From Candidatus Uhrbacteria bacterium (GTDB taxonomy: Bacteria > Patescibacteriota > Patescibacteriia > UBA9934 > GWF2-40-263), in the NCBI GenBank assembly GCA_016235605.1, contig JACRJW010000002.1, positions 1 through 37,278 on the forward strand: a stretch of DNA of 37,278 bases, written 5' to 3'. Below, piece after piece: positions 1 to 37,278 of this stretch. The stretch's first letter is position 1. Every line of letters begins with the position of its first letter. A program made the translations under genes and the position numbers. A model generated the notes under the pieces. It was not told where the DNA came from and made no database searches. It worked only from the letters and a program-made list of their open reading frames with translations.

Positions 1-1023
1 CACGTTGTTGACGGAAACGCCGCCCTCCTCTAAAAACATCCCGATCGCGTCTTGAGAAGACACGGCAAAATCTGGCGACCAATTGCTATCGCGAAAAAAC
101 CATTTCGTGGTCGCATTGTAGCGCTGCAAAGGAGATGGCGCTGTGCGTGTGATGCCCTCAGACGCTGCATCGTCAAGCACATAGACGTCGGTCGTCTCAA
201 GCTCGGTGATGTCCCCTCCTGAAGTTTTCAGCACTCCATAGGTTCCCATGAACCCACCGCCTGGACGCAGTTCATTGTTGTTCAAAAACAGCAGGAGCGC
301 TGAAGTCTCATCTTCAACACCTACAAACGCTGGCAGGAGTCGCACAAGCGAACGCAAAAAATCTAACTCTCCCGTCAGCTCATCTACTTGAACACGTAAT
401 GGGTCCATGAGAGAGAGCATGGGACCGATCGTCGTGGCTTGTGACAGGATGGCCAGCTCTTGGGAGACCAAGTCCAACCGTGCAAACAAGAGATCTAGAT
501 CGTCGGCCGATGCACTTAACCTGGCAAGCATCGCACGTTTGGTTTCGGTTGATAGATCGCCAAAGGTGATGGTCGGCACAAGGCCCTCTTTCATTTGTGC
601 CAAGTATTCGTCCGAGAGGCCTGAAAGTTGAACAAGATCTTCCCCCAGAACAAAAAATGGCCGCAGGGCTTCCACCAAATCGTGGCCTGAACGCATGATG
701 TCAGCAACGGAGGCGATATCGGATCCAACAACCGGAAGCCAGGAAACAGATGAGAGGACAGGCAAGTAGCGCTCTGAAGCGGCAAAAGAATCCTCTGCCC
801 TCCCGAGCGAAAAAGACGCTGTGCCAAAAGAAAACTGCGTGGCTTCTTCTTTGGCCTCCAGAAGGGCATCACGCGCATCCACGGCATGGGCAAAAACTTG
901 TACCGCACTCAATACCACCACGGCCATCCAACACGTGACGACGATCCCGATGACGATCAAAACGAAGCACACCGTATGCGTCTGTGGATGCTGGCGTTCA
1001 AGATATGCTTGGGAGTGAGGCAT
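1..1023 (-). CDS. DUF4012-like membrane protein, C-terminus cut by left window edge
   Basis: Manual minus-strand reading from ATG at 1021-1023 stays open to base 1: MPHSQAYLERQHPQTHTVCFVLIVIGIVVTCWMAVVVLSAVQ...LFLNNNELRPGGGFMGTYGVL..., with N-terminal TM and the 'NNNELRPGGGFMG' signature. Not in the ORF track because it is partial. Confidence 0.85.
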   Translation of the reverse strand, partial: MPHSQAYLERQHPQTHTVCFVLIVIGIVVTCWMAVVVLSAVQVFAHAVDARDALLEAKEEATQFSFGTASFSLGRAEDSFAASERYLPVLSSVSWLPVVGSDIASVADIMRSGHDLVEALRPFFVLGEDLVQLSGLSDEYLAQMKEGLVPTITFGDLSTETKRAMLARLSASADDLDLLFARLDLVSQELAILSQATTIGPMLSLMDPLRVQVDELTGELDFLRSLVRLLPAFVGVEDETSALLLFLNNNELRPGGGFMGTYGVLKTSGGDITELETTDVYVLDDAASEGITRTAPSPLQRYNATTKWFFRDSNWSPDFAVSSQDAIGMFLEEGGVSVNNV

Positions 1024-1037
1024 GATCCTAGTATACC

Positions 1038-2084
1038 TCAAATGAACCACTGGCGGATTCCTTTTCCCGATCGTTTCCGTTGGGATCGCGTCGCGTGTCT
1101 CTTGTGGAGCATCACGGGGACCAGGGCGAGGGCGCCCACAAAAGCCTTAAGGCCTTGATCAAAAAAAACAACGTAGAGAAATCGCGCGGCTTCAGAGGGA
1201 AGAAACCACGGCAGAGCCAGCAGCGCATGCACGAATTCCACGTTCTTCAAAAGCATCAGCCACTGATTGCGGGTGGAATAAAAATTCCTGATGGAAGATT
1301 TTGTGCGCCAGTTGCGGATCTTCTGCAGGATTCCACTCTTCTCCGGACCGTACATCCCTCGATAATGGAAGGCTTTTGCTTGTGGGACATACAGCGCGTC
1401 CCAGCCGAGCTGCTGCAGGCGCCAGGCCAAATCCACATCTTCCTTATACGAAAAAAAATCGTGGTCAAAAAATTCATCTTTGTAGCGGGCCTCTTGCAGA
1501 GACAGCGCGCGATAGAGCACGAGGGCGCCACTGATGCCAAACACGGATTGAAGCTCATCGAATTGTCCCAGGTCCAGCTCTCCAGCTCCGCGGTCGGTCA
1601 CAGTGAAATTGTGGTGGGGATTGAGTCCTGTGGAGTCGATACGATCTGAGTGGACCGTCTCTTTGAACACCTCGTCCGCCAGATTCTCCCCAAAAGCCCG
1701 CATGAGCTTTCCCCCAAAACTCCCACACTCGGGATGGCCATTCACCTGTGCCAGGAGTTCCTCCAAGAAGGTCGGAGTAAAAATGATGTCTGGATTTGTG
1801 ACCAGGATAAATCGATCCTTAATTTCTCCTGAAGACCAGTGTTCAATGGCGTAGCGGATGCCTTGGTTATGCGCGGTCGCAAATCCGAGGTTCCGCGCGT
1901 TTCGAATCAGGACCACGTCAGGATAGTGTTCACGGAGGTAGGCTTCAACCCTGTCGTTGGATCCGTTATCGATCACAACCACATTGAAATCCCTGTACGT
2001 CTGGACCATAATGGATTTCATGAGCTCTGGGATGAACTGCATGGAGTTCCAAGCGACGATGTTGATGCTGACTTTGGGAGTCAT
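1038..2084 (-). CDS. Glycosyltransferase family 2
   Basis: MTPKVSINIVAWNSMQFIPELMKSI..VVIDNGSNDRVEAYL..LVTNPDIIF; GT-A fold motifs. Start taken at MTPKVS rather than the longer ORF start at 2138. Confidence 0.88.
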   Translation of the reverse strand: MTPKVSINIVAWNSMQFIPELMKSIMVQTYRDFNVVVIDNGSNDRVEAYLREHYPDVVLIRNARNLGFATAHNQGIRYAIEHWSSGEIKDRFILVTNPDIIFTPTFLEELLAQVNGHPECGSFGGKLMRAFGENLADEVFKETVHSDRIDSTGLNPHHNFTVTDRGAGELDLGQFDELQSVFGISGALVLYRALSLQEARYKDEFFDHDFFSYKEDVDLAWRLQQLGWDALYVPQAKAFHYRGMYGPEKSGILQKIRNWRTKSSIRNFYSTRNQWLMLLKNVEFVHALLALPWFLPSEAARFLYVVFFDQGLKAFVGALALVPVMLHKRHATRSQRKRSGKGIRQWFI

Positions 2085-2115
2085 AATGTTTGTATGGTAA
2101 CACAAACTATAAGGC

Positions 2116-2175
2116 TGGGAGCTTAGCTCCCAACTCAAGCTGATTTTACAGTCTAAGTTGGGAGCTTAGCTCCCA
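2116..2175. repeat. Two identical 17-nt palindromes (TGGGAGCTTAGCTCCCA) in a divergent intergenic region
   Basis: Copies at 2116-2132 and 2159-2175, each a near-perfect dyad around a central T. Confidence 0.85.
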
Positions 2176-2185
2176 ATTGTCACCT

Positions 2186-2812
2186 ATGAAATTCGATGCA
2201 ATCATTTTCGACTGGTCAGGGACCTTGAGTGATGACCGGCGGCCCGTCTATGAAGCCAACATCGGGATGCGGGCGCACTATGGACTTCCGTCCAATACGT
2301 TTGAAGAATTTTTTCACACGACCAGAATGACGCCGATTGAGTTTTTCCGCGAGAACGGCATAATGGATTCTAGCGATGAGATCTACGCGCTCTATCGAAA
2401 ATTCTTTGCACAATCCCTGGAGGCTGGCGTGCGCCCAAGTGTTTACCCAGAAGCTCACGAGGTTCTCTCACACCTGAAAAACGCAGGGATTCCAACGGCT
2501 GTCGTGAGCTCGCATCCAAACATCTTTTTGAAACAAGAGGCACAAGAGTATCTGCTCGCGCCGTTTTTTGAGATCCTGCACGGTGACGCGCGAGACAAAG
2601 TCTCGGCGCTCAAAGACGTCTGTCAAATCCTGGGAGTTGAGCCAGGACGAAGTCTGTATGTGGGTGACACAACTCATGATATACAATCAGCCCGCGAGGC
2701 GGGACTCACAACAGCAGGAGTCGCCACGGGTTACCACACGCAGGAGGCTCTTGAATCCCAGAGCCCTGATCATTTGTTTCTCAACCTCTTAGACCTTCTC
2801 CCTATCATCTAG
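2186..2812 (+). CDS. HAD-family hydrolase (phosphoglycolate phosphatase-like)
   Basis: [17 protein letters not shown] (DxxGT), ...VVSSHPN..., ...[19 protein letters not shown]. Confidence 0.88.
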
Positions 2813-2813
2813 T

Positions 2814-3527
2814 ATGAACCATGAACGCCCAAAAGTCGGAACCGCTGTCATCATCGTCAAGGACGGAAACGTTTTGATGGGACGACGCAAAGGAGCGCAC
2901 GGAGAAGGAACCTGGTGCCCGCCCGGTGGGCATTTGGAATTTGGAGAATCGTGGGAAGAGTGCGTACGGCGAGAGACCATGGAGGAAGCTGGAATTGAAA
3001 TCCAAAACGTGCGGTTCGTAGGTGCCGTGAATAATCACGAGCCTGATTGGGGTACGCACTACATCACGCTGTTCATGCAAGCAGAGTATCTCAGAGGCGA
3101 AGTGAGAAACTGTGAACCAGAAAAGTGTTCAGGCTGGGAGTGGTTTAGCTGGGAGCAACTTCCCTCTCCCCTATTTGCTCCTGTCGTAAACTTCCTGCGC
3201 CAGGGCTATCACCCCCTTGCCCGACGACATGACAAACTCGTTCGCGACAAAATCGTGGAGATCATCCAGGCCGCTGGTGGAGTGGCGGACTCTTACACGG
3301 CTGACGACCAAGAGTACAAAGATCGACTCCAAACGAAACTCTGCGAGGAAGTCCTTGAATATCTAGAAAGCGAAGAACCTGAGGAGCTTGCCGACATCCT
3401 TGAAGTCGTCCAAAGCCTCACGGCTCTCACGGGGACGAACCGCGAACAGCTCCAACTCATCCAATCAAAAAAACGCGAGGAGCGCGGAGGATTTGAAAAA
3501 CGAATCGTTCTCACAGAGACCCGATGA
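2814..3527 (+). CDS. NUDIX hydrolase fused to a MazG-like/phosphoribosyl-ATP-pyrophosphohydrolase-like domain
   Basis: Nudix box [24 protein letters not shown]-terminal [18 protein letters not shown]...[24 protein letters not shown] resembles noncanonical NTP pyrophosphatases. Confidence 0.85.
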
Positions 3528-3699
3528 CTCACCGTGCCCAGGAGTGTTGAAAAACCGTCAGGAAGGCCGCGTTCATCTTTCGCCAGGCACCATGCCTGTT
3601 TCTTGCGGCCTGAGTGACGAGGGGCGCCGGGTAGGACGGTTGGGAATCAACGATGGTTGGGGCGACCCCGTGTTTTGAAACAGTCCTGGGCACGGTGAG
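3528..3699 (+). ncRNA. Candidate structured RNA family 1, copy A
   Basis: Closing stem TCACCGTGCCCAGGA (3529-3543)/TCCTGGGCACGGTGA (3684-3698), plus C3528-G3699. AACCGTC (3553-3559)/GACGGTT (3635-3641) crosses GGGGCGCC (3621-3628)/GGCGACCCC (3661-3669). Variable hairpin GGCCGC/GCGGCC. Confidence 0.75.
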
Positions 3700-3709
3700 G
3701 CGCACAAAA

Positions 3710-5194
3710 CTACCTCGCCTTCTTTGTCACATGAAACCCAAGATATTTTCCCAGCATCAGCCGTGTTTGGGCGTCGATGGCCGGGAAAGAACCAAACAAA
3801 ATAAACGTCACGGGAAGAAGAATCCATTGGAGGAGCATCACGATCCACCTGTGAGACCGCACTTCCTGTGGCCGGCGCGGAAGCAGCGTGAAGGACATAG
3901 CCGCGGAAATAAAGACACCGATCATGGCCCACTGCATGATCTGCTCCAGAGTAAACGGCGCGGCCTGGATGAGCGCATTGGTTTCTCCCTTTGCGACCCA
4001 CAGAGGCAGCCAACCCAGAACAAACATGGTAATGGGCGCCGTGGCCCACGTGTACATCCCTTCGACGTGATTAAAAAAATAACGGAACTTCTTCAAGCGT
4101 GGAATCTGCTTGTCGTGTTTGAACCCGTGGACGAGATACGGTAAGTGCTCCACGCCCCACGCCCAACGCCGCATCTGGACATAGAGACCCTTGAGAGATT
4201 CCAGATACGTTTTGCCAGAAACCGCGTCCATCGAAACCGGCAAGAAGACCGGCGTCACACGATAGTCCCCGTGGTAATGCAAAAACGCCTGCATGAAAAT
4301 CCGCGAATCCTCACTCACGATATCCTTCTGCCAGAACCGCACGTCGCGCAACATCTTCCAGGGCATGGAGTGGGACGAAAACGTCCAGAGCCGATCCGGC
4401 CGCGTGAGCTCACCAAACAACCAAAACGTCGTGCCAAACGCCGCGATGCGCACAGGCGCTGAGGCTCTCCAGATGTTGTTGGAGAACAACGCGATCGGCT
4501 GATACGAAGATCGCGTGGGCTGTGGAACTGTACAATAGAGATAGGTGAGGTAGGAAAAATATTGGGGATGCGCAATCGTGTCGATATCAAATGACGAAGC
4601 GATGAACTGTTCATCGGGGATGTCGGGATAGTTGCTTTGCAAAAATTTCTCCACTTCGTGTCCCATCCAGTTCAAATTGGATCCCTTTCCAGGAATCTCA
4701 CCTGGGAGACCTGCTGGATGGACCGTGACGATCAACTCTTTGAAAACGTTGTCAAATTCTTTTTTGATGCGAGCAATGTGTTTTGCAAATGCTCCTGCGT
4801 CCGCCTGCTCCCCGCCCAAAATAACCATCATCCGATCATGAGGGAAACGATTCTCTGTTAAGGATCGTAGCGTCTCACGAAGGATCGTGTAGTCTTCCCT
4901 GTAAGTCGGGAGAAAAACCAGATGGTAGATGTCTCGCGCCTGCGGCAGATCGGCAAGCTTGGCCTGCCAGTTGACGCGCGACGTGTCGCGGTGCCGTTTC
5001 CACGAAATCAAGACGAAAATATTGAAGTACAGCACGCGATAGAGCCACAACAAATCAAAAATGAGGATGAACACGATCACCCATAACGGTTGGACGAAGG
5101 AGAGCAGAAGCGCCATTGAAAAAGTCCCCCAAACCAACAGGCCGGGGAACATTTCCCAAAAACGTAAGTTGCCGTACTGGTAGCGCTCCGTCAT
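3710..5194 (-). CDS. Multi-TM glycosyltransferase (GT2/cellulose synthase-like)
   Basis: MTERYQYGNLRFWEMFPG... TM segments, ...FLPTYREDYTILRETLRSL..., QMRRWAWG (QxxRW-like), C-terminal TM helices. Start placed at 5194, just below repeat family 2 copy 1. Confidence 0.8.
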   Translation of the reverse strand: MTERYQYGNLRFWEMFPGLLVWGTFSMALLLSFVQPLWVIVFILIFDLLWLYRVLYFNIFVLISWKRHRDTSRVNWQAKLADLPQARDIYHLVFLPTYREDYTILRETLRSLTENRFPHDRMMVILGGEQADAGAFAKHIARIKKEFDNVFKELIVTVHPAGLPGEIPGKGSNLNWMGHEVEKFLQSNYPDIPDEQFIASSFDIDTIAHPQYFSYLTYLYCTVPQPTRSSYQPIALFSNNIWRASAPVRIAAFGTTFWLFGELTRPDRLWTFSSHSMPWKMLRDVRFWQKDIVSEDSRIFMQAFLHYHGDYRVTPVFLPVSMDAVSGKTYLESLKGLYVQMRRWAWGVEHLPYLVHGFKHDKQIPRLKKFRYFFNHVEGMYTWATAPITMFVLGWLPLWVAKGETNALIQAAPFTLEQIMQWAMIGVFISAAMSFTLLPRRPQEVRSHRWIVMLLQWILLPVTFILFGSFPAIDAQTRLMLGKYLGFHVTKKAR

Positions 5195-5201
5195 TTGAGA
5201 G

Positions 5202-5325
5202 ACCTTTGCAAAACTCGATGAGATTGCGTTGAACGGGCTGTCGAGCCCCACGAAACGTAGGTTATCTACGTAGAGTGGGGTCGACGGGTGCCCGTGAGAC
5301 GCAAGATCGCGAGTTTTGCGGAGGT
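5202..5325 (+). repeat. Long imperfect hairpin element, family 2 copy 1
   Basis: ACCTTTGCAAAACTCG/CGAGTTTTGCGGAGGT, TTGCGT/ACGCAA, ACGGGC/GCCCGT, TCGA(G)CCCCAC/GTGGGGTCGA, CGTAG/CTACG. Wobble pairs favour the + strand as RNA. Confidence 0.75.
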
Positions 5326-5330
5326 ATCAT

Positions 5331-6011
5331 TTATTTATCGGAGGAAATATCCTTCTTGAGGCGGTTCAAGAATTGATGCGCGTGTTCTTTGCCACCGAGC
5401 CCAAAGGCCAGTCCACCCGAGAGCGCCAACATGGCAACGAGCCCCGTGAACAGCACACGGATCAGCTCAGGGGCAATTTGGAGCTGGACCATCGCGGCCA
5501 TGAAACTAAAGATAAGAATCGACCACTTGGCAATGCCGGAGAGAAATTCCGCCGACGCCAGCTGGGCGGCCTCCACGGCTGACTTCACGACGTTCTGCAC
5601 AAAATTTGCAAGCAGGATCCCAGCCAACAAGATAATCACCGCGATGATGACGTTTGGGATAAACAGGACAACCCGTTTGAGATAATCCGTGACTTGATCC
5701 CAGCCCAACACGTCCGTGGCGGCGATGAGGGCGATAATCATGAAGAACCACTTCACGATCCATCCCAAGAGTCCGCCAATATGCAGACGCAGCCCCACGC
5801 GCTCAAACTGATGCGTCAGCTCGAGTTTCTTTGCGATCTCATCGATACGCAAAAGGGCGACCACTTTCTCGATCACACTTCGCAACACCATGGCCACGAT
5901 GAGGCCAATAAGGAACACCAGGACCGCACCGACCACGTTTGGAAGGTACGCAACGATCGTGTTCCAGAGCGAAAGCAGTGGGCCCTGAAGCACTTGGTAG
6001 GAAAAAGGCAT
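5331..6011 (-). CDS. MscS-like conserved TM-helix protein
   Basis: VVGAVLVFLIGLIVAMVLRSVIEKVVALLRIDEIAKKL... repeated TM helix pattern; C-terminal GLAFGLGGKEHAHQFL. Confidence 0.75.
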   Translation of the reverse strand: MPFSYQVLQGPLLSLWNTIVAYLPNVVGAVLVFLIGLIVAMVLRSVIEKVVALLRIDEIAKKLELTHQFERVGLRLHIGGLLGWIVKWFFMIIALIAATDVLGWDQVTDYLKRVVLFIPNVIIAVIILLAGILLANFVQNVVKSAVEAAQLASAEFLSGIAKWSILIFSFMAAMVQLQIAPELIRVLFTGLVAMLALSGGLAFGLGGKEHAHQFLNRLKKDISSDK

Positions 6012-6074
6012 AGAGAGAACATAGAAAGTGAATTAATGATTACTGGAAATGTACCATTTTTTGTGGATGTTCAG

Positions 6075-6485
6075 CTACGGGCTTATCCCCACGTCTGCCA
6101 AACGGGGCTTGGTGATGTTCGGCGGGCGGTTGTATGTGGGCAGAGCAAACGCGGCAGGATCTTGAATAGGCATTGAATAAAGGAGCTCCTTCAGGGAGAG
6201 CCTCTTTGGATTCTCGATCCCACGGATCGGGAGAGAACGCGCAAAAGCAATCGCATTGGCAATCGTGGTACTGACTCGACTTGCCGTAAAGGAACCGGGG
6301 CCTGTGACAACAAGGACGCCTGTCAGTTCCCCAAGAGGCACCTCCCACCTGTGCATCGTCTCATGGATCGTTTTGAGGTACTGCTCCGGTAAAATACAGG
6401 CAACCCGTTCCCGGACGATCTTGTGATTTTCAACGATCGCAAGCGTCAGGGAATCCATGTTCTGGGCGAGAATGGCGAGTTCCAT
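6075..6485 (-). CDS. tsaB: TsaB-like tRNA t6A biosynthesis protein (short form)
   Basis: MELAILAQNMDSLTLAIVEN...LTGVLVVTGPGSFTASRVSTTIANAIAFA; GPGSFT motif; only 136 aa. Confidence 0.65.
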   Translation of the reverse strand: MELAILAQNMDSLTLAIVENHKIVRERVACILPEQYLKTIHETMHRWEVPLGELTGVLVVTGPGSFTASRVSTTIANAIAFARSLPIRGIENPKRLSLKELLYSMPIQDPAAFALPTYNRPPNITKPRLADVGISP

Positions 6486-6488
6486 ACC

Positions 6489-7094
6489 CTAGGAATGTAA
6501 CCGATCGATCATCACGACTTTCTCACCGTTTAAGACCGAGAACAGAAACCGATCCGCGACCTGGCGGCGATCCAAAAATTCGTCCTTGGGCATGAGGGTA
6601 TAGTTGATCTCGTAGGGGATCTCAGATTCAAACTTGCTGATCATCTTTTCCAGATCCGCCTGCTTGATCGCGCCGACAATCAAAATATCGGTTGGGATAT
6701 CAGGAGCATCAACGAATCTCCCCGTGAAGGCAAAATAATCGATACGGCCTTTCTCTTGGATCTCTTGGACAAGATTCTGCTTCAACAGAATCTGGACTTT
6801 CTGGAACAAAGAACGCAAATCTTCGTACAAAATAAAATCTGTGTTCACCGAATAATATTTTTTCTTCTCGGAAAGTTTTTTTATGTGCTTCTCTGAACCA
6901 AGTTTTTCAACAATGAGGTTCAACTCAACCAAATTTTTCAACTCGCGCCGGACTGAATTGAGTTGGGCGCCCACTCGACGTGTGAGTTCGCGCACGAAGA
7001 AGGATTCCTCAGGATGTTGGAGAAAAAGCGCCAAGAGGTGCGCTCGCGTCTTTGAACCAAACATCTGTTCAAGCTTAAACGGTTTTTTGCTCAT
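6489..7094 (-). CDS. Winged-helix transcriptional regulator
   Basis: MSKKPFKLEQMFGSKTRAHLLALFLQHPEESFFVRELTRRVGAQLNSVRRELKNLVELNLI; wHTH pattern. C-terminal domain resembles a nucleotidyltransferase-like sensor. Start chosen at 7094. Confidence 0.7.
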   Translation of the reverse strand: MSKKPFKLEQMFGSKTRAHLLALFLQHPEESFFVRELTRRVGAQLNSVRRELKNLVELNLIVEKLGSEKHIKKLSEKKKYYSVNTDFILYEDLRSLFQKVQILLKQNLVQEIQEKGRIDYFAFTGRFVDAPDIPTDILIVGAIKQADLEKMISKFESEIPYEINYTLMPKDEFLDRRQVADRFLFSVLNGEKVVMIDRLHS

Positions 7095-7164
7095 AATGGC
7101 TTCATTTGCGCCTTGAATCGATCCGGGTATAATGTACACAAAGCTGGGAACGAGAGCAAATGGT

Positions 7165-9375
7165 ATGGCAAGTGAAATCAAAGCGGCACAGTACGAACCT
7201 CAATCGCCTGATGAGCATATCCGAGGGGTCTCGATCCTTCTTCCGGTCCAGGATCGAGGAGGTTTTGTATTCATGCTCGCCTACACAAAAAAAGAAAATG
7301 CAGATGCAGAACTGTTCCTGCAGATCTTGAATGACCAAATCCACCGCTTGGCGGATTCTTTCGGAAAAGAAGCCAATCCCCAGCATCGCTTTGAACAATT
7401 CCTTGGTGCACTGAATGAGACTCTCTCCTCACACGTGAGAGAAGGCCGCTTCCTGCTCCCGATCGAACACGTCCATGCCCTGGTGGGCGTTGCTTCTTCA
7501 CGCCAAATGTTTCTTTCAGGGACCGGCGAGCTGACGGCTTTGTTCCTGCATAAAAAACCCTCACAGCGCTATCAAATCTTTAATCTCTTCCGCGGCATCC
7601 AAACAGAGCAGTCGCTCCCTACGTGGGAAAAAACCTTTGCCGTGGTCTTGGATGGCGACCTCCATCCCGGTGACGTATTCTGTGTCTGCGACCGTGACCT
7701 CCAACAGGCCATCCCTCCCGAGGAATTAAACCAAATCCTCTGCACCCTCCCTCCGGTGAGCTCCGTTGAAAAAATCCGCCAGTACTTTTCGCACAAGGAC
7801 GGATTCCTCCTCACCGTCGTCAAAGTATCCGGACCAGAATCCTCTGCCAGCTCCCTGGACGCTCGAGGGGCGGTCCTCAAAGCCGACGTGTCTGTGGACG
7901 AGCTCCAGCGCATGGAGTCCGAAACGCATGATCTCCTGGAAGACCAGCGACCAAAACTCTCCTCGCTTATCCAGTCCATCATGCGCTGGATCAAAAATCC
8001 TTCCAGCACCAAATCGCGGATCCTCCAAGATCTCAATGCGCGTGATTCCGCCATGGTGGCCATCAAACGTGTGGGGCGCATCATCTGGCGTATCATGTTT
8101 TTCCTCGGCAAACGCTCTTGGAAACATACGAAGCTCACGATCAAAACTCTCGCGAACCCGCAGGAACGCGCACGGCTGAAAAAGCGTATCCGCCTGAACA
8201 AAGAAACGGGCCTGGAATACATCCGCTCGCTGATCCACCGAAGCCAGCGCATTCCCCGAGCCACGCAATTTTTGATCCTAGGCATTGGCGTGGCCGTCAT
8301 TGTGCTCACGATCGGCATCTCGTTCCTTTCGGAGTCCCAGGCGCGATCCGCAGAAGAAAAAACCTATCGAGAACGCCTCACGACAATTGATGACCTGATG
8401 GAACGCGCCGCGGGCGCCGTGATCTACAAAGACGAAGACCAGGCACGGAATTTGTACGTGAATGCGCAAACCATGATTGCGGAACTTCCCACCGATACGC
8501 CTGAACGCGCGTCTAAGGCAGCAACGCTGAACGCGGATCTTGAAAACGCCTTGGATGAAATCCGACATTTGGTCACGATCCCCAATCCTCCTCTCTTGGG
8601 AGACTTGGCAAACTTAAGCGACGGCGTATTCGGAAATAGCCTGATCCAACGCTCTGGAGCGCTGTATGTCTTTGGCTCCGATGGCCGTGTCTATACCTTT
8701 AACCGCGAGAGCAAACGCTTCGAGGTCGTGATTGGCGACGAGGCCAAAGGCGTTCCCGCTCTCTCCTCTTCTGAGGAAGAAGGGCGTCTCTACTTCTTAG
8801 GCCAAGACGGCGCCGTCTATTTCGTATCTGCTGAGGACGCCACCCTTGAAGCCACGGGGGCTGGCAATGCCGCATGGGTGGACATGGAAGCCTACGCCAA
8901 TCGCCTCTATGTCCTTCGGCCTACCTCCCGCGGGCAAGAAGGACAAATCCTCCGTTTCGACCGGAGCGGATCGAAGTTTTCAGGCGAATCCAACTGGATT
9001 ACGTCGCGCACGGTTTCCTTTGACGCTGCCATCTCCCTTGCTGTCGATGGGAATGTCTATGTACTCATGAAGGATGGAGGCGTGACTCGATTTGTGAGCG
9101 GGAGCGAGGAAGGATGGAACGTGGGTGTGGTGGATCCGACGATCACAAGCGCCACAAAAATCTGGACGAATCCAGAGAGCAAGTACCTCTATATCTTGGA
9201 ACCTGCCACCAATCGCTTGATCGTGTTTGAAAAAGAAAGCGGAGAATTCGTGGTACAATATCGTTCGGGCGCTTTTGGCGATCTCACCGATTTCGTGGTT
9301 GACGAACAGGGCTACACCATCTATCTTTTAGCAGGATCGAAAATTTATTCCATCGCCGCAAGTCACATCAAATAA
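7165..9375 (+). CDS. Large single-TM protein: N-terminal PP2C-like (degenerate) region, C-terminal beta-propeller-like repeats
   Basis: N-terminal ...VFMLAYTKKENADAELFLQILNDQI...; TM FLILGIGVAVIVLTIGISFLS; C-terminal repeats (GDLANLSDGVFG.., LYVFGSDGRVYTFNRES.., LYFLGQDGAVYFVS..). Domain calls are by eye. Confidence 0.7.
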   Translation: MASEIKAAQYEPQSPDEHIRGVSILLPVQDRGGFVFMLAYTKKENADAELFLQILNDQIHRLADSFGKEANPQHRFEQFLGALNETLSSHVREGRFLLPIEHVHALVGVASSRQMFLSGTGELTALFLHKKPSQRYQIFNLFRGIQTEQSLPTWEKTFAVVLDGDLHPGDVFCVCDRDLQQAIPPEELNQILCTLPPVSSVEKIRQYFSHKDGFLLTVVKVSGPESSASSLDARGAVLKADVSVDELQRMESETHDLLEDQRPKLSSLIQSIMRWIKNPSSTKSRILQDLNARDSAMVAIKRVGRIIWRIMFFLGKRSWKHTKLTIKTLANPQERARLKKRIRLNKETGLEYIRSLIHRSQRIPRATQFLILGIGVAVIVLTIGISFLSESQARSAEEKTYRERLTTIDDLMERAAGAVIYKDEDQARNLYVNAQTMIAELPTDTPERASKAATLNADLENALDEIRHLVTIPNPPLLGDLANLSDGVFGNSLIQRSGALYVFGSDGRVYTFNRESKRFEVVIGDEAKGVPALSSSEEEGRLYFLGQDGAVYFVSAEDATLEATGAGNAAWVDMEAYANRLYVLRPTSRGQEGQILRFDRSGSKFSGESNWITSRTVSFDAAISLAVDGNVYVLMKDGGVTRFVSGSEEGWNVGVVDPTITSATKIWTNPESKYLYILEPATNRLIVFEKESGEFVVQYRSGAFGDLTDFVVDEQGYTIYLLAGSKIYSIAASHIK

Positions 9376-9424
9376 ATACCTGTAGTGAGCCTGCCTGTGG
9401 TGAGCTCAGTCGAACCATCGAACT

Positions 9425-9802
9425 ATGAAACTGCATCATTGGATCGTCCTTCTCATTGCTCTTGTGGTTGTGGGCGGCTTGGTCCTGTGGCCAAAATTCC
9501 AAAGTAAAGACGTCTACACGGATGAACTCACGGGCACGTGGCGGGCGGAAGGGACAAGCGAAAATGATTATCAGTGGTGGATGGAGTACACGTTTGAAGA
9601 CCACGACTACACGCTTGCCACGGATTCCTACTACAAAGAAAAAGGGACGTACCTGATTACCGAACGGTTCCTCGACGGGTCCATGACCGTGAAAAAAACC
9701 TTTAGCGATGGGAGCAAGGAATATGAAATCGTGGTCGTGACGACCGATGATCCTGATGTGATTCAGCTTGATGGGGCCATCCTGAATCGTGTCAAAAAAT
9801 AA
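9425..9802 (+). CDS. Membrane-anchored/secreted hypothetical protein
   Basis: MKLHHWIVLLIALVVVGGLVLWP signal/TM then a small soluble domain. Confidence 0.65.
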   Translation: MKLHHWIVLLIALVVVGGLVLWPKFQSKDVYTDELTGTWRAEGTSENDYQWWMEYTFEDHDYTLATDSYYKEKGTYLITERFLDGSMTVKKTFSDGSKEYEIVVVTTDDPDVIQLDGAILNRVKK

Positions 9803-9805
9803 TCA

Positions 9806-9844
9806 AAAATCCCACCCTGAGCGTATCGAGGGACGGGATTTTTT
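9806..9844. terminator. Bidirectional intrinsic terminator between convergent genes
   Basis: AAAAATCCCaccctgagcgtatcgagggacGGGATTTTTT. Confidence 0.65.
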
Positions 9845-9848
9845 GTTC

Positions 9849-10250
9849 TTACTTGATCGTGGCTTTGGCTCCCGCTTCTTCCAATTGCTTCTTGATCGTC
9901 TCAGCGGCTGCCTTGTCGACGCCTTCTTTGACGATCTTTGGAGCGCCGTCCACCAAGTCCTTTGCCTCTTTCAGGCCAAGACCCGTGATCGCCCGCACCG
10001 CTTTGATGGCGTTAATCTTGTTCTCTCCGGCGGCCGTCAGCTCCACATCGAAGCTGGTCTTTTCTTCTGCGGCGGCAGCGCCAGCGGCAGGACCGGCAGC
10101 CATCATCATGGCAGGAGCGGCAGCGCTCACACCAAATTTCTTTTCGAGCACTTTGACGAGTTCTGCCAAATCGAGCACAGACATTTTTTCAATCGTGGAG
10201 ACGAGGTCCTGGAACTTGGCTGGAACCTCGATGGGTGTTTCATCGGACAT
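9849..10250 (-). CDS. rplL: 50S ribosomal protein L7/L12
   Basis: ...[72 protein letters not shown], with Ala/Gly-rich hinge. Confidence 0.98.
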
Positions 10251-10307
10251 AGGTTGTAGGTGTTAGGGAATAGGGATTAGGTTGTAGGTGGTTAGGTGGC
10301 TAGGTTT
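10250..10307. repeat. Heptamer-periodic TAGGNNN tract between rplL and rplJ
   Basis: TAGGTTG|TAGGTGT|TAGGGAA|TAGGGAT|TAGGTTG|TAGGTGG|(T)TAGGTGG|CTAGGTT. Confidence 0.85.
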
Positions 10308-10821
10308 TAGCCGTCTTCATCGCGTTGAGAACGTAGACCAATGAGCGGAGGTTTCCGGCAAGGACATTGACGAACCCAGAAATGGGTGCGTTGAGAGAAC
10401 CGACGAGCTTGCCAAGAAGCTCTTCGTGGCTCGGCAAAGTTGCGAGTTGCTTGAGTATCTCGGATCCCACGAAGGCCCCTTCGAGGATGCCGCCGATGAT
10501 CTTCACTCCTTCGCGATCTTTTGTGAACGCGGCCATGAGCTTTGAAGGGGCGATCTCGTCTTTGTAACCAAGCGTGGTGAGGATACTGCCGACAAGATCT
10601 TTCTCCGGAACCGCGAGACCGTTTTTCTCAAGGGCTCGCGTGAGCAGGGTCTTCTTGGCAACGACCAGTTCGACACCTTCTGCGCGGCCTTTTTGTCGCA
10701 GGGCATTGGCGTCGTCCATGGTGTAACCAGAGACGGACGTGAACACCGCAGACTTAATGCGCGAGAGTTTATCTGTGAGCTCCGTAAGGATTTCCTCTTT
10801 CTGTGCACGTGTTTTGGGCAT
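10300..10821 (-). CDS. rplJ: 50S ribosomal protein L10
   Basis: MPKTRAQKEEILTELTDKLSRIKSAVFTSVSGYTMDDANALRQKGRAEGVELVVAKKTLLTRALEK...; adjacent to rplL. Confidence 0.96.
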   Translation of the reverse strand: MPKTRAQKEEILTELTDKLSRIKSAVFTSVSGYTMDDANALRQKGRAEGVELVVAKKTLLTRALEKNGLAVPEKDLVGSILTTLGYKDEIAPSKLMAAFTKDREGVKIIGGILEGAFVGSEILKQLATLPSHEELLGKLVGSLNAPISGFVNVLAGNLRSLVYVLNAMKTAKT

Positions 10822-10880
10822 AGTTGTTCGACCTTTAGGTAATAAAAACTGCTGACTTGCGCCGCAGTAGAAAAAAGGCC

Positions 10881-10950
10881 GAAACCTTTCACCTCGACGA
10901 GACTTATGGCCTAAGCCAACTCGTTGTCTACGGCAAATCTTCAGTTCGAT
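10881..10950 (-). promoter_or_regulatory. Ribosomal protein L10 leader-like RNA
   Basis: Minus strand ...UUGCCGUAGACAACGAGUUGGCUUAGGCCAUAAGUCUCGUCGAGGU..., upstream of rplJ; matches the recalled 'CGUAGAC...CGAGGU' L10-leader core. Confidence 0.75.
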
Positions 10951-10953
10951 GAA

Positions 10954-10982
10954 AGGATACTAAATGGCTGGTTTTCTGTCAA
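10954..10982 (-). promoter_or_regulatory. Sigma70-like promoter for rplJ-rplL
   Basis: Minus strand TTGACA (10982-10977), 17-nt spacer, TATCCT (10959-10954). Confidence 0.65.
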
Positions 10983-10987
10983 TGTGC

Positions 10988-11083
10988 CTGGATTGGGGTC
11001 AGGTCGGGCTACGGGCTTTTTTTGAATGCGGACATTTTTTCGTATATACGAACTTTCGTCCGCACAAAAGAAAACGGCCGCTC
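10988..11083. repeat. Intergenic module R1, repeated at 12066-12159
   Basis: CTGGATTGGGGTCAGGTCGGGCTACGGGCTTTTT...TTTTCGTATATACGAACTTTCGTCCGCACAAAAGAAAACGGCCGCTCG; near-identical to R2 apart from a short variable stretch. Confidence 0.88.
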
Positions 11084-11100
11084 GTGGGAGCTGCCGTCCG
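11067..11100 (-). terminator. Intrinsic terminator of the PP2C gene
   Basis: Minus strand GACGGCAGCTCccacGAGCGGCCGTTTTCTTTT. Confidence 0.65.
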
Positions 11101-11103
11101 CGG

Positions 11104-11979
11104 TCAGGAAATGACCCGAAAGTAGATGATCGTCACGTCGTCGGCAACAGAAGCCAGACGCGAACGGGTATTTTCAGCAACCTCCAAAAGCGAGATGGCG
11201 AGCCACTGGTCACGGAAGTATTTGAATACTCGCTCGACGTACCGATTCCCTCCATCAGAGCACAGGGCAAACACGGTCCACTTTGGCACGGTGGAAATTT
11301 CAAACGTCCTCACCTCCGGCTCATGCACCACGGCCGGCTGATACTCCCAGTCGCCGAACACGCGCGTGGGGATCAGGCCCCCACACCATCCTCGCGCTGT
11401 GTGTCGGAACAACCTCGGCGAGGACAACGTCCACCGATCTACCCAGGGTGGAAGGACCGCGAATTTCTGTTCATCGATGAGAGGTTGCAGGCGTGTACGC
11501 TCCTTCAGATCACAACCATTGTGATCGCGTGTCAGCTGTGTGAAGCCTGTGGGATCGTCATCTGCGACATAGAGTCGACAATCCCCTGTTTGCGCCAGGA
11601 CGACCTGCCCTTCCAGGACCGTCAGGCAACTTGCCACAGCGCCTACGTCCAAGTATGCGAACAGGTGTCTACGCTCTGCGAGCGGACGAAACTGTGCGTC
11701 TACCCCCTGCGCCACCGCGTCGAAAATCTTGGGAAAAAATGTAGGATCGGGAAACTTCGCGAACTGTTCGCGAAGGCCTCCTGCGACCGCCTGGGCAAAC
11801 CGAGCCACCGTGACAGACTTCTGATGGCTGCGACCTTGCTCGTCTACCTCACTGCCATGCCCATCAGCGATCGCCGCGAAGAACGGTCTGCCACCTCCCG
11901 CTTGCTCGATCGCGTAGGCGTCTTCCGTCGGCCCGCCCCTCACAAAAGGAGCGCAGACCACGATGTATTCGACCTTCAT
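11104..11979 (-). CDS. PP2C-family serine/threonine phosphatase-like protein
   Basis: FFAAIADGHGSEVDEQG (DGHG motif), ...VVLAQTGDCRLYVAD..., ...FALCSDGGNRYV..., ...VADDVTIIYFRV. Strong SD (GAAGGAGT) before ATG. Confidence 0.85.
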   Translation of the reverse strand: MKVEYIVVCAPFVRGGPTEDAYAIEQAGGGRPFFAAIADGHGSEVDEQGRSHQKSVTVARFAQAVAGGLREQFAKFPDPTFFPKIFDAVAQGVDAQFRPLAERRHLFAYLDVGAVASCLTVLEGQVVLAQTGDCRLYVADDDPTGFTQLTRDHNGCDLKERTRLQPLIDEQKFAVLPPWVDRWTLSSPRLFRHTARGWCGGLIPTRVFGDWEYQPAVVHEPEVRTFEISTVPKWTVFALCSDGGNRYVERVFKYFRDQWLAISLLEVAENTRSRLASVADDVTIIYFRVIS

Positions 11980-12065
11980 GGTTCACTCCTTCTATGACGA
12001 AACATAGTCCCGTTGATTCAGGACCTGACATTGTTCTCTCTTCTCGTCTTTTTGTCAAAATACGT

Positions 12066-12159
12066 CTGGATTGGGGTCAGGTCGGGTTATGGGCTTTTTA
12101 TTGCGAGAGATTTTCGTATATACGAACTTTCGTCCGCACAAAAGAAAACAGCCGCTCGG
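12066..12159. repeat. Intergenic module R2, repeat of R1
   Basis: CTGGATTGGGGTCAGGTCGGGTTATGGGCTTTTT...TTTTCGTATATACGAACTTTCGTCCGCACAAAAGAAAACAGCCGCTCG. Confidence 0.88.
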
Positions 12160-12171
12160 AGGAGACGGCTG
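12144..12171 (-). terminator. Intrinsic terminator of the pyrH-like gene, within R2
   Basis: Minus strand CAGCCGTCTCctCCGAGCGGCTGTTTTCTTTT. Confidence 0.6.
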
Positions 12172-12203
12172 ATTCTTCAACCGCAAAGAGCGCGGGAGCG
12201 CTC

Positions 12204-12914
12204 TTAACAATTGATCACCGTCCCCACGAATCGTTCGCCCTCGAGCAGTCCATCGAGGTTTGAAATATTTTTTCCATTCAAAATCGCCACAGAAATTTTA
12301 GAGTGATGCGCCAGGCGCGAGGCCACCGGGTCAAACGGGACGTTCATCCCTGGATCCCACTCGTTCCCTACCATCTTGCGAAACTCTTTCCAGGTGATGT
12401 TGCAGATGACTTCTGCGTCTTTGTGCTTGCGAGGGTCTTTGTTGTAGACGTAATCGATGTTGGAAAGGTTCACAACGAGTTTGCTCTTGAGGCGTTTGGC
12501 CAAACGCGTGGCTACGTAATCGGTCGACCATCCAGGTTTCCATCCAGCCGCGACAAGCACAGGCTTGGTCCAGTGATGAAACGATCCGGTTGGATCCTTA
12601 ATCATGACGGGATGCGCCACGTCGCGCAACACGGTACGCACCAAATGTCCGTTCAAACGCGTCGAGTGGATGCCGAGCCAGTCAAGGTCGTCGCGTGTGA
12701 GTTTGCCAACGTCTCGAGCAGCTTCTTGATAGTGACGCGCAGTGCCTCCGCCGCCCACAACGACCACGAAACGCCAACCGAGTTTGACGTGCTTGTGGAT
12801 CAACTCCCGAAAATCTTTCAGAAACGCGACATCAATGTTGCCATTGGGGACGACGAGTGAACCGCCGACAGAAATGACCAGCGTCGAAGGTTTGAGAGAG
12901 TTGGAGTGGGTCAT
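12204..12914 (-). CDS. pyrH: UMP kinase (archaeal-like amino acid kinase family)
   Basis: TLVISVGGSLVVPNGNID..VVVVGGGGTARHY...GWSTDYVATRLAKRL..LVVNLSNIDYVYNKDPRKHKDAE. Confidence 0.85.
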   Translation of the reverse strand: MTHSNSLKPSTLVISVGGSLVVPNGNIDVAFLKDFRELIHKHVKLGWRFVVVVGGGGTARHYQEAARDVGKLTRDDLDWLGIHSTRLNGHLVRTVLRDVAHPVMIKDPTGSFHHWTKPVLVAAGWKPGWSTDYVATRLAKRLKSKLVVNLSNIDYVYNKDPRKHKDAEVICNITWKEFRKMVGNEWDPGMNVPFDPVASRLAHHSKISVAILNGKNISNLDGLLEGERFVGTVINC

Positions 12915-12937
12915 AGAAAAAATCGCCGAATGGCGAT

Positions 12938-13291
12938 TTAGGATTCCTTCGCTTGTTTAATAATCCAGTTGGTTGTCAGAGAAATGATCCAGAGCAAGAG
13001 GGCTGCCAAAAGGGCGGGAGTGAATCCTTCCACGACAAAACCTTTGACGATCGTGGAGACAAGCCAAATCATGAACGCGTTCACGACAAAGGTGAACAGA
13101 CCGAGTGTGAGGATCGTAATGGGGAGCGTGAGGATAAAAAAGAGCGGACGGATGAGAGCGTTCACGAGTCCCAAGACAAGGGAGGCAATGAGCGCACTGT
13201 AGAATGTATCTACGCCGAATCCCGGGACGACGTTGGCGACCAAGAGGAGTGCAAGGGCGTTGATGATCCATCGGAATAAAAGATACGACAT
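12938..13291 (-). CDS. Phage holin family 4 / YvlD-like membrane protein
   Basis: MSYLLFRWIINALALLLVANVVPGFGVDTFYSALIASLVLGLVNALIRPLFFILTLPITILTLGLFTFVVNAFMIWLV. Start 13291. Confidence 0.85.
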   Translation of the reverse strand: MSYLLFRWIINALALLLVANVVPGFGVDTFYSALIASLVLGLVNALIRPLFFILTLPITILTLGLFTFVVNAFMIWLVSTIVKGFVVEGFTPALLAALLLWIISLTTNWIIKQAKES

Positions 13292-13292
13292 A

Positions 13293-13499
13293 TTATTCTG
13301 AAAATTTCTTTTTAATCTCCTCGACGTTGTTTTCAACTTCGGAAAGTTTTTTCTTGAGCTCACTGGCGAGTTCCAAGCCGCGCTCAAATTGTTTCAACCC
13401 AAGATCCAGATCGAGCTGGTCTTGAGAATCAAACCACTGTGTGATTTTTTCAAGTTCCTCAAACGCCTTGGCAAAGTTGATGGGTGATTTTTTTGTCAT
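13293..13499 (-). CDS. xseB: Exodeoxyribonuclease VII small subunit
   Basis: FAKAFEELEKITQWFDSQDQLDLDLGLKQFERGLELASELKKKLSEVENNVEEI; adjacent to xseA. Confidence 0.92.
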   Translation of the reverse strand: MTKKSPINFAKAFEELEKITQWFDSQDQLDLDLGLKQFERGLELASELKKKLSEVENNVEEIKKKFSE

Positions 13500-14692
13500 A
13501 CAAGCCTTTGTTGACCCTTCCCGCTGACGTGAGAAACTCTCGCATCGGCCGAACCTGCGGCAAATTGTACCTGAATCTCGGCTCCCACCTCAAGAGTCGA
13601 GACGTCTGTCAATACACGACCGAGGGTCCGAACGATACTGTACCCACGAGCAAGAACACGCTTGGGATTCAACTCTTTGAGAACGCGCTCGTGAGATCCA
13701 AGGCGATCTTTCAGTCGAGAAAACCACAAACTCGTTGTTGACGCGAGAGCTTCAGATAACCGTACAAGACGATCTTTTTGGCGCTCCAAAATAAAACGGA
13801 TGCGATGCGTTGCCTCATCGATCACTTGGCTACGCTCACGAATGGCGTCTTCCATCCGTGCCACGAGGTGATCTTGAAGCGTTTCGATTTCATAACGCAC
13901 CTCGTCGCGTGATGGCGCCACGCGCTCGGCGGCGTTGCTTGGCGTCGATGCACGGACATCGGCCACGAAATCTGCGAGCGACTCATCACGCTCATGGCCC
14001 ACAGCACAGACAACGGGAATGGTTGAGGCGTAGATGGCACGCGCGATCGCCTCGTCGTTGAACGCATGGAGATCTTCAAGCCCTCCACCGCCACGAGTGA
14101 GAACAATCACGTCGGGGCGCTCTCTCAAAGCATTCAGATCGTCAAACGCACTCACGATCTCTGAAACGGCTTCACGACCCTGGACGTGGACGTGACAAAA
14201 CAAAATCTGAACACCACTCCAACGGTTATTCAAAATGCGCAAAAAGTCACCATACGCCGCGGCGTCTCGTGAAGTGATGAGGCCGATGCGCTCTGGGAAT
14301 CTTGGCAGTGGTCGCTTGCGCGAGGCATCAAACAATCCCTCGCTCTCCAGTTTTTTCTTGAGGAGCTCGTAGGTACGTTTGAGCGCGCCTTCTCCCACTG
14401 GCTCGACGTCTGTCACATTCAACTTGAACGTCCCGAAACGCTCGTAGATTTTCGGGGCGCCTTTGACTTGCACACGCATCCCGTCTTCGATCGCGGTCTT
14501 CAACTGCCAGGTGGTCATGAAACATTTGAGCAGAGCTTGATCTTTCTCATCCTTCAAATCAAAGCTGACCCACTTCCCTTGTGACACCTTGTAATCAGAC
14601 ACCTCGCCCTCGATCACAAAATCCGTCGGGATCTGCCCGAGGGAAACATTTACGAGTTCAAGATACTGGGAGACGGAAAGAGATTGAGACAT
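13496..14692 (-). CDS. xseA: Exodeoxyribonuclease VII large subunit
   Basis: LSVSQYLELVNVSL...FVIEGEVSDYKVSQGKWVSFDLKDEKDQALLKCFM...RIGLITSRDAAAYGDFLRIL...VIVLTRGGGGLEDLHAFNDEAIARAIYASTIPVVCAVGHERDESLADFVADVRASTPSNAAE. Confidence 0.97.
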   Translation of the reverse strand: MSQSLSVSQYLELVNVSLGQIPTDFVIEGEVSDYKVSQGKWVSFDLKDEKDQALLKCFMTTWQLKTAIEDGMRVQVKGAPKIYERFGTFKLNVTDVEPVGEGALKRTYELLKKKLESEGLFDASRKRPLPRFPERIGLITSRDAAAYGDFLRILNNRWSGVQILFCHVHVQGREAVSEIVSAFDDLNALRERPDVIVLTRGGGGLEDLHAFNDEAIARAIYASTIPVVCAVGHERDESLADFVADVRASTPSNAAERVAPSRDEVRYEIETLQDHLVARMEDAIRERSQVIDEATHRIRFILERQKDRLVRLSEALASTTSLWFSRLKDRLGSHERVLKELNPKRVLARGYSIVRTLGRVLTDVSTLEVGAEIQVQFAAGSADARVSHVSGKGQQRLV

Positions 14693-14818
14693 AGGCCTCT
14701 GAAAAACTTGATGAGATTGCGATGCACGGGGAAGCCAGCCGCCGAGGCGTAGCGATAGCTACGTTGAGGTGGTGGCGGGGCCCCGCAAGTCGCAAGATCG
14801 CAAGTTTTGCAGAGGCCT
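14693..14818 (+). repeat. Long imperfect hairpin element, family 2 copy 2
   Basis: AGGCCTCTG.AAAACTTG/CAAGTTTT.CAGAGGCCT, TTGCGA/TCGCAA, CGGGG/CCCCG, GCC(A)GCCGCC/GGTGGTGGC, CGTAGC/GCTACG. Exactly fills the gap between xseA start and the next stop codon. Confidence 0.75.
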
Positions 14819-15288
14819 CATGTACCGAAGAATACAGGTTGATAATACTGCACGAGCAGCCAAAGACTCACGCCAAGAATCAAGTGTGACACGATCGTCT
14901 CGACCCAGACATGCTTCCCTTCTTTGAGTCCAAATGCTCCAAGGCCGAGCGCTGGGTACACAACGAGGTTCGCCACGATCCAGCTCAGAACTGCGTACAC
15001 AAGCAGCGACAAAAACGTGTACGGCGCGTGAGTGACAAACAACCAGCCGCGCTCGACAAACGTCACATAAATAATCCCAAACAGAAACCCGACGATGATG
15101 TGCAGAAGCAGGCCGATCAAAAAGACCTCGTGCTTATGACGAATCTTGAATCCAAAAATCGTCTTCACGTCAATGACGAGCGGCGCCTCTGGCATCGGAC
15201 CTTTTTGTGTGACCTCAAGCAAAATCGCCGGAATCGCAAACGCGAACGCGACAAGTCCTCCCAATGATCCACCGAGTAGGTAGTTCAT
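14818..15288 (-). CDS. Conserved membrane protein
   Basis: MNYLLGGSLGGLVAFAFAIPAILLEV... four or so TM segments, no recognised family. Confidence 0.65.
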   Translation of the reverse strand: MNYLLGGSLGGLVAFAFAIPAILLEVTQKGPMPEAPLVIDVKTIFGFKIRHKHEVFLIGLLLHIIVGFLFGIIYVTFVERGWLFVTHAPYTFLSLLVYAVLSWIVANLVVYPALGLGAFGLKEGKHVWVETIVSHLILGVSLWLLVQYYQPVFFGT

Positions 15289-15299
15289 AGACGAAAAAT

Positions 15300-15572
15300 T
15301 TACGAGACAGTAATCTTCAACCTTGTATCAAGCGCATCTGCAACCTTATAAAGAAAACTAATCGTCGGGTTGTAGCTGCCCGATTCGAAACGAGAGATGG
15401 CCGACTGTTTCGTACCAACACGCTGTGCAAGATCATTTTGAGACAAACCGTTCTTCAGTCGTCTCTCGATCAATTTTTCAATAACCAGAAACTCAGGCCC
15501 AAGTTCATCGTAGGCCTTCTTGATTTCTTTGTTTTTTAACAGTTCGGATTTAAATACTTTGTAAGATTTCAT
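15300..15572 (-). CDS. XRE-family antitoxin (HigA-like)
   Basis: ERRLKNGLSQNDLAQRVGTKQSAISRFESGSYNPTISFLYKVADALDTRLKI HTH; downstream of RelE/HigB-like toxin. Start at 15572. Confidence 0.88.
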   Translation of the reverse strand: MKSYKVFKSELLKNKEIKKAYDELGPEFLVIEKLIERRLKNGLSQNDLAQRVGTKQSAISRFESGSYNPTISFLYKVADALDTRLKITVS

Positions 15573-15594
15573 ATAATGAAATATAACGGATATG

Positions 15595-15909
15595 TTATCC
15601 TTCGTCAAGCAGTTTCTTTTTGCTCAACGCAACGCTTAATTCTCTTTCTGGAATTTTTTGAGACTTTTTGACAAAGCCATGAACGAGAATAGCTCCGTGG
15701 CTATGGAACGCGTAGAGGATCCGCACCTCCTGCACCCCACGAATACGCAGCTCAAAAAGTCCACCCATGAGTGGTTTACTGTGCGGCATTCCAAGTGTAT
15801 GACCAAATTTCGTAAGTAAGTCTATCGTACGCAAAACCTTTGCAATCGTCGACTGATCAAGTGAGGAAATAAACTTTTCTATTTTCTTGTCGAAAAAATG
15901 AATCTCCAT
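15595..15909 (-). CDS. RelE/HigB-like (phage Gp49-like) toxin
   Basis: MEIHFFDKKIEKFISSLDQSTIAKVLRTIDLL...MPHSKPLMGGLFELRIRGVQEVRILYAFHSHGAILVHGFVKKSQKIPERELSVAL. Confidence 0.9.
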   Translation of the reverse strand: MEIHFFDKKIEKFISSLDQSTIAKVLRTIDLLTKFGHTLGMPHSKPLMGGLFELRIRGVQEVRILYAFHSHGAILVHGFVKKSQKIPERELSVALSKKKLLDEG

Positions 15910-15925
15910 AATGAGGAAATTTCTT

Positions 15926-16789
15926 TTACGGACTCAGTACGATGACCACTTTCCTCCCCTGTGTAATCTCACCTCCGTTGTTCCAATCGTGCATCGCATT
16001 CATGAGCGTGTCAAAGTCGTAGAGGTACGCCTCACCGCGATAGGTACCTGGATCGTTCACGATAAACTGATCGTCCTGTGTAAACCCACGGATGACGAGC
16101 ATATGATAGACAGGGCCAGGAGCAGTGAAATAGGGATTGTGAAGTTCACGCCCAGCAGCCGGGACGATCACGGGGTGACCGAGTGCGAGTTGTGCCTTGA
16201 TGTCGTCGATCGTTGGGTCAATGATGAGCTGTGTCGTATAGCCAAACATGAGCTCGGCAAACGTGGCGACTTGTTCGGCGGTCGTGTCCTCGTAAAAACC
16301 AAACAGTTCTTTTTCAAACGCGACGATCTGAAGGATATCTGTGTCTGCTTGATCGGCATTGATCAGTCCCTCAGGTGAGCCTTGATAAAACTGCTGCACC
16401 ATGTAGACACTCGCCTCCTCGCAGGCTTCTTGATACGGCACGTCCCAGTTCCCCTGCGGAGCCTGGGGCGTGAACGGGACGGCGAGGTTGACGGCGGTGA
16501 GTTGCGTTTCGTCGGTTGTGTCTTCATTGACTGATAGGTCGGCTGGGACGGATGAATCTGATGGGATTTCTTCGATTGCTTCTTCTGTTGATTCATCCAC
16601 CTCGTCTACCTTTTCCACCTGATCCACCTCATCCACCTTCCCCACCTCTTCGTATCCCACCGCCTCGGGCAACACTGGCGCCGTCACTTCCCGATACCAC
16701 TGCATCACATCCACACGCTGGGTATACAACGCAGCGCCAAAAGCGATCAAGAGAATGATGGCTGTAACAAACAGTCGAATCGTTTTCAT
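15926..16789 (-). CDS. Membrane-anchored C39-family-like peptidase
   Basis: N-terminal TM, acidic VDEV repeat linker, then VPFTPQAPQGNWDVPYQEACEEASVYMVQQFY...HPVIVPAAGRELHNPYFTAPGPVYHMLVIRGF...FIVNDPGTYRGEAYLYDF. Confidence 0.87.
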   Translation of the reverse strand: MKTIRLFVTAIILLIAFGAALYTQRVDVMQWYREVTAPVLPEAVGYEEVGKVDEVDQVEKVDEVDESTEEAIEEIPSDSSVPADLSVNEDTTDETQLTAVNLAVPFTPQAPQGNWDVPYQEACEEASVYMVQQFYQGSPEGLINADQADTDILQIVAFEKELFGFYEDTTAEQVATFAELMFGYTTQLIIDPTIDDIKAQLALGHPVIVPAAGRELHNPYFTAPGPVYHMLVIRGFTQDDQFIVNDPGTYRGEAYLYDFDTLMNAMHDWNNGGEITQGRKVVIVLSP

Positions 16790-17106
16790 AGACAGACGCC
16801 GACGTCATCAACAACATCGCTACAGAGCAAGCCTGCGGGGCACTGGGAATCCGAAGTACACTCACAATACTCCACACAGACTTCAATGCACGGGGCGTCT
16901 GGCGTGGTACGACAGGCAGAGCCGCAGGAGTTCCATGTGCCGCCGGAAGCCGTACAAGAATCTTCTGTGAGAACCTCACGCGTGCCATCCTGTGGACGGA
17001 CAGACGTGTCCTTGTCGCGTCCGAAATCTTTCGATGCACTCAAGATGACAGCGACGATAAGCACGAGAACAACAAGAAGTCCAAAAATGTAAAAAAACTT
17101 TTTCAT
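16786..17106 (-). CDS. Small cysteine-rich exported protein
   Basis: N-terminal TM then CTASGGTWNSCGSACRTTPDAPCIEVCVEYCECTSDSQCPAGLLCSDVVDDVGVCL; overlaps the C39 gene start by 4 nt. Confidence 0.75.
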   Translation of the reverse strand: MKKFFYIFGLLVVLVLIVAVILSASKDFGRDKDTSVRPQDGTREVLTEDSCTASGGTWNSCGSACRTTPDAPCIEVCVEYCECTSDSQCPAGLLCSDVVDDVGVCL

Positions 17107-18503
17107 AAACTCGCATGTTCACGAACCCAACGTTGAAGTTTGTGCGTCGCGCGGACATCGTCTTCATTGTACTCGAGAATCTTTTGCAGGAGCTTGGGCG
17201 TTTTCTTTTTAAGCCACTCTTCAAACCACAGGACCGAGTTGGCGCCGCCGGCATCTTCACTCCTCCAGCTAAACCCAATATAAGCCGCTAAATCTTTCAG
17301 CGAATAAAACGACAGCGGAAAAATAATCGCTGGACGGATGAGCTCGAGCAGATCGATCATGTTTTCCTCAAGCGCTTGGCGAGCGATTTCTGAGATGCCA
17401 TACTTGGCCGCGAAGCGATTGACGACCTCTTGCTCAAACCAACCGTAGTGATAGATCGGGCAGTCCATGTGGCCTTCCACGAACGCCACAAACTCCTTCC
17501 ACATCTGTTCTTCTCGCGCAGGAGACTGAGCCATAAACGAATGGTACTGTTCTCCCTTGCCGCTTACCTCGAGCACACCAAACAAATAATCAAAGTCACG
17601 CAGTGGATCGCTCTCGATGTCAAAAAATAATTCCACGTTCGCCTCTGGCATCTTCACGTCACGACGAATCATGTGCCGACCCTCGCGGATGGCAATCGCC
17701 TGATCGCGCATCGTTTCCAAACGCACAGAGCTCACATTGGGACACAGATGCTCAAGCTCTGGAACGGACTTGAGCGCCAACTCTCGGATCGTTTTCACGC
17801 CTGCGTCTTCAAGTCGATGCACTTCGTTTCTCCACACGCGGTTCAACAGCGAAAGATCGTCACAGCTCTCCGACTCGCTCCGACATACGTCAAACCACGG
17901 CGACTGCTTACAACCCGAGGTCACAAAATGCGCTGGACGTTGTCCCGCGATGATCTTTTCGATCTCGGTGAGCGTGAGCTCGTACTCGGCTTCAAATTCT
18001 TCGATGAGATACGGGATGACGACCTTGTCTGGCGTCACGACGTAGCCTTGCACGGGTTTCATGCCTTGGACGCGACCCAACAGCTCCGCGTAAAAACAGC
18101 CTTGGAACTTGTGATCGTCGCGGACAAAACGCGTGCGTTTCACATCAGCCGCAACGTAGTAATACTCTCCCAGCCGTGAGCGGCCTTCCACGCGCTCCAA
18201 GAGATCTGGATGCCCAACCCAATGCTTGTCCACGAGCACGCCGTGATAGATCGTCTTGCGTCCCTTGCGCATGAAGGCGAGGGTTTGCTTGAATGCCTCA
18301 TCAGGATCCTCGGCCGTCACCTCAACGACATCCTCACGATCAGAAATAATCTCGTGTTCCTTCTCAGGCAACAGACCATCGTCTTGCAGTCGAGCGAGGA
18401 GCGGATCATGAGGCCGACCTTCAAGCGCGTGAAAATCTAAATAGACCCAATTGGGACATTTGAGATAGTGGTAAAAGGTCTTCTCTGTAATGGCGCCGTT
18501 CAT
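17103..18503 (-). CDS. TM0106-like RecB/RNase H-like putative nuclease
   Basis: MNGAITEKTFYHYLKCPNWVYLDFHALEG...DVKRTRFVRDDHKFQGCFYAELLG...GCKQSPWFDVCRSES...VELFFDIESDPLRDFDYLFGVLEV...LLQKILEYNEDDVRATHKLQRWV. Start 18503 preceded by a TATAAT box. Confidence 0.82.
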   Translation of the reverse strand: MNGAITEKTFYHYLKCPNWVYLDFHALEGRPHDPLLARLQDDGLLPEKEHEIISDREDVVEVTAEDPDEAFKQTLAFMRKGRKTIYHGVLVDKHWVGHPDLLERVEGRSRLGEYYYVAADVKRTRFVRDDHKFQGCFYAELLGRVQGMKPVQGYVVTPDKVVIPYLIEEFEAEYELTLTEIEKIIAGQRPAHFVTSGCKQSPWFDVCRSESESCDDLSLLNRVWRNEVHRLEDAGVKTIRELALKSVPELEHLCPNVSSVRLETMRDQAIAIREGRHMIRRDVKMPEANVELFFDIESDPLRDFDYLFGVLEVSGKGEQYHSFMAQSPAREEQMWKEFVAFVEGHMDCPIYHYGWFEQEVVNRFAAKYGISEIARQALEENMIDLLELIRPAIIFPLSFYSLKDLAAYIGFSWRSEDAGGANSVLWFEEWLKKKTPKLLQKILEYNEDDVRATHKLQRWVREHASL

Positions 18504-18545
18504 GGTGCTATTATAGCAGAGGTCGCATTTCCCTGAAGGATCACC

Positions 18546-19010
18546 ATGAACAAACCGGTTCCTGAACCCTGTTTCCCTCTCACGATCCATATCGATGCAC
18601 ACGACATCGATTGGACGCACCTCGTGGGAGTCCTCGATCACGTCCTGACGCCAGACGAGCTTCCCGTGCGTCTTGGCGAACAACTCATGCCGATCCTCCT
18701 GTGGATCCAGAGCCATGGACAAAAGGAGTTCGTCCTTGGCAACTCTGGCCTTGGCCACGCACCGAAAAATGCCGCAGAGACTCTGAAACTCACGGCCTGG
18801 TGGCTGGAGTGGAACCGCCGGCGCCGGAACGCGCGCGACCACTTCGAGTGCACCCATTGCGGCAAACGCATCAACGTGAAGACGCAGGGCGCAAAAGTGG
18901 ACACGATCGTCTACTCCTGCCCTGACAACACGTGCCCCACCTGGGAGATGCTCTCCAAGGTCACTGGCGCGCCCGTCCTGCGCATCGTCGGTGCCGCCGA
19001 ATCTGCCTGA
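18546..19010 (+). CDS. Hypothetical protein with a possible zinc ribbon
   Basis: 154 aa; C-terminal CTHCGKRINVK...YSCPDNTCPTW (CxxC..CxxxxC); followed by a terminator. Confidence 0.65.
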   Translation: MNKPVPEPCFPLTIHIDAHDIDWTHLVGVLDHVLTPDELPVRLGEQLMPILLWIQSHGQKEFVLGNSGLGHAPKNAAETLKLTAWWLEWNRRRRNARDHFECTHCGKRINVKTQGAKVDTIVYSCPDNTCPTWEMLSKVTGAPVLRIVGAAESA

Positions 19011-19031
19011 CCCAAGCGGTCGGGTTTTTCA
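19007..19031 (+). terminator. Intrinsic terminator
   Basis: CTGACCCaagcGGTCGGGTTTTT directly after the 18546-19010 stop. Confidence 0.55.
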
Positions 19032-19170
19032 ATTATAAAACCCCGCGTTGGTACACGGGGCAGGATCGGACACTCTTCTGCTCGTCTTTCAACGCAGGTA
19101 GTATCGCCCGATGGTTGCCCTAGGATCCCTGAAACCAGGCGTTTTGTCAAACGATCCCCTCTTGCAAGCC

Positions 19171-19193
19171 AAAACAAAAACGCAGGAAGATTT
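19171..19193 (-). terminator. Intrinsic terminator of the cyclophilin gene
   Basis: Minus strand GCGCAGGAAGAAATCTTCCTGCGTTTTTGTTTT. Confidence 0.75.
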
Positions 19194-19216
19194 CTTCCTG
19201 CGCCTCAAGATAAAAC

Positions 19217-19819
19217 TTATTGAGCAAGCTCTTCCACGACCACACTGATCATTCCGTCTCCCACAGCAATCGCATCCACAACATCCATTCCCTCGGTCAC
19301 GCGACCAAAAATCGTGTAGGCTTTTGGCAAGGGTGCGTCGGCAAACAGAATGAAAAACTGCGAGCCGTTGGTGGTGGGTCCGCGGTTGGCCATCGCGACC
19401 ATGCCGCGGTCGTAGGTGTAATCATCGGCAAGCTCATCTTGAAACTCATATCCAGGTCCGCCCGTGCCATTGCCATTTGGATCTCCGCCCTGGATCACGC
19501 CCCATTCCTCACGCCGGTGGAACGTAAGCCCATCGTAGTAGCCGCCGGTGGTGAGATACACAAAATTTGAAACCGTGAACGGCGCCGTGTCGGCAAAAAG
19601 CTCAAACACGATATCGCCCTTCTCTGTGGTGATACGGACTTGCTTGTTCACGATCTGTTCCTCGGGAAGCGTCCCTGGGAATGTCCATGTCGGTTGTTCT
19701 TGCACAGCGTCGGGATACGTAAAGGTGATGTCATCAGAGGCTTCCGGAGTTGAGGGCGAGCAGCCAGCGCCGACAAAAATGAGAGCGGCTACAAGCGAAC
19801 CAAACGTCATGTGTTTCAT
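19217..19819 (-). CDS. Cyclophilin-type peptidyl-prolyl isomerase lipoprotein
   Basis: Lipobox LIFVGAGC; VRITTEKGDIVFELFADTAPFTVSNFVYLTTGGYYDGLTFHRREEWGVIQGGDPNGNGTGGPGYEFQDE...GPTTNGSQFFILFADAP. Confidence 0.95.
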   Translation of the reverse strand: MKHMTFGSLVAALIFVGAGCSPSTPEASDDITFTYPDAVQEQPTWTFPGTLPEEQIVNKQVRITTEKGDIVFELFADTAPFTVSNFVYLTTGGYYDGLTFHRREEWGVIQGGDPNGNGTGGPGYEFQDELADDYTYDRGMVAMANRGPTTNGSQFFILFADAPLPKAYTIFGRVTEGMDVVDAIAVGDGMISVVVEELAQ

Positions 19820-19836
19820 AGCGTCAAAGCCTCCTG

Positions 19837-20154
19837 TTAGTAAAGCCAGCTTAACTGAAATTGACTCAAGTCGATCGCTCCGGTCCGCGAAATGAGCATG
19901 ACCGAAAGCACAGCAATGACCACCGAGAGCAATGCCACGAGTTTTCCTGAATGCATAGGCATGTGCTCACAGTGACTGCATGAGCCCACGAGCACGAATT
20001 TGCGGTGGATTTCGATGGTGTGGTTGGGTTTGTGCACTTCGGTCTCTTGCATGAGGACCGGCGCGTTATTGAGGACAAGCATCTGCTTTTTTGCAGCCAT
20101 CGGCTTGCCAGATTTCTTAGCGACTTTATTTGCTGACTTCTTTTTGGTTGGCAT
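19837..20154 (-). CDS. Small membrane hypothetical protein
   Basis: Lys-rich N-terminus, CSHC motif, C-terminal TM LVALLSVVIAVLSVMLI. Confidence 0.6.
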   Translation of the reverse strand: MPTKKKSANKVAKKSGKPMAAKKQMLVLNNAPVLMQETEVHKPNHTIEIHRKFVLVGSCSHCEHMPMHSGKLVALLSVVIAVLSVMLISRTGAIDLSQFQLSWLY

Positions 20155-20234
20155 AAAAATGCAGGAGAGCGAAAATGAACGTTAAGAAAAAATATTGCTT
20201 CGATTATAGCACACCGAAGTTATGCACAACAAAT

Positions 20235-20681
20235 TTATTCACGCTCACCGGCGACGATGAGTAGGCTCCCCGTAAATTCGAGCGACGTTGAGAGTATCGA
20301 ATCGGCAAAGTCGAACAAGGTCGGGAGCGCGATCCAGCTGAGCGTCTCGCGATGAAAGGTATACAGAACCAGATCAGATAGAGATGCGCTATCCTCGACC
20401 TTCATCACGAGCTCGCCGTCATTCAGATGTCCGTTTCCTGTGAGAGAGACCTCATAAACCGCGCTCGCAGTCTTCACGGACGTCTCTACGTCGTCGATGC
20501 GCTCGATCACAAGGCTTCCCGAGGAACGCGTGAGTCCCGAGGCGCGCACCAAGCCGTCTTGTGAGACCGCCGCGACTTCCTCTGGCGCAGAGTGAAGAAG
20601 CACAAACACACTCGCAACGAAAACAATCGCGACCACGGCCGCGACTGACCAGTTTTTACGCGATGTGCTCCTCCCTGCCAT
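20235..20681 (-). CDS. Membrane-anchored hypothetical protein
   Basis: N-terminal TM WSVAAVVAIVFVASVFVLL and soluble beta-rich domain. Confidence 0.6.
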   Translation of the reverse strand: MAGRSTSRKNWSVAAVVAIVFVASVFVLLHSAPEEVAAVSQDGLVRASGLTRSSGSLVIERIDDVETSVKTASAVYEVSLTGNGHLNDGELVMKVEDSASLSDLVLYTFHRETLSWIALPTLFDFADSILSTSLEFTGSLLIVAGERE

Positions 20682-20707
20682 ACAAGAGGAATTATATCAC
20701 GGCCAGC

Positions 20708-21760
20708 TCAGCTGGCCGTAGCTACTTCCTCCCACGGAAAACCACTGCGACCAAAATGCCCGTACGACGCCGTCGCGCGATACAAAGGTTGCAAAAGATT
20801 CAGTCGCTCCACGATCGCCTCAGGACGAAAATCAAATTTTTGTTTGATGAGCCTAGTGATATCGAGTTTCGCGCCTTGAGATTTTTCTCCCATCGCTGTC
20901 GCTTGTACATGCACCGGCTCCGCTCGTCCCATCGAGTACACAAGGTTCACGAGCGCCGCGCTCGCAAGACCTTGCTCAACCACATAACGCGCCGCGTGAC
21001 GCGCCATGCACGCTCCCGCACGGTTCACCTTGTGAGGATCTTTGCCAGAAAGCGACGAGTCGCCGTGAGGAATGAGTCCGCCGTAGGTGTCCACACCGAC
21101 CTTGCGACCGCTTGCTCCTGAGTCCGCACGGAAACCGACCTCGGTAAATGATCCGACAGGGTTGATCACCATCTGCACGCCTTCTTCACCAACGATCGGA
21201 ACAAGCACACGCTCCAGGAGCGCGGTCTGTACCTCACGGTCTTTCATGCTCACTTGATGGGAGGCGAGGATCGTCACGGCTTTGACTCGCGGACCGTCCA
21301 TGGTGATCTGTACCTTGCCGTCGGGCTTGAGCCACGAAAAACTCGGATCCGTACGGCGCAGATCATCGAGCCGACGTGCGAGATTGTGTGCGTAGACAAC
21401 AGCACGGGGCATCAGCTCTCGCGTCTGTGTCGTCGCGTAGCCGTTCACCACGACGTTATCTGTCACCCCATTGTGGATACGTTTCATTTCATCTGATTGC
21501 GTTTCGATGTTCACGAAGACTTCCAGGTCATCATGATAGCCGATCTCCTCGTAGACTTTTTTCGCAAGCGCGCCGATATCAAAATCCGCCGTGGACGTCA
21601 CTTCCCCACCGATCATCATCATGCCGTGGCTCCCCAGGACGTTCACGTCCACCCGGGAGAGTTTATCGCGACGCAAATACTCATCCACGATCGCATCGGC
21701 AATTTGATCGCACACTTTATCTGGTTGTCCTTGAGTCACCGACTCGACGGTTTTGAACAT
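20708..21760 (-). CDS. metK: S-adenosylmethionine synthetase, divergent
   Basis: MFKTVESVTQGQPDKVCDQIADAIVDEYL...GGEVTSTADFDI...GYATTQTRELMPRAVVYAHNLARRL...LKPDGKVQITM...GGLIPHGDSSLSGKDPHKVNRAGACMARHAAR. Confidence 0.92.
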   Translation of the reverse strand: MFKTVESVTQGQPDKVCDQIADAIVDEYLRRDKLSRVDVNVLGSHGMMMIGGEVTSTADFDIGALAKKVYEEIGYHDDLEVFVNIETQSDEMKRIHNGVTDNVVVNGYATTQTRELMPRAVVYAHNLARRLDDLRRTDPSFSWLKPDGKVQITMDGPRVKAVTILASHQVSMKDREVQTALLERVLVPIVGEEGVQMVINPVGSFTEVGFRADSGASGRKVGVDTYGGLIPHGDSSLSGKDPHKVNRAGACMARHAARYVVEQGLASAALVNLVYSMGRAEPVHVQATAMGEKSQGAKLDITRLIKQKFDFRPEAIVERLNLLQPLYRATASYGHFGRSGFPWEEVATAS

Positions 21761-21778
21761 AGCGTTTTTTGATCGTCC

Positions 21779-21835
21779 CCCTTCTCAAGGGGGACCACCC
21801 ACCTACGCCGAGGCTTCGGCGGGCGGGCAGGGGGT
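21779..21835. repeat. Intergenic hairpin repeats upstream of metK
   Basis: CCCCCTTCTCAAGGGGG followed by CTACGCCGAGGCTTCGGCGGGCGGGCAGGGGG. Confidence 0.6.
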
Positions 21836-21909
21836 TATCGCCGCTCAAGAGAATATCAAAATCACTTCCCTCTGTCATCGCACAACATGGGGATGGAGAG
21901 TGTACAAAC

Positions 21910-22500
21910 CTATACCTTTTTAACGAGCCATCTTCCGAGCTGCAAAAAATGATTGTTCTTTGAAAAATACGCCATCCAATCCTCCATGTCTTTCTCGCTC
22001 ATGTCAGAAAGTGCCTTTGTGTTTTTTGCGTTCAGGAGCTTTGGCACGTAGAGGCGCCAGTAGTCAGACATCATAGGACGCAGGACACGGCGTGGCTTGT
22101 CAGCGATCACCCCTTTCTCAATGAAGGTGAATGTCTTGTGTTTCCCTTTGCCATAGACGTAGGCGAGTGCCATCCGCCACTCACAGTTTCGATTCTTTGC
22201 CCTGCCCATTGCTTTGAGAATCCCATCGATACCCAAAGTCTTCAATGAAAACTTAATGTGCGTCATGGGAAACCCGCCCAGCGCTTCGATAAAAAATCCC
22301 GAATCCTCAACCAGGAGCGGCTTGCGGAATTTCTTGTACGCCTGTGTGGCCTTTTCAAGGGCGATCTCGGCTGGATCTTCTGATCGACTTTCCGCAAGGT
22401 CGATAGTTGCTTGCTTCACGTTGATACCAAAAGGTTTGAGCGCGAGCGCCGCGTGTGCGACCTTGGTCGCATTGCTCGTTGCGAAATAAATGGTTCTCAT
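21910..22500 (-). CDS. HAM1/RdgB-like noncanonical purine NTP pyrophosphatase
   Basis: MRTIYFATSNATKVAHAALALKPFGI...PLLVEDSGFFIEALGGFPMTHIKFSLKTLG. 4-nt overlap with fic. Confidence 0.85.
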   Translation of the reverse strand: MRTIYFATSNATKVAHAALALKPFGINVKQATIDLAESRSEDPAEIALEKATQAYKKFRKPLLVEDSGFFIEALGGFPMTHIKFSLKTLGIDGILKAMGRAKNRNCEWRMALAYVYGKGKHKTFTFIEKGVIADKPRRVLRPMMSDYWRLYVPKLLNAKNTKALSDMSEKDMEDWMAYFSKNNHFLQLGRWLVKKV

Positions 22501-23441
22501 ATTCGTTTCCTCTTTCTTTCGTCTAGATATCGAACAACCGCTTCTTTAGAAGTGAGCCAGACACGCCCTTCCTTGTGTGCCTCTAATTTTCCCTGACGTA
22601 CAAGAAGATTCAGATATTTCGCGGAGTAAGGAGTTTCTTTTGCGACGATTGACAGGAGAGAAAATTTTTCTCTTTTTTTATCAACCGGCGTAAGAGTATC
22701 GAGATACATGTTAAGCGATCGCTCTACAGACTGTGCAATAAACCGTACAAGTGCTTCTGATTTCCCATGATCTGCTTGACGCAAAACGTTGTAATATTTC
22801 CTTCGATCATTTTTCAAAACAATGACCAGCGGATATCCGGCCTGCATCAAAAGGACGTTCATCAGAAGACGTGCGGTTCGTCCATTTCCTTCAAAAAATG
22901 GATGAATGAAAACAATCTTATGATGGAGCAACGCGGCAAGCTCTACTATGGGTCGTTTCTTCCTTTCACTCCTGAGCCACTCGATAAGGTCACTCATCTG
23001 TTTTGGCACCACCAAGGCGTCAGGTGGTTTATGATCAGCTCCACCAATAATCACATTCGCATTCCGATAACGCCCGGCCCAATCTTTATCCGTCTCTTGT
23101 ACAATAATCTCGTGAAGATTACGTATGAGTCGCTCTGAAATGGTATGATTTTTCCCCTTCTCAACAAGATCGTATAAATACTGCAGCGCAGCGTGATGAT
23201 CCTTCGCTTCGAGGTGATCCTTGAGCGGCTTCCCTTTAATGGTGAGACCTTCATTAATAACCAAAAAGGTTTCCCTCAATGTCAATGAGTTGCCTTCGAT
23301 CGCATTAGAGTTGTAGGTCATTTCAATCTTGAATTTTTCGCGTAACTTTATCACCGCAGACTTTGGTAGCGGTCGAAGTTTGTTGAGCTCGGCGAGCTTG
23401 TTTTCGAGACGTGTTTGAAAAGACCGTGGGAGAAGCGCCAT
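22497..23441 (-). CDS. Fic/DOC family protein
   Basis: HPFFEGNGRTAR catalytic motif; N-terminal inhibitory-like SNAIEGN; C-terminal wHTH-like segment. Confidence 0.95.
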   Translation of the reverse strand: MALLPRSFQTRLENKLAELNKLRPLPKSAVIKLREKFKIEMTYNSNAIEGNSLTLRETFLVINEGLTIKGKPLKDHLEAKDHHAALQYLYDLVEKGKNHTISERLIRNLHEIIVQETDKDWAGRYRNANVIIGGADHKPPDALVVPKQMSDLIEWLRSERKKRPIVELAALLHHKIVFIHPFFEGNGRTARLLMNVLLMQAGYPLVIVLKNDRRKYYNVLRQADHGKSEALVRFIAQSVERSLNMYLDTLTPVDKKREKFSLLSIVAKETPYSAKYLNLLVRQGKLEAHKEGRVWLTSKEAVVRYLDERKRKRI

Positions 23442-23564
23442 AGGACTAAATATGGGATAGCTTATTTTTTGTACTATACCATATTAGGGATATACGCCGA
23501 ATTTCTGTTGGTGACCAATCCAGAAATACAGCGTGTATCCCACTTATCCACACCTCTCCCTTGC

Positions 23565-23606
23565 GTTCGGTTTTTGTTCGGTCTATCATACGAACATAAA
23601 GCGAAC
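23565..23606. promoter_or_regulatory. Candidate LexA operator with four symmetric half-sites
   Basis: GTTCG(23565)-N6-GTTCG(23576)-N10-CGAAC(23591)-N6-CGAAC(23602), immediately upstream of lexA. Confidence 0.75.
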
Positions 23607-23614
23607 AAGCAATT

Positions 23615-24229
23615 ATGCCACCACTCACCAAAAAACAATCTGAGGTGCTGGAGTTTATTCGCGGTCATATTGAAGACAACGGCTACGCGCCGTCGTATCG
23701 CGAAATCGCGGAGCACTTCGACCTCTCTTCCCCTGCCACCGTGCATGGCCACATCCAGTCGCTCGTGGAAAAAGGTCTCATCAACATTGGTGAAGATGGC
23801 GAAGCACGGTCAATCGAGCTTGTACAAGAGGCTGAAAACGGCCCATCGGTTTTCCTTCCTTTGCTTGGACTCATCACTGCAGGTGTGCCGATTGAAGCCG
23901 TAGAGCAGAACGAAGCCATGGCCGTGCCCGCGGACTTCGTCATGGACAGCGCAAACTCGTATGTGTTGCGCGTCAAAGGACGATCCATGATCGAAGATGG
24001 AATTTTAGATGGCGACTTCGTAGTGATCGAACGCAATCCCTCTCCGCGTAACGGCGAGGTCGTCGTCGCCCTGCTCGACAACGCGTTTGCTACGCTCAAA
24101 CGTTTTTACCGAGAACGCAACCGTATTCGTCTGCAACCTGCTAATAGTTCGATGGATCCACTGTACGTCCAAGACTGCATTATCCAGGGAGTGGTCCGAG
24201 CTGTAATTCGTAAATTTCAGCCTGTGTGA
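23615..24229 (+). CDS. lexA: LexA repressor
   Basis: LTKKQSEVLEFIRGHIEDNGYAPSYREIAEHFDLSSPATVHGHIQSLVEKGLI; cleavage-type AG in LITAGVPIEA; VKGRSMIEDGILDGDFVVI; Ser/Lys S24 peptidase fold. Confidence 0.98.
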   Translation: MPPLTKKQSEVLEFIRGHIEDNGYAPSYREIAEHFDLSSPATVHGHIQSLVEKGLINIGEDGEARSIELVQEAENGPSVFLPLLGLITAGVPIEAVEQNEAMAVPADFVMDSANSYVLRVKGRSMIEDGILDGDFVVIERNPSPRNGEVVVALLDNAFATLKRFYRERNRIRLQPANSSMDPLYVQDCIIQGVVRAVIRKFQPV

Positions 24230-24230
24230 A

Positions 24231-24410
24231 AGTTCAGCAAGATAGAGCTTACAGGCAAAAACCGTCACGGAGGGCCGTACAAAACCCTTCGACGGGCTCA
24301 GGGTGTATTCACACACGGCCCGAGTGACGAGGGGCGCCGGGTAAAACGGCCAGGAAAATGGATCGATGGGCGACCCCGTGTTTTTGACGAAAGCTCTATC
24401 TTGCTGGACT
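24231..24410 (+). ncRNA. Candidate structured RNA family 1, copy B
   Basis: Closing stem GTTCAGCAAGATAGAGCTT (24232-24250)/AAGCTCTATCTTGCTGGAC (24391-24409); GGGCCGT/ACGGCCC; CCGT (24262)/ACGG (24346) crosses GGGGCGCC (24331)/GGCGACCCC (24369). Confidence 0.77.
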
Positions 24411-24490
24411 GAGAACCTGACAATTTGAGATCCCATGGTGAGGCGCGTAAGGGATCACGCGTCTGATCGTGGGGTTTTAATTTATCAAAA

Positions 24491-24679
24491 ATGAAAAAAC
24501 GTATGTCCACCGCCACGCTTCGTTACCACACGATCACTCTTTCGTTTCTTCCTGGCCGCCGGGAAGACCTGGCCATGAAAAGTCTGCGTACCCTGCGTCT
24601 GCGCACCAGCCGCCGCCGCGCCAAGCAAGCCGTACGCTATATTTTAAGTCGAGTGTCCATTGGATCTAAATCCTCCTAG
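24491..24679 (+). CDS. Small basic protein, uncertain
   Basis: 62 aa, Arg/Lys-rich, between lexA and the dinB operon; no recognised family. Confidence 0.35.
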   Translation: MKKRMSTATLRYHTITLSFLPGRREDLAMKSLRTLRLRTSRRRAKQAVRYILSRVSIGSKSS

Positions 24680-24729
24680 TCTTTCTTCACTGCCACCCTT
24701 CGACTCCCTTCGGTCGCTCAGGGCAGGCT

Positions 24730-24760
24730 CTACAACCTATTCCCTACAACCTTCCCCTTA
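24730..24760. repeat. Short heptamer-periodic TAGGNNN tract (minus-strand reading)
   Basis: Minus strand AGGTTG|TAGGGAA|TAGGTTG|TAGAGCC, related to the tract at 10250-10307. Confidence 0.6.
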
Positions 24761-25008
24761 TGCACGAACTCCTCAACGATCCTATCGACGTCATCGTCTC
24801 GTTCAAGGACAACCGCGTGCTGCCCCACGCCATGCGTTGGAATGAACGCGATTATAAAATCGACAAGGTCAACTTGGTTCACTCGGCGCGCGAGGGAACC
24901 AAACGCGTTTTCTATTTCTCGGTCTCGGACGCTGCCAATTACTTCAAGCTCAAACTCGATCCGGAGATTCTTGAGTGGAGACTCGTGGAGCTCTATGCAG
25001 ATGGATAA
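24760..25008 (+). CDS. Small protein preceding dinB (DUF6504-like by context)
   Basis: MHELLNDPIDVIVSFKDNRVLPHAMRWNERDYKIDKVNLVHSAREGTKRVFYFSVSDAANYFKLKLDPEILEWRLVELYADG; its stop overlaps the ancestral dinB ATG at 25001. Confidence 0.75.
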   Translation: MHELLNDPIDVIVSFKDNRVLPHAMRWNERDYKIDKVNLVHSAREGTKRVFYFSVSDAANYFKLKLDPEILEWRLVELYADG

Positions 25009-25029
25009 TCGAATCATCCTGCACATTGA

Positions 25030-25064
25030 CCCGCCGTCGCTCCTCGCGGAGCTATGGCGGGCAG
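25030..25064. repeat. Small hairpin insertion in the dinB start region
   Basis: CCCGCCgtcGCTCCtcgcGGAGCtatGGCGGGcagg, flanked by duplicated CGAATCATYCTGCACATWGAC (25010-25030 and 25083-25103). Confidence 0.75.
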
Positions 25065-25076
25065 GCATGAATTTCT

Positions 25077-26285
25077 ATGAACCGAATCATTCTGCACATA
25101 GACATGAATTCCTACTTCGCGAGTGTGGAGCAGCAGGCGAATCCATTTTTGCGAGGGAAGCCGATTGGGATTACGGGTAAGCATCAAGAAAGATCAATCG
25201 TTGCTACAGCTTCGATCGAAGCCAAACGGCTGGGAGTCAAAACCGCCATGTCGACATGGGAAGCAAAAAAAATTTGTCCCTCGATTATTTTGTATCCAGG
25301 CGATCCTGAAAAATACTCAGACATCATGCATCGCTTCAATCGAATCTATCGATCATTCACCGACCGAGTGGAAGAGTTTAGTGTGGACGAGAGCTTCCTC
25401 GACATCACACAAGAAGCTCAGGATTATTTTGGAGCAACATGCATGGCACAATCGATCCGCGCTCGACTCAAGGAAGCGTTAGGTGAATATATCACCGCCT
25501 CGATCGGCATCGCCCCAAACAGACTCATGGCCAAGCTCGCATCCGAATCGGTGAAACCCAATGGACTCACGGTTGCGCGTGAAAACGAACTTCTCGACCT
25601 GCTGGATCGCTCAGACCTAGAAGACCTGTGTGGAATCGGCTCAGGGATCCGCGAGAGACTAGGCGATCTGGGCATCAACACATTCAGACAGCTCCGCGAG
25701 TTCCCTCTTGAAAAACTCGTGGGTGTGTTTCACAGCTACGGACGTTGGCTCCACGAAGCCGCTTGGGGTCGAGAGAACGAGCAAGAAATTGCTTCTGATC
25801 CTGAACCGCCTAAATCCTACGGTCACTCATACACGCTTCCAGAAAACACCAACAACCTCTCCACTCTCAAACGCTATCTCTTGGGCCTTGCCGACAAAGT
25901 TGCCTGGCGCATGCGCCGCGACGGCGTCGCTGCCCATCGTGTCTCAGCCTATGTCCGATTCGCAGATTTCTCAGGTCACGGTGAGCAGAGAACCAGTCAC
26001 GAACCTCTCACAGACGGACTCACGCTGTTTGAAATCGCCTGGCGTATCTTGCGTCCGTTTCTTCACCGAGCGCCCGTCCGACTCCTGGGTATCACTGCCT
26101 CGATGATCTCATCTGACATAAAACCAACACCCCTATTTAAAAAAGACCGACACATGCGATCCGTCCTTTCTTCTCTCGATCAACTTCAACACCGCTATGG
26201 CGCCGGCATCTGGAAACGCGCCTCGACGCTCCCTGTAGAATTCAAGTCCCGTTCGAGCGGCTTTCATTTTGACCACGAATTGTAA
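25077..26285 (+). CDS. dinB: Y-family DNA polymerase (DinB/Pol IV-like)
   Basis: MNRIILHIDMNSYFASVEQQANPFLRGKPIGITG...VEEFSVDESFLDIT...ASIGIAPNRLMAKLASESVKPNGL...LCGIGSGIRERLGDLGI. Confidence 0.95.
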   Translation: MNRIILHIDMNSYFASVEQQANPFLRGKPIGITGKHQERSIVATASIEAKRLGVKTAMSTWEAKKICPSIILYPGDPEKYSDIMHRFNRIYRSFTDRVEEFSVDESFLDITQEAQDYFGATCMAQSIRARLKEALGEYITASIGIAPNRLMAKLASESVKPNGLTVARENELLDLLDRSDLEDLCGIGSGIRERLGDLGINTFRQLREFPLEKLVGVFHSYGRWLHEAAWGRENEQEIASDPEPPKSYGHSYTLPENTNNLSTLKRYLLGLADKVAWRMRRDGVAAHRVSAYVRFADFSGHGEQRTSHEPLTDGLTLFEIAWRILRPFLHRAPVRLLGITASMISSDIKPTPLFKKDRHMRSVLSSLDQLQHRYGAGIWKRASTLPVEFKSRSSGFHFDHEL

Positions 26286-26358
26286 CGAGATTATGAAAGA
26301 CATTTGGCGCAGCGAGGACTGTTTACATTTTTTTTTTAATTTGAATCATGAACTACAA

Positions 26359-26475
26359 GGCACTTCTGCAAGACACGTAAATTTTTGTTGAACGGTCTGG
26401 CGAGCCCCACATAACAGTCAGCGTGGGGTCGGACAGACCTGAAATAAAAATTCATGTGTCTTGCAGAAGTCTGCC
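26359..26475 (+). repeat. Long imperfect hairpin element, family 2 copy 3
   Basis: GGCACTTCTGCAAGACAC.../...GTGTCTTGCAGAAGTCTGCC; inner TTGAACGGTCTGGCGAGCCCCAC...GTGGGGTCGGACAGACC shares sequence with copy 1. Confidence 0.75.
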
Positions 26476-27035
26476 TACTCCCCAAACGTTCCTTCGACTA
26501 AATGCGCTCCTGGATCCGCACTCCCCTCATAATCGTTCACGGTCATCACGATCTCGCTGTAGCCTGAGTAGTCCTGAGCGTCCGGTGCTTGCCACTCAAG
26601 CACAAAATTCCCCTCTTCGTCTGTGATCATTTCTCCGAGCGAAAAAAAGTCGTACGGGATTTTACGCAGAAGCCAAACCTGATAGTACTGCACCTCACGA
26701 TCGATCTCGGGCAATGACAATTTGAACTCGACGTAAAATTTGTCATCTTTCTCTCCACGCCTCGCCTCACCGACGGCTTCTGCTGTTGCTGCCCACTTGA
26801 GTGTGGCCGTTTTACTTTCCGTATCGATCGCATTGTCGATCACGGCTTGCGAAATCGGGTCAGGTGTGAAGACGTCAGCGATCGAGCTCACGGCGGATGG
26901 CTCTTGAACTGGCGCCGCGCGGAACCAACGCACAGCAAAAACAAATAAGACGAACAGAATAAGAACAAGCACGCTTGTCCCGATGGTTGATCCCCAACGG
27001 ATCTTTTGACGTTCTTTTGATCCTCCGTAAACCAT
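26475..27035 (-). CDS. Membrane-anchored protein with anti-sigma-K-like C-terminal domain
   Basis: TM GTSVLVLILFVLFVFAVRWF; LSLPEIDREVQYYQVWLLRKIP...GEMITDEEGNFVLEWQAPDAQDYSGYSEIVMTVN. Confidence 0.6.
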   Translation of the reverse strand: MVYGGSKERQKIRWGSTIGTSVLVLILFVLFVFAVRWFRAAPVQEPSAVSSIADVFTPDPISQAVIDNAIDTESKTATLKWAATAEAVGEARRGEKDDKFYVEFKLSLPEIDREVQYYQVWLLRKIPYDFFSLGEMITDEEGNFVLEWQAPDAQDYSGYSEIVMTVNDYEGSADPGAHLVEGTFGE

Positions 27036-27038
27036 ATC

Positions 27039-28181
27039 TTAGGCTGCACGTTTTATCGCCTCAGCAACCACGTCCGCCACACTCTTATCCAGAACAGACG
27101 GCATAATTTCTTCAGACGTCGGATGCTGGACCATGCCCGCGAGTGCCACGGCCGCGGCGAGCCTCATTGCCGATGTAATTTTCCGAATTCTCCCGTCGAG
27201 CGCGCCCTTAAAAATTCCCGGGAATGCCAGTGCGTTGTTCACTTGATTAGGAAAGTCGGATCGTCCTGTCGCGACCACCGCCGCACCAGCAACGCGTGCA
27301 ATCTCTGGCATGATTTCTGGAACGGGATTGGCGAGCGCAAAAATAATCGGATCCTTTGCCATCGACTTCACCATTTCGCTTATTAAAACACCAGGTTGGC
27401 TCACACCGATAAACACATCGGCGTCCTTAAGTGCGTTCGCGAGCGATCCTGTTTTCCCTTCTGGATTGATCTTCGCGGCTAGTTCGTCTTTGTACCTATT
27501 CATCCCCTCGCGCCCCAAAGCAATGATGCCGCGCGAATCAACCATCGTGAGCTGTTTCACCCCCGCCTCAAACAACAAATGCGTCACGCCCATGCCACCG
27601 GCTCCAGCTCCCGAGATCACCACGCGGACTTCATCGATTTTTTTCCCCACAACCTTGAGGGCGTTCATGAGTCCAGCCGTCACGACCACGCCGGTACCGT
27701 GCTGGTCGTCATGCATCACGGGAATATCAAGCTCTTCCACGAGCCGACGCTCCACTTCAAAACACACGGGTGCCGCAATGTCTTCCAAATTGATTCCTCC
27801 AAACCCAGGCGCGATCGCCTTCACCGCCGCGACGATCCCGTCCACATCGTGCACATCCAAACAAATGGGATACGCGTCGATGTTCGCAAAGTGCTTAAAC
27901 AAAATCGCCTTGCCTTCCATGACCGGCAGCCCAGCTTCCGGACCGATATTCCCCAGTCCCAGCACGGCCGAACCATCCGTCACCACCGCGACCGAGTGGC
28001 CTTTGATCGTCAGATCCCACGCGAGATTTTTATCTTTGGCGATTTCCAAGCACGGCTGCGCAACCCCTGGCGTGTACGCCACAGATAAATCCTCCCTCGT
28101 CTCAAGTGGAAACGTCGAGTGAATCTCAAGCTTCCCTCTTTTTTGTTTGTGCAACTCAAGTGACCGCTCACTGAAATTCAT
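27039..28181 (-). CDS. NAD(P)-dependent malic enzyme
   Basis: KLEIHSTFPLETREDLSVAYTPGVAQPC...VAVVTDGSAVLGLGNIGPEAGLPVMEGKAILFKHFANIDAYPICLD...VVISGAGAGGMGVTHLL. Confidence 0.96.
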   Translation of the reverse strand: MNFSERSLELHKQKRGKLEIHSTFPLETREDLSVAYTPGVAQPCLEIAKDKNLAWDLTIKGHSVAVVTDGSAVLGLGNIGPEAGLPVMEGKAILFKHFANIDAYPICLDVHDVDGIVAAVKAIAPGFGGINLEDIAAPVCFEVERRLVEELDIPVMHDDQHGTGVVVTAGLMNALKVVGKKIDEVRVVISGAGAGGMGVTHLLFEAGVKQLTMVDSRGIIALGREGMNRYKDELAAKINPEGKTGSLANALKDADVFIGVSQPGVLISEMVKSMAKDPIIFALANPVPEIMPEIARVAGAAVVATGRSDFPNQVNNALAFPGIFKGALDGRIRKITSAMRLAAAVALAGMVQHPTSEEIMPSVLDKSVADVVAEAIKRAA

Positions 28182-28250
28182 AACACGTCGATGGATTATT
28201 TCCATGTTCGCAATATCCAGACTCCTTCAGTTTGCCGCGTTCGTCTTCTG

Positions 28251-28658
28251 TCATACAACCATTCTTTCCATCACTAAAATTTCTTCTTTTAAGAAATCAA
28301 AAGAAACGACAAACTGCTCAAAAAACCCTCTCTGTCCTACAACGCCATAACCAAACCGACTAACATTTGAAAGAAAACCTGCTTCGATTTCAAATGATCG
28401 ACTGCCAACCGTGATGGTAATAGGATGGATATAGTAAGGCTTCATGGCTCCTGTAACACCGACGACTTCTCCTTCACGACCGTCAAAAAATGGGATGCCA
28501 AGGGCATCACCGATCTCTGCATCAAACATACAAACATCCGCTCCTGAATCTACAAGTACCTCATAGATCACACAACGGTTGTGGTAGTGAATCTTGATTG
28601 GGATAACTGGACGCAAAACTCCCTGTACTCTCTTATACCGAAAAATCATACGCACCAA
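28251..28658 (-). CDS. Retropepsin-like aspartic protease, copy 1
   Basis: VLVDSGADVCMFDAEIGDALGI (DSGAD), ...GFLSNVSRFGYGVVGQRGFFEQFVVSFD. Confidence 0.82.
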   Translation of the reverse strand: MVRMIFRYKRVQGVLRPVIPIKIHYHNRCVIYEVLVDSGADVCMFDAEIGDALGIPFFDGREGEVVGVTGAMKPYYIHPITITVGSRSFEIEAGFLSNVSRFGYGVVGQRGFFEQFVVSFDFLKEEILVMERMVV

Positions 28659-28842
28659 TGAAGGTCACTAATTTCTCTGGAACACGGGTGACGATTGGTT
28701 CTGCAAACCCAGATGCCTGTGCATATTCAAGAGCTTCCTTGAGAGTTTTCCCACTTGCAACGACCGTTCGCTCGTCCTCCTTGAGCGCAACCCAAAGACC
28801 TTTGTACTGTTCAAATAGATTTGTCCAATCGATGGCAGACAT
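28633..28842 (-). CDS. DUF5678-like small protein, copy 1
   Basis: MSAIDWTNLFEQYKGLWVALKEDERTVVASGKTLKEALEYAQASGFAEPIVTRVPEKLVTFIGAYDFSV; overlaps protease gene. Confidence 0.8.
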   Translation of the reverse strand: MSAIDWTNLFEQYKGLWVALKEDERTVVASGKTLKEALEYAQASGFAEPIVTRVPEKLVTFIGAYDFSV

Positions 28843-28874
28843 AAGGTTTCTTTCCTCTCAGAATAACACAATCC

Positions 28875-30977
28875 TTAAAGTTCATCGACTCCTCGTAAAA
28901 AACTCATTTTACTCACGTCCTTATTCGGCGCTCGCTCACCGAGTGAATCCAGTACAATGGTCGCGTCGCTGTTTTCGAGTGCAACACCCGACATGAACTC
29001 ACGCTTGAGACGAACTTCCTCAAGCAACCCACTGGGCAACTCCTGCAAAAACAAGGAAGGTTGACTCAACATAAGCGTATCATAGCCGCTCACGATTGGA
29101 TACGTAAAAAATAAATGCTTCCTCGCCCGTGTCGTCGCCACATAAAACAGACGTCGCTCTTCCTCAAGTCCTCCCTTTTCTGTCAGCGCACGAGGATTGG
29201 GAAATTTGTCGTCACACAAGTGCATCACAAACACCGCGTCCCACTCAAGACCCTTGGCTTGGTGAATGGTGGAGAGGACGATTTTTTCCTCATCGTCGTG
29301 AGAGCCATCTTCGCGCACCGCACCAAAATCAGCGCTGAGCGACACTTCGTCCAGCAGCGTTTGGATGCTTGTGTAGCCTTCGGCAAAAATGGCGAATTGC
29401 TCCAAGTCCTCCAAACGATCCATGAAGTCAGGATACTCCGCTCGCAAATAATCTTGGTAGTCCCCACCAGTCACCACGCGAATGAGGTCGCTCCCCATCT
29501 CCTCGCGACTGAGCTTCCGCAAAAGGTTCACCAAAATCCCCCAACTCGTTTGCGCCCGAGAAGGAATGGACAGTGAACGCGACACCACTTCATCAAGCGA
29601 TGAGGCATCACGAATCTGCGAGACAATTTTTTGTGCCGTTGCAAGGCCAATACCGTTCATGAGCGACAGGATCCGCATCCAGGCCACTTCATCGTGAGGA
29701 TTGACACGAACACGCAAGTGAGCAATGACGTCCTTCACGTGAGCTCGCTCAAAAAATTTCATCCCGCCGCGATACTCATAGGGGATGTCGCGCTTCATAA
29801 GTTCAAACTCGAGCGCCTGGGAATGAAACGCAGCGCGAAACAGCACGGCCATCTCAGACAGTGGCATCCCTTCAGACCTCAGCGCTAAAATCCTCTGCGC
29901 GATGAACTGGGCTTCCTGCGCGCTGCTCTCTGCGGGGACCAGATTGGGGCGACCCAGCGATCCACGCATGGCGGAAAGTTTTTTTTCAAACTGTTCCTTG
30001 TTCTGTTGGATGGAGGCGTTCGCCACGGCCAAAATTTCTGGCGAGGATCGGTAGTTGGTTGTGAGACGAAATGTCTTGGTGCCAGGATGACTCTCAGGAA
30101 ACCCAAGGATATTTTTGATCTGTGCGGCACGAAACGAATAAATCGACTGCGCATCGTCGCCGACCACCACTACGTTGCCATGCTCGCTGGAAAGCTGCCT
30201 GACAATTTCTGATTGAACAACATTTGTATCCTGATACTCATCCACGAGCACATACTGAAACTGGTGAGCCAGACGTCGACGAATATCATCTCGCGTAAAA
30301 AGAAGCTCACGCAGTTTCAACAGGAGATCGTCGAAGTCCATTGAGTCCGCTTCTTTTTTCCGAACTTCATACAGCTCGACGACACGCTCGATCGTGGGAA
30401 TCAATTCGTAAAAATTTTGGTACTTATTCTCGACCACAGAGCGCAGGGCCTGACCAGAATTCCTCGCATAACTCGCCATCGCATGAAGAACGCCAGGCGA
30501 AGGAAACCGCCGCTCACCTGTATCGACACTCAATGTCTGGATGCAGGCTTTGACGAGCGACTTCGCGTCTTCTTCATCGAGAATCGTAAAATTTTTCGTG
30601 TAGCCGAGTTCTGTGCAGTAGATTCGCAGCAATCGATTGGCAACCGAATGAAAGGTTCCACTATTGGGAAGTTGGAAGTTAGAAGTTAGGGGTTGGAAAC
30701 TAGACGATAACAACGCTTCAACTCTATGGATCATCTCCTTCGCAGCCTTGTTGGTGAACGTCACAAGCAAAATCTGCTCTGGCGAAACTCCCCGCTCGAG
30801 CAAATACGCCACACGGTACGTGATCGTCCTGGTCTTGCCCGAACCCGCTCCGGCCAACACCAAACACGGCCCATCGCCATTCAGGACAACATCTAATTGC
30901 TCAGGATTCAGTTCACGTCCGTAGTCGATCTTGAGTGGACGCGAAGCGGCATCATCTTGAAGAACAAACTCTTTCAT
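28875..30977 (-). CDS. UvrD/PcrA-family ATP-dependent helicase
   Basis: ELNPEQLDVVLNGDGPCLVLAGAGSGKTRTITYRVAYLL...VLVDEYQDTNVVQSEIVRQL...GDDAQSIYSFRAA...STIHQAKGLEWDAVFVMHL...FYVATTRARKHLFF. Start 30977. Confidence 0.95.
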   Translation of the reverse strand: MKEFVLQDDAASRPLKIDYGRELNPEQLDVVLNGDGPCLVLAGAGSGKTRTITYRVAYLLERGVSPEQILLVTFTNKAAKEMIHRVEALLSSSFQPLTSNFQLPNSGTFHSVANRLLRIYCTELGYTKNFTILDEEDAKSLVKACIQTLSVDTGERRFPSPGVLHAMASYARNSGQALRSVVENKYQNFYELIPTIERVVELYEVRKKEADSMDFDDLLLKLRELLFTRDDIRRRLAHQFQYVLVDEYQDTNVVQSEIVRQLSSEHGNVVVVGDDAQSIYSFRAAQIKNILGFPESHPGTKTFRLTTNYRSSPEILAVANASIQQNKEQFEKKLSAMRGSLGRPNLVPAESSAQEAQFIAQRILALRSEGMPLSEMAVLFRAAFHSQALEFELMKRDIPYEYRGGMKFFERAHVKDVIAHLRVRVNPHDEVAWMRILSLMNGIGLATAQKIVSQIRDASSLDEVVSRSLSIPSRAQTSWGILVNLLRKLSREEMGSDLIRVVTGGDYQDYLRAEYPDFMDRLEDLEQFAIFAEGYTSIQTLLDEVSLSADFGAVREDGSHDDEEKIVLSTIHQAKGLEWDAVFVMHLCDDKFPNPRALTEKGGLEEERRLFYVATTRARKHLFFTYPIVSGYDTLMLSQPSLFLQELPSGLLEEVRLKREFMSGVALENSDATIVLDSLGERAPNKDVSKMSFLRGVDEL
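30664..30706. repeat. Heptamer-periodic tract inside the helicase gene
   Basis: TTGGGAAG|TTGGAAG|TTAGAAG|TTAGGGG|TTGGAAA|CTAGACG; encodes SSSFQPLTSNFQLPNS just before GTFHS. Confidence 0.8.
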
Positions 30978-31056
30978 AGGCCGCACCATTCTAACATAAA
31001 ATCCCCTTTGCTCAGGAGAGCTACGGGGGACAAGGCGACCTGTCAGGGTCGGTGTG

Positions 31057-32346
31057 TTAGAGCGGATCGCAGGCGGTCCGCATCTCTTCGTACATCCTCG
31101 GAAGATCAGGACCTCCGTCGGAAGTTTGACGCATGAGATGGACATCAGCCAGGTGGACGTGAGGGACAACGTGTGGAAGTACGGGCCGTGCGAACCCATC
31201 CTCCAACCTCTTTCCTGTCAGCCTATCGACCGATGTGAGGCGTCGATGGACGTAGCGCAACTCACCGTGCCAGAAGTCTTGCTGGGAATCCGACGGCCTA
31301 TCATCGCGGTCTTGGATCACCGCGGCCTGGAGCATGAGCTCCTCCAGTTGCCAGTGGCACTCGAGTTGCTTCATCGAGCGATAGATGCGACCGATCACTT
31401 CGCGCGCGCGATCGATCGTGTCGCCGTTGCGACCATTGGCCGCCTCGCGCAGAATCCGAGCCGCTTCGTCCATGTCGTCCGCCACTCGCGCAAACGACCG
31501 ACTGAACGGACGGGTCACGATGAGCCGCAGCCGACGCGCCGCATCTTCCAATCGCTGTGCTTCTTGCCGGACAGCCTTGGGCGTCCGTTTGGGTCCAGGA
31601 GCCAGCCACATCTTGCGCAGGCGATACTCCTGCGAGAAAGAAACCTCACGGCAAATCTCGCGCAGACGATCAAGATAGTGTTCAAGCACGATCTCACGCA
31701 GACTCATGCGCCGGCCAATGCCGCGAACGGCCTGGATGCGCGCGATGAGCCGGTTGTGACCGGCAAAACACACCAGCGGAATGCACTCGGGACGATCTTT
31801 CAAGGAGACCGTCTGGAGCGTGCGGCCTAGCGCCCTTCGCTTGTCCTCATCGAGCACATGTTCACGCTTTTTCGCCGCGCCCACCGCGACCAGGACGAAC
31901 TCTGCCTGTTCACCGTCCTCGGCTCGACGCAGTCGCCACGATGTGCGCATGAGCGCATCGAACGTGCCGTCCCAACGCGTGAGATCCGGAATCTCGATCC
32001 CCTTTGCGCGACGATCGGCGCGCCCCAGTCCTCGACGTGCCTTGTACACACCATCGTAGGAAATGAAACATTGCCGGGCAGGATCTTTCTGTGCGTCCTC
32101 GCCATTTTTTCGTCTCGTGACGTTCAAGTTGCGCGAGAGAAGCTTCCCAGGACGCAATTCACGGAAGCGATCGAGACGCTCATCGCCTTGCCGAGCTGGG
32201 ATCTCATACAGACAGCCGGCAATGAGTTCGACGAGCCGCATCTGGAGGACGGGAAGAGGATCTTCACCGTCGCGCAAGAGCATGAAGTCACGGACAACGT
32301 AGACTGGCTTCCAAGGGTCAGGCCAGTGCAGTTGCAAAAGAGCCAC
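31057..32346 (-). CDS. Orphan 429-aa protein, Arg/Leu-rich helical, no recognised family
   Basis: Long ORF with AGGAGG SD 5 nt before a GTG start, upstream TTGACG/TAGCCT promoter-like boxes and a 14-bp palindrome. Confidence 0.75.
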   Translation of the reverse strand: MALLQLHWPDPWKPVYVVRDFMLLRDGEDPLPVLQMRLVELIAGCLYEIPARQGDERLDRFRELRPGKLLSRNLNVTRRKNGEDAQKDPARQCFISYDGVYKARRGLGRADRRAKGIEIPDLTRWDGTFDALMRTSWRLRRAEDGEQAEFVLVAVGAAKKREHVLDEDKRRALGRTLQTVSLKDRPECIPLVCFAGHNRLIARIQAVRGIGRRMSLREIVLEHYLDRLREICREVSFSQEYRLRKMWLAPGPKRTPKAVRQEAQRLEDAARRLRLIVTRPFSRSFARVADDMDEAARILREAANGRNGDTIDRAREVIGRIYRSMKQLECHWQLEELMLQAAVIQDRDDRPSDSQQDFWHGELRYVHRRLTSVDRLTGKRLEDGFARPVLPHVVPHVHLADVHLMRQTSDGGPDLPRMYEEMRTACDPL

Positions 32347-32358
32347 TGTTTCCTCCTA

Positions 32359-32372
32359 TCGCACTAGTGCGA
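32359..32372. promoter_or_regulatory. Perfect 14-bp palindrome TCGCACTAGTGCGA (operator-like)
   Basis: Lies between promoter-like boxes and the SD of the 31057-32346 gene. Confidence 0.55.
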
Positions 32373-32404
32373 GGCTACCCTAAAAATCATCCACCGTCAA
32401 TAGC

Positions 32405-33433
32405 TTACTTCAGGTACTTGTACTTGTTCGCGATATGCTCGTCAAACGTAGAAGCGTAGATGACGTCGCCTTCTGGTGTTGTCAGAAAATATAAATAGTC
32501 ACTGTCCGTTGGTTCAAGCACGGCCATGATCGCGTTCATGCCAGGATTAGAGATGGGGCCGGGTGGAAGACCGAGATTCTGGTAGGTGTTGTAGGGCGAG
32601 TTCACGCGGCTATCTTCTTGACTGATAGACGTGTCGCTCTTGCCGGTCACATAATTGACGGTCGAGTCCGCTTGGAGCGCCATGCCGATCTTCATGCGGG
32701 TGTAAAAAATGCCCGCGACAAGTTTCATGTCTTCCGGATCGCGAACCTCCCGTTCGACGATCGAGGCCATCGTAAGCATCTCGTGGAACGTGAGACCTCC
32801 CTCGAAAATCGAGTTACGGGGGATGGCGATATTGTTCTCTGCGAGCCGCCGCTTCAATGTGAGGATCATCGTCTCCGCTACGGTCGCCGCGTTTGCATCT
32901 GCGCGGAAACGATACGTGTCGGGGAACAGATAGCCCTCGAGACCTTGATCGGCCGGAATCCCATCGAGAATTTCAATCCCAGCGATCTGACGTAAATCGT
33001 TTCCACTCACGACAGCCTCCCAGTCGGCTAACTCGATCTCTGGCAAGGCTTCCATCACCGACTCGCCGATTTGTTTGACCGTGTAGCCTTCTGGAATCGT
33101 GATCTCCGCTTCCTGTGCCTGTGCGTTTGTCAGCTCAGCGACGAGAGTACGAAAATTCATTCCTGACGTGAGTTCAAATGAACCAGCTTGCAGGTTGCTC
33201 GCGTTGCCTGTGAGCTTCACATAGATTTTGAAAAAAAGTTCACTGGTAATGATGCCAGCTCGGTTGAGATCCTCTGCGATTTCAGAGACCGAGTCCCCGC
33301 TTTTCACTTCAAACATCACCGACTCAGCTTCCTCTTCAGGACTCGCGATAAAGGCATCAAAGACAAATCCTCCGGCGAGCACAACGCCCAGGACAAAGAC
33401 GATCCCCAAAAAAATTCCAATGGTTCGAAGCAT
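32405..33433 (-). CDS. mltG: Endolytic transglycosylase MltG
   Basis: IPEGYTVKQIGESV...QGLEGYLFPDTYRF...TFHEMLTMASIVEREVRDPEDMKLVAGIFYTRMKIGMALQADSTVNYV...YNTYQNLGLPPGPISNPGMNAIMA. Confidence 0.97.
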   Translation of the reverse strand: MLRTIGIFLGIVFVLGVVLAGGFVFDAFIASPEEEAESVMFEVKSGDSVSEIAEDLNRAGIITSELFFKIYVKLTGNASNLQAGSFELTSGMNFRTLVAELTNAQAQEAEITIPEGYTVKQIGESVMEALPEIELADWEAVVSGNDLRQIAGIEILDGIPADQGLEGYLFPDTYRFRADANAATVAETMILTLKRRLAENNIAIPRNSIFEGGLTFHEMLTMASIVEREVRDPEDMKLVAGIFYTRMKIGMALQADSTVNYVTGKSDTSISQEDSRVNSPYNTYQNLGLPPGPISNPGMNAIMAVLEPTDSDYLYFLTTPEGDVIYASTFDEHIANKYKYLK

Positions 33434-33480
33434 AAATTTTATTTGACACGGTTTATCTAATCTGAAATTCTTCTATCAGA

Positions 33481-33921
33481 TCACCAACGGAAAAAATCAC
33501 CCTTCAAGGTTTCGTCCTTGCGGGGCCTTTCTTTTTTAGAGAGAGACAGCGTCTTCTCCACTTCATCAAACGTCACAATGAACTGATTGAAAAAATTCTT
33601 TCGGCCAATCACTCCATACATAAACTGACTCACGTTGGAAAGAAATCCCACATCAATAAAAAAAGACCGTCCAGCAACCTCTACTTGAATAGTCTTCAAA
33701 TAATAGGTGAAAGGAACCGCGCCAACACCTGCCACAACACCTTTTTCACATTTGGCTAAATCGATTCCTAAAAATAAAGCAACTTCCATGCCAAACATGC
33801 ACATATCTGCTCCCGAATCGACCAGACCTTCGTAATCAAACTCACGGTCTCCGTAACGCAGCGTCAATTGGATGACTGGACGCTGAATGCCATCAGAATA
33901 CCGCTTATAGGGAAAGACCAT
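33481..33921 (-). CDS. Retropepsin-like aspartic protease, copy 2
   Basis: GLVDSGADMCMFGMEVALFLGI; ...GFLSNVSQFMYGVIGRKNFFNQFIVTFD; paralogue of 28251-28658. Confidence 0.82.
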   Translation of the reverse strand: MVFPYKRYSDGIQRPVIQLTLRYGDREFDYEGLVDSGADMCMFGMEVALFLGIDLAKCEKGVVAGVGAVPFTYYLKTIQVEVAGRSFFIDVGFLSNVSQFMYGVIGRKNFFNQFIVTFDEVEKTLSLSKKERPRKDETLKGDFFRW

Positions 33922-34111
33922 AGCCACCAACAAAAGGGATGAGCTGTTCAGGCATCCGTGTCATGATGGGCTTGCGATAGCCTTGCGCGATCGCCTTGTC
34001 ATACGCTTCCTGAAGCGTGTCGCCGTCAGCAATCACGGTCACTTCGTCTTGTTGCAGAGCCACCCACTTACCCTTGTGTTGTTGATAAATTGGTTCCCAA
34101 TCGATGGTCAT
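33905..34111 (-). CDS. DUF5678-like small protein, copy 2
   Basis: MTIDWEPIYQQHKGKWVALQQDEVTVIADGDTLQEAYDKAIAQGYRKPIMTRMPEQLIPFVGGYGLSL; paralogue of 28633-28842. Confidence 0.8.
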   Translation of the reverse strand: MTIDWEPIYQQHKGKWVALQQDEVTVIADGDTLQEAYDKAIAQGYRKPIMTRMPEQLIPFVGGYGLSL

Positions 34112-34129
34112 ATAGTGGATAGTACCACA

Positions 34130-34618
34130 TTACTTCCGATAACAGCACTCCATATATTTCTTTCCCGAGTTGCAGAAACAGGCACGGTCGTCGCGGTCTT
34201 GGGCGGTAAGCCAGGAACTAGATTGCATTTTGCCGCCTTGACCGACGTTATAGATCATCTCGATGCCGAGTTCCTCACAGACGACCACTTCAGGAATAGG
34301 ATCACCATCGGGTTTCCGATCGCCACCGTTGGCAAAAATATCAGGATGAATTTCACGCAGAGACTCGCAGACGCTTCGATCGTCGTCATCGGGAACGTGT
34401 TTGGTGAGCACAACGCGATCGACCCCTTTGATCGCCTCAAGAATTTCTCGCCGCTGATCCTCGGGCATGAAGGCGTGACCCTTCTTTTTTTTGAGCCAGT
34501 TGTCGTTGTTCAAAATAACAACAAGCTCGTTCCCAAGTTTTTTTGCTTCGAGGATCATCCGCACATGGCCAATATGGATGGGATCAAAGCCACCCGAAAC
34601 GGCAACAATTTTTTTCAT
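34130..34618 (-). CDS. Cytidylyl/adenylyltransferase-like protein with C-terminal SEC-C zinc motif
   Basis: VAVSGGFDPIHIGHVRMILEAKKLG (GFDPxHxGH), ...IFANGGDRK; C-terminal RACFCNSGKKYMECCYRK. Confidence 0.88.
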   Translation of the reverse strand: MKKIVAVSGGFDPIHIGHVRMILEAKKLGNELVVILNNDNWLKKKKGHAFMPEDQRREILEAIKGVDRVVLTKHVPDDDDRSVCESLREIHPDIFANGGDRKPDGDPIPEVVVCEELGIEMIYNVGQGGKMQSSSWLTAQDRDDRACFCNSGKKYMECCYRK

Positions 34619-34619
34619 A

Positions 34620-35171
34620 TCAATGCCAAGGTGATAAAAAGAATAACCACATCAGTCCAAACCATGACGCGCTCCCAACCGCAAATCCGATGAGTGCGCC
34701 AAAAATCACATCAGAAAAATAATGCACGCCAACCGCCACGCGGCTTATCGCCACAACAAACGCCACCACAAAAAGCCATGGTCCAAATACTTCTGCAAAA
34801 TCCCACCACGCAACCGCCGCGGTGGCAAAGGCGATGGCCGCATGGGCTGAGGGAAACGACGGCTCCTCCCAAACCATTTTGATGAGCGGCTCACGGCTAC
34901 CATGTTCAAACGGCCGCTGCCGTTTGACCAACTTTTGCATGGCGAACGTCACAAGCCAAGTCATAAACAACGGGAACCCAAGCGTGATGACTGAACCATA
35001 CACTCGCCGCCAGAGATCTGCATCGCAATCAACGGGCGAACAAGAAAAAACAACGGCGGTCATCATCATGAACACCAGTGAAGTGGCACAAAAGATGGCG
35101 ATGGGTCGCAAAATCCATGAGGCCTTTGTGAACGTGTAGATCCGTGAGCTCCACGGTTGGTCGATCGACAT
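34620..35171 (-). CDS. PAP2-family phosphatase
   Basis: KLVKRQRPFEH...PSFPSAHAAIAFATAA...SRVAVGVHYFSDVIFGALIG. Confidence 0.93.
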   Translation of the reverse strand: MSIDQPWSSRIYTFTKASWILRPIAIFCATSLVFMMMTAVVFSCSPVDCDADLWRRVYGSVITLGFPLFMTWLVTFAMQKLVKRQRPFEHGSREPLIKMVWEEPSFPSAHAAIAFATAAVAWWDFAEVFGPWLFVVAFVVAISRVAVGVHYFSDVIFGALIGFAVGSASWFGLMWLFFLSPWH

Positions 35172-35173
35172 AG

Positions 35174-35893
35174 TTAGACGGCCTGCTCGCGAAGTTGCTC
35201 GAGATCTTTTTCTCGACGATCAATGTCCGCAAGAATCTCCTGAGCGTTTTTTGGAGCCGTAAGATTTTTATGTTTAAACGCGCACAGGTCGCGCACCGGA
35301 CATGCCCAGCATCGCGGGGAGCCAATACAGACATACCGGCCGTGCTTCACAAACACACGATTCACTGTTTTGTACCAAGCCCGTGGAATGAGTTTCAACA
35401 GCGCCGCTTCTGTCTTCTCTGGTGTTTTTGTCTTCACCCAGCCTAATCGATTTGTGACGCGATGTACATGGGTATCGACCGCGATCGCTGGCGTATTGAA
35501 GCTGGCGACGAGCACCGCGCTCGCCGTCTTGCGCCCAACACCTGAGAGCTTCACAAGTTCATCCATCGTCGAAGGAATCTTTCCTCCGTACTTGCCAACC
35601 ACCTGCTCCGCCATCTTCTTCAAATTCTTGGCCTTCTGCCGGAACATTCCAATCGCGTTGATCTTGCCTTCGATCTGCTTGGTCGTCGCCTTCGCAAGTT
35701 TCGCCACCGTCGGGAAGACCTTAAAGAATCCTGGCATGAGCTTCAATACCTGCTCGTCGCGCGTCCGTGCCGACAACATAACCGCAACAAGATTCTGGTA
35801 CGGATTCCCGATCTCCATGGCGCCAGGATTTTTCCAGCGAGTCTTGAGTTTTTTTAGAACCGATAGAATCTCATTTTTCATACTTTCTGACAT
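35174..35893 (-). CDS. nth: Endonuclease III
   Basis: NPYQNLVAVMLSARTRDEQVLKLMPGFF...LSGVGRKTASAVLVASFNTPAIAVDTHVHRVTNRLGW...CIGSPRCWACPVRDLC. Confidence 0.95.
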   Translation of the reverse strand: MSESMKNEILSVLKKLKTRWKNPGAMEIGNPYQNLVAVMLSARTRDEQVLKLMPGFFKVFPTVAKLAKATTKQIEGKINAIGMFRQKAKNLKKMAEQVVGKYGGKIPSTMDELVKLSGVGRKTASAVLVASFNTPAIAVDTHVHRVTNRLGWVKTKTPEKTEAALLKLIPRAWYKTVNRVFVKHGRYVCIGSPRCWACPVRDLCAFKHKNLTAPKNAQEILADIDRREKDLEQLREQAV

Positions 35894-36060
35894 CCGACAG
35901 GAATGTTCTTCTTAAAAACCGTAACGGAGCCTGGCTGAGTTCCACAATGCACAACATCTTGCATCGTGCCAGGCGAGTTACGAGGGGCGCCGATGCCGAC
36001 GGTGGGTAAAATTCTACGATGGGCGACCCCGTGTTTTTGAGAAGAACGTTCCTGTCGGAT
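35892..36060 (+). ncRNA. Candidate structured RNA family 1, copy C
   Basis: Closing stem ATCCGACAGGAATGTTCTTCT (35892-35912)/AGAAGAACGTTCCTGTCGGAT (36040-36060); GCCTGGC/GCCAGGC; ACCGT (35918)/ACGGT (35999) crosses GGGGCGCC (35984)/GGCGACCCC (36022). Confidence 0.77.
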
Positions 36061-36062
36061 GG

Positions 36063-37278
36063 CTACAGCAATGGTTGCCCCGTCATTTCCGCGGGCTGTG
36101 GAATTCCCATCACCGCAAGAACCGTCGGCGCGACATCAGCCAAAATCCCCACCGGTGACAACAGCGACAAATCTCCTTCAGGCACTTCTCCCGACATCGA
36201 CGGTTGACCCTCAAGACGTTTATTGATGACCACAAATGGCACGGGATTCGTGGCGTGTTCCTTATCCATTTCGCCCGTGCGCAAATTTTTCATTTCCTCG
36301 GCGTTGCCGTGATCGGCGATGATGAGCACGTTCCCATCACGCGAGAGTGTTTCTTCCACGAGTTTGCCAAGACATTCATCGACAGCCTCAACTCCTTTGA
36401 TCGTCGCATCCACATTTCCTGTGTGTCCTACCATATCGGGATTGGCAAAATTCATCACGATAAAATCAAACCTGTTCTCGCGCATCTCCTTCACAACTCG
36501 ATCAGTGAGTCCATACGCGCTCATCTCAGGTGCTTGGTCGTAACTGGCGACCTTGGGGGAGGGAATAATCACGCGTTCCTCGCCGGGAAATGGATCTTCC
36601 TTTGTACCGTTTAAAAAAAACGTGACGTGCGCATACTTCTCGGTCTCAGCGATGTGGAGTTGCTTGAGTCCTGCTTTTGAAATCGTCTCGGCCAAAGTTT
36701 CTTGAATCGCCTCAGGAGCAAAGGCAACCTCCACCGGCAGACCTGCCTCATACTCAACCATGGTCACGGCAAACAGATTCTCCACCCGCTTGCGCTGAAA
36801 GTTCTCAAACATCGGGAGCACGAACGCCTTTGTGAGTTCACGCATGCGATCAGGACGAAAATTAAAAAAGATGACCGCGTCGTTTTCTTGGACCATCCCT
36901 ACTGGCTGGCCATCCTGGACAATCACGGTCGGGATAAACTCCTCGTCGTACACTTCCTTTTGATAGGACGCTTTGATCGCCGAGAGCGAATCGTCTGCGT
37001 GTCCCCCTTGGCCCAGTACCATGGCGTTGTACGCTTTCTCAATCCTGTCCCATCGGTTGTCGCGATCCATCGCAAAATAACGACCGGACAAAGACGCAAT
37101 TTTTCCAACGCCCAACTTCTTCATTTTTTCCTGAAGCGTCGTGACAAAATCAATCGCCACACTCGGCAACGTGTCACGGCCATCCAAAATTGCCTGCACG
37201 AATACGTCTTTCACGCCCTTTTTTTTTGCAAACGCGAGCAGGGCGTGACAATGCTTGTCCATGGAATGCACACGGCCC
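36063..37278 (-). CDS. gpmI: 2,3-bisphosphoglycerate-independent phosphoglycerate mutase, N-terminus cut by right edge
   Basis: HSMDKHCHALLAFAKKKGVKDVFVQAILDGRDTLP...SGRYFAMDRDNRWDRIEKAYNAM...IFFNFRPDRMRELTKAF...ANPDMVGHTGNVDATIKGVEAVDECLGKL...LIIADHGNAEEM. Open at edge. Confidence 0.95.
   Translation of the reverse strand, partial: GRVHSMDKHCHALLAFAKKKGVKDVFVQAILDGRDTLPSVAIDFVTTLQEKMKKLGVGKIASLSGRYFAMDRDNRWDRIEKAYNAMVLGQGGHADDSLSAIKASYQKEVYDEEFIPTVIVQDGQPVGMVQENDAVIFFNFRPDRMRELTKAFVLPMFENFQRKRVENLFAVTMVEYEAGLPVEVAFAPEAIQETLAETISKAGLKQLHIAETEKYAHVTFFLNGTKEDPFPGEERVIIPSPKVASYDQAPEMSAYGLTDRVVKEMRENRFDFIVMNFANPDMVGHTGNVDATIKGVEAVDECLGKLVEETLSRDGNVLIIADHGNAEEMKNLRTGEMDKEHATNPVPFVVINKRLEGQPSMSGEVPEGDLSLLSPVGILADVAPTVLAVMGIPQPAEMTGQPLL

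What the first reader, a model, noticed from the sequence alone, without database searches (positions are those of the whole stretch)
3528..3699. Unassigned pseudoknotted structured RNA, copy A (NUDIX/glycosyltransferase gap)
One of three dispersed copies. A perfect 15-bp closing stem brackets a core that is nearly identical in all copies: ACCGUnA..., GAGUnACGAGGGGCGCC, ACGG, then GAUGG(G)GCGACCCCGUGUUUU. The A stem (AACCGUC/GACGGUU) and B stem (GGGGCGCC/GGCGACCCC) interleave as A-B-A'-B', an H-type pseudoknot. The closing stem and the variable hairpin differ in sequence between copies but keep pairing, so covariation is visible directly. The copy starts right after the NUDIX stop codon.
Basis: seen in the sequence. 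Interest (0 to 1): 0.9.

Follow-up and report, generated by a model that had tools for sequence, protein, structure and literature searches.

The report
Mobile palindromic repeat at gene ends
The three copies belong to a small family of mobile, non-coding DNA palindromes that sit directly against stop codons in a few Uhrbacteria genomes; they fold strongly and keep their pairing while the arm sequence changes, but they look like jumping repeats (possibly used as transcription terminators) rather than a new pseudoknotted regulatory RNA.

Summary
The repeat is real. Eight intact copies lie in this 1.2-Mb Uhrbacteria genome, five in a sister species and two divergent ones in a third genome of the family. 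None of the other 40 family genomes searched has one, and nothing reaches an Rfam threshold. The fold is real but not as described. Thirteen copies support a three-way junction: P1 (long arms plus AAAAC/GUUUU), P2 (CGUCAC/GUGACG plus a distal helix) and P3 (GGGGCGCC/GGCGACCCC). P2 has double changes at 9 of its 13 pairs. The proposed pseudoknot reuses P2 bases and shows no covariation.

The element is a mobile palindrome. At site A it is missing from two congeners and three other relatives. In the sister species the site-A core is inverted relative to the genes and has unrelated arms. All 12 copies with surveyable arms end within 7 nt of a stop codon (5.5% of random intergenic points lie within 10 nt). 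Arms differ between copies yet stay self-complementary.

Best reading: a non-autonomous MITE/BOX-like repeat whose arms are kept complementary by replication template switching, possibly serving as a bidirectional terminator. Mobility is shown by comparison; termination and template switching are inferred. Covariation here is not proof of RNA function.

The parts
3528..3699 (+). Element copy A (whole palindrome), between convergent NUDIX and downstream gene
   Evidence: flush with NUDIX stop at 3527
3528..3550 (+). Copy A 5' arm (P1 outer; sequence unique to this site)
   Evidence: (I3)
3677..3699 (+). Copy A 3' arm (P1 outer)
   Evidence: (I3)
3551..3555 (+). Inner P1, AAAAC, invariant in 13 copies
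   Evidence: helix 1
3672..3676 (+). Inner P1, GUUUU, U-tract after P3
3556..3570 (+). P2 5' strand (CGUCA + AGGCCGC)
3605..3619 (+). P2 3' strand (GCGGCCU + UGACG)
3621..3628 (+). P3 5' strand GGGGCGCC
3661..3669 (+). P3 3' strand GGCGACCCC
24231..24410 (+). Element copy B, 2 nt after the stop of a LexA-like gene (23615-24229)
   Evidence: no Z element at the G002 orthologous site
35891..36061 (+). Element copy C, 2 nt from the stop of a minus-strand phosphoglycerate mutase gene (36063-37271)
   Evidence: absent at the G002 orthologous site (about 39-nt intergenic gap)
2814..3527 (+). NUDIX gene whose stop codon abuts copy A
   Evidence: PF00293
3710..5251 (-).
   Evidence: no Pfam hit at E<=0.001

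Best explanation
The finding is one copy of a short (about 170-190 bp), non-coding, dispersed palindromic mobile element, called 'Z' here. A conserved core of about 125 nt folds as a three-way junction and sits inside long inverted-repeat arms that differ at every site. Shown by comparison: it has inserted at gene ends directly against stop codons, is present or absent between species, and lies in opposite orientations at one orthologous site. Inferred: it is moved in trans by an unidentified enzyme. Also inferred: arms stay complementary because one arm is recopied from the other by template switching at the replication fork, which also explains the inverted core. Also inferred: once in place it is tolerated or kept because it ends transcripts from both sides (P3 followed by GUGUUUU on one strand, P2 followed by GGUUUUU on the other). 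I put about 0.75 on mobile palindromic repeat, about 0.6 on template switching for the arms, and about 0.4 on real terminator function.
For: Repeat family: 8 copies own genome, 5 in G002, 2 in G016. Insertion polymorphism at site A: the matched C-terminal ends of the two convergent neighbours are about 7 nt apart in G001, 11 in G003, 13 in G016, 37 in G028 and 54 in G013, against about 185 in G000/G002. Site C has a 39-nt gap and site L002 a 7-nt gap without element in G002; site L001 holds a family-Y palindrome with other arms in G002. Inversion: A and L016 are at the same gene pair with opposite core orientation, and their cores are each other's best match (82%). Arms: own-pair complementarity score mean 38, cross-pair mean 12; no arm matches elsewhere beyond one marginal 18-nt hit and the L006/L022 orthologue pair. 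Orthologous L006/L022 arms show paired double changes (GGTC/GACC to GGGA/TCCC). Stop codons: 12/12 arms end within 7 nt of a stop, random 5.5% within 10 nt, P=8e-16. Fold. Template switching homogenises inverted-repeat arms and inverts spacers (PMC8604942) and can maintain perfect stems (PMC8794818).
Against: No transposase or target-site duplication was found for Z. Unlike ordinary MITEs, the terminal repeats are not shared between copies. The core is strongly conserved with a nearly invariant P3, which suggests selection beyond passive mobility. Three of seven testable G000 sites are shared with G002, so the family moves slowly. The terminator scan accepted only the forward strand, with short hairpins; no expression data exist. 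Copy L015 has arms no more complementary than background.
Confidence: 0.7

Rival explanations
1. A cis-acting or trans-acting structured RNA (riboswitch-like or small RNA gene) that has been copied to several loci; the three-way junction is its functional fold.
For: Covariation 0.239 vs 0.080 in shuffles, 0/500; fold z -6.2; sharply conserved core; no Rfam match.
Against: Always after stop codons, both orientations relative to the adjacent gene; absent from 40 of 43 family genomes; absent at the same site in congeners; inverted at one orthologous site; antisense strand folds equally unusually well (z -7.3); unrelated flanking genes.
Confidence: 0.15
2. A conserved core module that jumps into the loops of existing hairpins (terminators or other palindromes); arms belong to the target, not to the element.
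For: Arms unrelated between Z copies; in family X, arm identity and core identity to consensus are uncorrelated (rho -0.01), e.g. core 0.95 with arm 0.38; different core families occupy the same gene end in two species (site L001).
Against: None of the four G002 sites lacking Z keeps the G000 arm as an empty hairpin; many empty X sites have near-zero gaps, so arms and core are missing together.
Confidence: 0.12
3. Purely a transcription-terminator class: long 3' hairpins built at operon ends by selection, with a shared core by common descent or gene conversion rather than mobility.
For: 12/12 Z and 6/6 Y against stop codons; P3 followed by GUGUUUU; terminator-like match in copy A.
Against: Empty orthologous gene ends without the element exist; the core is far larger than a terminator needs; if transcription stopped at the inner U-tract the outer 3' arm would not be in the RNA.
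Confidence: 0.1
4. H-type pseudoknot RNA as proposed by the first reader.
For: AACCGUC/GACGGUU complementary 7/7 in two copies.
Against: Same bases form covarying P2; 35% cells paired and zero double changes in the alignment (alignment in that loop is imprecise); uncompensated mismatches in G002 copies.
Confidence: 0.03

Closest known systems
BOX / RUP / SPRITE repeats of Streptococcus pneumoniae (PMC3049150)
   Same: Short non-coding dispersed repeats with tightly paired predicted RNA structure, some supplying gene 3' ends and stop codons; SPRITE is terminator-like; thought to be non-autonomous parasites.
   Different: There the terminal repeats belong to the family sequence; in Z arms are unique to each site. 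No direct sequence comparison with BOX was made.
[quoted passage not shown]
   Same: Short, non-coding, palindromic ends, insertion polymorphism.
   Different: No shared terminal repeat, no demonstrated target-site duplication, no matching transposase.
REP/BIME palindromes
   Same: Extragenic palindromes, commonly at 3' ends of genes.
   Different: Z is about 170-190 bp with a 125-nt branched core, not a 20-40 bp hairpin; no RAYT link tested.
Bidirectional intrinsic terminators
   Same: GC-rich stems flanked by A- and U-tracts between convergent genes.
   Different: Much larger, branched, with long outer arms beyond the U-tract.

Membership tests
MITE | Short and non-coding, dispersed in several copies | tested here: met
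   8+5+2 copies, about 170-190 bp
MITE | Insertion polymorphism at orthologous sites | tested here: met
   sites A, B, C, L001, L002
MITE | Terminal inverted repeats shared by copies | tested here: not met
   arms unrelated between copies
MITE | Target-site duplication | tested here: inconclusive
   none visible for Z at diverged empty sites; family X shows apparent 3-5 nt duplications
MITE | Ends match those of an autonomous element with transposase | tested here: inconclusive
   no larger element with both Z core ends found; X-like ends at larger spacing frame only host-like genes
Rfam families | Score at or above a gathering threshold | tested here: not met
H-type pseudoknot RNA | Covarying interleaved A-B-A'-B' helices | tested here: not met
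   B (P3) supported, A not
Intrinsic terminator | GC-rich hairpin followed by U-tract at gene 3' end | tested here: met
   (forward strand; reverse strand by inspection only)
Intrinsic terminator | Transcripts end there | not testable with these tools
   no RNA data
Riboswitch / cis-regulatory RNA | Fixed orientation in the 5' leader of a regulated gene set | tested here: not met
   3' positions, mixed orientation, unrelated genes

The most novel reading that the evidence does not exclude
Conserved structured cores (Z, X, Y, V) are mobile modules whose long flanking arms are either newly written at each insertion site or rapidly rewritten afterwards, so that one core lives inside many unrelated perfect palindromes, preferentially against stop codons, giving the genome a pool of exchangeable, invertible gene-end hairpins.
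Probability: 0.2. Interest if true: 0.75.

Novelty: new variant of a known kind. Interest (0 to 1): 0.45.

Why it matters
It shows a natural case where 'covariation without sequence conservation', the usual signature of functional RNA, may come from a DNA mutational process and mobility, a caution for structured-RNA discovery in metagenomes. It also points to gene ends in Uhrbacteria being repeatedly colonised by several families of long palindromes, which could reshape transcription termination in a reduced genome.

Tried and rejected
Rfam at gathering and relaxed thresholds: nothing. Pseudoknot A: rejected. Phage and plasmid collections: no match; viral contigs: none. Class and phylum scans with R1/R2 gave nothing outside G000/G002, but few candidates per genome were scored there, so weak relatives could be missed. 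A single Halorubrum pattern hit (L025) was judged chance and not followed. Looking for an autonomous element with Z ends or X-like ends found only half copies or host-like genes. A simple age model for arm divergence in family X failed: core and arm identity are uncorrelated.

Full report
OBSERVATION. The window holds three copies of a 170-180 nt palindrome with an identical ACGAGGGGCGCC...GGCGACCCCGTGTTTT core. The pattern occurs 7 times in the 1.2-Mb genome and never in the backwards control. A covariance model of 7 copies finds 8. No Rfam family matches. Two other genomes of the family hold relatives: G002 in the same genus (5 copies) and G016 (2 divergent copies). The other 40 of 43 family genomes have none. 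Pattern scans name the carriers as Candidatus Uhrbacteria. Class and phylum samples, phages, plasmids and viral contigs gave nothing further, with the reservation that broad scans scored few candidates per genome.

STRUCTURE. On 13 aligned cores RNAalifold recovers, without being told, P2 (columns 10-15/83-88 and 19-25/74-80) and P3 (90-97/130-138); ten pairs show double changes. For the full structure 99.7% of cells pair, with a covariation score of 0.239 against 0.080 in shuffles (0/500) and 0.004-0.036 when slid. Adding a divergent G016 copy gives a further double change in P3 (GC to CG) and, by inspection, a P2 of CGUGUC/GACACG. The minimum-energy fold of copy A is this three-way junction closed by the arms: -95 kcal/mol, z -6.2. 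The complementary strand is equally unusual, z -7.3. The alignment in that loop is imprecise, so, which scores each copy directly, is the better test.

ARMS. Each copy except L015 is closed by a long near-perfect helix whose sequence is unrelated to that of other copies: own-pair score mean 38, cross-pair mean 12. The arms match nothing else convincingly in the two genomes except between orthologous copies L006 and L022. Those two show paired changes, GGTC/GACC to GGGA/TCCC.

LOCATION. All 12 copies with surveyable arms end within 7 nt of a stop codon; 5.5% of random intergenic points lie within 10 nt (P=8e-16). Orientation relative to the abutted gene is mixed, and flanking genes are unrelated: NUDIX, LexA-like, phosphoglycerate mutase and others.

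MOBILITY. At site A the matched C-terminal ends of the two convergent neighbours are 7-54 nt apart in G001, G003, G013, G016 and G028, against about 185 nt in G000 and G002, so the element is an insertion present in two species. In G002 the core at this site is inverted relative to the genes and has other arms, yet its core is the best match of copy A (82%; tree support at that level is weak), which favours inversion in place over independent insertion. Sites C and L002 are empty in G002 (39 and 7 nt). Site B lacks Z there. Site L001 holds a palindrome of another family. Sites L006/L022 and L007/L018 are shared in the same orientation.

OTHER FAMILIES. The inverted-repeat survey found further families with the same plan: X (43 copies), Y (6) and V (4). 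X is strongly mobile: no X site with a two-flank orthologue is shared. In most of those sites the two flanks nearly abut in the other species (gaps mostly between about -25 and +40 nt), with a few larger gaps; in the clean cases arms and core are missing together. In X, arm and core identity to consensus are uncorrelated (rho -0.01), with one core 95% like consensus inside arms only 38% like it, still 90% self-complementary. So arms are rewritten faster than, or independently of, cores.

MECHANISM. Shown: repeat family, fold with covariation, stop-codon placement, presence/absence, opposite orientation at an orthologous site, arm replacement with kept complementarity. Inferred: transposition in trans. 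[quoted passage not shown] A bidirectional terminator role is inferred from position and from the P3-GUGUUUU layout; the scan supports the forward strand only.

COMPARISON. The closest known things are BOX/RUP/SPRITE repeats (PMC3049150), MITEs and REP elements. Z fails the MITE criterion of shared terminal repeats, and a target-site duplication could not be decided, so it is called MITE-like, not a MITE. A literature search for such repeats in Patescibacteria found nothing specific, which is weak evidence of novelty.

VERDICT. An ordinary class of object (mobile palindromic repeat) in an unusual form (site-specific complementary arms, invertible branched core, strict stop-codon placement). 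Interest 0.45.

Noticed in passing
window 5199-5328 and 14693-14818: Two copies of family X, a second palindromic repeat (arms like GAGACCTTTGCAAAACTCG, core ATGAGATTGCG...CGCAAGATCG); 43 copies in the held parts of G000 and G002, with apparent 3-5 nt target-site duplications and empty orthologous sites.
   Followed up: partly
window 26362-26470: One copy of family Y (GAACGGTCTGGCGAGCCCCAC...GTGGGGTCGGACAGACC) with 25-nt arms abutting a stop codon; all 6 Y copies lie within 10 nt of a stop.
   Followed up: partly
L030:1381-1577 (G000:C104): A Z 5' half (AAAACCGTCACGGA) directly before a family V palindrome, a possible composite or decayed element.
   Followed up: no
L032 contig end (G000:C8:38311-38334) and L031:207-220 (G000:C92): Half copies: a Z 3' half at a contig end that appears to read in frame into a glycosyltransferase-like ORF, and a Z 5' half upstream of another ORF.
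   Followed up: no
L001, L002, L004, L015, L018 P2 loops; L019 near its 3' end: CCTTCGACGGGCTCAGG-type sequences lie in the P2 loop of several copies, and one interrupts a G016 copy, as if another small repeat inserts into the element.
   Followed up: no
window 10972-11090 and 12050-12164: Direct repeats of about 50 nt containing TTGGGGTCAGGTCGGG; similar sequences form short-loop hairpins near stops in G002.
   Followed up: no
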